A stretch of DNA of 64,000 nucleotides from Novilysobacter antarcticus (lineage in GTDB: Bacteria; Pseudomonadota; Gammaproteobacteria; Xanthomonadales; Xanthomonadaceae), in the NCBI RefSeq assembly GCF_019802285.1, contig NZ_JAIEUJ010000003.1, forward strand, positions 1 through 64,000. The letters run 5' to 3'. Positions 1 through 64,000 of the stretch are shown here, in pieces. The notes beneath the pieces were generated by a model. It was not told the origin of the DNA and did no database searches. It worked only from the letters and a program-made list of their open reading frames with translations. Positions within the stretch are counted from its first letter, which is position 1; each line of letters opens with the position of its first letter. Both the position numbers and the translations under genes were made by a program.

Positions 1-219
1 TCCGTCAACAAGCAAACCTGAACCGGGCGCCTCACCCTGCCGCGTCGTCTCGACCGGGGCGGGCCGCGAAGTATGCACGCTCGCGATACGATTGTGAAGG
101 GGTGTTGGATTATTTGTCGATCAGTGCTTCCTCGACGTGGTGCGTCCAGTGGGGGCTTGCGCAGCAGCGCTTGACGCAGCGCATGCAGCTGCCGGAAGGT
201 CCCATCGACTTTTAGACGG

Positions 220-708
220 ATGGATCGGCGCATGGCACACGCGGGGCGGATTGCATTGGCTGTACTGGTGGGATGGCTGTTATCGGGTTGCGCATCGGGC
301 ATGGAGCGGTGGGTCGAGCTGGAAGGACAGCGCTACCGGGTGGAGGTAGCGGCAGACGCGGCCAGCCGCGCGCAGGGGCTGATGTACCGGGACTCCCTCG
401 CTGACGGCCATGGAATGCTCTTCATCCACGACGAACAGGCGCCCCAGGCGTACTGGATGAAAAACACCCGCATCCCGCTGGACATCCTGTACTTCGACAA
501 CGAGCGCCGGCTCGTCTCCCAGCAACGTGACGTGCCGCCCTGTTCGGCGGGAGACCGTTGCCCCCCGTACCCCAGCGAGGCACCGGCGCGGTTCGTGCTG
601 GAGCTCAATGCCGGTCAGGCGGCAAAGATAGGGCTGCGCAATGGCGCTGTGCTGGTGATTTCACCTTCTATCGCCGTGCCCGAGACGAACGCACATACCG
701 AACGCTAG
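220..708 (+). CDS. DUF192 family lipoprotein
   Basis: A 162-residue protein with an N-terminal hydrophobic segment ending in a lipobox (LLSGC, Cys24), so it is probably an outer-membrane or periplasmic lipoprotein. The rest matches DUF192: a GLMYRDSL block and the hallmark [16 protein letters not shown] motif, followed by a C-terminal beta region. DUF192 proteins are small single-domain proteins of unproven function. The ATG at 232 (MAHAG) is an equally good start and places the lipobox Cys at position 20; no clear ribosome binding site decides between them. The stop codon overlaps by a few bases the stop of the convergent rubredoxin gene. Family assignment is firm, function unknown. Confidence 0.85.
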
Positions 709-896
709 ACCTCGATCATCTCGAAGTCGTCCTTGGTCACGCCGCAATCCGGACAGGTCCAGGTCTCGGGAACGTCCTCCCAGCGCGTACCGGGGGCGAT
801 GCCCTCTTCGGGAAGGCCGTCGGCTTCCTCGTACATGAAGCCGCAGACCACGCACATCCACGTGCGGTAGTCGGCGGAGGTGGTGTTCTGGGTCAT
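705..896 (-). CDS. Rubredoxin
   Basis: A 63-residue rubredoxin, the small mononuclear-iron electron carrier of the cytoplasm. It has both CxxCG knuckles (CVVCG at residues 15-19 and CPDCG at 48-52), which supply the four thiolate ligands of the Fe(SCys)4 centre, and the usual aromatic and acidic surroundings ([13 protein letters not shown]46). The start at 896 begins MTQNTTS and gives normal rubredoxin length plus about 10 extra N-terminal residues. A much longer open frame continues upstream antisense to thiE and hemL, but that is a GC-driven shadow. Its redox partner cannot be told from the context. It lies divergently from thiE, 66 bp away. Confidence 0.93.
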
Positions 897-962
897 GGTG
901 GGATAATGCTGCGCGGAAAGACCCGATTGTCCCACCACCCCGCCTGAGGTCAACACGCCCAG

Positions 963-1604
963 ATGAATGAGACTCGCAGCCCGCGTGGCCTGTATGCGAT
1001 CACCCCGGACGAGACGGACACCGCCCGCCTGCTGTCGCGGGTCGATATCGTCTTGGCGGCGGGGGCGACATGGCTGCAATACCGCAACAAGCGCGCCGAC
1101 GAGAAGCTGCGCCGGCAGCAGGTGGCGGCCCTGCAACCGCTGTGCGCCCGATACGGCGTCGCGCTGATCATCAACGACGACTGGCGACTGGCGGTGTCGA
1201 TGGGAGCCGATGGCGCCCACTTGGGGAAAGACGATGGCGAGCTGGCGGAGGCGCGCGCCGCGCTCGGCGCGTCGGCGATTCTCGGTGCCTCGTGCTATGA
1301 CCGTCTGGAGCTTGCCCAACGCGCCGTCGCGGCTGGCGCCAGCTACGTCGCCTTCGGGGCGTTTTTCGCGTCCGCGACCAAGCCGCTGGCACGGCGCGCG
1401 ACGCCGGACCTGCTTGGTGCGGCGTCCTCGCTGAACGTGCCGCGGGTGGCGATCGGGGGCATCACCGCCGAGAATGGCCGTCAACTGGTCGAGGCGGGCG
1501 CGGACCTGCTGGCCGTCATCAGCGGCGTCTTTGATGCGCCCGACCCGGCCGCTGCGGTGCGCGGCTACCTGGGGTGCTTCCGGACCGGCGCAGCCGCACC
1601 TTGA
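963..1604 (+). CDS. thiE: Thiamine-phosphate synthase
   Basis: A 213-residue ThiE, the TIM-barrel enzyme that joins hydroxymethylpyrimidine diphosphate and thiazole phosphate to give thiamine phosphate. Visible family signatures are LQYRNK (38-43), which contacts the pyrimidine diphosphate, the IINDDWRLA segment (69-77) with the Mg-binding Asp, GAHLGKDD (84-91), the [11 protein letters not shown] loop (131-141) and the phosphate-binding IGGI near 165. Length is normal. The ribosome binding site is weak, and the ATG at 963 is chosen because it fits the family N-terminus. It precedes hemL by 75 bp, so the two could be co-transcribed. It shares the thiamine pathway with thiC at 30 kb but lacks a visible TPP riboswitch of its own. 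Confidence 0.95.
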
Positions 1605-1679
1605 TCGCTCGTCGCCGTTGCAGCCGGCGCACCTTCCAACCGCACACCATCCGACCCCACATCCCTTACGAGTAAATCG

Positions 1680-2972
<1,293 letters not shown>

Positions 2973-3094
2973 CCGCGTAACCGCGTGATCGTGCGGCGGG
3001 GTGACGGTCGCCGCCGGACCGCGCCCAGTTGATCCCGTGGCATGTGCCGCCTGGGCGCTCACGACTCCCCGCCGTCCAAGTACAGCGCGTTGAC

Positions 3095-4336
3095 TTACGG
3101 CGCGTCACCCCGTGGCGCGGCCACATGCACTTGCAGCGCCGCGCGGAGGCGCTGCAGGCCCTCGGCCACGTCGTCATCGCCGATGTTCAAAGCGGGCACA
3201 AAGCGCAGCACGTCCGGTCCGGCCTGCAGCAACAGCAGGCCGTGCTCCAGACAGCGTTCAAGGACGGTGCCGGCCTCGCCGGAGCGGGCCGGCTGCAACT
3301 GCGCGCCGATCATCAAGCCGCGGCCACGGATCTCGCCGAAAACGCCCAGCTCCCGATTGATTTCGTCCAGGCCGGCACGCAGCGCCTGCGCCTGACGCGC
3401 CACATTCGCCAGCACAGCGGGTGATGAGATTTCGCGCAGTGCCACCAAAGCCACCGCCGCCGCCAACGGGTTGCCGCCGAATGTACTGCCGTGCTGGCCG
3501 AACCCCATCGCCCCGACGGCCGCCGGACCGACCAGCATCGCGCCGATCGGAAAACCGGCTCCCAGCGCCTTCGCCAAGGTCACCACGTCCGGGCGCACGC
3601 CGTAGCCGTCGCAGGCGAACAGCGTGCCGGTGCGACCCATCCCGCACTGGATCTCATCCAGCATCAGCAGTGCGCCGTGGCGATCACACAGGGCCCGCAG
3701 GCCATGCAGGAAAGTGTCGCTCGCCGGGGTGACGCCGCCCTCGCCCTGGATTGGCTCAATCAGGACGGCGCATACGTCCCCGGCGGCCATTGCTGCTTCC
3801 GCGGCCTCCAGGTCGTTGAAGTCGCTGTAGCGGAACCCGCCCGGGAGCGGCTCGAAACCGGCCTGGTATTTCGGTTGCGCGGTGGCCGTCACCGTGGCCA
3901 GGGTGCGTCCGTGGAAACCGCCGCGGAAGGTCAGGATGACGCGGCTGCCGGGCGCGCGGCCCTGCGCGGCCGCCCACTGCCGCGCCAGCTTGATCGCGGC
4001 CTCGTTGGCCTCCGCGCCGGAGTTGCAGAAGAACACCTGCTCGGCAAACCCGGCCGCGTCCACCAAGGCCTGCGCCAGTTTCAGCGGCGGCGCGCTGACG
4101 AACACGTTGCTGGTGTGCCACAGCTTTTCGGCCTGGGCGGTCAGCGCGGCGATCAGTGCCGGATGCGCATGGCCGAGCGCGTTGACCGCGATGCCGGCGC
4201 CGAAGTCGACGTATTCGCGGCCGACGCTGTCCCACACGCGTGACCCCTGGCCACGATCGAGCACGATACGGTGCGGCCGGTACACCGGCAGGTAGTAGCG
4301 TTCACTGAGCTGGTGGAGTTTGGCGGGATCGGTCAT
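3095..4336 (-). CDS. argD: Class III aminotransferase, acetylornithine aminotransferase-like
   Basis: A 413-residue PLP aminotransferase of the ArgD/ornithine aminotransferase group, which in arginine synthesis transaminates N-acetylornithine with 2-oxoglutarate. Seen: FCNSGAEANEAAIKLAR (103-119), the FHGRTLATVTAT segment, LLMLDEIQCGMGRTG (223-237) with the PLP Asp, the lysine Lys256 in TLAKALGAG, and the HGSTFGGNPLAAA loop that marks ArgD-like enzymes. The start at 4336 (MTDPAKLHQ) is chosen because the frame upstream is low-complexity and antisense to the channel gene's promoter. No other arginine genes are adjacent, so a related omega-amino acid specificity (succinylornithine, for example) cannot be excluded. 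The family is sure, the exact substrate probable. Confidence 0.8.
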   Translation of the reverse strand: MTDPAKLHQLSERYYLPVYRPHRIVLDRGQGSRVWDSVGREYVDFGAGIAVNALGHAHPALIAALTAQAEKLWHTSNVFVSAPPLKLAQALVDAAGFAEQVFFCNSGAEANEAAIKLARQWAAAQGRAPGSRVILTFRGGFHGRTLATVTATAQPKYQAGFEPLPGGFRYSDFNDLEAAEAAMAAGDVCAVLIEPIQGEGGVTPASDTFLHGLRALCDRHGALLMLDEIQCGMGRTGTLFACDGYGVRPDVVTLAKALGAGFPIGAMLVGPAAVGAMGFGQHGSTFGGNPLAAAVALVALREISSPAVLANVARQAQALRAGLDEINRELGVFGEIRGRGLMIGAQLQPARSGEAGTVLERCLEHGLLLLQAGPDVLRFVPALNIGDDDVAEGLQRLRAALQVHVAAPRGDAP

Positions 4337-4462
4337 GGCACTCGGGTAGGCGGTGGGCGAGCAGGTATTCTCCCCGATACACGCCCCGCCCGGCTTGCCA
4401 TTCCTGCCGGTCACGCCCTGCCGGTCCCGTCCTGCCGGGCGCGGTGCCCTCGGAGGAACACG

Positions 4463-5338
4463 ATGCGCCTGTTGTTCACGCCTCAACTCAACCCCGCCAC
4501 CGAAAGCGGCTGGCGGCGGCGCTGGTTCGAGATCATCTACCACCACGACACCCCGCCGGCGCGCAACTTCGACCTGCTGCTGATCCTGACGATCCTCGCC
4601 AGCGTGATCGTGATCATGCTCGACAGCGATCCGTGGCTGCACATCGACCACGCCCAGGCGCTGTACCGGATCGAATGGGGCTTCACCCTGGTGTTCACCG
4701 CGGAGTACCTGCTGCGGCTGGTGGTGGTCAAGCGCCCGCTGCGGTACGCGCTCAGCATGTGGGGCGTGATCGACCTGCTGTCGATCCTGCCGACCTACCT
4801 TTCTTTCTTTTTACCTGGCACGCAGGCGCTGCTGGTGGTGCGCATCCTGCGGGTGCTGCGGGTGTTCCGGATCCTCAAGCTGACCCGCTACGTCGAGGAA
4901 GGCAGCGTGCTGACCGGCGCCCTGTGGCGCAGCCGTCGCAAGATCTTCCTGTTTGTCAGTGTGCTGCTGACAATCGCGCTGATCTTCGGTGCGCTGATGT
5001 ACGTCATCGAAGGTCCGGAGTACGGCTTCAGCACCATTCCCACCGGGATGTACTGGGCCATCGTGACCATGGCCACGGTGGGCTTCGGCGACCTCGCCCC
5101 GCAGACCGGCATCGGCCGGCTGATCACCTCGACCCTGATCCTGATCGGCTACAGCATCATCGCCGTGCCGACCGGGATCTATACCGCCGAACTGGCCACC
5201 AGCATGCGTCGGGCAAAAGGCAAGGAGCGCGAGCGCCATGACAACCGTGGCTGCCCGGTGTGCGGCCTGGAAGGACACGAGCCGGACGCGCGCTACTGCC
5301 GACGTTGTGGCGGCGCGCTACCCGAGCATATGGACTGA
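4463..5338 (+). CDS. Voltage-gated-type K+ channel with C-terminal zinc ribbon
   Basis: A 291-residue six-helix ion channel of the inner membrane. S1 spans about residues 36-53. S4 carries arginines every third residue (R127, R130, R133, R136 in VVRILRVLRVFR), the voltage-sensor pattern. The pore loop has the selectivity filter TVGFGD (205-210), a Phe variant of TVGYGD, so a potassium channel is likely. After the last helix comes a short basic tail and then a Cys4 zinc-ribbon motif (C264, C267, C279, C282: CPVCG and CRRCG). That appendage is unusual compared with KcsA, KvAP or Kch. The start ATG follows GGAGG at good spacing. It is convergent with gloA, 11 bp between stops. Whether the ribbon gates the channel is unknown. 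Confidence 0.88.
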   Translation: MRLLFTPQLNPATESGWRRRWFEIIYHHDTPPARNFDLLLILTILASVIVIMLDSDPWLHIDHAQALYRIEWGFTLVFTAEYLLRLVVVKRPLRYALSMWGVIDLLSILPTYLSFFLPGTQALLVVRILRVLRVFRILKLTRYVEEGSVLTGALWRSRRKIFLFVSVLLTIALIFGALMYVIEGPEYGFSTIPTGMYWAIVTMATVGFGDLAPQTGIGRLITSTLILIGYSIIAVPTGIYTAELATSMRRAKGKERERHDNRGCPVCGLEGHEPDARYCRRCGGALPEHMD

Positions 5339-5349
5339 CCGGGAAGCGC

Positions 5350-5772
5350 CTACCACTGACCGGTGTTGGGCATGGAGGCCCAAGGCTCCGCGGGCGGCAG
5401 GCGCTCACCCTTTTGCAGCAACTCTATGGAGATCCGGTCGGGTGACAGCACGAACGCCATGCGTCCATCGCGCGGCGGACGGTTGATGGTCACGCCCAGC
5501 GACTGCAGGTGCGCGCAGGTCGCATAGATATCGTCGACTTCAAAGGCGAGGTGGCCGAAGTTGCGGGCGTTGCCGTAATCCTCATCCGACCCCCAGTTGT
5601 GGGTCAGTTCGATCTCGACCTCCGGATTCTCCGGTGCGCCGAAATACACGAGGGTGAATTTACCCTCCTCGCTGTCCATCCGACGGGTCTGCTTCAGGCC
5701 CAGGCCTTCGGTGAAAAACCGGCTGGTCGCCTCCAGATCATGGACGCGCAGCATCGCGTGCAGGTATTTCAT
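5350..5772 (-). CDS. gloA: Lactoylglutathione lyase (glyoxalase I)
   Basis: A 140-residue VOC-superfamily protein resembling bacterial GloA, which isomerises the methylglyoxal-glutathione hemithioacetal to lactoylglutathione. Metal ligands expected from E. coli GloA (His5, Glu56, His74, Glu122) have counterparts: His5 in [10 protein letters not shown], the Glu in [11 protein letters not shown], the His in [11 protein letters not shown] and the Glu in ISIELLQ. The start is preceded by GAGGAGAATT, a strong ribosome binding site. It lies 53 bp downstream of a short-chain dehydrogenase gene on the same strand, so a two-gene unit is plausible. Length and motifs fit the nickel-type short glyoxalase I. 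Confidence 0.93.
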
Positions 5773-5825
5773 TGAATTCTCCTCGTTGGCGCGGGAAGCG
5801 CGCTATTGCTTGCGAGCGGGCGCGG

Positions 5826-6641
5826 TCACAGGAACAGGTCGGGCAGGAGCTCGCGCGACGGATCAACCGCGTAGCCGGAGAAGTCCTCCACGCCGGCCTC
5901 GGCAAGCACCTCGTCATCGATCAGGAACCGGCCATGGAATCCGGCCGCCTCGCGCACCAGGACGGCATGGGCGGCATCGGCGACGATCTCCGGAGTGCGG
6001 CAGCCGGCCATGTCCACGCCGGGAATCATGTTCAGCGCGTCAGTGGCGATGATCGTGCGCGGCCACAAGGCGTTGACGGCGACGCCCTGCGGGCCGAATT
6101 CGGCCGCCAGGCCGATGGTCACGAAGCTCATTCCCATCTTGGCCAGGGTGTAGCCGGTATGCGGGCCCCACCACTTGGGATCCAGGCTCGGCGGCGGCGC
6201 GAGGCTCAGGATGTGTGGATTGGCTGCCCCCAGCAGGTGCGGCAGGCAGGCCTGCGCGCACAGGAAGCTGCCGCGCGCGTTGACCTGTTGCATCAGGTCG
6301 AAACGCTTCATCGGCGTGTCGAGCGTGCCGCGGAGCCAGATCGCGCTGGCGTTGTTGACCAGGATGTCGATCCCGCCGAACGCGTCCACGGTTGCCGCGA
6401 CGGCGGCCAGGACCTGGTCCTCATCCCGGATATCGCACTTGAGCGCGAGCCCCTTGCCGCCGGCGGCATCCACCTCGGCGGCGACCGAGTGGATCGTGCC
6501 GGCCAGCTTGGGATTGGGCGTGGAGGACTTGGACGCTATGGCGACATTGGCACCGTCGCGCGCGGCGCGCAGCGCGATGGCGCGACCGATGCCGCGCGAC
6601 GCGCCGGTAATGAACAGGGTCTTGCCGGACAGGGTGGCCAT
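5826..6641 (-). CDS. Short-chain dehydrogenase, HSDL2-like SDR
   Basis: A 271-residue classical-fold SDR. It has the nucleotide-binding TGASRGIG (12-19), LVNNASAIW near 94-102, and the catalytic Tyr164-xxx-Lys168 in HTGYTLAK. The sequence around SLAPPPSLDPKWWG and ALWPRTIIATDA, and the C-terminal FLIDDEVLAEAGV, resemble the N-terminal domain of human HSDL2 and bacterial homologues, often annotated as NAD(P)-dependent oxidoreductases of unknown substrate. It lacks the C-terminal SCP2 domain of HSDL2, as bacterial members do. The start at 6641 (MATLSGK) fits the SDR N-terminus; the frame upstream is open but implausible. It is probably co-transcribed with gloA downstream. Confidence 0.88.
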   Translation of the reverse strand: MATLSGKTLFITGASRGIGRAIALRAARDGANVAIASKSSTPNPKLAGTIHSVAAEVDAAGGKGLALKCDIRDEDQVLAAVAATVDAFGGIDILVNNASAIWLRGTLDTPMKRFDLMQQVNARGSFLCAQACLPHLLGAANPHILSLAPPPSLDPKWWGPHTGYTLAKMGMSFVTIGLAAEFGPQGVAVNALWPRTIIATDALNMIPGVDMAGCRTPEIVADAAHAVLVREAAGFHGRFLIDDEVLAEAGVEDFSGYAVDPSRELLPDLFL

Positions 6642-6709
6642 GGCAGCTCGACTGGTTGGGGAAGGCGGCCATTGTAGGCCGGCGGCCCTTCGATCCGCCG
6701 ATCGCCCGG

Positions 6710-7396
6710 TCAGGGTTGCGGGCCGCGGCCTTCGTTGTCTTCCCACTTCAGCAGGCGGCGGGTGACGAACCGGTACACCGGTTTGCCGGTGGCGAACCAG
6801 GCATCGCGCACCCACGAATGGCGCTTGAGTACCCGCCGCTCTACCGGTGTGATGTGCTGCGGGCAGTAGGTGCGCTTGTGCTTGAGCAGGTGGCGCAGGT
6901 CTTCGCGTGCGAGCAGGCGCATCCATCGAGAGCGCGGGTTGCCACGGACCGCCAGCTGGAAATCGATGATGCCTGGGCGACCGTCGTCCAGGACCAGCCA
7001 GTTGGCCTCCTTGGCCAGGTCGTTGTGGGCCAGCCCGCACCGGTGCAATTGCCCCAGAAGCCGTCGCGCCTGACGGAAGTAGGCCAGATCGCCGTGTGGC
7101 GGCGACAGATACATCGGCGCTCCTGCCATGTAGCTGCGGTCAAGCCGTCGTCCGTCCCAGTTGAGCAGCAGCGGCACGTCCTGCATTCCGATGACGCGCT
7201 GCAAACCCCGCGCCTCGCGCCGGGCCAACCACCATGCCGGCAAGCGCAGCCACAGCGGCACATGGCCCAGATCCCGGCGCACGAACACGCCCTGCGGACC
7301 GCGCATCAAGGAGATGCGCCCGAAACTGTCGGCCTTGAGCGCCTCCACCTCGACGGCTGCACCGGTGCTATCCAACGGAGGTTTGCTGACGGACAT
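6710..7396 (-). CDS. Small protein kinase-like protein, RIO/Kdo-kinase type
   Basis: A 228-residue protein with a compact kinase core. The catalytic loop reads HNDLAKEAN (H124, D126, K129, N132) and the metal-binding motif is IIDFQLA (D145), a variant of DFG. The N-terminal lobe is short and lacks an obvious glycine-rich loop, as in RIO, Kdo/WaaP and related small kinases. The C-terminal third is basic and carries a CPQHITPVE segment. The substrate could be a protein or a lipid-A core sugar; the sequence does not say. MSVSKPP at 7396 is chosen as start, but MAPAGG 42 nt upstream is also possible. It is followed on the same strand by the SDR and gloA genes (68 bp gap). Confidence 0.75.
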   Translation of the reverse strand: MSVSKPPLDSTGAAVEVEALKADSFGRISLMRGPQGVFVRRDLGHVPLWLRLPAWWLARREARGLQRVIGMQDVPLLLNWDGRRLDRSYMAGAPMYLSPPHGDLAYFRQARRLLGQLHRCGLAHNDLAKEANWLVLDDGRPGIIDFQLAVRGNPRSRWMRLLAREDLRHLLKHKRTYCPQHITPVERRVLKRHSWVRDAWFATGKPVYRFVTRRLLKWEDNEGRGPQP

Positions 7397-7567
7397 GAGG
7401 CGCAAGTCTACGGACTTGCCTCCCGCAGGTGCCATCGCCCGGCGAGTGGTACGCACCTGCGCCAGGCCGACTCGGCCATGAATCATGCCCAAACTGATCG
7501 GCGGTGCAGGCGCTTCACCGGCACCCGTGCATGCGCCCGTCGCGCTGCCCGCTGCCATAATGCCGTG

Positions 7568-9559
7568 ATGAATCCCGCGTGGCTCGAAACCATTACCGAA
7601 TGGATCGGTACCCATCCCATCGCAGCCGGCGCGCTCATCTTCCTGATCGCCTTCTGCGATGCGCTGGTGATCGTCGGCATTGTGGTGCCCGCCTTGCCGC
7701 TGCTCTTCGCCGCGGGCGCCCTGATCGGTCTGGGCCATGTCAACGGCCCCTATGCACTCGTATGCGCCGCCGCCGGAGCGTTTGCCGGCGACGGCTTGAG
7801 CTACTGGTTCGGCCGTCACCTGGGGCCGCAGCGGTTGCGCGCGCACTGGCCGTTCCTGCGTTACCCGCAATGGCTCGACCGTGGCGAGACGATGTTCCGC
7901 CGGCACGGCGTGAAGAGCATCCTGATCGCGCGCTTCGTCGGCGCGGTGCGGCCGTTCGTGCCCGCCATCGCCGGCATGCTGCACATGCCGGTCAAGCGCT
8001 ACGCACTCCCCAGCGCCTTCGCCGCGTTTGTCTGGGCCGGATTGTTCCTCGCCCCCGGCTGGGTGCTGGGCGCTTCCTACGACGCGGTCGCAGCGGTCGC
8101 TGACCGCCTCGCACTCGCTTTGGGTGGGCTGGCCGTTGCAATTGCGCTGGTCTGGGCGGTGGTGCTCTACAGCTGGCGGTGGTTCGCCCAGAACGCCGAC
8201 CTGTCACTGGCGCGCCTGCTGGCGTGGACCCGTCGCCACCCCAAGCTGGGCCGGTACGCCCGCGCCCTTGTCGATCCCAATCGGCCGGAATCCGCCTCGC
8301 TGGTGATGCTGGCGGTCTCGTTGCTGGCGATCAGCTGGGGCTGCTTCGCGTTGTTGGCGACCCTGCTCGCCAGCGGCGGGCCACTGGCGCTGGACCACCA
8401 CATCAACGACGTGATGTGGGGCCTGCGCAACCCGCTCGCCGATGGCCTGATGGCCGGTCTGGCGAGCCTGGGCGATATGCAGGTGCTGGGAGCGGCGGCG
8501 GCGGTGGCCTTGGCGTACCTGCTCTGGCGGCGGCGCTGGATGGCCGCTGCGCACTGGCTGGCCGCACTGGTGTTCGGTCTGGCGCTGACGGCGTTGCTGG
8601 AAGCAGTGATCGACATGCCGCGTCCGCCTACCGCGCCCGCAGGATTCGGGTTTCCGTCGGTGACGGTGACGATGACCACGATCGTGTTCGGCTTCTTCGC
8701 CGTACTGATTGCCCGCGAGCTGCCGGGACGCAAGCGGGTCTGGCCCTACCTGCTGGCGGGCGTGATCACCGCGGTGGTCGCCTTCGCACGGCTGTATCTG
8801 GGCGCGCACTGGTTCAGCGATCTGGTCGGCAGCGCGCTGTTCGGGCTGGTCTGGCTGCTGATTCTGGGCATTGCCTATCGCAGCCATGTCGCCCGCTCTT
8901 TCTGGATGCGCCCGTTGGCGGCGGTGTTCTACCTCACCTTCGTCGCCGCGGGGCTGTGGCACGCACCGCGCGCGGCCGACCGGCTGTTGCCGTTGTTCGA
9001 GCCCCCGGCACCAACCATCTCTGTGGATCGGGACACCTGGTGGCGCGATGGCTGGACCAGACTCCCTGCGCAACGCAATGAAAACGATGCCCGCCGCCGC
9101 TGGCCGCTCGACGTCCAGGTCGCAGGTTCACTGGCGCCTTTGCAGGCCGCGCTGGAAGCCGCTGGCTGGCAGGTGCAGCCGCAGGCGGACTGGGCCGCGA
9201 CCCTCAACCTGCTGGACGACGACACTCCAATCGGCGAGCAGGTGGTCCTGCCGGCGACCCTGGATGCGCATGCCGAAAGCCTGTTGATGCTCCATCCCGG
9301 GCGCACGCCACACGAGCGCTACGCACTGCGCCTGTGGTCCGCCCCCGTGATGCTGGAGGACGGCGCGCCGTTGTGGCTTGGCACGACCCAGACCCTGCAC
9401 CTGAGCAAGCCGCTCGGCGCGGCGGTTTTGTGGCTGCCACGCCCGCACGACGGCGAGGCGCACGCAGTGCTGACTGCGGATCTGGCCGGCTTTGATATGC
9501 AGCAGGGCCTGCACCCGCACAACGGCGTCAATGTGGTCCGATTGCAAACCAGCCCCTGA
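7568..9559 (+). CDS. DedA-PAP2-LssY three-domain membrane protein
   Basis: A 663-residue polytopic inner-membrane protein combining three modules. Residues about 1-190 are a DedA/SNARE-associated domain (LVIVGIVVPALPLLF, GDGLSYWFGRHLGP, ILIARFVGAVRPFVP), the family linked to undecaprenyl-phosphate flipping. Residues about 255-440 form a PAP2-type phosphatase region with MPRPP, FPSVTV and LYLGAHWFSD (His414). The C-terminal part (about 470-663) is a soluble LssY-like domain. The second PAP2 motif, usually PSGH, here reads PSVT (364-366), so the usual acid/base histidine appears missing. Function is probably in lipid-linked sugar or phospholipid turnover. ATG 7568 is chosen; an adjacent GTG at 7565 would add one residue. 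Confidence 0.85.
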   Translation: MNPAWLETITEWIGTHPIAAGALIFLIAFCDALVIVGIVVPALPLLFAAGALIGLGHVNGPYALVCAAAGAFAGDGLSYWFGRHLGPQRLRAHWPFLRYPQWLDRGETMFRRHGVKSILIARFVGAVRPFVPAIAGMLHMPVKRYALPSAFAAFVWAGLFLAPGWVLGASYDAVAAVADRLALALGGLAVAIALVWAVVLYSWRWFAQNADLSLARLLAWTRRHPKLGRYARALVDPNRPESASLVMLAVSLLAISWGCFALLATLLASGGPLALDHHINDVMWGLRNPLADGLMAGLASLGDMQVLGAAAAVALAYLLWRRRWMAAAHWLAALVFGLALTALLEAVIDMPRPPTAPAGFGFPSVTVTMTTIVFGFFAVLIARELPGRKRVWPYLLAGVITAVVAFARLYLGAHWFSDLVGSALFGLVWLLILGIAYRSHVARSFWMRPLAAVFYLTFVAAGLWHAPRAADRLLPLFEPPAPTISVDRDTWWRDGWTRLPAQRNENDARRRWPLDVQVAGSLAPLQAALEAAGWQVQPQADWAATLNLLDDDTPIGEQVVLPATLDAHAESLLMLHPGRTPHERYALRLWSAPVMLEDGAPLWLGTTQTLHLSKPLGAAVLWLPRPHDGEAHAVLTADLAGFDMQQGLHPHNGVNVVRLQTSP

Positions 9560-9574
9560 GCGGCGGATCCGGCG

Positions 9575-10174
9575 TCAGGCTTCGTCCGGCAACAGCACCA
9601 GCAGACGGTCGAGGCGCTCATGGGGATCGTCGATCTGCAACAGCTGCTGGCGCTGCTCATCCGCCAGTGGCAACAGTTCTGCCAGCCGCCAGCCAATCCA
9701 TGACGCATCGTCAAACAGGGCCTGCTCGGCCTTGGCGTACTCGCCGCCGAAACGCTCCAGAATGCCGCGCAGAAGGGTCGAGAGCAGCCCGTGCTCGGGC
9801 GACAGCATCGATACCGGCTCCGGCTCGCACCAGTCGATCCGCGCGACCTGCAGGCCGTTGTCGCGGATGCGTACGTCGCGCACCCGGAACCTGCGTGTCC
9901 CGCGCACCTGCAGTGTGAGCAGGCCGTCCTCGCCGAGGTCGAAATCCTCGATGCGCGCTTCCGTGCCGTAGGCCGCCGCAGCGCCGTGGGTCTTGCCGTC
10001 GCCGTCGTCCTCGAGGATCAGGCAAACGCCAAACCCCGATTGGTTGCGGCCACACTCCCGGATCATGTCCAGATAGCGCGGCTCGAACACCCGCAGCCCC
10101 AGCGGCGCGCCCGGCAGGAGCACGGTGGGCAACGGGAACAGGGGAAGCATCTCGGAGGTGGTATCCATGGCCAT
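9575..10174 (-). CDS. LON N-terminal (PUA-like) domain protein
   Basis: A 199-residue stand-alone LON substrate-binding domain, as found at the N-terminus of Lon protease but without ATPase or protease parts. It starts with the family signature LPLFPLPTVLLPGAPLGLRVFE and RYLDMI (residues 10-38), then the beta-barrel segments GVCLI, GTEARIEDF and the RGTRRFRV strand, and ends in a helical bundle. Such proteins are widespread in proteobacteria and their role is not established. It begins 9 bp after the mpl stop and is probably the last gene of adk-mpl-LON. A second ATG six bases inside (MDTTSE) is an alternative start. It is convergent with the DedA-PAP2 gene, 15 bp between stops. Confidence 0.88.
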   Translation of the reverse strand: MAMDTTSEMLPLFPLPTVLLPGAPLGLRVFEPRYLDMIRECGRNQSGFGVCLILEDDGDGKTHGAAAAYGTEARIEDFDLGEDGLLTLQVRGTRRFRVRDVRIRDNGLQVARIDWCEPEPVSMLSPEHGLLSTLLRGILERFGGEYAKAEQALFDDASWIGWRLAELLPLADEQRQQLLQIDDPHERLDRLLVLLPDEA

Positions 10175-10183
10175 CGCCCCAGC

Positions 10184-11590
10184 CTAGCGCAGCGGCGGCC
10201 GCTCCTGAAGCGCGGCCAGAAAGCGGCGCGGCGCATTGTCGAAACCGCCATTGGACATGAACAAGACATGGTCACCGGGCCGCACTTGCGCGACGAGATC
10301 GGCCACCAGCCTCTCGACATCCGGCGCCGTGCTGCCTTCACCACGCAGCCCCGCGACCACCGCACCCGCGTCCCAGGCCAACTCCGGGCGATGCAGGAAC
10401 ACGACGGCATCCGCCTGGGCCAGCGAAGGCGCCAGTGCATCGGCATGCGCACCCAGCCGCATCGAATTGCTGCGCGGCTCCAGCGCCGCCACGATGCGGG
10501 CGTCACCGACCCTGGCGCGCAGGCCGGCCAGGGTGGTCGCGATGGCAGTGGGGTGGTGGGCGAAATCGTCGTGGACTGTGATGCCGGCGTACTCGCCAAC
10601 CCGTTCCATCCGCCGTTTGACGCTGTTGAACCCGGCCAGCGCGCCGAGCACTCCGGGCAGGTCGACGCCAACCCGGTGCGCGGTCGCCAGGGCCGCCAAC
10701 GCGTTCATGACGTTGTGCCGGCCCAGCAACGGCCACGTCACTTCGCCCACCTCCACGCCGTCGTGGATGACGACGAATCGGCTGCCATCGTTGGCCAGCA
10801 GTCGGGCGGTCCAGTTGAACGCAAACGCCGGCGACACCGGAGCGATCGCCCCCGCGGCATCCAGGCCGAAGGTCTGCACCGGCGTCCAGCAACCCATCGC
10901 CAGCACTTCGGCCAGATGCGCGTCCTCGCCGTTGACAACCAGGCAGCCGCGGCGCGGCACCGTTCGCACGAGATGGTGGAACTGGCGTTGGATCGCGGCC
11001 ACGTCGGGGAAAATGTCGGCGTGGTCGAACTCCAGATTGTTGAGGATCGCGACCAGCGGGCGATAATGGACGAACTTGCTGCGCTTGTCGAAGAAGGCGG
11101 TGTCGTATTCGTCCGCTTCGACCACGAACTCACGACCCGTGCCCACCCGCGCCGACACCCCGAAGTCCTCGGCCACACCGCCGATCAGAAAGCCCGGCCC
11201 TCGTCCCGCGGCCTCCAGCAGCCACATGAGGATCGATGTCGTGGTGGTCTTGCCGTGAGTGCCAGCGACGGCCAGAACGTCCCGCCCCGGCAGCACGTTC
11301 TCTGCCAGCCACTGCGCGCCGGAGGTGTAGTCGCGGCCGTCATCGAGCACCTGCTCGACCGCCGGATTGCCCCTCGACAGCGCGTTGCCAACCACGATCT
11401 GGGCGCAGTCATCGGAGATGTTGCGCGGCTCGTACCCTTGACGCAGCTCGATGCCCAGCGTTTCCAGCAGCGTGGACATCGGCGGATAGACCGCCTGGTC
11501 GCTGCCTTCCACCTGATGCCCCAACTCGCGGGCGAGCGTTGCCACGCCGCCCATGAACGTACCGGCGACGCCAAGGATATGCAGTTTCAT
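10184..11590 (-). CDS. mpl: UDP-MurNAc:L-Ala-gamma-D-Glu-meso-DAP ligase
   Basis: A 468-residue Mur-ligase-fold enzyme that reattaches the recycled tripeptide L-Ala-gamma-D-Glu-meso-DAP to UDP-MurNAc, feeding peptidoglycan recycling. Seen: the N-terminal HILGVAGTFMGG dinucleotide-like motif of the UDP-binding domain, the ATP loop AGTHGKTTTT (109-118), the ILNNLEFDHADIF segment typical of Mpl rather than MurC, NGEDAHL, GRHNVMNALAA and the late VHDDFAHHPTAI motif. The start codon at 11590 is ATG, only 7 bp after the adk stop, so translation is likely coupled. Length is normal for Mpl. Confidence 0.95.
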   Translation of the reverse strand: MKLHILGVAGTFMGGVATLARELGHQVEGSDQAVYPPMSTLLETLGIELRQGYEPRNISDDCAQIVVGNALSRGNPAVEQVLDDGRDYTSGAQWLAENVLPGRDVLAVAGTHGKTTTTSILMWLLEAAGRGPGFLIGGVAEDFGVSARVGTGREFVVEADEYDTAFFDKRSKFVHYRPLVAILNNLEFDHADIFPDVAAIQRQFHHLVRTVPRRGCLVVNGEDAHLAEVLAMGCWTPVQTFGLDAAGAIAPVSPAFAFNWTARLLANDGSRFVVIHDGVEVGEVTWPLLGRHNVMNALAALATAHRVGVDLPGVLGALAGFNSVKRRMERVGEYAGITVHDDFAHHPTAIATTLAGLRARVGDARIVAALEPRSNSMRLGAHADALAPSLAQADAVVFLHRPELAWDAGAVVAGLRGEGSTAPDVERLVADLVAQVRPGDHVLFMSNGGFDNAPRRFLAALQERPPLR

Positions 11591-11597
11591 CGCGCGA

Positions 11598-12176
11598 TCA
11601 GCCGACCTCGGGCACCGGTTTCAACGCCGAGACGATCCGTGCGAACACCTCGTCCAGCGAGCCGACGCCATCGACGACGCTGAGCTTGCCGCGCTGGCGG
11701 AAGAAGTCCACGACCGGCTCGGTCTGGTCCGAGTACACCTTCAGGCGCGTGCGGACCGACTCGGGGGTGTCGTCGGCGCGGCCTTCGGCCTTGGCGCGTC
11801 CGGCGATACGCTCCACCAGCAGCTCGGAGGGTACGTCCAGCTGCACGGCGGCGTCCATCGGCTGTCCGATGCGCTCCAGCAGTGCGGTCAGCGCATCGGC
11901 CTGGGCCAGGTTGCGCGGATAGCCGTCCAGGATGAAGCCGCCCTTGGTGTCCTGCTGGGAGAAACGGTTTTCCAGCATGCCGAGCAAGATCTCGTCAGAG
12001 ACCAGCTCGCCACGGGCCATCACTTCCCTGGCCTCGATGCCCAGCTTGCTTTCCGCAGCCACCTCGGCGCGCAACAGGTCGCCGGTGGAAATGTGCGGGA
12101 CCTGCAGGTGTTCCTTGAGGCGCACGGCCTGGGTGCCCTTGCCGGAACCGGGGGGGCCGAGAAGTACCAATCGCAT
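11598..12176 (-). CDS. adk: Adenylate kinase
   Basis: A 192-residue adenylate kinase (ATP + AMP to 2 ADP). The P-loop GPPGSGKGT (7-15) is followed by the AMP-binding ISTGDLLRAE and GYPRNLAQAD segments. It is the short form: between the last two helices the LID is only a short stretch (GRADDTPESVRTRL), not the zinc-bearing insert of long Adk. The start at 12176 has AGGAGA seven bases upstream, a clear ribosome binding site; the frame remains open 54 nt further but that extension is unlikely. It is the first gene of adk-mpl-LON and divergent from the PPi-phosphofructokinase gene with a 161 bp shared upstream region. Confidence 0.96.
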   Translation of the reverse strand: MRLVLLGPPGSGKGTQAVRLKEHLQVPHISTGDLLRAEVAAESKLGIEAREVMARGELVSDEILLGMLENRFSQQDTKGGFILDGYPRNLAQADALTALLERIGQPMDAAVQLDVPSELLVERIAGRAKAEGRADDTPESVRTRLKVYSDQTEPVVDFFRQRGKLSVVDGVGSLDEVFARIVSALKPVPEVG

Positions 12177-12337
12177 CGCTGTCTCCTGTGTCTGAATATG
12201 GCGCTGGCCAGGCGTGTGTACCTGTGCCATACGGGGCCGGCGCTACACTCGCAGCAGCCTCTCAACCAGCCCGGGCAAACGGCAATCAGCTTAACGCATC
12301 CTTGCCGGCCGCCGGCGTTCATATTTCTGGAATCCCC

Positions 12338-13594
12338 ATGTCTACTGGAACACTGCTGTACGCCCAGTCGGGTGGCGTCACTGCCGTTATCAATGCCACT
12401 GCCTCGGCGGTCATCCAGACCGCGCGCAAGCGCAAGGTCAAGGTGCTGGCCGCGCGCGACGGCATCCTTGGGGTGTTGCGCGAGGAGCTCATTGACACTT
12501 CCAAGGAGTCGATTGCCGACATCCGCGCCCTCGCCCACACCCCCGGCGGCGCGTTTGGTTCGTGCCGACTCAAACTCAAGTCGCTGGAGGAGGACCGTTC
12601 CAAGTACGAGCGATTGCTCGAGGTCTTCCGCGCCCACAACGTGCGCTGGTTCCTCTACAACGGCGGCAACGATTCGGCGGACACCGCATTGAAGGTGTCC
12701 AGCCTGGCCGCCGAGTACGACTACCCGCTGCACTGCATCGGGGTGCCCAAGACCATCGACAACGACCTGGCGCTGACCGACTGCAGCCCGGGCTTCGGAT
12801 CGGCAGCGAAGTACACCGCGGTGTCGGTGCGCGAGGCGACGCTGGACGTCGCGGCGATGGCCGAGACCTCCACCAAGGTCTTCATCTACGAGGCGATGGG
12901 GCGCCACGCCGGCTGGCTGGCCGCCTCGGCCGGGCTCGCCGGCGAAGGTCCCAACCAGGCACCCCACCTGATCCTGTTGCCGGAACGGACCTTTGATGAG
13001 GCAGATTTCCTGGCCAGGGTGAAAGCCACGGTCGAGCGCGTCGGCTATTGCGTCGTGGTTGCCAGCGAAGGCATCCGCAATGCCGATGGCGCGTTCATCG
13101 CCGACGCGGGCGGGCGCACCGACTCGTTCGGGCACAAGCAGCTGGGCGGCGTCGCCTCGCACCTGGCTGGTCGCGTGCAGGACACGCTGGGCTACAAGGT
13201 CCACTGGGCGCTGCCGGATTACCTGCAGCGTTCGGCCCGCCACCTTGCGTCCAGAACCGACCTGGAGCACGCGCAGGCCGTCGGCGCCGCCGCGGTGGAG
13301 TACGCGCTGGATGGAATGAACGCGATGATGCCCGTGATCGTTCGCACCGGCGATGCACCCTACGGGTGGAAAGTCGAAGCCGCCCCGCTGTCGAAAATCG
13401 CCAACAAGGAGAAAACCCTCCCTGCCGGCTTCATCCGCCGCGATGGCTATGGCATCACCGACAAGGCGCGAGCCTATCTGGGTCCCTTGATCCGTGGCGA
13501 AGCGCCGCCGCCGTACGGCACGGACGGGCTACCCGAATACGTCACGCTGAAAAATGTGGCCGTACCCGCACGGCTTGCGCCCTGGCACGAATAA
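12338..13594 (+). CDS. pfp: Pyrophosphate-dependent 6-phosphofructokinase
   Basis: A 418-residue phosphofructokinase of the PPi-using group, which reversibly phosphorylates fructose 6-phosphate with pyrophosphate. The two residues that separate PPi from ATP enzymes both point to PPi: GGNDS (109-113) has Asp112 where ATP enzymes have Gly, and GVPKTIDND (135-143) has Lys138. Other family segments are YAQSGGVTAVIN, the MGRHAGWLAA substrate loop and PERTF. The start ATG lies after a weak GGAA site; a long in-frame open stretch upstream is the divergent promoter region. It is followed by the H+-translocating pyrophosphatase gene (75 bp), so both pyrophosphate enzymes probably form one unit. Confidence 0.95.
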   Translation: MSTGTLLYAQSGGVTAVINATASAVIQTARKRKVKVLAARDGILGVLREELIDTSKESIADIRALAHTPGGAFGSCRLKLKSLEEDRSKYERLLEVFRAHNVRWFLYNGGNDSADTALKVSSLAAEYDYPLHCIGVPKTIDNDLALTDCSPGFGSAAKYTAVSVREATLDVAAMAETSTKVFIYEAMGRHAGWLAASAGLAGEGPNQAPHLILLPERTFDEADFLARVKATVERVGYCVVVASEGIRNADGAFIADAGGRTDSFGHKQLGGVASHLAGRVQDTLGYKVHWALPDYLQRSARHLASRTDLEHAQAVGAAAVEYALDGMNAMMPVIVRTGDAPYGWKVEAAPLSKIANKEKTLPAGFIRRDGYGITDKARAYLGPLIRGEAPPPYGTDGLPEYVTLKNVAVPARLAPWHE

Positions 13595-13669
13595 CGGATT
13601 TCACGCTGTGCCATAGTCGCCGGGCAATCGGAAATTCCACGTCGTCCACTTCTATCTGGGGAGAGGTTC

Positions 13670-15697
<2,028 letters not shown>

Positions 15698-15730
15698 TCG
15701 ACAGGCGCCCGTCACGGTGACCGGAGTAAA

Positions 15731-15759
15731 AAAAGCCCCGCTTCGGCGGGGCTTTTTAT
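15731..15759 (+). terminator. Rho-independent terminator after hppA
   Basis: A perfect 7-bp GC stem (GCCCCGC / GCGGGGC, 15735-15741 and 15746-15752) with a UUCG tetraloop, followed by five T. It begins 37 bp after the hppA stop. The A-run on its left would let it also work for the convergent lipoprotein gene. Confidence 0.92.
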
Positions 15760-15792
15760 TGCACGGCCTTCACAGGCCTGCGGCGCAAACGG

Positions 15793-16527
15793 TCAGGGGG
15801 TCGAATCCGCAAACACGCCACGATCCAGATCGAACCACGCGGTGCACACGCGTTGCTGGCTCTCCACCACCGCAAACGAAGCCCGCCAGAGGTCAACCCC
15901 GTCCACCTTCTCGCCCGCGCTGAAGTCGTCGTCGGTAAAAGGCGCCACGCCCACGCACCAGCGCAGCCGGTCGCCCTCAAGCGACACCGGCAGCGCGAAC
16001 TCGAAGCTGCCTTCCACACTGGCTCCTGGGGCCAGCTTGGCCGCCAGCGGCGTTGGCGGCGAGGTTGGCGCCGGAGTTGGCAACGGCAAGGCCTCATGAC
16101 TGAGCGTCACCCCGCCCTCCTCGTCCACCGCGAAGAACGGCGCCGGCACCGCACCCGCGGCGTGCTGCCGCGACAGCACGGCGTGACGGTCGCCGCGATC
16201 AAACACCGCCACCGCTTCATCGCTGGCATTGTCGATCCGGTACGCCACCTTCAACAACCGCTTGGAGGGCGAATAGTCGAAGGTCGCTTTCACGGCCGCG
16301 AGGGTTCCGGTGGCTTCGGTAGTGACAGCGCGGCTTGTGGACATTGAATCAGGCTCCGGAACGCTCGGGGACGGGTCGGCCGCACCGGCCTGTTGGGTCG
16401 GTCCGGCAACACCCGATACTGCCGGCGCCGCTGGGGAGGCACAACCCGTTGCCAATACGACCATTGCGGCGAGAGCCGCCGCAATGGTCGAACGTGGCAC
16501 GGGTCGGCCGTTACGAAGATTAGTCAT
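15793..16527 (-). CDS. Hypothetical lipoprotein
   Basis: A 244-residue protein of no family I recognise. It has a basic N-terminus, a hydrophobic stretch and a lipobox (VLATGC, about residues 24-29), so it is predicted to be lipidated and exported. After the signal comes a low-complexity Ala/Pro/Ser linker of about 30 residues, then a beta-rich domain. That domain includes YSPSKRLLKVAYRID, a Pro-rich insert (LPTPAPTSPPTP) and a C-terminal part with two cysteines (RWCVG, QRVCTAWFD) that might form a disulphide. It is convergent with hppA across the terminator. The M91 metallopeptidase gene ends 24 bp upstream of its start on the same strand, so the two may be co-transcribed. Confidence 0.75.
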   Translation of the reverse strand: MTNLRNGRPVPRSTIAAALAAMVVLATGCASPAAPAVSGVAGPTQQAGAADPSPSVPEPDSMSTSRAVTTEATGTLAAVKATFDYSPSKRLLKVAYRIDNASDEAVAVFDRGDRHAVLSRQHAAGAVPAPFFAVDEEGGVTLSHEALPLPTPAPTSPPTPLAAKLAPGASVEGSFEFALPVSLEGDRLRWCVGVAPFTDDDFSAGEKVDGVDLWRASFAVVESQQRVCTAWFDLDRGVFADSTP

Positions 16528-16551
16528 GCAGACTCCGCGTTTGGCCCGATC

Positions 16552-18090
16552 TTACAGGGTGTAATTCGGCCGGTCCGGCAAGCCGAGCTCCTCGCGGAAA
16601 CCGTTCTCGGTGAGATGGTCGGGGTTGGCAGTGGTGGGCGGCGTGGACGGATCGCCGTCAAAGTCGAAGGCGGGAGCGCTCGTCTCCAGGCCAACCGCCT
16701 GCCGCTCGGCGTTCGGCACGCTGCCCGAATCCGGTCCTTCACCGCGGTAGATGCCGGGCTGGAACGTACCGTTGACGCCGTTATAGGCGTGCGACATCTC
16801 GTGGTAGAGCACGCCGATCGGGGTCGGGAACGCGTCCATGTGGAAGCTTGGGTTGTAGCTGATGGTCACGTCACCGCCCGCTCCCGGGCGACCGTTGACG
16901 ATGTCCGCATCGCGGCTGAAGGTCTGGGCGTAGCCGTTCTGCTCGTTGGCGAGCTCCCGGATGGTCACGACGTTGCCCTTCTTCTCGGCCGCTGCGTCGA
17001 ACTCCGCCAGCATCTTCTGGCCGACCGGCGATGCCCGCAGCATGTCCAGCTCGGCACCTATGCGCTGGGTGAAGGCATCCGAGCCCTCGACCTTGATGCT
17101 CTGGCCCAGCGAGGGATCGATCTCAACGTTCACCACGGTGTCGTTGGCTGCGGTGGCTGAATTGATCAGGTCACCGACCGATTGCGCGTGGATGACATTG
17201 TTGCCACCTGCGGTGTCGACGCGATTGCTGCCGGATCCGGTGTAGATCACGTCATTACCGGTGCCGCTGCGGATCACGTCGTCGCCGCGTCCACCGGAGA
17301 TGATGTTGTTGCCGTTGCCTCCCTGGATGACGTCGTTGCCCGCGCCACCTTCGATGAAGTTGTCGCCGGCTCCGCCGTGGATGGTGTCATCACCATCACC
17401 GCCGTGAATGACGTCCACCGCGCCGCCGCCGTGAATGGTGTCATTACCGCTGTTGCCAAAGACGTCGTTGCGCCCCCCGGTGGTGATGATCGTGTCGTCA
17501 CCGGCGCCGCCGTCGATGCGGTCATCGCCGGCGCCGGTCTGGATGAAGTCGTTGCCATCGCCGCCGTCGACCACGATGTTGACCTTGACGTTGGGCGCGA
17601 CGCAGATCACGTCATCACCGGCGCCGGCGCGGATGGTCAGCTCCTGGCTTTCGCCCAGGCGCATCTCGTACTGCTCGCCGTTGACCGAGACATCCAGCGT
17701 GCCATCGTCGCGCTGACCGACATTGATCCGGTCATCGCCCGCGCCGGTGGTCAGCACCAGCTGATCGCTGCTGACGTAGGTGCGGCCGTAGCCGGCATCG
17801 GCCATGGTCTGCTCGCGGGTGATGTCGACCTGCTCACCCTTGTGGATCTCGGCACGCTCGACGGTCTTGCCGTCCGGGGTGCTGTCCGGTGGCAGCGGCT
17901 TGCCGCGCGAGCTGCCCTGGATCTCCACCGCGTCAGCTGCCTTGCCGCTTCCCTCACCGACAGGATCTGCTGTGGAGATGCAGGTCAGCGGCGCGGATTC
18001 ACGCTCGGCCGGATTGTTCCAATAATCGTTCGCCTGCAGGCGCGGATCGGCGTGGGACTGGGTGGCGGACAGGTTGAGCGACAGGGACAT
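16552..18090 (-). CDS. M91-family zinc metallopeptidase with RTX-like repeats
   Basis: A 512-residue protein in three parts. Residues 1 to about 110 are polar, with no signal peptide. About 115-320 is a run of glycine/aspartate repeats of the GGxGxDxI type (GAGDDRIDGG, GDGDDTIHGG and GAGNDVIQGG, with others), the RTX calcium-binding beta-roll pattern. About 340-512 is a metallopeptidase domain with HEMSH (H430, E431, H434) inside LYHEMSHAYNG, and a downstream NAERQAVGLE that probably gives the third ligand. This resembles M91/NleD effector peptidases. The lack of a signal peptide plus RTX repeats suggests type I-like or other non-classical export. MSLSLNLSA at 18090 is the chosen start. No transporter genes are adjacent. 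Family call good, target unknown. Confidence 0.82.
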   Translation of the reverse strand: MSLSLNLSATQSHADPRLQANDYWNNPAERESAPLTCISTADPVGEGSGKAADAVEIQGSSRGKPLPPDSTPDGKTVERAEIHKGEQVDITREQTMADAGYGRTYVSSDQLVLTTGAGDDRINVGQRDDGTLDVSVNGEQYEMRLGESQELTIRAGAGDDVICVAPNVKVNIVVDGGDGNDFIQTGAGDDRIDGGAGDDTIITTGGRNDVFGNSGNDTIHGGGAVDVIHGGDGDDTIHGGAGDNFIEGGAGNDVIQGGNGNNIISGGRGDDVIRSGTGNDVIYTGSGSNRVDTAGGNNVIHAQSVGDLINSATAANDTVVNVEIDPSLGQSIKVEGSDAFTQRIGAELDMLRASPVGQKMLAEFDAAAEKKGNVVTIRELANEQNGYAQTFSRDADIVNGRPGAGGDVTISYNPSFHMDAFPTPIGVLYHEMSHAYNGVNGTFQPGIYRGEGPDSGSVPNAERQAVGLETSAPAFDFDGDPSTPPTTANPDHLTENGFREELGLPDRPNYTL

Positions 18091-18298
18091 GACAGGTACC
18101 GGTTCAGTGGACTTGCCATATAGATACGCACTGGTACGGACGGCGCCAAGCTGGGGCATACCCGAGGGCGGCCCACGCAACGTGCTAGAACCATCCACAT
18201 CAGGGGCAACTCGCAGCTTGCTGCATCGCAGCAGTGGGAGGGGTAAAATGATCGGCTTTCCCGGCGTCGCTGATGACGCCCTACATCCTGGAGCAATC

Positions 18299-18850
18299 AT
18301 GGGTCTGGACCACGTCACCACCGGCGACAATCCACCGGAAGAAATCAACGTCATCATCGAGATCCCGAAGGATGCCGAGCCGGTGAAGTACGAGGTCGAC
18401 AAGGAGTCGGGAGCGATCTTCGTCGACCGCATCCTGTCCACGCCGATGCGCTACCCATGCAATTACGGCTACGTGCCCCACACCCTGTGCGGCGACGGTG
18501 ACCCCGCCGACGTGATGGTGATCCTGCCGCTGCCGCTGATCCCCGGTTCGGTCATCCGCTGCCGCCCGGTTGGCGTGCTGAACATGAGCGACGAGGCCGG
18601 CAAGGACGAGAAGATCCTCGCGGTACCGGTCGCCAAGGTGTTCGCCGGCTACGGGCACATCCACGACATCGACCAGGTGAGCCCGCACTGGTGCGAGCGC
18701 ATCGGCCACTTCTTCGAGCACTACAAGGACCTGGAGAAGGACAAGTGGGTCAAGCTGGACGGCTGGGGCAATGCCGCCGAGGCCAAGGCCGTGCTGGTGG
18801 ATGCAATGAAGCGTCACGAGGCGGACGTTGCGGCGAACGCGGCAATCTGA
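18299..18850 (+). CDS. ppa: Inorganic pyrophosphatase (soluble)
   Basis: A 183-residue family I inorganic pyrophosphatase of the cytoplasm, hydrolysing PPi to phosphate. Diagnostic segments: IEIPKDAEPVKYEVDK with substrate-binding lysines, RYPCNYGYVPHT, the metal-binding CGDGDPADVMV (D-x-D-P-x-D), and KDEKILAVPV. The GGAG preceding the ATG at 18299 by a few bases is a good ribosome binding site; the upstream open frame is discarded. It is divergent from the M91 gene and convergent with the TPR-oxygenase gene. With PPi-PFK and the H+-PPase 3-6 kb away, three PPi-using enzymes cluster here, and this one would compete with the two energy-saving ones for PPi. Confidence 0.96.
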   Translation: MGLDHVTTGDNPPEEINVIIEIPKDAEPVKYEVDKESGAIFVDRILSTPMRYPCNYGYVPHTLCGDGDPADVMVILPLPLIPGSVIRCRPVGVLNMSDEAGKDEKILAVPVAKVFAGYGHIHDIDQVSPHWCERIGHFFEHYKDLEKDKWVKLDGWGNAAEAKAVLVDAMKRHEADVAANAAI

Positions 18851-18884
18851 CAAGCCGGAGGTATGATCTCGAACCGACCCCTGC

Positions 18885-20165
18885 TCAAGCTTCCGGGATA
18901 ACGTCAAAGGCCAGGCTTATGCGTGGCCGGGTCCCGGAATAAGGTGTGGTGTGGTGAAAGAAGTAGGAAGGAAAGCAGAGCAGTTGCCCGCTGGCCGGGC
19001 TGTGCACCAGTTCAAGAGGTTGCCCGTCCAATGACAGTCGCGTCGGCGGATGGCCAAAGATCAATTGGCCATCTCCTTGGTGTGTCGGATCGCCGGAGTC
19101 GATGTACACCACTCCGCTCATCCACCCGGCCGGGTGAATGTGCGAACTTTGACACCCTCCCTCACGCAAAACGGTACACCACGCTTGGATACGCCAGTGC
19201 TTCGGGATCCCGAGGATCCAGGGATGCTGCGACAGTCCAGCATCGCTCCCAAGCGCGTCCAGGCGACGTGCAACGAACGCTTCCAACCGAGCGAATACGG
19301 AATAGAACGGCGACTGGGGAGTCGAGTCCAACATCGGCGTTTGTCGACCGAAGCGTGTCGAACGTCCCGACGGCTCCCACTGCAGATCGGGATGGGCCAG
19401 CGCGGCCTCCCTTAGCGTGAAAAGATCGACAAGCTCAAACGCGTCACGATCCTCCGCCATCAATCGGCCATAATCCATCAACGCAGCCGCTTGATCATGC
19501 CGACCGGACTCATTTGCTGCCAAATAGAGCCCCGCCAACGCGCTCTGGTCCTCTGGCACAAGGCGCAGTGCCCTCTCAAAGCGGCGCGTCGCCTCGGTAA
19601 ATCGCCCGGATGATACCAGGCAGTATCCGAAATCTGTCAACGCCGCGGGGTCACTCCCGGTCATCGACTCCACCTCAGCATGCAGTCGCAAAGCGTCGTC
19701 CAAGCGTCCATCCCCACCCAGCGCGTTGGCTAGGCTGCGCATCAACTGGGGGAACTTCGGACGCAGGGTCAGCGCACGCTCAAGGAAGTCGACCGCTTTG
19801 CCATAGTTCTCGTCGCGCAGATGGATAATGCCCGTGTTGACGATTGCCTCCAAGTTATCGGGCACCAGTTCAATGACACGGGCGAATTCCGTAATCGCCG
19901 AGTCGGAGCGACCTGCGGCGCTGTAGGCCATCGCACGATTGAAAATGAGCGCTGGCGAATCCGGATTCCTTTCAAGCGCGGCGTCGAAGTTGGCAATGGC
20001 TTGTCCATACTGCTGCTTCCGAAGGTGCGCCAACCCAAGAAGTGCGTGTGCTTCGCCGCTGTCAATGGACCGGAGGGCGCTATCGTCCAGGATCTGGAAC
20101 ACCTGATCCACACTGCCCTCCTGCAGCGCCGCTCGCGCGTCCTCTATCACCGATATGCCAATCAT
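18885..20165 (-). CDS. TPR protein with C-terminal 2OG-Fe(II) oxygenase-like domain
   Basis: A 426-residue cytoplasmic protein. Residues about 1-235 are tetratricopeptide repeats (for example AHALLGLAHLRKQQYGQAI, with the ALERNP helix ends). Residues about 240-426 match the putative 2OG-Fe(II) oxygenase family found at the end of many TPR proteins (PF13759-like): RIQAWCTVLREGGCQSSHIHP, GWMSGVVYI, and the late FFHHTTPYSG followed by RISLAFDV. Histidines in SHIHP and FFHH could be iron ligands. It is the third gene of a run with an O-GlcNAc transferase and a methyltransferase (44 bp after the former), so a role in modifying a glycosylated protein is inferred, not shown. Base composition is less GC-rich than its neighbours. 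Confidence 0.82.
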   Translation of the reverse strand: MIGISVIEDARAALQEGSVDQVFQILDDSALRSIDSGEAHALLGLAHLRKQQYGQAIANFDAALERNPDSPALIFNRAMAYSAAGRSDSAITEFARVIELVPDNLEAIVNTGIIHLRDENYGKAVDFLERALTLRPKFPQLMRSLANALGGDGRLDDALRLHAEVESMTGSDPAALTDFGYCLVSSGRFTEATRRFERALRLVPEDQSALAGLYLAANESGRHDQAAALMDYGRLMAEDRDAFELVDLFTLREAALAHPDLQWEPSGRSTRFGRQTPMLDSTPQSPFYSVFARLEAFVARRLDALGSDAGLSQHPWILGIPKHWRIQAWCTVLREGGCQSSHIHPAGWMSGVVYIDSGDPTHQGDGQLIFGHPPTRLSLDGQPLELVHSPASGQLLCFPSYFFHHTTPYSGTRPRISLAFDVIPEA

Positions 20166-20209
20166 CGTCGAGCTCCAACAAAGTCAAGCATCACGCACAC
20201 TCATGGCCG

Positions 20210-22141
20210 TTATCCAGCACCCTCTCCTAGCAGGGTTTTTACAACGCTTTCAACCGCAGCAGCGGCGCGACGGGGCGCCAGAAGCCCGGTACGTACGACG
20301 TTCGCGCGGAATTCGCGTCGCACAAGCTCCAACGCGTCTGTGCAATTGGCCAGCCGAACAGCCGTCTGGATGTACTCCTCCGTGGTGTCGCAGATCAAAT
20401 CCTCCATGCCGAGAAACCGGTTCATGCTGACGCTGAGCCTGCCAAGCGCAGTCGCGCCCATACGCGACAATACCGGCAGTCCTGCCGATGCGCATCCCAG
20501 CGCAGTTGCGCCCGCCTGATATCTGAAGGCGTCCAGCATCAGGTCACAACTAGCCGCTCGATCCGCCTGATCCTGCCATGACACTTCGTCGACCAGCATC
20601 AACCTGCGCGGATCGCCACCGAGTTCGGACCACTTCCGCACAAATCCCGCACGCGCGGCGGGATTCAGATATATCAGCAGGTGAAGATCGGTGGCACGGC
20701 TCGTTATTTCCGCCCATGCCGCAACCAGCTCGACATCCAGCTTGTAGGCATTGTTGAAGCTGGCGAACACGGGGACACCCTCGGGAATACCGAAATCGCT
20801 CCTTCTGGGCTGGCCCTTTGGTGCCCGCCCCGAGGGCAGCATGAAGCCCGGCATTCGCAACACGCGATCGTCGTATGCCCAGTCGGCGTGCTCGGGCTGC
20901 ACGTGCTCATCCATCAGGATGCCGTCCAGCCAAGGAGCCTGCTGCCCATGAATGAATCCAAGCCATCCGATCTGAACGGGTGCAGGACGCCGCGCGAGAA
21001 TGCCGGGGCGCGACCCTGCAGTGAAGCCGGTAAGATCGAACAGCACGTCAATCCTATCGTCCGCAACAAGCCTTGCGACCGCATCATCTGCGATATCGCC
21101 GCACTCATGGTGGACGTCAAATTCACCGCGCAGACTCACGCCAAGACGCGAGCGGGAAGCGCGCAGCGAATACCCGAAGACCAGGAATGCCGCACGGTCA
21201 TGGGCAGCAAAAAACCCATCCAGCAAAGTGCCAACGGCATGCTCGCAGAAGTCCGCGGATAGGTAGCCGATGCGAATCCGCCCTGCCGGGCGCGCGTGGA
21301 CATCACTGCTGTCCGCAAGCCCGTTTGCCTGCTGTTGCACACGAGCAACGTAGCGATCAAGGATCGCCATCCGCGCCGATTGTGAGAGCTGAAGGTAGGA
21401 GATAGGAAAGACTTCCGGGACATCGTCGGGCTCACGTTCCTCGAGCCGAAGTGTCGCCTCAAGCAATCCTAAGACTTGTGCTTCTTGCTCGAATTCGCAC
21501 AGCAGCGAACACACTTGCGCCAGCCGGAGCAGAGAATCACTGCGGCCAGGACGCAGTTGACACATCTGGATGTAGCCGGCTCGTGCGGCCACCAAATCAC
21601 CTGCGCGCTCTGCACAGATTGCTACGTTCATGACCTCGGTCGGCTGCGCCCGCATCGCATTGCGGTACGCGTGAGCCGCCTCCACCCAGCGTTCCTGCAG
21701 TTGCAGCGCTTCGCCGAGATAGTGCGATGCCTCCGCGAACGCGGGCGCCAACTGCAAACAGCGACGTAGCGACTGTTCGCCGTCACGCACGGCACCTGTT
21801 CCAACTTGCAAAGACCCCAGCACCAGCCACGCGTGTGGGTCATCCGGCGCCAGATTTGCCGCCTGTGCCGCAGCTTCACGGGCCGGTAGGAGGTCGCCGA
21901 TCGCGCGCAGGCAGAGCGCTAACGCCATCGCACTGTCAGCGCGCGCAGGAGAATCACTCAGCACCGACTCAAACAGAACAGCGGCGTCACTTTCGCGACC
22001 AAGCTGCATCAGCGCTACTGCGTAATCGTGCTTCAGCTGTACATCGTCCGGCTGCTGCAATGCGGCGCGGGCATACCACTCCACTGCTTCGACGAGGCGC
22101 CCCCCAAGGTGCAGTTGACGGGCGCACGCCGCGTCATCCAT
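20210..22141 (-). CDS. TPR O-GlcNAc transferase, SPINDLY family (GT41)
   Basis: A 643-residue protein with N-terminal TPR repeats (about 1-240) and a C-terminal GT41 glycosyltransferase domain. Such enzymes put GlcNAc or another sugar on Ser/Thr of protein substrates. Seen: GYLSADFCEHAVGTLL, whose His matches the catalytic-region His of human OGT, then LFDLTGFTAGSRPGILARRPAPVQIGW in pieces, FASFNNAYKLD with the UDP-contacting Lys, and the late LMLDAFRYQAGATAL, which matches LDTxPxNGGTT-type motifs. The ATG at 22141 is chosen; a TTG nine bases upstream is possible. Its first 8 bases overlap the methyltransferase stop (ATGGATGA), so the two are translationally coupled. GC content is clearly below that of the flanking genes. 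Confidence 0.87.
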   Translation of the reverse strand: MDDAACARQLHLGGRLVEAVEWYARAALQQPDDVQLKHDYAVALMQLGRESDAAVLFESVLSDSPARADSAMALALCLRAIGDLLPAREAAAQAANLAPDDPHAWLVLGSLQVGTGAVRDGEQSLRRCLQLAPAFAEASHYLGEALQLQERWVEAAHAYRNAMRAQPTEVMNVAICAERAGDLVAARAGYIQMCQLRPGRSDSLLRLAQVCSLLCEFEQEAQVLGLLEATLRLEEREPDDVPEVFPISYLQLSQSARMAILDRYVARVQQQANGLADSSDVHARPAGRIRIGYLSADFCEHAVGTLLDGFFAAHDRAAFLVFGYSLRASRSRLGVSLRGEFDVHHECGDIADDAVARLVADDRIDVLFDLTGFTAGSRPGILARRPAPVQIGWLGFIHGQQAPWLDGILMDEHVQPEHADWAYDDRVLRMPGFMLPSGRAPKGQPRRSDFGIPEGVPVFASFNNAYKLDVELVAAWAEITSRATDLHLLIYLNPAARAGFVRKWSELGGDPRRLMLVDEVSWQDQADRAASCDLMLDAFRYQAGATALGCASAGLPVLSRMGATALGRLSVSMNRFLGMEDLICDTTEEYIQTAVRLANCTDALELVRREFRANVVRTGLLAPRRAAAAVESVVKTLLGEGAG

Positions 22142-23123
22142 TGGTCGCAACCAGCGTCCATCCCATTTTCACATCGCCTTCCTGACGAAGCGAACCGCAA
22201 GCCACCCCGTACCCAAGCGCCCCAAACCGTGCAGCAATCTCGAGCAAGGCAGCCTCGTCAAGGAGCGCGGCACGCATTTGCCGCAGGCGCTCGCGCTCAT
22301 CTACAAGGGAGTCTACTGCGTCATCCAGCGCGGACAGGGCCCCGCGCGGATCCTGAACCCCCTGCCGGACAATACCGACAAGTCGCTGCGCAAATGTTCT
22401 GAGCACCTCAGGGCAATCCTTTGCAGCAACCCGGTCCATTACCTCAGCGGCAGACATGTTGAAGCTGCTACGAATTGCCTCGGCACTCGAGTCATTGGCG
22501 AGCTGTCGCCTTTGCTCCGGATATGGAGTGGTCAGGAAGAGTTCCAGCAGTTTACGGGTCCGCTCCACTGTCGGGGTGTTGGATAGAAGGTAGTCGCAGC
22601 CTTCCAGTTGCTTGAGTGATACCCGGGCAATCACCGAGTCATCGCTGTGAAGGATCATCGCGATCCGCCCATGAGCCTTCAATATCCGGTGCATCTCGGC
22701 GATTGAGGCGGGGATTGAGGTGTACTCGAAAACGTACTGACAACAGACCAGATCGACGCTTCCATTCTTGAACGGCGTCTTGTCGATCGATGTCCGGGGA
22801 TGGAATTCGATGCCCCGGTAGAATCCCGACCCACCAGTCCTGCTCGCAACTGGTGAAATATCCGCCACGTCTATGCCGTGGATGTCGAATTCCACAGCGC
22901 GCTCGCGCGCATGATCACGAGCCAACACTGCAACTGCGCCGTTCCCGGTGCCAACATCTAGCACACAGGCGCCGTCGGCAAGCGTCAGGAACTGTTCCGT
23001 CCAGAACCGGTGTATTTCACCGTCATAATTTCCGGTGATGGCGGTTGCGCACGAGTGGAGTACACCGGCTCGCCAGAGCCTGGACCATGGCGCCGCGGTG
23101 AAACCTTCAGACGAGGACGGCAT
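22134..23123 (-). CDS. SAM-dependent methyltransferase, class I
   Basis: A 329-residue protein with a Rossmann-type methyltransferase domain. Motif I is CVLDVGTGNGAVAVLA (residues about 55-70), the acidic motif II is IHGIDVADISP, and motif post-II is DLVCCQYVFEYTSI followed by AEMHRILKAHGRIAMIL, the usual methyltransf_11 order. The C-terminal 150 residues are helical and charged (DERERLRQMRAALLDE) and could be a coiled coil. Substrate unknown; methylation of a glycan or of the glycosylated protein is suggested by the coupled O-GlcNAc transferase. It is the first gene of the three-gene run. Start MPSSSEGF at 23123 is chosen over an upstream frame extension of 27 residues. Confidence 0.83.
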   Translation of the reverse strand: MPSSSEGFTAAPWSRLWRAGVLHSCATAITGNYDGEIHRFWTEQFLTLADGACVLDVGTGNGAVAVLARDHARERAVEFDIHGIDVADISPVASRTGGSGFYRGIEFHPRTSIDKTPFKNGSVDLVCCQYVFEYTSIPASIAEMHRILKAHGRIAMILHSDDSVIARVSLKQLEGCDYLLSNTPTVERTRKLLELFLTTPYPEQRRQLANDSSAEAIRSSFNMSAAEVMDRVAAKDCPEVLRTFAQRLVGIVRQGVQDPRGALSALDDAVDSLVDERERLRQMRAALLDEAALLEIAARFGALGYGVACGSLRQEGDVKMGWTLVATNG

Positions 23124-23584
23124 CAGGAGATCTTTAGATTCGTTGGATGATGATCGGGAGCAGCGGTGTCTGGAAGCCTCCGACTGCGCACGCCAACCGC
23201 GCAAGTTTTACGGGCGACGACGATGCGTGGACAGTCTATCGTATGCAAATTCTCAGTGGGAATGATAGGAAAAATCGGCGCATTCCGGCGTGTGGCGCAA
23301 TTGCCGCGGAGCAGCTGGTACGGCGTCTGAAGATTCCTGCTTGGCGGATCCCGTAACGTCGCGCGCTCCACTGGGGTTGTAAACGCGCGCCGAGCCGTTC
23401 AGCTCCGCGCTAGAGTCACATAGTTGGACACAGAAGATCGGGAACCAGCTGGCATTGAGGTGGCTAACTTTGCCCTGAGATGGGCTGGGGTGATGTTGAA
23501 CATAGGGTGCATATTAATTGCGGGATTGCGCAGCTACTCGTGGATATACAAACAGAGTACCGGTGGCTAATGCGTCCCTCACGG
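23124..23584. other. Intergenic region upstream of the glycosylation run
   Basis: About 460 bp without a supportable gene, between the methyltransferase start and the terminator of the TonB-dependent receptor. It is noticeably AT-richer than the rest of the window and must hold the promoter of the leftward methyltransferase-OGT-TPR run. Short open frames exist on both strands but have no ribosome binding sites or family resemblance. I cannot name a specific promoter or repeat here. Confidence 0.6.
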
Positions 23585-23618
23585 GAAAAAAAACGGCCCG
23601 CGCTAAGCGGGCCGTTTT
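23585..23618 (-). terminator. Rho-independent terminator of the TonB-dependent receptor gene
   Basis: A perfect 8-bp stem (CGGCCCGC / GCGGGCCG, 23594-23601 and 23607-23614) with a 5-nt loop. Read on the minus strand it lies just beyond the receptor stop and ends in a run of eight T. The T-run on the other side may make it bidirectional. Confidence 0.93.
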
Positions 23619-23643
23619 GCTGTTACATGAAACTATGAATCAA

Positions 23644-26313
23644 TCAGAAATTCTGAGTGTAGTTCATGTACATCATGCGGCCGTAGATGTTGTAAAGACC
23701 GTTGTCGTAGTACGGGAATCCGTACAGATTGTCATTGTACGGTGGCTGCTTATTGGCTAGGTTACGCGCACCCAGCGCAACACGGGCGTTCCAAGGCAGG
23801 TTGACGCCAGCCTGAAGGTCGTAAGTGACCCACGATGGCAGGCTCTCGTCCGGCGCATCGTTGGAGCTGCTCCCGATGTAGTTCGTGATCAGCGTTACGT
23901 CGAAGTCACCTCGGGACCAACCCAGAGCGAGCGAAGCGCGGTCCTCAGGGTAACCGGCAGTGCCAGCGTACTCAATCGTTCCGCCAACGATTGGAGTGAA
24001 GTCGTACTCCAGCGTGTGCGACCAGGTCAACTTGCCGTTGAAGCTACCAGCCGCACCGGTGTCTACGCGGTAGTTGGCTTCAAAGTCCACGCCACGGACG
24101 GTCTGCACCGCGCCGTTATCAACCGGAAGCATGATCTGGTTCGGTATACCCGGGAGAACTGCACCGTTCGGCGCGATAATCGGGTTGCCGCGAATAACGC
24201 CGTAACCCGGCACGCCATTGTCGCCGTTGCGGAATGCCACGCCGCGCGGGACAGTCGAGATCACGTTCTCGAGTTCGACGTCGTAGTAATCCAGCGCGAC
24301 GGAGACGTTTGCGTTCGGACTCCAAACCGCACCCAAGCCCCAGTTGGTGGACTCTTCTGGAATCAGATTCTCGTTGGACGAGACAATCCACACATACTGA
24401 TCAGTACTGGCGCAGGGGTTGACCGGATAAGGCTGGTAAGCCGGATTGCCTATAGCAGTCTGGGCCGCTTGCAGCGCGGCACATGCCAACTCATCACCAC
24501 CCGGATGGGGCGGATTGGCGGTGCTGACCGGAGGACTGTTGAGATTGGTGGCCGAACTTGCGCCATACAGGTCAGCCAAGGTTGGCGCACGGAAGCCTTC
24601 GCCCCACGATCCGCGGAACAGCAGGGAATCGATCGGACGGAACTCCATCGACACGCGCGGCGAGAACTTGCTGCCAACGTCGTTGTAGCTGTCATAACGA
24701 CCAGCCAATGTGAAGTCCAGCGTATCCAACACCGGAATCAGGGCCTCAAAGTAGCCCGCGTAGTAAGCGCGCTCACCGTTGGCACCCGCGCCTGCCGACC
24801 CAAACACGTTGCCGGCCGCGCTCTGCGCGTCATATACGACATCGAGGCGGTCATCGCGGTATTCGAAGCCGGTCACGACGCTGACCGCCCCGGCCGGCAT
24901 GTCGAACAGGTCGAATCCGATGTGGCCGTCAGCACCGAAGGAGCGGTTGGCGGTCTCGACCAGCACGGTGTGGCCGACCATCGGACCCGCTGCTGCGACG
25001 CTCGGGTGGGTCGGATCAAACGGGTTGTACTGGCCGGCGTCAATCAGCGCCTGCAGCGTGCTGCCGATGCCGTAGTTGTAATTGACGCTGCTGAGGGCGG
25101 ACTTGCCGTGGGTGACCGCGAGCTCCCAATCGGCGCCGCCGAAGAGGTCGTTCATGCCCTTAAGGCCCAGGGTGTACTCGCGATGGGTGTCGCGACGAAC
25201 CGAATCGCGGGTGCCCAGCGGGGTAAAGCGGTAATACAACGTCCCATCGACCCCAAATGGGTTGAAGGGGTTGCTGGCCGCAATGGTTGGCAGCACGCCC
25301 GGGCCGCGACCGGCATTGTCGACCGGCGCCGAAGCGTAGACGCCCAGGCTTTCGGTGTTCGAGTTCAGGCCACGAAAAAACGCCGACGTATTGTCAGTGA
25401 GATCAAAGTTGCCGTTGATCAGGAGCGCGTCACGCGACAGCGAGGACTCGTTGGCCGAGGTAGCGCCGTGATCGAAGCCGCAACGTGTGGGCGAGATGCG
25501 GTAGCTGTTCTCGAACGTATCGCAGTTCGGCGCGCTGACAAGACCGCCCGGCCCTGCGAAGGTGGCCGAAGAGTTGTAAGTGCTCAGGCCGAATGCGTAG
25601 CCCGCGTCCGCGAGCTGGCCCCGGATGTCACGGTTGTACATCATGTCGCGCTCTTGGTGGTCAAGAACGAACGTGACGTTGCCACGATCCGAGCTCACGC
25701 CACCGGAGACACTGAAAGTGTTGCCGTTTGGACCCGGGCCCGACGACGTCTCGTAGCCGGCAGCCACGGTCAGACCTTCATAGTCCTTGCGCAGGATGAT
25801 GTTCACCACGCCACCGATAGCGTCGGAACCGTAGATGGCGCCAGCGCCTTCGCGAAGGATCTCGATCCGCTCAACCGCGGAGGTCGGGATCATATTGATA
25901 TTGGCCGCGCCACCGTCCAAGGAGCCGGAGGCGGTCATGCGACGTCCGTCCAGCAACACCAAGGTGTACGCGGAACCGAGGCCGCGCAGACTGATGGTGG
26001 AGAACGAGCCGGTTGCGGAGCCGGACGATTCCCGGGTGGAACCGAAAGAGTTGTACACGTTGTTTCGCAGGAAGTCGGAGACCGACAACTCACCGGCTGC
26101 CTCAATGTCCTGGCGGCTAATGGTAGTGATCGGAGCTGCTGTCTCCATGTCCACGCGTTTGATACGCGAACCGGTGACTTCAATGCGGTCGAGGGTGGTG
26201 GCCTGGGAAGCGGGAGCTTCCTGTGCGCCGGCAATAGCCGGCACAAGTGCCACGGCGACGGCGGCCGGCAGCATGCCGAGACGCAGCGCAGGGCGCAAAT
26301 TGCGGTAGTTCAT
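23644..26313 (-). CDS. TonB-dependent receptor
   Basis: An 889-residue outer-membrane receptor. It has a signal peptide (LPAAVAVALVPAIAGAQ, cleavage near residue 30), a plug domain starting at TTLDRIEVTGSRI, with TLVLLDGRRM, the VERIEILREGAGAIYGSDAIGGVVNII plug signature in pieces, and then a 22-strand barrel ending in the terminal aromatic Phe. The extracellular loops are long and Asn/Gly-rich, as in the large Xanthomonas-type receptors for sugars, peptides or siderophores. The substrate is not evident. An AraC-type regulator gene ends 68 bp upstream on the same strand, and a membrane CadC-like sensor lies beyond it, suggesting a locally regulated uptake cassette. A strong terminator follows. 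Confidence 0.95.
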   Translation of the reverse strand: MNYRNLRPALRLGMLPAAVAVALVPAIAGAQEAPASQATTLDRIEVTGSRIKRVDMETAAPITTISRQDIEAAGELSVSDFLRNNVYNSFGSTRESSGSATGSFSTISLRGLGSAYTLVLLDGRRMTASGSLDGGAANINMIPTSAVERIEILREGAGAIYGSDAIGGVVNIILRKDYEGLTVAAGYETSSGPGPNGNTFSVSGGVSSDRGNVTFVLDHQERDMMYNRDIRGQLADAGYAFGLSTYNSSATFAGPGGLVSAPNCDTFENSYRISPTRCGFDHGATSANESSLSRDALLINGNFDLTDNTSAFFRGLNSNTESLGVYASAPVDNAGRGPGVLPTIAASNPFNPFGVDGTLYYRFTPLGTRDSVRRDTHREYTLGLKGMNDLFGGADWELAVTHGKSALSSVNYNYGIGSTLQALIDAGQYNPFDPTHPSVAAAGPMVGHTVLVETANRSFGADGHIGFDLFDMPAGAVSVVTGFEYRDDRLDVVYDAQSAAGNVFGSAGAGANGERAYYAGYFEALIPVLDTLDFTLAGRYDSYNDVGSKFSPRVSMEFRPIDSLLFRGSWGEGFRAPTLADLYGASSATNLNSPPVSTANPPHPGGDELACAALQAAQTAIGNPAYQPYPVNPCASTDQYVWIVSSNENLIPEESTNWGLGAVWSPNANVSVALDYYDVELENVISTVPRGVAFRNGDNGVPGYGVIRGNPIIAPNGAVLPGIPNQIMLPVDNGAVQTVRGVDFEANYRVDTGAAGSFNGKLTWSHTLEYDFTPIVGGTIEYAGTAGYPEDRASLALGWSRGDFDVTLITNYIGSSSNDAPDESLPSWVTYDLQAGVNLPWNARVALGARNLANKQPPYNDNLYGFPYYDNGLYNIYGRMMYMNYTQNF

Positions 26314-26381
26314 CGGGGTCTATCTCCAATAACGTTATGGGCGTGTTAAACGCACCGAACACGCTACGACTCAACCGACAT

Positions 26382-27293
26382 TCATGCTTTGCTTAGTTCA
26401 TCCTGTAACTTTGCCGATCCTGCCCTCCCGGAGATTGCAGCGGCTTTCCGGTAGTTGGTGGCCGAGGTCTTGTAGCGCGCCCGGAAGGCACGGGCAAAGC
26501 TGCAGCAGTTGTCGAAGCCGGAGGCGGCAGCGACCTCGCCGACCATCATCTGGCTGTTGCGGAGCAGCTCCGCCGCCTGCTCAAGCCGCATCCGGGCGGA
26601 GGCCGATTGCGGGCTCTCCCCATACAGTCCGTGGAAGGTCTTGGAGAAGTACCAGCTGGAGAAGCTGGTCAGCTCGGCCAGTTCGCTGATCCGCACCACG
26701 CGGTCGCGATTGCCATACAGGTACATGTGCGCGCGCTGCAGGCGACCAAATACCTGGCGCTTGCGACGGCGTGAACGGCCCGGGCACAAGGGGATGTTCG
26801 CGCTCATCTCGCTCTGCATGGACGCCAGCTTCAACAGCAGCGGCCGCAGGGTTCCGACCGTCGCCGCGGCGTCGATCGCCGGTGCCGCCAACAGACGACG
26901 GGCGGCGGAACGCCACAGGTCGAGGAACATGCGCACCTCGTCGAGCCGGAGGTGTCCGCGTCCTGGATAGAGACCAGGCTCGGCAAGCTCGCCGGCTGCC
27001 TGCACCATCTCGGCACCCAGGCCGATCCCGACGCAGAGCCCATGGCGGTCTGACTGGATGTTGGGTCGGGAGTCACGTTCGAAGGCGATCCAGTCGCCGC
27101 GGCGCAGGCGGAACTTGCCTTCCCGCGCTTCAACCCATGACGTCCCGCGCACTTGGACCCAGACGGAAAAAACCGTCGGTGGTAGCTGCAGGCTGCCCAG
27201 ACGGGACACAGCCATGCAGCGGACCTGCGCCTCGTTATCAGAGGGTTCTACCTGCAACTGCTGACCGCGATCAGCCCACACCAGACTTTCCAT
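26382..27293 (-). CDS. AraC-family transcriptional regulator
   Basis: A 303-residue regulator. The N-terminal 170 residues form a ligand-sensing half with the GTSWVEAREGKFRLRRGDWIAF stretch, typical of a cupin-like sensor. The C-terminal 100 residues hold the two helix-turn-helix units of AraC/XylS proteins (ISELAELTSFSSWYFSKTFHGLYGESP and VGEVAAASGFDNCCSFARAFRARY, given in part). A basic SRRRKRQ patch separates the halves. It sits directly upstream of the TonB-dependent receptor in the same orientation with a 68 bp gap, so it may control that gene or be co-transcribed with it. The inducer is unknown. Confidence 0.92.
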   Translation of the reverse strand: MESLVWADRGQQLQVEPSDNEAQVRCMAVSRLGSLQLPPTVFSVWVQVRGTSWVEAREGKFRLRRGDWIAFERDSRPNIQSDRHGLCVGIGLGAEMVQAAGELAEPGLYPGRGHLRLDEVRMFLDLWRSAARRLLAAPAIDAAATVGTLRPLLLKLASMQSEMSANIPLCPGRSRRRKRQVFGRLQRAHMYLYGNRDRVVRISELAELTSFSSWYFSKTFHGLYGESPQSASARMRLEQAAELLRNSQMMVGEVAAASGFDNCCSFARAFRARYKTSATNYRKAAAISGRAGSAKLQDELSKA

Positions 27294-27467
27294 CTTGAAC
27301 TCCTGGACAACGTGCCTGACAAGGCCGGCATATTTGCCTGATCAGCCCGGAGAGTCCCGTGGGTTTGCAAAAATTTGCACGAAATCGTGCCGAATCAGCT
27401 GCCGACAAAGTTCCGAAAGCAATTTACCATTGAATTTCAATGGCTTGCTGAACGACGGGCATACTTT

Positions 27468-29825
27468 CTACTCCGTCGGACTCAGCGTGGCAAAACCGAT
27501 ATCGCCCCCGTCGTACTCGGCCAGGGTGATGAACAGCTGCGCGGTGCGCGGGTTGAACGTAAAGGCGCGGGTCGCGGCCCTACGGTCGGCGTCGAGGCAG
27601 ACCTGCTGCCCCTCGCCATTGCGGACGTTTACCATCAACGCGGGGCAGTCGGGTGTACGCCGGACCAGGTACGTTCCGCCATCGCTGGCCGCGGCCCAGG
27701 CGTGGTGCCAGCGTGAAAGGCCCTCCGGCAACTCCAGAGGCCGGATGCTTTCCGGTTCCAAGTCCACATCCATCTGCCATAGGCCCGGATCGCCGAGTCG
27801 GGAGAAAATGACGCGGTTGCGTGGTCCATCCACCTGCACCCGGGTCACGTCATCCATGGTCGTGAGCGGCTCGCCGGGCCGGTCCGTGTCAGCAAACAGG
27901 CTAAGGCGCAACCGGCCATCACCGCGGTCGGCCAATACCAGCAACCGCTGATCCGGACCGTCAGGGCCCGGGGCGAATGCCGCCTGGACGGGTTTGCTGA
28001 CCGGCAAGCGCAAGCGGGTGATGCGACCACTGTCGGCGAGCACCGCGAACACGCCGGATGCATCCGATTCGGGCGATGCCCCGCGCCGGCTGCCGACCAG
28101 CACGATCCGCTTGCTGTCGCTGGACCATGACGCGGGCTGACGCGAGTCGGGCTGTATGCCTTCCAGCATCCGGAGCGAGCCGGGATCGTCCACATCGCCC
28201 CACCACAGTCCGAAGGGGCCGGCGCGATCGGAGGCGAACACCAGTTGGCGACCATCAGGCGCGATGGACGGCACGCGGTCGCGGCCGGACGACGCGAACA
28301 GGCGCCCGCCGATTTGCTCACCGCTACCGCTGAAGCGATAGATACCAAATCGGGGGTGCCGCAGAACGTAGGCGATGGACGCGACGTCGCGAGCGACGGC
28401 GGGCTGCTCGCCATCCTCCACGCCCAGCTCGACGTGATTCCCACTGGCAATGTCAAAGCGGAAAAGATGACTGACGCCTTCGGTGCGGCGGGCATACACC
28501 AATCCGCTGCTGTCGGGGAGCCAGTCCCAACCGAGGAATTCGGCGCCCATCCGGGTCAGGCGTTCGGCGCTGCCTCCGGCGGCCGGTATGCGCCAGAAGT
28601 CGGCCAGTGGCGAGTTGCGCAGGAATACGATCCACTGGCCATCCGGCGAGTAGCGCGGGGACGAGTCAAGACGATCGGGGTTGGCATCGTATTCAATCGG
28701 ACGGAGTTCGCCGCTTGCAAGATCAAGCACCTGCAATCCCGGGCCGTCGCCACCGTCCAGGATGAAACCGTCGCCTCCGGGCGTCCAGCTGAAATTCGGC
28801 TGCTTGTCGGGATCGCAGGCGGCGACAGTGCGCTCTCCGCGTCCTGTCGCGCGCACCACCATCAATCGGCAGTCCTGGCCCGGCGTGACCCGCAGGAAGG
28901 CGATGTCGCGCGCGTCGGGCGACCACTGGGGGGAGGAGTCCTCGGCCATGCCTTCGGGAAAGGTCAACTGGCGCGGCGCGACCGGAGCGGTTGTCTGCAT
29001 CATTATTGAAATGTTGCGCTGGCCTTGCGGAATGGCCATGTAGGCCACCAGCCCGCCGCCGGGACTGAGCGTGGGCGCCAGCTCGAATCCGGGTGCGGAG
29101 GTGATCAGGTACGGCTCGATCCGCTCGGTGGTCGCCGGCCGCGCATCTGCCGATGCGTCCTCGCTCAATGCATTTGACGACCGGCTGACCAGCCACCAGA
29201 CAGCGATAATGGCAAATCCGAGCACCAGCAGCGCCGCTGCGAGGATCGACCAAACGCGCCATCGGGAGCCACCGTGCCGCGTGTTTGCAACATCCAACGT
29301 ATCTTGCGGCGCGCTTGAGGGTCGCTGGGGCGCGGCTGTAGCGATCGGAGCCGGCGGAACCGTCGCGGCGACGCCGGGTGGCTCATCGGCAACGACGCCC
29401 GGCTCCGGCGCAACAGGCGGTTCGAGCACCGCTTCGGCGCCAGCCACGTCGCTCGCTGCGGGGGCGGACGTCGGCGGGGCGGGACTCTCGACGCTGGCGA
29501 GCAGCCGATAGCCGCCCTTGGCGATCGTTTCGATGTATCGGGGATCACCACGCACCTCCTGGAAGGCCTTGCGCAGCTGGGTCACCGCCTGGGTCAGCAC
29601 GTCATCACTGGGGAGGGTGTCGGGCCAGACCTGCTCCAGAAGTGCCTCGCGGCTGACTACGCGGTCCGCGCTGTCCACCAATACCAGCAGGACGGCCATC
29701 GCCTTGGGCGTGACCCGGAACGGGCGGCGGGCACCGGGAGCGTGGATTTCGCGCGACAACACGTCGACCGTGCATTGACCAATGCGCAGTCTTTCAGGCG
29801 AGGGGGACGCGTCAGGCGGCAACAT
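27468..29825 (-). CDS. CadC-like membrane transcriptional regulator with PD40 propeller
   Basis: A 785-residue single-pass membrane protein. Residues about 12-112 are an OmpR/PhoB-type winged helix (FRVTPKAMAVLLVLV, TQAVTQLRKAF and KGGYRLLA motifs). Residues about 113-188 are a Pro/Ala-rich linker, and one transmembrane segment lies at about 191-213. The rest, about 570 residues, is periplasmic and made of WD40/PD40-like beta-propeller strands (WSPDARDIAFLR, YSPDGQWIVFLR, IAPDGRQLVFASD). This is the ToxR/CadC layout, DNA binding in the cytoplasm and sensing outside, with a TolB-like sensor. It lies upstream of the AraC and receptor genes (174 bp gap). The signal sensed is unknown. Confidence 0.9.
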   Translation of the reverse strand: MLPPDASPSPERLRIGQCTVDVLSREIHAPGARRPFRVTPKAMAVLLVLVDSADRVVSREALLEQVWPDTLPSDDVLTQAVTQLRKAFQEVRGDPRYIETIAKGGYRLLASVESPAPPTSAPAASDVAGAEAVLEPPVAPEPGVVADEPPGVAATVPPAPIATAAPQRPSSAPQDTLDVANTRHGGSRWRVWSILAAALLVLGFAIIAVWWLVSRSSNALSEDASADARPATTERIEPYLITSAPGFELAPTLSPGGGLVAYMAIPQGQRNISIMMQTTAPVAPRQLTFPEGMAEDSSPQWSPDARDIAFLRVTPGQDCRLMVVRATGRGERTVAACDPDKQPNFSWTPGGDGFILDGGDGPGLQVLDLASGELRPIEYDANPDRLDSSPRYSPDGQWIVFLRNSPLADFWRIPAAGGSAERLTRMGAEFLGWDWLPDSSGLVYARRTEGVSHLFRFDIASGNHVELGVEDGEQPAVARDVASIAYVLRHPRFGIYRFSGSGEQIGGRLFASSGRDRVPSIAPDGRQLVFASDRAGPFGLWWGDVDDPGSLRMLEGIQPDSRQPASWSSDSKRIVLVGSRRGASPESDASGVFAVLADSGRITRLRLPVSKPVQAAFAPGPDGPDQRLLVLADRGDGRLRLSLFADTDRPGEPLTTMDDVTRVQVDGPRNRVIFSRLGDPGLWQMDVDLEPESIRPLELPEGLSRWHHAWAAASDGGTYLVRRTPDCPALMVNVRNGEGQQVCLDADRRAATRAFTFNPRTAQLFITLAEYDGGDIGFATLSPTE

Positions 29826-30001
29826 GAATACGCACGATTATCCGGGTGCGAAGCCATTTCGCCATATGCCCAAAGTCCACTACCGGCAGGGTCGGCAAAT
29901 CTCTGGACTTCATCCAGCAAACGATAGCACCGCTGCGCACCGCCGTGACGCTTAGCTGCAGATGCCGGACAACCGCTCTGCGCGGCTGCCCTGCCCTGCG
30001 G

Positions 30002-32146
<2,145 letters not shown>

Positions 32147-32287
32147 GGCCGCATTGGAACATGGACGGCCGCCAGCGACCAGAGTTGCCTCAAGATTTGG
32201 CGCAGTCCGGACGACGGAAGCTGTCCGGACAAAGTCGCCGGAGATGCTGTTTGCCTTGCGTATCGGGGGTCAGGGAAATTGCGCCGA

Positions 32288-32293
32288 TAAAAT
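32288..32293 (+). promoter_or_regulatory. Candidate -10 element for the ilv leader
   Basis: TAAAAT lies about 38 bp before the leader ATG, which leaves room for a short 5' untranslated region with the AGG at 32321. No convincing -35 sits at 17 bp. A separate TTGACA at 32296-32301 is a better -35 but would require a poor -10 and the second leader ATG at 32364. Tentative. Confidence 0.3.
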
Positions 32294-32330
32294 AGTTGAC
32301 AGCGGCGCCACCGCATGATTAGGTCGACTC

Positions 32331-32492
32331 ATGACGCAGCGCAGCATCCATCCCGCCGGAACCATGACGGCCCCGCCTCCGGCACCGCCCCATGCGGTCG
32401 ACCGCGGCAGCGCCGCGCTGACCACCGGCCTCCTCATTCTCGTAACCCTCCTTATTACCGTCCTTACAGGCGCGGGGTTCGGGTACGTGTAG
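32331..32492 (+). CDS. Leader peptide of the ilv-leu-thr attenuator
   Basis: A 53-codon frame starting ATG with AGG seven bases upstream. Its second half is a control-codon run read as [17 protein letters not shown]: five Leu, two Ile, two Val and five Thr codons in 16, just before the pairing segment of the antiterminator. The stop at 32490-32492 lies beyond that segment. This is the architecture of ilv/leu/thr leader peptides: a ribosome starved for one of these amino acids stalls in the run and favours antitermination. The internal ATG at 32364 would give 42 residues and is an alternative start. The peptide itself probably has no function. It is too short and low in similarity for homology-based detection. 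Confidence 0.88.
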
Positions 32493-32550
32493 ACCACACA
32501 AACCCAGTAACAGGAACCGGACCCCGCGCCCCAAAAGGCGCGGGGTTTTT
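32469..32550 (+). terminator. ilv attenuator: terminator and antiterminator
   Basis: Three segments can pair in two ways. Segment 2 (GGCGCGGGGTTCGG, 32469-32482) lies in the last leader codons. Segment 3 (CCGGACCCCGCGCC, 32517-32530) can pair with segment 2 with one wobble, or with segment 4 (GGCGCGGGGTT, 32537-32547). Pairing 3:4 makes a 9-bp GC stem with a 6-nt loop and five T, an intrinsic terminator. Pairing 2:3 prevents it. Segments 2 and 4 are the same sequence for 11 bases, so the choice is strictly exclusive. Confidence 0.9.
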
Positions 32551-32617
32551 CGTTTCAGGCATCGCGATTCCCTCCATCCACCCAGCCGGAACCGCCGGCA
32601 GCGAAAGGAAACCCAAC

Positions 32618-34348
32618 GTGAGAAGCAACGCCATCAAGTCAGGCCCCGCCCATGCCCCGGCCCGCGCCATGCTGCGCGCCACCGGCATGGACGATGCGGC
32701 GATCGCCAAGCCGCTGGTTGCGATCGTGCACACGTGGACGGATGTCTCGCCGTGCAACATCAACCTGCGCGATCTGGCCCGGCACGCGGCGGACGGCGTG
32801 CGCGAAGGTGGCGGCACGCCGGTGGAGTTCAACACCATCGCGGTCACCGACGGCATCGCGATGGGTAGCGACGGCATGCGTGCCTCGCTGGCCTCGCGCG
32901 AGACGATCGCCGATTCGATCGAGCTGGCGGTGATGGGCCATTGCCTGGACGCGATGGTGCTGCTGGTCGGTTGCGACAAGACGATCCCGGCAGCGGCGAT
33001 GGCGGCCGCGCGACTGGATATCCCCACCGTGATCCTCTACGGCGGCACGATCATGCCGGGCAAGTGCCCGACCGGGGAGAAGTCGCTGACGGTGCAGGAC
33101 GTGTTCGAAGCGGTCGGCGCGCACGCGGCCGGCCACATCAACGACGCCGAGCTGGCGGATGTCGAGCGCCACGCCTGCCCCGGCGCTGGCGCCTGCGGCG
33201 GCCAGTTCACCGCCAACACGATGGCCATGGTCCTGACCTTCCTGGGCCTGTCGCCGCTGCAGCTCAACGACATCCCCGCCACGCATGACGACAAGCCTGG
33301 CGCGGCGCATGCCTGCGGCCGGATGGTGATGGAGCAGCTGGGCCGGGGTGGACCGCTGCCGCGGCAGTTGCTGAGCCCGGTCTCGCTGCGCAACGCCGCC
33401 CGCGCGGTGTCGGCCACGGCCGGCTCGACCAATTGTGCGATGCACCTGTTGGCGATCGCGCACGAGGCCGGCGTGGCCTTCGACCTGGAGGAGTTCCAGC
33501 AGGCGTCGGCGGTCCCGGTCATCGCCGATCTCAAGCCGGGTGGACGCTATACCGCCGCGGAGCTGTTCACCTTCGGCGGCGTGGCGCTGGTCGCCGACGA
33601 GCTGCGCGCCGCAGGCCTGATCGACGACATGCCCACGGTCACTGGCCGCAGCCTGTTCGAGGAGCTGGACGCGTTGCCCGCGGCCGGCCAGCAGGATGCG
33701 GTGCGGCCGGTATCCGATCCGATCAAGCCGACCGGCGGATTCTCGATCCTGTACGGCGACCTCGCCCCGGAAGGCTGCATCGTCAAGTTGGCCGGCCACG
33801 GCCAGAACCATTTTGAAGGCCCGGCGCGGGTGTTCAACTCCGAGGAAAGCTGCTTCGCGGCAGTGCAGGAGCGCACGGTCAAGGCCGGCGACGTGGTGGT
33901 GATCCGATTCGAAGGACCCGCCGGCGGCCCCGGCATGCGCGAGATGCTGGCGGTCACCGCAGCACTGGTCGGCCAGGGCCTGAGCGATGACGTCGCCCTG
34001 ATCACCGACGGCCGTTTCAGCGGCGCCACCCGCGGTTTCATGGTCGGGCACGTGTCGCCGGAAGCCGCCCACGGCGGCCCGATTGCGAAGATCCGCGACG
34101 GCGACGTGATCCGCATCGACGTCGCCACCCGACGCATCGACGTCGATGCCGACCTCGCCTCGCGGACGCCTGCCCGGATCGCACCGCGCGTCACCACCGG
34201 CGTGCTGGCGAAGTACGCGCAGCTGGTCAGCTCGGCCTCGCTGGGCGCGGTCACCGCACCCGGCCCACTGAGCGGCCGCGGCATTCCGGCAACCCTCGTC
34301 ACCGGCGATTCGGCCGGGGAACCCGAAGCCACTCTCGCCACGACCTGA
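32618..34348 (+). CDS. ilvD: Dihydroxy-acid dehydratase
   Basis: A 576-residue IlvD/Edd-family enzyme that dehydrates the dihydroxy acids to 2-oxo acids for valine, leucine and isoleucine. Iron-sulphur ligands are in [18 protein letters not shown] (with the conserved Lys) and [15 protein letters not shown], the three-cysteine arrangement of the shorter [2Fe-2S]-type enzymes rather than E. coli IlvD. The late [20 protein letters not shown] block is typical. The start is GTG at 32618, chosen because AAAGGAA precedes it at seven bases; no ATG is near. It is the first enzyme gene after the attenuator, followed 71 bp later by ilvC. Confidence 0.95.
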
Positions 34349-34419
34349 ATCCCGGCGCGAACCCGATCAACCTCTCCCCCTTCCTTCCATCTTCAACCCA
34401 CTCCACAGGAATCATCCCC

Positions 34420-35466
34420 ATGAGCAACACCGACACCACCGCCCATCGTCCTCGCGTCGCCGTCATCGGTTACGGCAGCCAGGGCCGCGCCCACGCACTG
34501 AACCTGCGCGACTCGGGCTTTGACGTCACCATCGGCCTGCGCCCGGGTGGCCCGACCTCGATCAAGGCGATGGCCGACGGCTTCAGCGTGAGCACGCCGG
34601 CCGAGGCGGTTGCCGGCGCCGAGATCGTCGCGGTGCTGACCCCGGACATGGTCCAGGCCGACCTCTACACCCAGGTGATCGAGCCCAACATCACCCAGGG
34701 CGCGTGCCTGCTGTTCGCCCACGGCTTCAACGTCCATTACGGCCAGGTCACCCCGCGCGCGGATCTGGACGTCGTGCTGGTCGCGCCCAAGGGGCCGGGC
34801 GCACTGGTACGGCGCGAGTTCGAGATCGGCCGCGGCGTGCCGGCGGTGTATGCCGTGCATCAGGACGCCAGCGGCAATGCCGAGAAGCTCGCGCTGACCT
34901 ATTGCGCCGGCATCGGCGGGGCGCGCCAGAACGCGATCAAGACCACCTTCAAGGAAGAGACCGAAACCGACCTGTTCGGCGAGCAGGCGGTCCTGTGCGG
35001 CGGCGCGACCAAGCTGGTCCAGGCCGGTTTCGAGACTTTGGTCGAGGCCGGTTACCAGCCCGAAGTTGCCTACTACGAGTGTCTGCACGAGCTGAAGCTG
35101 ATCGTCGACCTGTTCTACGAGGGTGGCGTCACCCGCATGCACGAGTTCATCAGCGAGACCGCGCAGTACGGCGCGCTGACCCGCGGCTCCTACGTGGTTG
35201 ACGACAACACGCGCGCACAGATGCGCAAGGTGCTGACCGAAATCCAGGACGGCACGTTCGCGCGCCAGTGGATCGCCGAGTACAAGTCGGGCAACGCCAA
35301 CTACCAGGCGTTGAAGCAGGCCGACCTGGATCACCCGATCGAGGTGACCGGCCGCAAGCTGCGCGCGGCGATGCCGTGGTTGGGCGATGCGCCGCAGGCC
35401 GATGCCGCTGCGTCGGCAAACGCTCCCAAGGCGGTGGGCGAGCGCGCCGAGCCGGCCTCGGCATGA
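34420..35466 (+). CDS. ilvC: Ketol-acid reductoisomerase (class I)
   Basis: A 348-residue NADPH-dependent enzyme that isomerises and reduces acetolactate or acetohydroxybutyrate. Seen: the Rossmann motif [18 protein letters not shown] (about 16-33), [17 protein letters not shown], and the Mg-binding [12 protein letters not shown] and [13 protein letters not shown] regions of the knotted C-terminal domain. It is the class I (short) type. The last 25 residues are a low-complexity Ala-rich tail ([13 protein letters not shown]) that normal IlvC lacks. The stop shares the ATGA with the ilvG start. CACAGGAAT is the ribosome binding site. Confidence 0.97.
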
Positions 35467-37226
35467 ACGGCGCGCGCTGGCTGGTGGAGGCACTGTCCGC
35501 GGAAGGCGTGGACACGCTGTTCGGCTACCCGGGTGGCGCGATCATGCCGTTCTACGATGCGTTGTACGGCTGCCCGCTGAAGCACGTCCTGGTCCGCCAC
35601 GAGCAGGGCGCGGCATTCGCGGCAAATGGGTACGCCCGCGCCAGCGGCCGGGTCGGAGTGTGCATCGCCACCTCCGGTCCCGGGGCGACCAACCTGGTGA
35701 CCGGGATCGCCGATGCGATGCTCGATTCGGTGCCGATGGTGGTGATCACCGGCCAGGTGGCCACCACGTTGATGGGCACCGACGCGTTCCAGGAAGTCGA
35801 CGTGTTCGGCATGACCCTGCCAGTGGTGAAGCACAGCTTCATCCCGCGCAGCGTCGACCAGCTGCCCGAGGTGGTGCGCGAAGCGTTCCGGCTGGCCCGC
35901 AGCGGCCGGCCGGGACCGGTGCTGATCGACCTGCCCAAGGATGTGCAGCTGGCGGGGGCGGCGCATTTGCCGGCCCACGTACCCGCTCCGGTGGACCCCA
36001 ACCCGCCGGCAACCAACGTCGACCTGGTGACGGCGCTGGAGCTGCTGTCCAAGGCTCGCCGTCCGGTCATCTATGGTGGCGGTGGCATCGCCCTGGGCGA
36101 CGCGGTGGCCGAGTTCCGCACCTTCGTGGAATCCGTGCAGGTGCCCACGGTGCTGACCCTGCGCGGTCTGGGTGCCCTGCCTGACGCGCATCCGCTGAAT
36201 CTCGGCATGCTCGGCATGCACGGCACGCGGGCGGCCAACATGGCCGTGCAGGAGGCCGACCTGCTGGTGGTGGTCGGCGCCCGCTTCGATGACCGCGCCA
36301 CCGGACGCCTGGACCAGTTCGCGCCGATCGCGAAGGTCATCCACCTGGACGTGGACCCGGCCGAGTTCAACAAGCTGCGTCACTGCGATGCGGTGTTGCA
36401 CGGCGAGCTGCAGCACAGCCTCAACCAGTTGGCCACCGCGATGCCGGAATGCTCGGCGTGGCGGACCACCTGCCAGTCGCGAAAACGCCAGTATGCGGCG
36501 CGCTACGACGCCCCCACCGCCACCGTCTACGCCCCGGCACTGCTGCGGCGGCTGTCGGAGCTCGCGCCGGCGGCCGTGGTCAGTTGCGATGTCGGCCAGC
36601 ACCAGATGTGGGTCGCCCAGCACTGGGGATTCAACGATCCACGCAAGCACCTGACCAGCGGTGGACTGGGCGCGATGGGCTTCGGCCTGCCGGCGGCGAT
36701 CGGTGCGCAGATGGCCGACCCGCAGGCGCAGGTGTTCTGCGTCAGCGGCGATGGGTCCTTCCTGATGAACGTGCAGGAGCTGGCGACCATCGTGCGCTAT
36801 CGGCTGCCGGTGAAGATCGTGCTGCTGGACAACCAGCGCCTGGGCATGGTCCGGCAGTGGCAGGAGCTGTTCTTCGAGCACCGTTATTCGGAAACCGACC
36901 TGTCGGACAACCCCGACTTCGTCGCGGTCGCCGCAGCGTTCGGGATCCAGGCCTTCGCGCTGGACCGCGCGGACGACTGCGAAGCCGCCCTGCAGCGTTT
37001 GATCGCTGCGCCTGGACCGGCGCTGCTGCACGTCTCCATCGACGCCCACGCCAACGTCTGGCCGCTGGTGCCGCCCAACCACAACAACGCACAGATGCTC
37101 CACGAATCCGCGACTCCGGGTGCGACCTCGCCCGCGACCGTCGCCACTCCACCCGCAGCCGCCCCGGCGCCCGTACCCCAACCCCCCTCATCCCACCCGG
37201 AGAACGCACATGCGCTACCAGATTGA
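35463..37226 (+). CDS. ilvG: Acetolactate synthase, large subunit
   Basis: A 587-residue ThDP enzyme that condenses pyruvate with pyruvate or 2-oxobutyrate, the first step common to valine/leucine and isoleucine. Seen: the N-terminal [14 protein letters not shown], the catalytic Glu in [32 protein letters not shown], the FAD/ThDP central domain, and the ThDP-binding [15 protein letters not shown] with the [15 protein letters not shown] segment. The last 45 residues are a Pro/Ala-rich tail beyond the usual end (after PPNHNN). The ATG overlaps the ilvC stop (ATGA), and its own 3' end overlaps ilvM by 17 bp. I call it IlvG rather than IlvB or IlvI because an IlvM-type small subunit follows. Confidence 0.95.
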
Positions 37227-37446
37227 CCTCATCATGCGGCGCGCGGAGGGCGCGCTGGCCCGGGTGATCGGCACCGCCGAACGCCGCGGCTTCCAGCCCA
37301 TCGACGTCGACGGCGGGCTCCAGTCCGACGGCGAGCACTGGCACCTGCGCATGAACGTGGAAGGCCAGCGCTCGGGCGAGGGTTTGCAGGCCCAGCTGCG
37401 CAAGCTGCACGATTGCCTCGCGGTGGAGGTCTCCCCATGTCGCTGA
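37210..37446 (+). CDS. ilvM: Acetolactate synthase, small regulatory subunit (ACT)
   Basis: A 78-residue single ACT-domain protein like E. coli IlvM, the regulatory subunit of acetolactate synthase II. It starts [21 protein letters not shown], typical of the ACT beta-alpha-beta start, and ends in a second helix (EGLQAQLRKLHD). Larger IlvH/IlvN subunits have about 160 residues, so this is the short type, which in E. coli confers weak or no valine sensitivity. GGAGA precedes the ATG at 37210. It overlaps ilvG by 17 bp upstream and ilvE by 10 bp downstream, so translation is coupled on both sides. Confidence 0.92.
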   Translation: MRYQIDLIMRRAEGALARVIGTAERRGFQPIDVDGGLQSDGEHWHLRMNVEGQRSGEGLQAQLRKLHDCLAVEVSPCR

Positions 37447-38342
37447 CCGACGCCGCCGGCAACCCGGTGCTGCAATTGTGGTTTGACGGCGAGCTGGTCC
37501 GGGCCGATGCGCCGCTGGCGCCGCTGACCACGCATGCCCTGCATTACGGCAGCGGCGTGTTTGAGGGCATCCGCAGCTACGAAACCGCCGATGGCGGCTC
37601 GGCCGTGTTCCGCCTGCCCGAACACATGGAGCGGATGCGCAAGGGCTGTGAGCTGCTGGGGATCGACTTCGACGTCCAGCGCGCCACCGATGCGACCTTG
37701 CAGGTGCTGCGCGCAAACCGCCAGAGCGCGGCCTACATCCGGCCCCTGGCCTGGTGCGGCACCGGCTCGATCGGCCTGGACGTGGCGCCGCTGAGCAAGC
37801 ACCTGATGGTCGCCACCTTCGGCACCGTGGTGCACCTGTCGGGCAGCGCGGTGAAGCTGGGCGTGTCGTCGTGGCGGCGCAATCCGGCTACCTCGCTGCC
37901 GCCACTGAAGCTGTGCGGGGCGTACGTCAACTCGATCCTGGCCAAGCACGAGGCCAAGACCCGCGGCTTCGACGAGGCCCTGTTTGTCGACGAGGCGGGC
38001 ATGGTCGTGGAGTGCACCGGGGCCAACGTGTTCATGCTCAATGGCGACAAGCTGACCGCTGTGGAGCACGCCGACGCCCTGCCCGGCATCACCCGCGACA
38101 CGGTGATCGCGTTGACCGGTGCCGAGTCTCGCGCGGTCCCGCTGGCCGAGCTGATGGAGGCCGACGAGGTCTTCGTCTGCGGCACCGCGGCGGAAGTGAC
38201 GCCTATCAACATCCTCAACGAGCACCGCTTCGCATCCGACAAACGCGGCCGGGAAATCGCCCAGCTGTACCGCGACGTGGTCACCGGCGTGGACACCAGT
38301 CACCGCGCGTGGCTGACGGATGTAGGCCTGCCCCGTGACTGA
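37437..38342 (+). CDS. ilvE: Branched-chain amino acid aminotransferase
   Basis: A 301-residue class IV PLP aminotransferase that makes Leu, Ile and Val from their 2-oxo acids with glutamate. Seen: LTTHALHYGSGVFEGIRSY (28-46), the catalytic lysine Lys158 in LKLCGAYVNS, the DEALFVDEAGMVVECTGANVFML substrate segment (in part), and the C-terminal VFVCGTAAEVTPI PLP-phosphate loop. Length and pattern match IlvE rather than D-amino acid transaminase. The ATG at 37437 overlaps ilvM by 10 bp and its stop overlaps the ilvA start by 8 bp. Confidence 0.95.
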   Translation: MSLTDAAGNPVLQLWFDGELVRADAPLAPLTTHALHYGSGVFEGIRSYETADGGSAVFRLPEHMERMRKGCELLGIDFDVQRATDATLQVLRANRQSAAYIRPLAWCGTGSIGLDVAPLSKHLMVATFGTVVHLSGSAVKLGVSSWRRNPATSLPPLKLCGAYVNSILAKHEAKTRGFDEALFVDEAGMVVECTGANVFMLNGDKLTAVEHADALPGITRDTVIALTGAESRAVPLAELMEADEVFVCGTAAEVTPINILNEHRFASDKRGREIAQLYRDVVTGVDTSHRAWLTDVGLPRD

Positions 38343-39432
38343 GGCAATGGCCCTTGCAGGTGTGAATGCTTCCGCCGTGCTGGCGGCGCAGGCGCGGTTG
38401 CGGCCCTACCTGGCCGCAACGCCCCTGCACTATGCCGAACGCTTCGGCTGCTGGTTGAAGCTGGAAAACCTGCAGCGCACGGGTTCCTACAAGGTGCGTG
38501 GGGCAATGAACGCGTTGCTGGCGATGCGCGAGCGCGGCGATCAGCGTCCGGTGATCGCCGCGTCGGCCGGCAACCATGCGCAGGGGCTGGCCTGGGCCGG
38601 CTACCGGCTGCGGGTGCCGGTCATCGCAGTCATGCCCAACAACGCGCCGCAGACCAAGATCGCCGGTGTCGCCCACTGGAGCGCCACCGTCCGCCTGCAT
38701 GGCGACACCTATGACGAGGCCAAGGCCTTCGCCGCCGAGCTGGCCGAGCAGAACGACTACCGCCTGCTGTCGGCCTTCGACGATCCCGACGTGATCGCCG
38801 GCCAGGGCACCGTTGGCCTGGAGATGGCCGCGCTGGCACCTGACGTCGTGCTGGTGCCGATCGGTGGCGGCGGGCTGGCCTCCGGCGTGGCGCTGGCGCT
38901 GAAGTCGCAGGGCGTGCGCATCGTCGGCGCCCAGGTCGAAGGCGTGGACTCGATGGCGCGCGCGCTGCGCGGCGACTTCGAGCTGCGCGAGAGTGCCGCC
39001 ACCCTCGCCGACGGCGTCCGGGTCAAGGAGCCGGGCCTGCTTACCCGCCAACTGCTGGCCGAGCTGCTGGACGACATCGTCATTGTGCGCGAGGCCGAGC
39101 TGCGCGAGACGCTGGTCCGGCTCGCGCTGGAAGAGCACGTCATCGCCGAAGGTGCCGGCGCGCTGGCCCTGGCCGCCGGCCGCCGGGTCGCCGGGCGGCG
39201 CAAATGCGCGGTCGTGTCGGGCGGCAACATCGACGCCAGCGTGCTGGCCCAACTGCTCTCCGAGGTCCGCCCGCGCGCACCGCGCCGCCCACGTCGTCGC
39301 AGCCGCGACATCGCGCCGCCCACCCATACCCCTGCGGTACGCCCCCTTTCCCCTGCCAGCACGGCCTCCGCGCCGTCCCGCCCCGTGGACGAACCCACGG
39401 CAGCGCCCACTCCCGAGGTAGTTCCAGCATGA
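38335..39432 (+). CDS. ilvA: Threonine dehydratase without ACT domain
   Basis: A 365-residue PLP enzyme that deaminates threonine to 2-oxobutyrate, the first committed step to isoleucine. Lys53 in GSYKVRGAM is the Schiff base, [13 protein letters not shown] the phosphate-side loop, and [15 protein letters not shown] the glycine loop. After about residue 310 there is no IlvA-type regulatory (ACT-like) domain. Instead there is a basic then Pro/Ala-rich tail of about 55 residues ([13 protein letters not shown] onward). It is therefore of the short TdcB-like catalytic form, yet sits in the biosynthetic operon, so feedback by isoleucine may be lost or moved elsewhere. Start GTG at 38335 overlaps ilvE; ATG 38347 is an alternative. 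Confidence 0.88.
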
Positions 39433-42400
39433 GCACCCACGAACCCGACGTAGTCATTACCAAACCTGTAGCGGCCGAGCACGTACGCATCTTCGACACC
39501 AGCCTGCGCGATGGCGAACAGTCCCCCGGCTGCAGCATGACCGCGCCGCAGAAGCTGCGTTTTGCCCACGCGCTTGCCGATCTCGGCGTGGACGTGATCG
39601 AGGTCGGCTTCCCGGCCAGCTCGGAGGCGGAAGTCGAGGCCACCCGGCGGATCGTGCGGGAAGTGCGGGGCTCGACCCTGGCGGCACTCGCGCGATGCCA
39701 CGCCGGCGACATCCAAGCCAGCGTACGCGCCCTGGAAGGTGCCGAAGACGCGCGCATGCATGTGTTCCTGTCCACCAGCCCGCTGCATCGCGAACACAAA
39801 CTGGGCCTGAGCAAGGAGCAGGTGATCGAGCGCGCGGTGATGGGCGTGGAAATGGCAAGGCGCTACTTCGACGACGTCGAGTTCTCCGCCGAGGATGCCC
39901 TGCGCACCGAGCCCGAGTTCCTGGTCGAGGTCTGCAGCGCGGCCATCGCCGCCGGCGCGACCACGCTGAACATTCCCGACACGGTCGGCTACACCACGCC
40001 GGCGGAAATCCGCGCGCTGTTCGAGTACCTGCGCGCCAACGTGCGTGACGCGGAGCGCGCGGTGTTCAGCGCCCACTGCCACAACGACCTGGGACTGGCG
40101 GTCGCCAACAGCCTGGCGGCGATCGAGGGCGGGGCGCGGCAGGTCGAGTGCACGGTCAACGGCATCGGTGAGCGTGCCGGCAACTGCGCGCTGGAAGAGC
40201 TGGTGATGGCGCTGAACGTGCGCCGCAGCTACTTCAACGCGACCACCCGCATCGATACGCGCCGGCTGGTGCCGACCTCGCGCCTGCTGTCGCGGATCAC
40301 CGGCATGCACGTGCAGCGCAACAAGGCGATCGTCGGCCAGAACGCGTTTGCCCACGAGTCCGGCATCCACCAGCACGGCATGCTCAAGCACCGCGGCACC
40401 TACGAGATCATGCGTCCGCAGGACGTGGGCTGGGAGGAGTCGCAGATGGTGATGGGCCGCCACAGCGGCCGCGCCGCCCTGAGCGACCGGCTGCAGACCC
40501 TGGGCCTGGCGGTCGACGACACCCGCCTGAACGAGGTCTTCGAAGCGTTCAAGGTGCTGGCCGAGAAGAAGCGCGAGGTCTTCGACGCTGACCTGGAGAC
40601 GCTGGTGCTGGGTACCGATGCATCGGTGCGACGCGGCTTCCGGCTGCTGCGGGTGCACTCCTCCACCGGGGTCGGTGACGGCTGGCTGCCGACCGCCAGC
40701 GTGCGCCTGACCAAGCCGTGCGGCGCGGTCGCCGAAGAGGCGGCCGTCGGCGACGGACCCGTGCATGCGTTGTTTGCCGCACTGTCGCGGGCTACGGAGA
40801 TCCCGCTGGAGATCGACAGCTTCCAGATCTCCAGCATCACTGCAGGCGATGACGCCCAGGGCCAGGCCAGCGTCGTGGCGACCCTGGACGGCGTCGAGCA
40901 CACCGGCTCGGGCACCAGCACCGATATCCTGGAAGCCTCCGCGCTGGCGTGGCTGGACATCGCCAACCGCATCCACCGTGCCGGCAGCGGCGCGCCGCGC
41001 ACCCTGTTCGACAAGCTGTGGGACAGCCATCTGGTCAGCCCGGAGAGCGAGGCCTCGCCCGCTGTCCTGTACATCGACCTGCACCTGATCCACGAGGTCA
41101 CCACGCCGCAGGCGTTCACCGAGCTGGATGCGCGCGGATTGAAGGTACGCCGCCCGGAGCTGACCAAGGGCACGCTGGACCACTCCACCCCGACCCTGCC
41201 GCGCAACGCGGACGGCAGCCTGCCCTACGCGACGCCCGAAGCCGAGAAGCAGGTCGCGACCCTGCGCGACAATGCGGCGCGCCACGGCATCGAACTGTTC
41301 GATTTCGACAGCGACCATCGCGGCATCGTCCACGTGATCGGACCCGAACTGGGCCTGACCCAGCCTGGCATGACGGTGGTCTGCGGCGACAGCCACACCG
41401 CCACCCACGGCGCGTTCGGCGCGCTGGCGTTCGGCATCGGCACCAGTGAGGTCGGCCACGTGCTGGCTACCCAGTGCCTGCTGCAACGCAAGCCGCGCAC
41501 GCTGGCGATCACCATCGACGGCCAGCTGGGCCCGTCGGTCACCGCCAAGGACCTGATCCTGCACGTGATCGGGGTCATCGGCGTCAACGGCGGCACCGGC
41601 CACGTGATCGAGTACCGCGGCAGCGCCATCCAGGGCCTATCGATGGATGAGCGGATGACGGTATGCAACATGTCGATTGAAGCCGGCGCCCGCGCGGGCC
41701 TGATCGCTCCCGATGAAACCACCTTCGCATACCTGCGCGGCAAGCCGCGCGCGCCGCAGGGCGAGGCGTTCGAACAGGCCGTCGCGCGCTGGCGCCAGCT
41801 GCGCAGCGACGAGGGCGCGCGCTTCGACCGTGAGGTCCGGATCGATGCGGCCGACATCCGGCCCACCGTGACCTGGGGCACGCACCCCGGCCAGGTGACC
41901 GCGATCGATATGCCACTGCCGCCCTCGGGCAGCGTTGACGACACCAAGGCGCTGGCCTACATGGGTTTCACCGGTGGCCAGCCGCTGGCAGGACAGCCGG
42001 TGGACGTGGTGTTCATCGGCAGTTGCACCAACTCGCGTCTGGACGACCTGCGCCAAGCGGCGGGGATCCTGCGCGGCCGCAAGGTGCACCCCCGCGTGCG
42101 CATGCTGGTGGTACCCGGTTCGGTGCAGATCAAGCGCGACGCCGAGGCCGAGGGGATCGACCGGATCGTCCTGGACGCCGGCGCCGAGTGGCGCGAGCCG
42201 GGATGCTCGATGTGCATCGCGATGAACGGTGATCTGGTCGCTCCGGGGCAACTGGCGGTGTCCACCAGCAACCGCAACTTCGAAGGCCGCCAGGGCCAGG
42301 GGGCACGCACCGTGCTCGCCTCTCCGCTGACCGCCGCGGTCTGCGCCGTGCGCGGGGAGATCACCGACCCGGTCGCGTTCCTGCGTGAGCAGAACCCGTC

Positions 42401-42455
42401 CCCACCGGCAGTGGATGCACAACCCCGCACCATCGCCGCGGAGGCAACGCCATGA
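39429..42455 (+). CDS. leuA-leuC: LeuA-LeuC fusion: 2-isopropylmalate synthase and isopropylmalate dehydratase large subunit
   Basis: One uninterrupted 1008-residue frame. Residues 1 to about 517 are a complete Leu[14 protein letters not shown] (22-34), HCHND (H216, H218), [10 protein letters not shown], and the C-terminal regulatory domain ([15 protein letters not shown]). Residues about 524-1008 are a complete Leu[35 protein letters not shown], and the [4Fe-4S] cysteines C866, C926 and C929 (GSCTNSR, GCSMC). A linker of about six residues (AGSGAP, 518-523) joins them. In the LeuC frame near the junction I see no ATG, GTG or TTG and no ribosome binding site, so a separate LeuC start is unlikely. 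LeuA makes 2-isopropylmalate, the substrate of LeuC with LeuD. The start overlaps the ilvA stop and the end overlaps leuD (both ATGA). A sequencing indel remains possible. Confidence 0.85.
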
Positions 42456-43033
42456 GCGCCATCACCGAACTGCGCTCGCGCACCGTTGTCCTGCGCGAAC
42501 GCAACATCGATACCGACCAGATCATCCCCGCGCGCTTCCTCACCACCACCGAGCGCAAGGGTCTGGGCCGGTTCGCCTTCCATGACTGGCGGCAGCGCGC
42601 CGACGGCACGCCGGACCCGGCATTTCCCTTCAATGACCCGGCCAACCGCGATGCGCAGATCCTGGTTGCAGGCCGCAACTTCGGCTGCGGCTCATCGCGC
42701 GAGCACGCGCCGTGGGCCCTGCTCGACCTCGGCCTGCGGGCGGTGATCAGCGCCCAGATCGCCGACATCTTCCGCAGCAACGCGCTCAAGAACGGCCTGC
42801 TGGCGATTGTCCTGCCCGACGCGGTGGTTGATGAGCTGCTCGCCCAGCCCGGCATCGAGCTGCACATCGACGTGGCGCGCGGCACCGTCCGCCTGCCGGA
42901 CGGGCGGGAGTTCGAGTTCCCGCTGGATGAATTCGCCCGCACCTGCCTGCTGGAAGGCGTCGACCAGCTCGGCTACCTGCTCAAGCAAGAACCCGCCATC
43001 GCTCGCTACGAGGAACAGAACCATGCACGCTGA
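42452..43033 (+). CDS. leuD: 3-isopropylmalate dehydratase, small subunit
   Basis: A 193-residue LeuD, the swivelling domain that completes the isopropylmalate isomerase active site with LeuC. It has [13 protein letters not shown] (18-30), the conserved [17 protein letters not shown] (74-90) that contacts substrate, and [12 protein letters not shown]. It is separate from the LeuA-LeuC fusion, so the working enzyme would be LeuAC plus LeuD. The ATG overlaps the leuAC stop (ATGA) and the end overlaps leuB by 11 bp. Length is typical for proteobacterial LeuD. Confidence 0.95.
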
Positions 43034-44111
43034 CATTGTTGTCCTGCCCGGCGACGGGATCGGCCCGGAAGTCACCGCCGCCGCGGTGCAGGCACTGCGC
43101 GCGGTCGAGTCCGCCTACGGGCACCGCTTCAGCTTCCACGAGCATTTGATCGGCGGCTCCGCGATCGACGCCACCGGTGAGGCCTTGCCGCAGAGCTCGC
43201 TGGATGCGTGCCGCACCGCCGACGCGGTACTGCTGGGCGCCGTGGGCGGACCGAAGTGGTCCGATCCCAAAGCGAGCGTTCGCCCCGAGCAGGGCCTGCT
43301 GGCGCTGCGCAAGGCGCTGGGGCTGTACGCCAACCTGCGCCCGGTCAAACCGCACCCGGCCGCGCTGGGCGCCTCGCCGATCAAGCCACACCTGCTCAAC
43401 GGCGTGGATCTGGTCGTGGTGCGCGAGCTCACCGGCGGCATCTATTTCGGCCAGAAACAGCGCACCGCCGACAGCGCCAGCGACCTGTGCGAGTACAGCG
43501 TCGGCGAAGTCGAGCGCGTCGTCCGCCGCGCCGCCGAACTGGCCCGCCAGCGCCGCGGCCACCTGACCTCGGTGGACAAGGCCAACGTGCTGGAAACCTC
43601 GCGGCTGTGGCGCGAAGTGGCCACCCGCGTGGTCGCCGAGGAGTTTCCCGATGTCACCCTGGAGCACCAGCTGGTGGACTCCATGGCCATGCACCTGCTG
43701 TCGCGGCCGCGCGAGTACGACGTGATCGTGACCGAGAACATGTTTGGCGACATCCTCACCGACGAGGCCTCGATGCTGGCCGGTTCGATGGGCCTGCTGC
43801 CCTCCGCGTCCCTCGGTGACGAAGGTGCTGGCCTGTACGAGCCGATCCACGGCTCGGCGCCGGACATCGCCGGGCGCGGCATCGCCAACCCGTATGCGGC
43901 GATACTCAGTGCGGCGATGCTGCTGCGCCACTCGCTCGGCCTGGACGACGAGGCGGACTGCGTGGAGCAGGCGGTATCGCAGGCACTGGACGCAGGCGCC
44001 TTCACCGCCGACATCAACGGCACCAGCGCTGCGATCGGCACACAGGCCGCCACAGCGGCGGTACTGGAGCACCTGCAGGTCCGCTGTTACGCCGTTTGCA
44101 TGCGCGACTGA
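43023..44111 (+). CDS. leuB: 3-isopropylmalate dehydrogenase
   Basis: A 362-residue NAD-dependent beta-decarboxylating dehydrogenase that gives 2-oxoisocaproate, the last step before transamination to leucine. Seen: [10 protein letters not shown] (8-17), the substrate arginines in [26 protein letters not shown], and the metal-binding [16 protein letters not shown] with the NAD loop [15 protein letters not shown]. The adenine-side residues fit an NAD rather than NADP enzyme. The ATG at 43023 overlaps leuD by 11 bp. It is followed by thrA after a 45 bp gap without terminator or leader. Confidence 0.96.
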
Positions 44112-44156
44112 ACCGCAAGCCCCGCCCTCCCCCACGCAGACCAACAGGATTCCCGA

Positions 44157-46691
44157 ATGCCCTCCCCCCTTGCCCCGCCGCGCACCGATCCGGGGCAGCC
44201 CCTCGTACCCGGCCTCAAGCCGGTCCACGTGCACAAGTTCGGGGGCAGCAGCCTTGCCGACGCCGCCCACTACCAGCGCGTGGCCGCCCTCCTCGACAGA
44301 CTGGATGCGGCGGCACCCGGCCTTCAGTTCGTCGTCGTCTCGGCAATGCACGGCGTCACCGACACCCTGATCGCCCTGGCCGATGCCAGCATGTCCGGTA
44401 CGGACTGGAAGCCCGCCTTCATGGCACTTCGCCAGCGCCATCTGGACGCGGCCGATGTGCTGGATGCCGACGCCACGCATGGCCTCCACGCCTGGCTGGA
44501 AGCGCAGTTCGCCGCGCTGGGCGACACGCTGACGGCGATGGCGGCCGGACAGGCGCGCAGCGAGGCCGACATCGCAGGCGTGCATGGTCTGGGCGAGGTC
44601 TGCTCCTCGCGGCTGTTGCAGGTCGCGCTGGGTGGCGCCGATGCCGGCTGGGGCCGCCTGGACGCGCGCGACGTGCTGGTCGCCAACCCCGGCGAGCTGG
44701 GTGTCACCGTGGACTGGGAGGCCAGCCAGGCGCGCCTTGCGCAATGGTCGGAGCGCCAGGACTACTGCGCGCGTGGCCGCGTCATCACCGGCTTTGTCGC
44801 CCGCGATGGCGACGGCGCGAACACCACGCTGGGCCGCAATGGCAGCGACTATTCGGCAGCCGCGTTCGGACGACTGCTGAATGCCACCGAGCTCACCATC
44901 TGGACCGACGTGGATGGGGTGCTCAGCGCCGACCCGCGACTGGTACCCGATGCGGTGTGCCTGGATTCGATGTCCTACGCCGAGGCCAACGAGCTGTCCT
45001 ATTTCGGCGCCAGCGTGCTGCACCCCCGCACCATGGCCCCGGCACTGCAGGCCGGACTGGCGATACGGATCCGCAACACCCGCAACCCCGACGCAAAAGG
45101 CACGGTGATCAGCCTGGAGTCCGCCCCGGCCGCCTCGCCGGTGAAAGGCCTCAGCCTGGTGGAGCGAATGGCGTTGCTGGAACTCAGCGGCGCGGGCCTT
45201 ATCGGGGTGCCGGGCACCGCCGAGCGGATGTTCGCCGCCCTGCACGCCGCCGGCGTTTCGGTGACGATGATCTCGCAGGGTTCCAGTGAGCATTCGATCT
45301 GCTGCGTGGTGCGCGAGGCGCAGGCCGCCCAGGCGCGCGAGGCGGTCGCCAGTGCCTTCGCCGATGCCATCGAGGAGGGGCTGGTCGCCGGCGTGGACGT
45401 GACCCCGGGAATCGCCATCCTCGCAGCCGTGGGCGACGGCATGGTCGGTTCCCCCGGTGTTGCCGCACGGCTGTTTGACGGCCTGGCAAAGGCCCGCGTC
45501 AACATCCGGGCGATCGCCCAGGGCGCGAGTGAGCGCAACATCTCTGTGGCGCTGGACGCCGCCGACGCCGTGCGCGGTCTGCGCGCCGTGCATTCGGCGT
45601 TCTGGCTGTCACCGCAAACACTCTCCATTGGCCTCATCGGGCCTGGCAAGGTCGGGCGCGCGCTGCTTGGCCAGCTGTCCGAATCACTGCAGCGTCTCGC
45701 CGGCGACGGCCAGCGCGGCATCGACCTGCGGCTGCGCGCGATCGCCAACAGCCGCCGCATGAGCCTGGCGCCGCGCAACCTGCCGCCGCAGGAGGCATTG
45801 GCAGCTCTGGAAGCGGGCGAAGCCCTGGATCTGGATGCGTTCGCGCACCATGTACGCGCCAGCCATCTGCCGCACGCACTGATCGTGGACTGCAGCGGCA
45901 GCGATGCCATCGCCGATTACTACCCACAGTGGCTCGCCGCCGGCATCCACGTCGTCACCCCGAGCAAGCACGCCGGCAGCGGCGATCTGGCCCGCTACCG
46001 GGCGATCCGCGCCGCCACCCGCCACGGCGGCCGCTTCCTCTACGAAGCCACGGTCGGTGCCGGTCTGCCGGTCATCATGACCCTGCGCAACCAGCTCGAC
46101 ACCGGCGATGAACTGACCGCCTTCGAGGGAGTGCTCTCCGGCACGCTGGCGTGGCTGTTCAACCGCTTTGATGGCAGCGTGCCGTTCTCCGCACTGGTGC
46201 GCGAGGCGCGCGAGCTGGGCTATACGGAACCGGACCCTCGCGACGACCTCTCGGGCATCGATGTCGCGCGCAAGCTGGTGATCCTCGCCCGAGAGGCCGG
46301 CCGCATGCTGTCGCTGGAGGATGTCGACATCGAAAACCTGGTGCCGCCGGCCCTGCACAACGTGCCGCTGGAAGAATTCCTCGCCCGGCTTGAGGAGCTG
46401 GACGCACCGCTGCAGGCGCGTCTGGACGAGGCGCTGGCCAGCGGTGGGGCATTGCGCTACCTCGCCCGCATGGACAACGAAGGTCGCGCCAGCGTCGCGC
46501 TGGTGGTGCCGCCGACGGGACACGCCAGCCTGTACAGCCGCCTGACCGACAACCTGATCCAGTTCCACACCCGTCGATACACCGACAACCCGCTGGTGGT
46601 CCAGGGCCCCGGCGCCGGCCCGGAGGTCACCGCTGCCGGCGTATTCGGCGACGTGCTCGCGATTGCGCAAGCACTCGGGGCAAGGCTGTGA
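44157..46691 (+). CDS. thrA: Bifunctional aspartokinase / homoserine dehydrogenase
   Basis: An 844-residue protein. The N-terminal half (to about 300) is aspartate kinase: [12 protein letters not shown] (23-34), the [13 protein letters not shown] segment and the [13 protein letters not shown] loop. Two ACT domains follow (about 315-470: [33 protein letters not shown]). The C-terminal half is homoserine dehydrogenase: [13 protein letters not shown] Rossmann motif, [22 protein letters not shown] and GTLAWLFNR. It supplies homoserine to ThrB. The layout equals E. coli ThrA/MetL. ACAGGAT is the ribosome binding site. The 3' end shares a GTGA with thrB. No separate threonine attenuator precedes it. 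Confidence 0.96.
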
Positions 46692-47662
46692 GCGCGGTGC
46701 TGGGCACCTCCGCCCAACGTCCGCGTTCGCCCGCCCGCGAGGGTGCGACGGCGTTCGCGCCGGCCTCCGTGGGCAACATCGGCGTGGGGTTCGACCTGCT
46801 CGGCCACAGCATCGAGGGGCCGGGCGACCGCGCCTTCGTGCGTCGGATCGACGCCCCCACGGTGACCATCACCGGCATCGACGGCGACAGCGACGGCGCA
46901 GCGCAGCTGCCGCGCGAGGCGGAGCGCAACACCGCCGGTCGCGCGCTGATGGAGTTGCGTGCGCAACATGGCATCGCGCACGGCTTCGAGCTGCGCCTGC
47001 ACAAGGGCATCCCGCTGGGTTCGGGTCTTGGCGGCTCGGCGGCCTCCTGCGTGGCGGCGCTGGTGGCGGCCAATGCGGTGCTCGACCAGCCGCTGACCCG
47101 CGACCAGCTGTATCCGCTGGCCCTGCTGGGTGAGTCGGTGGCCAGCGGCAGCGTGCACGGCGACAACGTCGCACCGATGCTGTTTGGCGGTGTCGTGTTG
47201 GCAACGCCGACCCGGGCCATTCCACTGTCGGCACCGCCGTTGGTGTGTGCGGTGGTGCATCCGCACCATGTGCTTGAGACCAGGCTCGCACGCGAGGCGT
47301 TGTCGGCCCCCTACCCGCTGCGGCAGGTGGTCCAGCACAGCGAGCACCTGGCGCTGTTCCTGACCGGTCTGGCGCGTGGTGACCTCGCCCTGATCGCTGA
47401 AGGCTTGCGCGACGTGCTGGTCGAACCCCGCCGCGCATCTCTGGTCCCGGGGTTTGCCGAGGTCAAGGCCGCCGCACTGGCCCATGGCGCACTGGGCGCC
47501 AGCATCTCCGGCGCTGGTCCCAGCGTGTTCGGCTGGTTCACCAGTGCGGCGCAGGCGCAGATCGCCGCGGCGGCGATGCAGGCGGCTTTTGCCGACGTCG
47601 GCCTCGACAGCGACGTGCATATCTCGCCGGTCAACGGCCCCCGCGCGGAGCTGGTGGCATGA
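46688..47662 (+). CDS. thrB: Homoserine kinase
   Basis: A 324-residue GHMP kinase that phosphorylates homoserine with ATP. Signatures: [17 protein letters not shown] (about 23-39), the ATP loop [14 protein letters not shown] (about 109-122), the [16 protein letters not shown] segment and the late [12 protein letters not shown] motif. The start is GTG at 46688, in a four-base overlap (GTGA) with the thrA stop. The 3' end overlaps thrC by four bases (ATGA). These overlaps indicate coupled translation of the three threonine genes. Confidence 0.95.
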
Positions 47663-48960
47663 AGTTCGCCAGCACCCGCGGACAGGCGCCACAGGTCGGC
47701 ATCGACGACGCACTTGCCGCCGGTCTGGCCCCGGATGGCGGCCTGTATGTGCCGGTGACCATCCCGCAGGTCACCATCACACATGCCGGCGCCACGCTGG
47801 CGGACACCGCGGCGGTCCTGCTCGCGCCCTACTTCGAAGGCTCGCGGCTGGCCGCACAGCTGCCCGACATGTGCCGGTCCGCGTTCGACTTCCCGGTCCC
47901 GCTGCGACCACTGAAACAGTCCGGCGATTATTTGCTGGAGCTGTTCCACGGCCCGACCGCCGCGTTCAAGGACATCGGCGCGCGCTTCCTCGCCGAGGCG
48001 CTGTCGCGATTGCGCGCGCCCGACGCTCCGCCGACGACCATCCTGGTCGCGACGTCCGGCGATACCGGCGCCGCGGTCGGTGCAGCCTTCCATCGCCGTG
48101 AAGGCTTCCAGGTGGTGATCCTGTATCCCGATGGCCGCGTATCGCCGCGTCAGGCCCACGGTCTGGGCTGCTTCGGTGACAACGTGCAGGTGCTGCGCGT
48201 GGACGGCACCTTCGATGACTGCCAACGACTGGTGAAGCAGGCGCTGACGGATGCCTCGCTGCGTGAGACGGCCGTGCTGGGTTCGGCCAACAGCATCAGT
48301 CTGGGCCGCTTGCTGCCGCAGATGGCGTACTACGCGCACGCCTCGCTGCAGTTCCGCGCCGAGCACGGCGAACCGCTCAACTTCGTCATCCCCACCGGCA
48401 ACCTCGGCAACGCCCTCGCCGCGTGGCTGGCCCGCAGCATGGGCCTGCCGATCGGCGAGATTGTGCTGGCCAGCAACGCCAACGACGTGTTGCCACGCTA
48501 CTTCGCCGGCGCCGATTACCAGCCGCAGCCCGGCAAGGCGACGATCGCCAACGCGATGGATGTCGGCGCACCGAGCAACTTCGAGCGCCTGCGCTGGTGG
48601 CATGACGATGACGCCGCTGTGCGCGCATCAATGCAGGCCTGCAGCGTCGACGATGACCAGATCCGGCAGGCGATCAGCGCGGCGCCGGACCGCCACGGCG
48701 TGGTTCCCTGCCCGCACACCGCGATCGGCCTCCATGCGCTGGAGGGACTGCGTGCGAAGGGCGACCGGCGTCCGTGGGCGGTCGTCGCAACCGCGCATCC
48801 GGCCAAGTTCGAGACCGTGGTCGAACCGCTGGTCGGTCACGTGGTTGCGCCGCCACCGGCGCTCGCCACCGCGCTGGCGCGTCCAGCCTCGGCCGAGCCG
48901 CTCGGACTCGACTACGCCGCGTTCCGTGACGGCCTGAGCGCACACACTGCGACCGCGTGA
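47659..48960 (+). CDS. thrC: Threonine synthase
   Basis: A 433-residue PLP enzyme that converts O-phosphohomoserine to threonine. The Schiff-base lysine is Lys104 in [14 protein letters not shown]. The phosphate loop is in [14 protein letters not shown], and the [21 protein letters not shown] segment completes the PLP site. The N-terminal [31 protein letters not shown] is the usual ThrC opening. It is the last gene of the ilv-leu-thr superoperon; a perfect hairpin lies 14 bp after the stop. Length fits E. coli-type ThrC. Confidence 0.96.
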
Positions 48961-48973
48961 ACGATGGAAGGAG

Positions 48974-49005
48974 CTTGCCGGCGACAACCACCTGTCGCCG
49001 GCAAG
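48974..49005 (+). terminator. Perfect hairpin after thrC (terminator-like, no U-tract)
   Basis: A 13-bp perfect inverted repeat (CTTGCCGGCGACA, 48974-48986, and its complement 48993-49005) with a 6-nt loop, 14 bp after the thrC stop. It is very stable but has no T-run behind it, so it is either a Rho-assisted end, an RNA 3'-protecting stem, or a weak terminator of the superoperon. Confidence 0.6.
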
Positions 49006-49056
49006 CGGCCACCGCGCGGCATGGCAACCCCGAGCCAAACCGGCTAGCGTGGCTGG

Positions 49057-49755
49057 ATGAAACTTTTCCCTATCGCCTTCCCCGCGGCGCTTGCCGTCGC
49101 CCTCGCCGCCTGCAGTCAGCCGGCCACAGAAACCATCAGTGACGCCGAAGTCACGGCGACCGCGTCAACGACCGCCGATCCCCAGCAAGTCTTCTTTCAA
49201 CACCTCACCGCACTGTGCGGACAGGCCTTTGAAGGCCGTGTGCTGACCGACCGCCCCGAAGCCGCCGCAGGGCCGGATCCGTTCCGCGACCAGCCCCTGA
49301 CGATGCATGTCCGCGACTGCAGCGAGCAGGAGATTCGCATCCCCTTCCACGTCGGCGACGACCGCTCGCGCACCTGGGTGCTTACCCGCACCGCCGACGG
49401 CCTGCGCCTGAAGCACGACCACCGTCTGCAGGACGGCAGCGACGACCCGGTGACCATGTATGGCGGCGATACCGCAAACGCGGGCAGCGCGAACCGGCAG
49501 GAATTTCCGGTCGATGCGTTCTCGCAGGCGATGTTCACCCGCGAGGGCATGGACGTGTCCAACAGCAACGTGTGGGCGATTGAGATCGAGCCGGAGCAGA
49601 GCTTCGTCTACGAACTGGCCCGCACCGACCAGGACCGCCTGTTCCGGGTCGGCTTCGACCTGACCAAACCGGTTGCCGCTCCGCCGGCGCCGTGGGGCGC
49701 GGAAGATGCGGTCGATGCCGGTGACGCGGAGGAAATCCGGGCAGCTGAAGGCTAG
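49057..49755 (+). CDS. Hypothetical lipoprotein
   Basis: A 232-residue exported protein with a signal peptide and lipobox (VALAAC, Cys19). The mature part has a short Thr/Ala-rich linker and then a domain with ALCGQAFEG, a MHVRDCSEQEIRIPFHVG stretch, a W-x-LTRT strand and LKHDHRLQDGSDD. These features resemble uncharacterised lipoproteins of the Xanthomonas/Lysobacter group, but I do not know a function. Two cysteines (in ALCGQ and RDCSE) could pair. The C-terminus is acidic and low-complexity. It is preceded by the thrC hairpin and convergent with sucD across the hairpin repeats. Confidence 0.75.
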   Translation: MKLFPIAFPAALAVALAACSQPATETISDAEVTATASTTADPQQVFFQHLTALCGQAFEGRVLTDRPEAAAGPDPFRDQPLTMHVRDCSEQEIRIPFHVGDDRSRTWVLTRTADGLRLKHDHRLQDGSDDPVTMYGGDTANAGSANRQEFPVDAFSQAMFTREGMDVSNSNVWAIEIEPEQSFVYELARTDQDRLFRVGFDLTKPVAAPPAPWGAEDAVDAGDAEEIRAAEG

Positions 49756-49765
49756 CCGAGGAGTC

Positions 49766-49853
49766 GGGGGTGAATGCCCTTGCGGCGAATGTCCCCCGGC
49801 ACCGGTGAAACCGGTGCCTCCTCCTTTACTTCGCCCCAAGGGCATCCACCCCC
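49766..49853 (+). repeat. Structured hairpin repeat, unit 1 (forward)
   Basis: An 88-nt imperfect hairpin in three layers. The outer stem pairs 49766-49781 with 49838-49853 (15 of 16). Next is a conserved asymmetric internal loop with GGCGAATGTCCCCCGG on the 5' side and TCCTCCTTTACTTCGCCCC on the 3' side. The inner stem pairs 49798-49806 with 49810-49818 perfectly around GAA. The conserved sides also occur in three other units here, while both stems differ in sequence but keep pairing. Confidence 0.85.
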
Positions 49854-49907
49854 GGCGTTCCAGCCTGGCGGGTGGATGTAGAAGCGCAAACCCGCCAGCA
49901 CAAGCGT

Positions 49908-49995
49908 GACCTGTATGTCTTCGGGGCGAAATAAAGGAGGAGACTCCCGCCGCAGGCGGGAGCCGGGGGACATTCGCCCGGAAGACGTGCAGGTC
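49908..49995 (-). repeat. Structured hairpin repeat, unit 2 (reverse)
   Basis: The mirror-oriented partner of the unit 54 bp to its left. Outer arms 49908-49922 and 49981-49995 pair with two wobble-type mismatches. The inner stem CTCCCGCC / GGCGGGAG (49944-49951, 49955-49962) is perfect. The loop carries the same conserved sequences in reverse complement. Between the two units a 9-bp inverted repeat (CTGGCGGGT at 49865, ACCCGCCAG at 49890) could form a third hairpin. Confidence 0.85.
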
Positions 49996-50073
49996 GCGCC
50001 CCCGACGGTCGGTCAAAGTCAGTCCAGCGATCGCGCAATGCCTTCCCGCGCCCCCGAGTCGGGCGAGGAACCC

Positions 50074-50104
50074 ACAAAAAAGGCCACCCGAAGGTGGCCT
50101 TTTT
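50074..50104 (-). terminator. Rho-independent terminator of sucCD
   Basis: An 8-bp perfect stem (AGGCCACC / GGTGGCCT, 50081-50088 and 50093-50100) with a CGAA tetraloop. On the minus strand it ends in a T-run from the A-tract at 50075-50081, 22 bp beyond the sucD stop. T residues on the right may make it bidirectional. Confidence 0.92.
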
Positions 50105-50125
50105 CAATCAAGCATGACGCGTGGC

Positions 50126-51001
50126 TTACTTCGCCAGGCGCTTGGCAATCGCCGCGCCCAAATCACCAGGCGACTTGACCGTGGTCACGCCCGCCTTCTC
50201 CATCGCGGCGAACTTGCCTTCGGCGGTGCCCTGACCGCCGGAGGCGATCGCACCGGCGTGGCCCATGCGCTTGCCTTCCGGGGCGCTGGCGCCGGCGATG
50301 AAGCCAACGACCGGCTTGGTCACGTACTGGGCGATGAACTCGGCAGCCTCTTCCTCGGCGCTGCCGCCGATCTCACCGACCATGATGATGCCTTCGGTCT
50401 GCTCATCGTCCTGGAAAAGCTTCAGGCAGTCGATGAAGTCCAGACCGTGAATCGGGTCACCACCGATACCGATTACGGTGGACTGGCCCAGGCCCGCGTC
50501 GGTGGTCTGCTTGACCGCCTCGTAGGTCAGGGTGCCGGAGCGGCTGACGATGCCGATCTTGCCCACGGTGTGGATGTGGCCGGGCATGATGCCGATCTTG
50601 CACTCGCCGGGGGTGATCACGCCGGGGCAGTTCGGCCCGATCAGGACCACGTCCTCGAAATCATTGAGCACGTTCTTGACCCGCAGCATGTCCAGCACCG
50701 GGATACCTTCGGTGATGCACACGATGACGGTGATGCCCGCATCGGCGGCTTCCAGGATCGCGTCGGCGGCAAACGCCGGCGGGACGTAGATGACCGAGGC
50801 GTTGGCGCCGGTCTGCTCGACCGCATCGGCGACCGTGTTGAAGACCGGCAGGTTCAGGTGCGTGGTGCCGCCCTTGCCCGGAGTCACCCCGCCGACAACC
50901 TTCGTGCCGTAATCGAGCATCTGCTCGGCGTGGAAGGTGCCCTGCGAGCCGGTGAAGCCCTGCACGATCACCTTGGTGTCTTTGTTGATCAAAACGCTCA
51001 T
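50126..51001 (-). CDS. sucD: Succinyl-CoA synthetase, alpha subunit
   Basis: A 291-residue subunit of the TCA-cycle enzyme that makes ATP or GTP from succinyl-CoA. The N-terminal CoA-binding domain has [12 protein letters not shown] and the [13 protein letters not shown] segment. The ligase domain has [19 protein letters not shown], and the active-site phosphohistidine His248 lies in [12 protein letters not shown]. It is the second gene of sucC-sucD (25 bp gap) and ends at a clear terminator. Length is standard. Confidence 0.97.
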
Positions 51002-51026
51002 TTATATTGAATCCTGGTGATGTGGA

Positions 51027-52190
51027 TCAGGCGGCAACGGCGGCAACGGCCTTGCGGGCGCCATCGTTGATGTCGTCGGCGGACGTGATCGCCAGGCCGG
51101 AGTTCTTCAGCAACTCCTTGCCCGCATCCACGTTGGTGCCTTCCAGGCGCACGATCACCGGCACCTTGACGTCCACTTCCTTGACCGCGGCGATGATGCC
51201 CTCGGCGATCATGTCGCAGCGCACGATGCCGCCGAAGATGTTCACGAAGATCGCCTTCACCTTGTCGCTGGACAGGATCAGCTTGAACGCCTCGGTCACG
51301 CGCTCCTTGGTGGCGCCGCCGCCCACGTCGAGGAAGTTCGCCGGCTCGCCGCCTTCCAGCTTGATCACGTCCATGGTCGCCATCGCCAGGCCTGCGCCGT
51401 TGACCATGCAGCCGATGTTGCCGTCCATGGTCACGTAGTTGAGGTCATGCTGGCTGGCCTTGACCTCGGTCTCGTCTTCCTGGCGGATGTCACGCATGCC
51501 GGCCAGGTCGGGATGACGGTAGGTCGCGTTGTCGTCGGAGTTGATCTTGCCGTCCAGCACCGCGAGGTCGCCATTGGTCAGGATCGCCAGCGGGTTCAGC
51601 TCGACGAGCGCCAGGTCCTTCTCGTGGAACAGCTTGAACAGGCCGGTCATGATCTTGGTCAACTGGTTGACCTGCTTGGCCGTCAGGCCCATGTCGAAGC
51701 CCAGCGCGCGACACTGGTAGGGCTGCAGGCCTTCCACGTAGTTCACGTGGATGGTCTTGATCGCCTCCGGCTTCTCGGCGGCGACCTGCTCGATGTCCAT
51801 GCCGCCTTCGGCGGAGGCGATGAAGGTCACCGTCTGGGTGCTGCGGTCGACCAGGACCGAGAGGTACAGCTCCTTGTCGATGTCGGTGCCTTCGCAGATC
51901 AGCACCGAGTCGATCGGCAGCGCGACCCCCGCGGTCTGGTAGGTCTCCATCGACGTACCGAGCATCGCCTTGGTGTACTGCTTGACCTCGTCATAGGACT
52001 TGGCAAGCTTGACGCCGCCGGCCTTGCCGCGGCCCCCGGCGTGGATCTGTGCCTTCACCACCCACAGGTCGCCGGGGATGGACTTGGCGGCTTCGACCGC
52101 TTCTTCAGGAGTGCGCGCGATGCGCCCGGCCGGCACGGCAATGCCGTAGTCGGCAAACAGCTGCTTTGCCTGGTATTCGTGAAAATTCAT
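51027..52190 (-). CDS. sucC: Succinyl-CoA synthetase, beta subunit
   Basis: A 387-residue ATP-grasp subunit that binds nucleotide and succinate. Seen: [17 protein letters not shown] start, [19 protein letters not shown] (46-64) for ATP binding, [10 protein letters not shown] and [10 protein letters not shown] for metal binding, and the late [11 protein letters not shown] and [11 protein letters not shown] segments. The ATG at 52190 follows a short purine-poor spacer. It is divergent from pilS, with 162 bp shared upstream region, a pairing common in Xanthomonas relatives. Confidence 0.97.
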
Positions 52191-52352
52191 GCGTCACCGA
52201 GGGGAGTGGAAGACATCCCTCGCTGGCGCAGCCGGAAACGGCTCGGGAGCGAGGGGCCCGCTATTGTGGCTGATCGCGCCGCCCCCCGCAAAATCCGGGC
52301 TGGCCGACATCGCAACACGCATGCCTATACTCGTGCGAATCAACACTCAAGG

Positions 52353-53975
52353 ATGAAACGCGTGTCGCCAGCCCTCGCCGTCCAAGCCAACGACGACGCC
52401 GACAGCGCACTGCGCCGCGAACTCTACTTCTTCACCCTGTACCGCCTGCTGGAAGGCTCGCTGCTGGTGCTGGTCCTGTTCGGGCCGGTGGCGGAGATGC
52501 TCGAGGCGCCCCGGCACGACCTGATGGCGCGGGTGGTCGCACTGTCGTACCTGTTCCTGGGCGCCGTCCTGTTTGCGTTCGGCCGTCGCGGGGAACTGCG
52601 CGGACAGGCTTTTGCGGGCATCTGTTGCGACCTCCTGTTCGGGATCCTGGCCATCCACGCCATTCCGGTCGCCGGCACCGGCATCGCCCTGATGCTGTTG
52701 TTCAACGTCGGCGCCGCGGCTCTGCTGCTGCCTCCGCGGTTGGGCCTTGGTGCGGCCATGGTGGCCGTGGCCGCGATCGTCGGTGAGCACTTCTGGTCAG
52801 CGCTGCTGGAGGAAAGCGAGCGCGCGATCACCGAGCCCTTGATGTTCTCGGTCGGGTATCTCGCCGTTGCGACCACCACCAGCATCCTGGGCCGGCAGAT
52901 GCGCGACAGCTACGAACTGGCCGAGACGCGTGGGGTACAGACCGCCCACCTCACCGAGGTCAACGAATTGATCATCCGGCGCCTGCGCACCGGCGTGCTG
53001 CTGGTGGATGGCCAGAACCGGGTGCAGCTGGCCAACGAGGCGGCCCTGCTGCTGCTGGGCGAAGCCGGCGACGGCCATCGCGATCTGGCGTTGGCGCTGC
53101 CGGAGCTCTCCCGCCGCCTCGCGGCCTGGCGCGAGTCGGGCGTCGTCGACGATACGCCGCTGCAGGTGGCCACCGACCAGCACGACGTGATCCCACGGTT
53201 CACCCGCCTGCTGGCCGGTAGCGACCAGACGCTGGTCTTCCTGGATGACACCTCGCTGCTGTCGCGCCGCGCCGAATCCATGACGCTGGCCACGCTGGGA
53301 CGCTTTTCGGCCAGCCTGGCGCACGAGATCCGCAACCCACTGGCGGCGATCAACTACGCCGTGCAGCTGTTGGAGGAGTCCGAAGAGATTGCCGTCTCCG
53401 ACCGCCGCCTGCTGGAGATCATCCGCCAGCAGGGCCAGCGCATGAACGGCATCGTCGAGAACGTTCTGGGATTGGCGCGGCGCGAACCCGCCTCACCCGA
53501 TTACGTGGATCTGGTCGCGCTGGTGAACCGATTCGTCAACGAGTACCGCGCCGGCCATCCGTTGGAAAACGACACGCTGGTGGCCACGGCGGAGCGGCCC
53601 GAGGTGCAGGCGCTGGTCGATCCGCGCCACCTGCTGCAGGTGCTGACCGTGCTGGTGCACAACGCGCTGACCTACGGCCGCATGCCGGGCGAGCCCGCGC
53701 GGGTGACCGTGCACGTCCACCAGGATGATCGCAGGCATCCGATCATCGATGTCACCGACCGCGGACCGGGGATTCCCGAACGGGTCGCCCATCAGCTGTT
53801 CCAGCCATTTTTCACCACCTCCGGCCACGGCACCGGGCTGGGCCTGTACATCGCACGCGAACTGATCCTTGCCAACCAGGCGTCCTTGGACTTCATCCCC
53901 CTGCCCGCCGGGGGCAGCTGTTTCCGGATCCGCTTGTCCTCCACTGCCTCCATACGTCGTGATCGCTTAAGCTAG
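52353..53975 (+). CDS. pilS: Type IV pilus two-component sensor kinase
   Basis: A 540-residue membrane histidine kinase. About six hydrophobic segments fill residues 25-190, as in PilS. They are followed by a PAS-like region (TEVNELIIRRLRTGVLLVDGQN), the dimerisation/phosphoacceptor domain with His324 in LAHEIRNPLAAI, and an HATPase domain (QVLTVLVHNALTYG, DRGPGIPERV, GHGTGLGLYIARE). It partners the next gene, pilR, 21 bp downstream, and is expected to control pilin transcription. The start ATG at 52353 is chosen; the frame is open far upstream, but that part is antisense to sucC. Confidence 0.94.
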   Translation: MKRVSPALAVQANDDADSALRRELYFFTLYRLLEGSLLVLVLFGPVAEMLEAPRHDLMARVVALSYLFLGAVLFAFGRRGELRGQAFAGICCDLLFGILAIHAIPVAGTGIALMLLFNVGAAALLLPPRLGLGAAMVAVAAIVGEHFWSALLEESERAITEPLMFSVGYLAVATTTSILGRQMRDSYELAETRGVQTAHLTEVNELIIRRLRTGVLLVDGQNRVQLANEAALLLLGEAGDGHRDLALALPELSRRLAAWRESGVVDDTPLQVATDQHDVIPRFTRLLAGSDQTLVFLDDTSLLSRRAESMTLATLGRFSASLAHEIRNPLAAINYAVQLLEESEEIAVSDRRLLEIIRQQGQRMNGIVENVLGLARREPASPDYVDLVALVNRFVNEYRAGHPLENDTLVATAERPEVQALVDPRHLLQVLTVLVHNALTYGRMPGEPARVTVHVHQDDRRHPIIDVTDRGPGIPERVAHQLFQPFFTTSGHGTGLGLYIARELILANQASLDFIPLPAGGSCFRIRLSSTASIRRDRLS

Positions 53976-53996
53976 CCTTCATGATCGGAGGACGGG

Positions 53997-55466
53997 ATGG
54001 CTGAGACACGCAGCGCTTTGGTAGTCGATGACGAGCGGGACATCCGCGAGTTGCTGGTGATGACCCTGGGCCGCATGGGATTGCGATGCGATACCGCGTC
54101 CAGCCTGGGCGACGCGCGCGCGCAACTGGCCCGCAACCGCTATGACCTGTGCTTGACTGACATGCGCCTCCCCGACGGCTCTGGCATCGATCTGATCGCC
54201 GAGATCACCGAGAAGTTTCCCGAAACCCCCGTGGCGATGATTACCGCCTTCGGTAACGTGGATGCCGCCGTCGATGCGCTCAAGGCCGGCGCCTTCGATT
54301 TTGTCGCCAAGCCGGTCGAGCTGTCGGTGTTGCGTGACCTGGTCCGCCATGCGCTGGACCTGAAGGAGAAGCCCGCGCTACGTGCCAACCCGGAAAACGT
54401 TGCCACCCGCCTGTACGGCGAATCGCCCGCGATGCAGCAGCTGCGCGAGACCATCACCAAGGTGGCGCGGAGTCAGGCGCCGGTGTATATCGCCGGCGAG
54501 TCGGGCGTGGGCAAGGAACTGGTCGCCCGCACGATCCACGCCGAGGGAAGCCGCGGTTCCGGTCCGTTCGTCCCGGTCAACTGCGGCGCGATCCCCAGCG
54601 AACTGATGGAAAGCGAGTTCTTCGGCCACAAGAAGGGCAGCTTCACCGGGGCCCACGCCGACAAGCCGGGCCTGTTCCACAGCGCTGACGGCGGCACGCT
54701 GTTCCTGGACGAGGTTGCCGAGCTGCCGCTGCCGATGCAGGTCAAGCTGCTGCGCGCGATCCAGGAGAAATCCATCAAGCCGGTGGGCGCCAACGCGGAG
54801 ACGATGGTGGATGTACGCATCCTTTCCGCAACGCACAAGGACCTGGCCGGCCTGGTCGCCGAAGGCCGCTTCCGCCAGGACCTCTACTACCGCATCAATG
54901 TGATCGAGTTGCGCGTGCCGCCGCTGCGCGAGCGCCTCTCCGACCTGCCCGGCCTGTGCGCCAAGATCCTCCAGCGCCTGGCCTCCGACCTGGGTCGCGA
55001 GCCGCCGGCGCTTTCCGCCGAGGCCATGGATGCGCTTGGCCAGTACGCCTTCCCGGGCAACGTGCGCGAGTTGGAGAACATCCTCGAGCGCGCCATGGCC
55101 ATGGCCGACGGTGACCGGCTCGAGGTGCATGATCTGCACCTGCCACAGGCCACCGCGGCCCACGCTGCCGCCCACGGCGCACCCCGGCCGGCCCCGCGCG
55201 AACCCGGCGCCGCCCCATTGCAGCCGCCCGCATCGGGCGCCCAGACGCCGCAGGCGGCCGCAGCCGCGGCGGGAATCGACCCGCGCACGATCGATCCGCG
55301 CGACACCGCGACCAGTGCGTTGCCCTCCTACATCGAAGAGATCGAGCGGGCAGCGATCCAGCACGCGTTGCAGGAAAACCGTTACAACAAGACCCGCACG
55401 GCGGCATCGCTGGGCATCACCTTCCGCGCCTTGCGCTACAAGTTGAAGAAACTGGGCATCGACTGA
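53997..55466 (+). CDS. pilR: Type IV pilus sigma-54 response regulator
   Basis: A 489-residue NtrC-type activator. The receiver domain (1-120) has the phosphoacceptor Asp55 in LCLTDMRLPDG. The AAA+ domain (about 140-375) has Walker A GESGVGKE (167-174), where most members have GESGTGKE. The sigma-54 contact loop GSFTGA (214-219), for GAFTGA, is a variant also known from PilR proteins. An Ala/Pro-rich linker of about 70 residues leads to a Fis-type helix-turn-helix (NKTRTAASLGITFRALRYKLKKLGI). CGGAGG precedes the ATG. The partner is PilS. It probably activates pilA, which is not in this window. Confidence 0.95.
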   Translation: MAETRSALVVDDERDIRELLVMTLGRMGLRCDTASSLGDARAQLARNRYDLCLTDMRLPDGSGIDLIAEITEKFPETPVAMITAFGNVDAAVDALKAGAFDFVAKPVELSVLRDLVRHALDLKEKPALRANPENVATRLYGESPAMQQLRETITKVARSQAPVYIAGESGVGKELVARTIHAEGSRGSGPFVPVNCGAIPSELMESEFFGHKKGSFTGAHADKPGLFHSADGGTLFLDEVAELPLPMQVKLLRAIQEKSIKPVGANAETMVDVRILSATHKDLAGLVAEGRFRQDLYYRINVIELRVPPLRERLSDLPGLCAKILQRLASDLGREPPALSAEAMDALGQYAFPGNVRELENILERAMAMADGDRLEVHDLHLPQATAAHAAAHGAPRPAPREPGAAPLQPPASGAQTPQAAAAAAGIDPRTIDPRDTATSALPSYIEEIERAAIQHALQENRYNKTRTAASLGITFRALRYKLKKLGID

Positions 55467-55582
55467 CCTGCGCGCCCGGAGCCGACGCCGCCAGTGGCTG
55501 GCCGGGGAATTGCCGATCGATCGGGGCCGCCTGTGGCGGCGGCCGGTAAACTGGTCGTCTTGTCCCGATCAAAACCATCACC

Positions 55583-57220
55583 TTGCCCAGCGCTGACGCC
55601 ACCCCGCCACACCCCTCGCCTGCCACCGACAGTCCTGAATCGACCACCCTTTCCCAGCGCCTGCAGGTGGCGCTGGATCTGCTCGAGGCGGTTGCTGCAG
55701 ATCGCACGCTCCTGGACGAGCTGCCGAAAACGGACCGCTCCCGATTGCACCGGGCGGTGGCAAGGGTCTACCACCCCGAGCCCGGACAGCGCCGGCAAAA
55801 GCTCAAGGCTCAGGAGCGCCAGCGCAACGCCGAGAACATCCGTCGTGCCGACGAGCTCCTGAACCAGACCGGCATCCGCGCGCTGCGCCGCAAGCCCGTA
55901 TTTACCGCGTTGAACTACTTCCCGCCGCGCGGGCCCGGAGAGCAACCCCACGACGGGCATCCGCAAACCGACGCAGCCGCTGCCGGCACGGAGTCGCCCG
56001 AGCTGCTGCATTGCTACGTGTGCAAGCAGAAATACACGCAGGTCCACCACTTCTACGACCAGCTGTGCCCCGAGTGCGCGGCATTCAATTTCCACAAGCG
56101 CACCGAGCTGGCGGACCTGACCGGCCGGGTCGCGCTGCTGACCGGCGGGCGGGTCAAGATCGGCTATCAGGCCGGCCTGAAGCTGCTGCGCGCCGGCGCC
56201 GGCTTGATCGTGACGACCCGCTTCCCGCGCGATTCCGCCGCGCGCTACGCGCAGGAGCCGGATTTCGGCGAGTGGAGCGACCGGCTGGAGATCTTCGGTC
56301 TGGACCTGCGCCATACACCCAGCGTGGAAGCCTTCTGTACCGAGCTGGTGGCGACGCGACCGCGACTGGATTTCATCATCAACAACGCCTGCCAGACGGT
56401 GCGCCGCCCGCCGGAGTTCTACGCCCACATGATGGCCGGCGAGACTGCGGCACTCCGCGATACGCCCGAAGCGGTGCGCAAACTTATCGGCCGGTACGAA
56501 GGTCTGCGCAGCCAGGACTTGCTGGGCGAGGCGTCCGCATCGGTGCAGGCCGCCGCCGCGCGTGGCGACCTGCGGGCGACCGGCAGCGACATGTCCGGAC
56601 TGGTCCGCGCGGCCGAGCTGTCACAGGTGCCGCTGTTGGCCGAGGAGCTGCTGGGCCAGAAACACCTGTTCCCGGAAGGCCGGCTGGACCAGGATCTGCA
56701 GCAGGTCGATCTGCGCGGACGCAATTCCTGGCGCCTGCAGATGCACGAGGTGCCCTCGGTGGAATTGCTGGAAGTGCAGTTGGTCAACGCGATCGCGCCG
56801 TTCCTGATCAACGCCCGGTTGAAGCCGTTGATGCTGCGCGCGGATGACGGCGGCGAGCCGACCCGGGACAAGCACATCGTGAACGTATCGGCGGTGGAGG
56901 GGCAGTTCTACCGCAACTTCAAGACCACTCGGCACCCGCACACCAACATGGCCAAGGCCGCGCTGAACATGATGACGCGCACCTCGGCGGCCGATTACCA
57001 CGGCGACGGCATCCACATGAACAGCGTCGACACCGGCTGGGTGACCGACGAGGATCCGGCCGAGCTGGCGGCGCGCAAGACGCTTGAGGAGCGCTTCCAT
57101 CCGCCGCTGGACATCATCGACGGTGCGGCGCGGATCGTGGACCCGATCATCGACGGCTTCAACACGGGCACCCACGTTTGGGGCCAGTTCCTGAAGGACT
57201 ACAAGCCGACCGACTGGTGA
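55583..57220 (+). CDS. SDR-fold protein with N-terminal Cys4 site
   Basis: A 545-residue protein of uncertain role. Residues about 25-90 are helical ([19 protein letters not shown] and on). About 143-165 there is a Cys4 site, LLHCYVCKQ and LCPECAAF, probably zinc. A Rossmann domain follows (about 175-540) with [12 protein letters not shown] in place of TGxxxGxG, NNACQT, a serine in NVSAVEGQF, and TNMAKAAL where SDRs have YxxxK. The catalytic Tyr is thus replaced, though the Lys remains. It resembles a broadly spread 'SDR family oxidoreductase' with such a zinc knuckle, whose reaction is unknown. The start is a TTG with no strong ribosome binding site and may be wrong. Confidence 0.72.
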
Positions 57221-57278
57221 CGTTGCGAAGGGGAAGATGCTTCCGATCGCTGGGCCGGTGCTGATCTGACGCGTGGGG

Positions 57279-57371
57279 CGGGACCTGCCGGCCTTCCGGG
57301 CGAATGTCCCCCGGCCCCGCCTGCGGCGGAGGCCTCCTCCTTTATTTCGCCCCGAAGGCCGGCAGGTCCCG
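57279..57371 (+). repeat. Structured hairpin repeat, unit 3 (forward)
   Basis: The outer arms 57279-57296 and 57354-57371 are a perfect 18-bp inverted repeat. The conserved loop sides are GGGCGAATGTCCCCCGG (57298-57314) and TCCTCCTTTATTTCGCCCC (57335-57353). The inner stem GGCCCCGCC / GGCGG-A-GGCC (57313-57334) has one bulged base and a TGC loop. The stems share no sequence with the forward unit near 49.8 kb, but the loop sides are nearly identical. Confidence 0.88.
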
Positions 57372-57423
57372 CTGTCGGATCGTCGCGGTACGCAAACAGC
57401 AAACAGCCGTGATGCTGGAACAA

Positions 57424-57514
57424 CGTGAGCGAATGCCGTTGGGGCGAAGTAAAGGAGGAGGCACCGGCGTCATCGGTGCCGGGGGACATTCGCACCCAAT
57501 GGCATTCGCTCGCG
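57424..57514 (-). repeat. Structured hairpin repeat, unit 4 (reverse)
   Basis: A mirror-oriented partner 52 bp after the forward unit, almost the same spacing as at the other locus (54 bp). The outer arms (57424-57441 with 57497-57514) pair with a few wobbles. The inner stem is GGCACCG / CGGTGCC (57460-57466, 57474-57480). The conserved sides GGGGCGAAGTAAAGGAGGAG and GGGGGACATTCGC are the reverse complement of the forward consensus. Confidence 0.85.
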
Positions 57515-57570
57515 GTGCCCCGGTCACCTCGCAGATGCGGCGTTTTCTCCCTCGATGAGCGAAACACCAA

Positions 57571-57600
57571 CAAAAACGGGCCGCGATGCGGCCCGTTTCA
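57571..57600 (-). terminator. Rho-independent terminator of the S9 peptidase gene
   Basis: An 8-bp stem (CGGGCCGC / GCGGCCCG, 57577-57584 and 57588-57595) with a GAT loop, about 43 bp beyond the peptidase stop. Read leftward it ends in a T-run from the five A at 57572-57576. Confidence 0.9.
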
Positions 57601-57642
57601 TTGGTGTCCCGGAATATCCGGGCATTGGCAACGCAGCTAGCG

Positions 57643-60147
57643 CTACGGTGCCTCGGCCACCTTGGCATCATCGCTGCCCGCGCGCTTCACGTACTTGTCC
57701 AGCCAGGCATCCTCTTCGGCCAGCATGTGCATGATGGATTCGCGTGCGCGGTAGCCGTGCGATTCGTTGGGCAGCATCACCAGCCGCGCGTTGCCCCCCA
57801 GGCCCTTCATCGCCGCGAACAGGCGCTCGCTCTGGACCGGGAAGGTGCCCGAGTTGTTGTCGTCCACACCGTGGATGATCAGCAGTGCGTCCTTGATCTG
57901 GTGCGCGTAGTTGAACGGCGACATCTGCATGTAGGTGTCCTGGGCCTGCCAGTAGTTGCGCTCCTCGGCCTGGAAACCGAACGGCGTCAGGCTGCGGTTG
58001 TAGGCGCCGCTGCGTGCGATCCCAGCCTTGAACAGGCGGGTGTGGGCCAGCAGGTTGGCGGTCATGAACGCCCCGTAGGAGTGCCCACCAATCGCGAGGC
58101 GGTTGCGGTCGGCAACCCCGCGCCGCACCACCTCGTCCACCGCCGCCTCAGCGCCGGCCACCAGTTGCTCAAGGTAGGTGTCGTTGGGTTCGCGGTCGCC
58201 CTCGCCGACGATCGGCATGGTCGGCCCGTCCATCACTGCGTAGCCACGGGTCAGGAATGGCAGTGGTCCCCAGTAGCTGATCGCGTTGAAGCGGTAGGGC
58301 GATCCGGTCACCTGGCTGGCCGCATCGGCGGACTTGAACTCGCGCGGGTAGGCCCACAGCAGCGTCGGCAGCGGACCATCACGCTTGGCGTCGTAACCCG
58401 GCGGCAGGTACAGGTTGGCGGTCAGCTCCACGCCGTCCTTGCGTTGGTAGCGGATCTGCTCCTTCTGCACGTCGCGCAGTTGCGGCGTGGGATGCGGGAA
58501 ATCGGTCAACGCGATCGGGCTGGCGTCCGCGTCGCCCAAGTCACGCAGGTAGATGTTGGCCGGCTGCTTGGGTGACTCACGCGAGCTGAGGATGCGCTTG
58601 CCGTCATCGTCCAGCATCGCGACCGGTGCTTCGTACCACGGCTCTTCCGAGTGGAACAGTCGCGTCGCGTGCTTGTCGGCGAGGCTGAATCGGTCGAGGA
58701 ACGGCCGGTCGCCCTCCGGCGAAGCTCCTGCGCCCATCAGGAAGATGCTGCCGCCATCGCTGGATACCACCAGGCGCTGGTTGCCGGCGTCGTCGGGGCG
58801 GGTCACCGCGGTGCCCGGGTCGCTGTAGCGGTCCTCGTAGGAGCGATCAAAGATCAGTTCCGCCGCCTGCTCGGGCTGCCCGGGAGCAATCCGCCACTGC
58901 CGCGTCTGGCGGGTCTTCCACCAGAACTCGTCGATCAGCGCGAGGTCGTCGCGACCCCAGGTCGCGCCGGCATAGCGCAGGCCGAGTCGGGCCAGTTCCA
59001 CCGGCTTGCCGTTGAACGGAGCGGCGTGGGCGAACACCACGTCACGCACTTCCACATCACGCGCCGGGTCGCCGCCGTCCTGCGCTTCCGCCCAGACCAG
59101 GGTGGCCGGCGCGTCGCTGCGCCAGGAGATGCGGCGCACGCCGGTGGCGACCGCGTCGTTGCCGGTCGGCAGGCCTTCCACCAGTGGCAGGCGGGCGACC
59201 GTGTGCAGCGGCTTGCCGTCGCGGTCGAGCACCTCGATGCGGCGCGGGAAACGCGAGAAGGGCACCAGGTAGGAGAACGGGCGCTCCACCGTCTGCACCA
59301 GCAGATGCCTGCCATCGGGCGACGGCGATGCGCCGATGACGAGGTCCGGCTTGCCCAGCAGGGTCAATTTGCCCGACAGCTCCACGCGGGCGAGCTGGCT
59401 GGTCAGGTAGTGGGCGAAGATGGCCGCGTCCTGCTCGTTCTTCAGCAGGTCCTGGTAGGTCCGGATCGAGCGCACCGCGGCGCCCTGCTCGGTCTGCTGG
59501 ATGCTGGGGCCGGCTGGAATGCCATCGGCGGTGGGTGCGGCTCCCTGGTCGTGGGGGCGCAGGGTCACCAGCAGACCGCGGCTGTCGGGGAGCCAGTCGA
59601 AGCCGGTACCCGCCACCGCGTTCAGGGGTTGCTGCAGCAAACGGCGCGCCTTGCGCGAGGCGACCTCGACGATCCACAGCTCCACGTGGCCCGAGCCGTT
59701 GTCGACGTGGGTAAAGGCGATGTGCTTCTGGTCCGGCGCCCAGGACAGGTCGGCCAGCTTCAGGTTCTCGGGCAGACCGGCGACGGGCAGCTCCTGGCGC
59801 TTGGCGATGTCCAGCAACTGCAGATCCGATCCGAAAGAGAACGCACTGCTGGCGTAGGTGCGCGGATTGATCCGCGTGCCTGCCAGCTTCAGCTCGGGCT
59901 GCGCGACGACATCGATGCCAGGCAGCGACGGGGTCTTCAGCAACGTTGCAAAGTCGCGGTTTGGACTCAGCCTGACCTGCGGCTGGCGAGGTGCATCGAC
60001 CAGCGCCTGCAAGGCGTCCACAGGCAGCTGGTAGCCGCCTTGGTCGTCCAGCGCGGCGGTCCGGGCCAGCGCAGGGGTGAGCAATGCGAAGGGCAGCAAG
60101 GCGGCCAGCAGGCCGAAGGCGGATGAGCGCCGCTTGGGTTTGGACAT
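57643..60147 (-). CDS. Exported S9-family prolyl oligopeptidase-like serine peptidase
   Basis: An 834-residue protein with a signal peptide (GLLAALLPFALLTPALA, cleavage near 29), so probably periplasmic. Residues about 60-560 form a beta-propeller-like region (LSWAPDQKHIAFTH, WLPDSRGLLVTL). The C-terminal 260 residues are an alpha/beta hydrolase: catalytic Ser690 in IGGHSYGAF, the Asp in LIIHGVDDNNSGT, and the His in LPNESHGYRA. The LNRLAIGGHSYG context and full length resemble the glutamyl endopeptidase/dipeptidyl-peptidase-like S9 members rather than true prolyl oligopeptidase. It is transcribed leftward from a region shared with ahcY. Substrate specificity is inferred only. Confidence 0.9.
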   Translation of the reverse strand: MSKPKRRSSAFGLLAALLPFALLTPALARTAALDDQGGYQLPVDALQALVDAPRQPQVRLSPNRDFATLLKTPSLPGIDVVAQPELKLAGTRINPRTYASSAFSFGSDLQLLDIAKRQELPVAGLPENLKLADLSWAPDQKHIAFTHVDNGSGHVELWIVEVASRKARRLLQQPLNAVAGTGFDWLPDSRGLLVTLRPHDQGAAPTADGIPAGPSIQQTEQGAAVRSIRTYQDLLKNEQDAAIFAHYLTSQLARVELSGKLTLLGKPDLVIGASPSPDGRHLLVQTVERPFSYLVPFSRFPRRIEVLDRDGKPLHTVARLPLVEGLPTGNDAVATGVRRISWRSDAPATLVWAEAQDGGDPARDVEVRDVVFAHAAPFNGKPVELARLGLRYAGATWGRDDLALIDEFWWKTRQTRQWRIAPGQPEQAAELIFDRSYEDRYSDPGTAVTRPDDAGNQRLVVSSDGGSIFLMGAGASPEGDRPFLDRFSLADKHATRLFHSEEPWYEAPVAMLDDDGKRILSSRESPKQPANIYLRDLGDADASPIALTDFPHPTPQLRDVQKEQIRYQRKDGVELTANLYLPPGYDAKRDGPLPTLLWAYPREFKSADAASQVTGSPYRFNAISYWGPLPFLTRGYAVMDGPTMPIVGEGDREPNDTYLEQLVAGAEAAVDEVVRRGVADRNRLAIGGHSYGAFMTANLLAHTRLFKAGIARSGAYNRSLTPFGFQAEERNYWQAQDTYMQMSPFNYAHQIKDALLIIHGVDDNNSGTFPVQSERLFAAMKGLGGNARLVMLPNESHGYRARESIMHMLAEEDAWLDKYVKRAGSDDAKVAEAP

Positions 60148-60312
60148 GACGTTCCCGGAGAGGTGACAGTGAAAATTGGATCGTGGTGTCCCGGCGCGGC
60201 GGACGCGGGCCGGGGCGTTTCAGGGGGCCAAACTCCCACAGTTGCTGAAGCCCGGCCAGTGAAGGAAGTCCCGATGCGGCGGCGCCCGGGTTCAAGCCGT
60301 TACAATGGCGCG
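60148..60312. other. Divergent promoter region of the S9 peptidase and ahcY
   Basis: Together with the riboswitch it makes a 331-bp gap without genes. It must contain promoters for the leftward peptidase and the rightward ahcY. I see no strong -35/-10 pair that I would defend, and no gene. Confidence 0.5.
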
Positions 60313-60412
60313 GTCCGCCGAGGGGCGCTGCGACCGTCCTGTCACGGACGGCCAGGCTTGGCAGGATCGATCGAGACGCTCCATCGGTCTCCGTCCGCTA
60401 CAACGGCGCCCG
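60313..60412 (+). promoter_or_regulatory. SAH riboswitch upstream of ahcY
   Basis: Matches the S-adenosylhomocysteine riboswitch. P1 is GCCGAG (60317-60322) with CTTGGC (60357-60362). The core is GGGGCGCTGCGACC. P2 is CGTCC / GGACG (60335-60339, 60346-60350), followed by CCAGGC. The pseudoknot pairs GGGCGC (60323-60328) with GCGCCC (60406-60411). It ends 67 nt before the ahcY start. SAH binding is known to raise expression of SAH hydrolase genes. Confidence 0.94.
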
Positions 60413-60478
60413 GTTGCGACCACCCTCCCCGCTTGACGCACCCGATCCGGGTGCCGCGGGATCGAACCGGAGCTACGC

Positions 60479-61924
60479 ATGAAAGACACCATCCGAACCT
60501 TCTCCACCGAAGGCGACTACAAGGTTGCCGACATCGGTCTGGCCGACTGGGGCCGCAAGGAACTCGATATTGCCGAGCACGAGATGCCGGGCCTGATGTC
60601 GATCCGCAAGAAACACGCGGCCGACAAGCCGCTGAAAAACGTGCGCGTGACCGGCTCGCTGCACATGACCGTGCAGACCGCGGTGCTGATCGAGACCCTG
60701 AAGGACATCGGCGCCGATGTGCGCTGGGCCTCGTGCAACATCTTCTCCACCCAGGACCACGCCGCGGCCGCGATTGCCGCGTCCGGCACGCCGGTATTCG
60801 CCTGGAAGGGCGAGACGCTGGAGGAGTACTGGGACTGCACGTTGGCGGCGCTGAGCTTCCCCGACGGCAAGGGCGGTTTCCTCGGCCCGCAGCTGGTCGT
60901 GGACGACGGCGGTGACGTGACCCTGTTGATCCACAAGGGCTATGAGCTGGAGAACGGCTCCAGGTGGGTGGAGGAAAAGGCCGCCTCGCACGAGGAACAG
61001 GTGATCAAGAACCTGCTCAAGCGCGTGGCTGTCGAGCGCCCGGGCTTCTGGCACACCGTGGTCAAGGACTGGAAGGGCGTGTCGGAGGAAACCACCACCG
61101 GCGTGCTGCGCCTGTACCAGCTGGCCGAAGCCGGCTCACTGCTGGTGCCTGCGATCAACGTCAATGACTCGGTCACCAAGTCCAAGTTCGACAATCTGTA
61201 CGGCTGCCGCGAGTCGCTGGCCGACGGCCTCAAGCGCGCGATGGACGTGATGCTGGCGGGCAAGGTGGCCGTGGTCTGCGGCTATGGCGACGTCGGCAAG
61301 GGCTCTGCCGCGTCGCTGCGGGCCTACGGCGCGCGCGTCATCGTCACCGAGATCGATCCGATCTGCGCGCTGCAGGCGGCGATGGAAGGCTTCGAGGTCA
61401 CCACGGTGGAAAACACTCTCGGCCGCGGCGACATCTACGTCACCACCACCGGCAACAAGGATGTGCTCACCGTCGAGCACCTGCAGAACATGAAGGATCA
61501 GGCCATCGTCTGCAACATCGGCCACTTCGACAACGAGATCCAGGTCGACGCGCTCAAGAGCCTCAAGGACGTCGAGCAGATCAACATCAAGCCGCAGGTG
61601 GACAAGTTCGTGTTCGCCGATGGCCGCGCGATCTTCCTGCTCGCCGAAGGCCGCCTGGTCAACCTGGGTTGCGCGACGGGACATCCGAGCTTTGTGATGT
61701 CCAACTCCTTCTCCAACCAGACCCTCGCCCAGATCGACCTGTGGGAGAAGAAGGACAGCTACGAGAAGAAGGTCTACATCCTGCCCAAGCACCTGGACGA
61801 GGAAGTGGCCCGCCTGCATCTGGAGAAGATCGGCGTCAAGCTGACGACACTGACCCCCGCGCAGTCCGCCTACCTCGGCGTGCCGGTGGAAGGTCCGTAC
61901 AAGGCGGAGCACTACCGCTACTGA
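60479..61924 (+). CDS. ahcY: S-adenosylhomocysteine hydrolase
   Basis: A 481-residue NAD-dependent enzyme that splits S-adenosylhomocysteine into adenosine and homocysteine, clearing the product inhibitor of methyltransferases. Seen: the substrate-domain [14 protein letters not shown] (about 62-75), [14 protein letters not shown], the [19 protein letters not shown] active-site segment (with Lys, Asp and Cys), the NAD motif [13 protein letters not shown] (about 265-277), and the C-terminal KAEHYRY. It carries the roughly 40-residue insert typical of proteobacterial long SahH. It is regulated by the SAH riboswitch upstream and closed by a terminator. Confidence 0.97.
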
Positions 61925-61952
61925 TCGATTGCCGATTAAGTGCGTGAGACAG

Positions 61953-61984
61953 GAAACGGGCACCGCGAGGCGCCCGTTTTTATT
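61953..61984 (+). terminator. Rho-independent terminator after ahcY
   Basis: A stem with CGGGC / GCCCG (61957-61961, 61972-61976), an inner CC / GG extension around GCGA, and a following TTTTTATTTAAT tract, 32 bp after the ahcY stop. Confidence 0.88.
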
Positions 61985-62077
61985 TAATAAAAACTCAGCT
62001 TTAAAACCATCATAAGTAGTGCACCTATCCCGGGCCGAACGAGCTGACATCAAGCCCCTATTAAATCACGCCCCAAA

Positions 62078-62593
62078 CTACTTGCAGTAGGTCTGCAGGT
62101 GGTCACCAACCATATAAGTTTGACAGAACGTGCTCGACTTCTGTGACGGAGGCGGCGCAGACTGGCTTTGAATGACCGCCTGCCCTAGCCCCTGCAGAGC
62201 TGCGGCCATCGCTGCGGAATCTGCTCTACGTTGCTGCTCAAGCGCCATTTGAAATTGGACATCAATATCTCGACCCGGAATATCTGTCGGCCGCACGAAC
62301 GTAAAGGACTGCTCATATCCATTTACAGGGCACACTGATTGCCTAGTATAGGCTGCCTCCGCGCCGCTTGCCCAACGCACTGATTTTCCATGAATAGTCG
62401 TGCATTGTCCAGCTTTAAATTCCTTTTCAACCTCGTAATACAAAACCACCGGAGTATATCCATAATTATGTCCATCAAGGCCGTAAAGAGTTGCGCCCTG
62501 AGGGTCTGAGTTATAGGTCAAGCCCAACCTCGTAGCACAGCCAGTCAGAAAAGATACGAATAAAATTAATACGAGCAGTCGACATAACTTCAT
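62078..62593 (-). CDS. Hypothetical lipoprotein, PEGA-like, low GC
   Basis: A 171-residue exported protein with a signal peptide and lipobox (FLTGC, Cys19). The first mature segment, YNSDPQGATLYGLDG followed by YTPVVLYYEV, resembles PEGA-type beta repeats. The middle has two cysteines (GQCTTIHG, QSVCPVNG). The C-terminal third is an Ala/Gln-rich helix and ends with another Cys pair (FCQTYMVG, TYCK). No known function. Its coding sequence and flanks are markedly AT-richer than the rest of the window, which suggests recent acquisition or a non-core origin. A GGGG ribosome binding site lies nine bases before the ATG. No partner genes are adjacent. Confidence 0.78.
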   Translation of the reverse strand: MKLCRLLVLILFVSFLTGCATRLGLTYNSDPQGATLYGLDGHNYGYTPVVLYYEVEKEFKAGQCTTIHGKSVRWASGAEAAYTRQSVCPVNGYEQSFTFVRPTDIPGRDIDVQFQMALEQQRRADSAAMAAALQGLGQAVIQSQSAPPPSQKSSTFCQTYMVGDHLQTYCK

Positions 62594-62901
62594 ACCAGCC
62601 CCTAAAGAATATGCGCCAACAACCCAAACTTACTCATAGACCTTACATGGAGAATCAAAATTAATTTTCCCCTGCGAGCTCTCTATCCATTAATAGATTC
62701 ACAGAAAAGAGCTGAAGGGCGCAGCGCTAAAACACAACCACAAATGGCGTCCTTCGTTATGACTTAACGACAAGACAGTAAAACTGCGGCCATCTCAGCA
62801 ATGACGAAGCCGCAGAAGGCCCTGGTGAGGTAACGCTGCGCAAGACTCTCGTCCGCCACCCTACCTGGAGTCGACGCTCGGGCATTCGACGCGGGGCGGG
62901 G
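62594..62901. other. AT-rich intergenic region
   Basis: About 308 bp between the low-GC lipoprotein and the DUF3228 gene. The left 190 bp share the low GC; the right part returns to high GC near 62810. It probably holds the lipoprotein's promoter. No gene, repeat or terminator could be supported. Confidence 0.55.
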
Positions 62902-63459
62902 TCAGGGTCGCCAGTTGGCGTTGTTGTCCCAGAACTCGACCGCATGGCGGTAGGCATCCCGATCCAGTGGCACGCCCGAACCGCCCTCTTCCACGCCCAG
63001 CGCGTTGCGCATCATCGTGATGGGCGCCATCGGGATCTCCTCCGGCGCCATGGTGTACAAGCAGCCGACCACGCCCCAGTCCGCGTCCACCACTGTTCCC
63101 TCTTTCGCCAGCTGCTCGCGGCTGTAGAGGATCACCACCAGATACTCCGCCACCGGCGGTTCCACGCCCTCGAACCAGCGCACCAGCACCGGCAGTTCCT
63201 CCTTGGTGCGCGCCTCGTAGGCCGAGCGCAGCAGGTGGCGGTTGTCGTCGCTGATCGGGACGGTCAGGCACCGGGTGGAGGTCCAGTTGCGATGCACGTG
63301 CAACTTGCAGAACGGCGCATAGCCGTCGAGCACCTTGAACGGCGCGTGCTCGTTGAGATGCCGCTCGAACTGCTCCGGCGTGCAGTCATGGATGGTGTTG
63401 CCGCGCGGGGTGCGCGGAAACAGGCGGGTACGGGCAAACGGGGTCAGGACGATGGACAT
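62902..63459 (-). CDS. DUF3228 family protein
   Basis: A 185-residue soluble protein without signal peptide. It fits DUF3228: LTPFARTRLFPRTPRGNTIHDCT at the start, VLDGYAPFCKLHVHRNWTSTRC, WFEGVEPPVAEYLVVILYSREQL and the ADWGVVGCLYTMAPEEIPMAPITMMRNALG core that defines the family, and a C-terminal HAVEFWDNNANW. Members occur in proteobacteria and eukaryotes; no reaction is known. Conserved histidines and cysteines are present but no metal motif is recognised. It is preceded by the response-regulator gene on the same strand, 57 bp away. Confidence 0.9.
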   Translation of the reverse strand: MSIVLTPFARTRLFPRTPRGNTIHDCTPEQFERHLNEHAPFKVLDGYAPFCKLHVHRNWTSTRCLTVPISDDNRHLLRSAYEARTKEELPVLVRWFEGVEPPVAEYLVVILYSREQLAKEGTVVDADWGVVGCLYTMAPEEIPMAPITMMRNALGVEEGGSGVPLDRDAYRHAVEFWDNNANWRP

Positions 63460-63516
63460 GCAAACGGGCCGAGCAAGGGGGCTGCAAGGGTAGCCGCTGC
63501 GTGCCGCACCCGCGAC

Positions 63517-64000
63517 TTACAGCGTCAAGCGCTCTCGCAGTTCGCGACCCTGCCGGCGCGACACCTCAACGTGGCTGCCATCGTCCAGGCCGAGGTCGTA
63601 GCCATCGGCGATTGACGGCTCCACGGTGCGGACCATGCGTAGGTTGACCAGGGTGTTGCGGTTGGCACGGAAAAACAGCCCCGGCTCCATCCGCGATTCC
63701 AGTCCACTGAGGCTGCGCGCGAGCAGGGCGTTCTGGTCGCGGAAGCAGACCCGGGCGTAGTTGCCATCCACCACGATCCGGCGGATTTCTCCGAGGGCGA
63801 CGAACCAGCACCGCTCGCCGTCGCGCAGAAAGACCTGGTCGTGCGCCGCCAACAACACCTGCCGGTCCGGCCCGGGCTCGGGTGCGTCGGCCTGCTCCGC
63901 CATCTGGCTGCGGACCTTGTCCAGCGCGGTGCTCAAACGAGGCGCGACCACCGGCTTGAGCAGGTAATCCACGGCGTTGGCCTCAAACGCACGCACCGCG
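63517..64000 (-). CDS. LytTR-type response regulator (5' end beyond window)
   Basis: The C-terminal 161 residues of a response regulator cut by the right edge of the window. It begins within the receiver domain (AFEANAVDYLLKPV, the conserved last strand-helix with the signature Lys-Pro), has a short linker (about residues 30-45), and ends in a LytTR DNA-binding domain (RCWFVALGEIRRIVVDGNYARV, FFRANRNTLVNLRMVRTVEP, VEVSRRQGRELRERL). This is the AlgR/LytR layout. A sensor kinase is expected upstream outside the window. The stop is TAA at 63517-63519. Confidence 0.92.
   Translation of the reverse strand, partial: AVRAFEANAVDYLLKPVVAPRLSTALDKVRSQMAEQADAPEPGPDRQVLLAAHDQVFLRDGERCWFVALGEIRRIVVDGNYARVCFRDQNALLARSLSGLESRMEPGLFFRANRNTLVNLRMVRTVEPSIADGYDLGLDDGSHVEVSRRQGRELRERLTL

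What the first reader, a model, noticed from the sequence alone, without database searches (positions are those of the whole stretch)
39429..42455. LeuA and LeuC joined in one 1008-residue protein
The frame runs without stop from a full 2-isopropylmalate synthase, including its regulatory domain, into a full isopropylmalate dehydratase large subunit. A linker of about six residues joins them and no start codon for LeuC lies near the junction. LeuA's product is LeuC's substrate, so the fusion could channel 2-isopropylmalate, and it may tie the leucine-inhibited LeuA oligomer to the Fe-S enzyme. LeuD stays separate. Both halves keep all recognised catalytic and cluster residues. I know of no characterised LeuA-LeuC fusion.
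Basis: partly seen in the sequence, partly recalled or inferred. Interest (0 to 1): 0.88.

Follow-up and report, generated by a model that had tools for sequence, protein, structure and literature searches.

The report
Two leucine-pathway enzymes made as one
In a small group of related bacteria of the Lysobacter family, the first two enzymes of leucine synthesis are encoded as one long protein instead of two, a real and inherited gene fusion whose benefit (if any) is still untested.

Summary
One uninterrupted frame (39429-42455, 1008 aa, 108 kDa) joins a complete 2-isopropylmalate synthase (LeuA, regulatory domain included) to a complete isopropylmalate dehydratase large subunit (LeuC). It is not a sequencing error: the same in-frame junction is present in 4 of the 10 genomes held for the genus, two of them single-contig, at 94-99% protein identity, with strong purifying selection on both halves. 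The other 6 species have no LeuA or LeuC. The four fused species form one clade (100/100), so the fusion arose once. 0 of 78 named relatives with both halves is fused, and sampled scans of the family (395 genomes), order (299), class (369) and phylum (398; sets overlap) listed no other stop-free fusion. Compared with the nearest unfused relative, about 49 bp net, with the LeuA stop and LeuC start, have gone. No second LeuA was found in the genome, so the fused protein most likely supplies both activities, with separate LeuD completing the isomerase; a distant archaeal-type LeuC/LeuD-like pair elsewhere might back up the LeuC half. Channelling and allosteric coupling are untested. It is a new combination of a familiar kind: fused consecutive pathway enzymes.

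The parts
39429..42455 (+). leuAC fusion gene (1008 aa + stop)
   Evidence: same fusion in G002, G003, G007
39483..40286 (+). LeuA catalytic (HMGL-like) domain, residues 19-286; RDGEQ 27-31 and HCHND 216-220 present
40329..40571 (+). LeuA linker domain (HCS_D2), residues 301-381
40575..40973 (+). LeuA leucine-regulatory/dimer domain (LeuA_dimer), residues 383-515
40974..41003 (+). junction, residues 516-525 ([10 protein letters not shown]): last LeuA helix runs into a short linker; LeuA stop and LeuC start are absent
40995..42386 (+). LeuC (isopropylmalate dehydratase large subunit), residues 523-986; GSCTN 864-868 and GCSMC 925-929 hold the probable Fe-S cysteines
   Evidence: role of the cysteines recalled from the aconitase family
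42387..42452 (+). C-terminal tail, residues 987-1008, fast-changing in all pairs except G000-G007
42452..43033 (+). leuD, separate small subunit, ATGA overlap with leuAC stop
43023..44087 (+). leuB
38335..39432 (+). ilvA (threonine dehydratase), ATGA overlap with leuAC start
32331..32492 (+). leader peptide rich in Thr/Leu/Ile/Val ([16 protein letters not shown]), probable attenuator of the operon
32519..32548 (+). intrinsic-terminator-like hairpin after the leader peptide, before ilvD (the scan found 5 such sites in 31000-49500 against 6.4 expected in shuffles; the case rests on conservation in four species)

Best explanation
A small deletion (net about 49 bp against the nearest unfused relative) in the ilv-leu-thr operon of one lineage of a Lysobacter-like genus removed the leuA stop codon, the intergenic stretch and the leuC start codon in frame. 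The product is one bifunctional protein: its N-terminal half condenses 2-ketoisovalerate with acetyl-CoA to 2-isopropylmalate under leucine feedback, and its C-terminal half, once separate LeuD has docked and the Fe-S cluster is built, isomerises it to 3-isopropylmalate. Since LeuA is a dimer through its regulatory domain (recalled), the likely assembly is a LeuA dimer carrying two LeuC-LeuD units in fixed 1:1 ratio. The fusion arose once, before four species diverged, and both halves are maintained. Shown: the fusion, its conservation, single origin, purifying selection, sole LeuA found. Inferred: the deletion as the event, both activities, oligomer, 1:1 ratio. Not shown: channelling or allosteric coupling; the simplest view is that fusion was tolerated during operon compaction rather than selected for channelling.
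For: Full domains above curated cut-offs. Same in-frame junction in 4 of 10 genus genomes, the other 6 having no LeuA or LeuC match beyond weak ones to related enzymes. Only one LeuA in the own genome. dN/dS 0.03-0.13 for LeuA and 0.06-0.11 for LeuC over six species pairs. Fused species monophyletic 100/100 in the rpoB tree of 25 genomes and in a LeuA+LeuC tree of 47 of 81 rows, sister to Lysobacter psychrotolerans 100/99. Unfused relatives show a stop plus own LeuC start at the junction. Model: LeuA helix 500-519, short loop, LeuC helix 526-533; the model matches LeuA structures (3rmj, 1sr9/3fig) and IPM isomerase/homoaconitase large subunits (4kp1, 4kp2).
Against: No expression or enzyme data. 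Gly703 to Ser at a position invariant in 94 unfused LeuC rows could alter LeuC. The own genome also holds an archaeal-type LeuC/LeuD-like pair (L002; large subunit over the cut-offs of NF001614, TIGR01343 and TIGR02086, small subunit over that of TIGR02087), whose large subunit is matched in the four fused species and not in the six others; it might supply isomerase activity, which would relax the need for the LeuC half (though that half's dN/dS stays low). An internal GTG 44-45 codons before the LeuC core exists in all four, so some separate LeuC by internal initiation or proteolysis cannot be excluded. The structural model is of modest quality (mean pLDDT 79.9, pTM 0.57) and the last 15 residues of 33 LeuA rows were misplaced in its input, so it says nothing safe on domain arrangement.
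Confidence: 0.83

Rival explanations
1. Sequencing or assembly error: a lost stretch or frameshift joined two separate genes.
For: The junction is exactly where unfused relatives have stop and start codons close together; several of them have both genes in the same frame.
Against: Four separately assembled species carry the same junction, with synonymous differences around it, two in single-contig genomes.
Confidence: 0.01
2. The fusion is selected because tethering channels 2-isopropylmalate from LeuA to LeuC or lets leucine binding at the LeuA regulatory domain also throttle LeuC.
For: Product of one half is substrate of the other; LeuC hangs directly on the last helix of the leucine-regulatory domain; retained across four species with dS up to about 0.30 over LeuA and LeuC.
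Against: No kinetic evidence; 2-isopropylmalate is stable and diffusible (recalled); a single origin in one small clade, while none of the relatives examined has it; neighbouring genes also overlap by 4 bases (ilvA/leuA, leuC/leuD), so compaction alone may explain it.
Confidence: 0.12
3. The fused frame works as two proteins: LeuC is also made from an internal GTG or released by proteolysis.
For: In-frame GTG 44-45 codons upstream of the LeuC core in all four fused species; glycine/serine-containing linker.
Against: That GTG codes for a residue inside the regulatory domain, and no convincing ribosome-binding site was seen in the 18 upstream bases printed (by eye); the linker is only about six residues and its sequence is nearly identical in the four species.
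Confidence: 0.08
4. The LeuC half has become a passenger or regulatory appendage, the isomerase step being done by the archaeal-type LeuC/LeuD-like pair elsewhere in the genome.
For: That pair exists and its large subunit is matched only in the four species that make leucine; Gly703 to Ser in all four LeuC halves.
Against: LeuC half dN/dS 0.06-0.11, 152 of 155 near-invariant columns kept, cognate leuD retained next door at 92-97% identity in G002 and G003.
Confidence: 0.04

Closest known systems
LeuA, 2-isopropylmalate synthase (TIGR00973 / NF002086; structures 1sr9, 3fig, 3rmj)
   Same: All three LeuA domains, 135 of 135 near-invariant columns kept; 83% and 81% identity over the LeuA core to L025 (Lysobacter psychrotolerans) and L007 (L. 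niastensis).
   Different: Its own C-terminal tail and stop are replaced by a linker into LeuC.
LeuC, isopropylmalate dehydratase large subunit (TIGR00170 / NF004016; archaeal structures 4kp1, 4nqy)
   Same: Full Aconitase domain with GSCTN and GCSMC motifs; 82% and 80% identity over the LeuC core to L025 and L007.
   Different: Lacks its start codon and first few residues; Gly703 to Ser in all four fused; N-terminus tethered to LeuA.
Fused consecutive enzymes of amino-acid pathways (recalled: TrpCF, HisIE; in this operon ThrA itself is aspartokinase-homoserine dehydrogenase)
   Same: Enzymes of one pathway joined in one chain.
   Different: Here an allosteric dimeric synthase is joined to only the large subunit of a two-subunit Fe-S enzyme; this pairing was not found elsewhere in the searches made.
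LeuC-LeuD / aconitase type fusion (PMC11237513, passages read)
   Same: A leucine-pathway Fe-S hydratase subunit in a fusion.
   Different: That joins the two subunits of one enzyme; here LeuD stays separate and the partner is the preceding enzyme.

Membership tests
LeuA (TIGR00973 leuA_bact) | Whole-protein score over curated cut-off (598.7 bits) | tested here: met
   658.2 bits, residues 19-513
LeuA (TIGR00973 leuA_bact) | HMGL-like catalytic domain plus LeuA_dimer regulatory domain | tested here: met
   Pfam 19-286, 301-381, 383-515; near-invariant columns 135 of 135 kept against 100 unfused rows
LeuA (TIGR00973 leuA_bact) | 2-isopropylmalate synthase activity, leucine inhibition | not testable with these tools
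   needs enzyme assay
LeuC (TIGR00170) | Score over curated cut-off (560.25 bits), full length | tested here: met
   643.1 bits, residues 523-980, profile 2-462 of 466
LeuC (TIGR00170) | Fe-S cluster cysteines and invariant residues | tested here: met
   GSCTN 864-868, GCSMC 925-929; 152 of 155 near-invariant columns kept against 94 unfused rows, exceptions 650, 703 and 711; the role of the cysteines is recalled
LeuC (TIGR00170) | Partner small subunit LeuD encoded nearby | tested here: met
   leuD 42452-43033, 233.8 bits against cut-off 167
Gene fusion (single polypeptide) | Same frame, no stop, conserved across species | tested here: met
   4 of 10 genus genomes; 6 of 10 lack the genes; junction printed for the three others and the window
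Gene fusion (single polypeptide) | One ~108 kDa protein in the cell | not testable with these tools
   needs proteomics

The most novel reading that the evidence does not exclude
The fusion makes a leucine-responsive two-step enzyme: a LeuA dimer holding two LeuC-LeuD units, in which leucine binding to the regulatory domain directly attached to LeuC controls both the first committed step and the isomerase, with 2-isopropylmalate handed over locally.
Probability: 0.12. Interest if true: 0.72.

Novelty: new variant of a known kind. Interest (0 to 1): 0.5.

Why it matters
Leucine synthesis is among the best studied pathways, and its first two enzymes are separate proteins in every other case whose junction I read (78 named loci; seven same-frame neighbours). 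A natural, stably inherited LeuA-LeuC fusion is a ready-made test of whether tethering the feedback-inhibited entry enzyme to the next Fe-S enzyme changes flux, leucine sensitivity or cluster dependence, and a starting point for engineering leucine or isopropylmalate production. The setting is also a tidy evolutionary case: in one genus LeuA and LeuC are either fused (4 species) or absent (6), and in the five of those six whose site I read the ilvD-thrA block is missing between the same flanking genes.

Tried and rejected
Assembly error: rejected by four-species conservation. A hidden separate LeuA or LeuC elsewhere in the genome: no second LeuA. Fusions elsewhere: 0 of 78 named loci with both halves (79 fetched; L069 held LeuC only; a few others hold only part of LeuA). 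Family 395, class 369, phylum 398 and order 299 genomes gave no other stop-free spanning match among the listed rows. All are even samples of larger groups; the family list was cut at the bottom; class and phylum used a cut-off of 1e-250 and order 1e-275. Very diverged or reversed-order (LeuC-LeuA) fusions could be missed, and only Pseudomonadota were covered. The seven same-frame spanning matches with stops (L113-L115, L188-L191) all have the stop at the junction (an earlier motif check had read only three of them). Plasmid records: 386 with a match, 25 listed. Three were opened: the two Bacteroidaceae ones (H16, H21) have stops between the genes, and in the Gemmatirosa record (H1) the two halves lie in different frames by motif.

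Rows dropped: of 105 loci searched for the conservation count, 100 gave LeuA and 94 LeuC stretches long enough; some rows are the same genome under a name and a handle. The LeuA+LeuC tree used 47 of 81 rows, 44 of them different. My first junction print missed L086-L088, L113-L115 and some others because it kept only plus-strand matches; searches mended that. A first search for the leader region failed on a motif and was replaced by alignment.

Re-acquisition of the operon by transfer versus several losses: the fused clade is nested among species lacking LeuA/LeuC (G004 is its sister at 100/100, the next fork 89/91). The flanks thiC and thrB lie next to each other in four of the five sites I read (G004, G006, G009, G001); in G005 about 5 kb of other DNA lies between them; in G009 only residues 6-231 of thrB were matched. 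G008 was not read. The LeuA+LeuC tree fits vertical descent and ThrB groups with the genus, but the ThiC tree is poorly resolved and puts G056 among the genus rows. Left open.
Full report
What is there. The frame 39429-42455 (+) is open for 1008 codons. Residues 16-518 score as 2-isopropylmalate synthase and 523-986 as isopropylmalate dehydratase large subunit, both well above curated cut-offs. Pfam finds all three LeuA domains and a complete Aconitase domain. The gene starts with an ATGA overlap with ilvA and ends with an ATGA overlap with leuD. The order is thiC (opposite strand), ilvD, ilvC, ilvG, ilvM, ilvE, ilvA, leuAC, leuD, leuB, thrA, thrB, thrC (ilvM and ilvE score under their NCBIfam equivalog cut-offs, ilvM over Pfam's for its ACT domain).

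Is it real? Yes. Of 10 genomes held for the genus, 4 (G000, G002, G003, G007) carry one stop-free match over the whole protein (the two more distant from residue 15 on) at 94-99% identity. The other 6 have no LeuA or LeuC, only weak matches to related enzymes. The junction reads [10 protein letters not shown][G/S][11 protein letters not shown] in all four, with synonymous differences. G002 and G003 are single-contig assemblies. Over six species pairs dN/dS is 0.03-0.13 in LeuA and 0.06-0.11 in LeuC; of the regions measured, the N-terminal 18 and C-terminal 23 residues change faster, except between the near-identical G000 and G007. The own genome has no other LeuA. Its second LeuC-like gene is 39% identical in the matched part, falls over the cut-offs of aconitase/IPM isomerase families of the archaeal kind, and is paired with a small-subunit gene of that kind. 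It is matched in the four fused species and not in the other six, so a backup or a separate role for it is open.

How it arose. 79 named loci were fetched; 78 hold both halves and 0 of 78 is fused. In the Lysobacter loci a stop follows the LeuA core after 42-75 bases, and where the junction was printed LeuC has its own start. In Lysobacter psychrotolerans, the sister in the LeuA+LeuC tree (100/99), the gap between the LeuA core and the LeuC core is 70 bases and the two genes are in different frames; here it is 21 and they are in register. So a net loss of about 49 bases took away the LeuA tail, its stop and the LeuC start. In the rpoB tree of 25 genomes the four fused species form one clade (100/100) inside the genus: one origin.

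Wider search. In 395 genomes sampled from the family, 300 had a match at the cut-off. Seven listed matches spanned both halves in one frame: the four fused, and three with stops. Samples of 369 class, 398 phylum and 299 order genomes gave no other stop-free spanning match; the order sample gave four more with stops. All seven with stops have them at the junction. These sets overlap and lie in one phylum. Of 386 plasmid records with a match, 25 were listed and three opened; none of the three is fused.

Are both halves able to work? All 135 near-invariant LeuA columns (100 unfused rows) are kept in the four. In LeuC 152 of 155 are kept (94 rows): 650 Ile to Val, 711 Leu to Met in one species, and 703 Gly to Ser in all four. 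The last is the one change that might matter. AlphaFold with 72 aligned rows gives mean pLDDT 79.9 and pTM 0.57, with the last LeuA helix (500-519), a short loop and the first LeuC helix (526-533). The input misplaced the last 15 residues of 33 LeuA rows, so I take no domain arrangement from it. The model matches solved LeuA and IPM isomerase/homoaconitase structures.

How it most likely works. It is one bifunctional chain, with LeuD supplied separately. Known LeuA enzymes dimerise through the regulatory domain (recalled; 1sr9/3fig appear), so two LeuC-LeuD units per LeuA dimer is the expected assembly. A fixed 1:1 ratio follows from the fusion. Channelling and leucine control of LeuC are attractive but unsupported. 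The tight gene overlaps on both sides suggest that compaction of the operon is enough to explain the event.

Setting. A leader peptide (32331-32492) ending in ...[23 protein letters not shown], followed by a terminator-like hairpin (32519-32548), lies before ilvD. Its control codons, the downstream complementary segment and the hairpin are nearly unchanged in the three other fused species, so the operon is probably controlled by ribosome-mediated attenuation. The six sister species gave no match to IlvC (1e-20) or ThrA (1e-100), and their best LeuB match is only 39-41% identical; the other genes of the block were looked for only in the five stretches read. In those five, ilvD, ilvA, leuD, leuB, thrA and thrC are absent between thiC and the 49168 gene, while thrB is kept, directly beside thiC in four and about 5 kb away in G005. 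The block sits next to thiC in G056 too, whose LeuA and LeuC are identical to those of L. psychrotolerans, so this looks like loss from an old site, either several times or once with later recovery.

Literature. Six searches of the open PMC library on LeuA/LeuC fusion, bifunctionality or channelling (listings with starts of abstracts only) showed no LeuA-LeuC fusion. Passages of PMC11237513 mention LeuCD; in PMC1963480 (passages) the word fusion does not occur. Two further searches, on attenuation and on auxotrophy, gave nothing on this case in their listings. Subscription papers and protein databases were not searched.

Verdict. Real, inherited, functional-looking fusion of two consecutive enzymes; a new combination of a familiar kind. 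Interest 0.5.

Noticed in passing
32331-32548 (+): Leader peptide rich in Thr, Leu, Ile and Val followed by a terminator-like hairpin upstream of ilvD, with a complementary antiterminator segment; nearly unchanged in G002, G003 and G007. Looks like a multi-amino-acid attenuator for the ilv-leu-thr operon; no Rfam family matched it up to E = 5.
   Followed up: partly
32046-32150 (-): TPP riboswitch (59.3 bits, gathering 54.3) at the 5' end of the thiC frame (30002-32059, minus strand), so the true thiC start is probably further in.
   Followed up: partly
L201, L202, L203, L204, L205 (G004, G006, G005, G009, G001): In five leucine-less sister species the genes tested from ilvD to thrA, and thrC, are missing between thiC and the 49168 gene, yet thrB is kept there in all five (matched in part in G009); why it is kept without thrA and thrC at that site is unexplained.
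   Followed up: partly
LeuC residue 703 (window 41535-41537): Gly to Ser in all four fused proteins at a position that is Gly in 94 of 94 unfused LeuC rows; may be compensation or drift.
   Followed up: no
L002 (G000:C4:253256-254479): Archaeal-type IPM isomerase/homoaconitase-like large and small subunit genes side by side; the large subunit is matched in the four fused species and not in the six leucine-less ones. Its role is unknown.
   Followed up: partly
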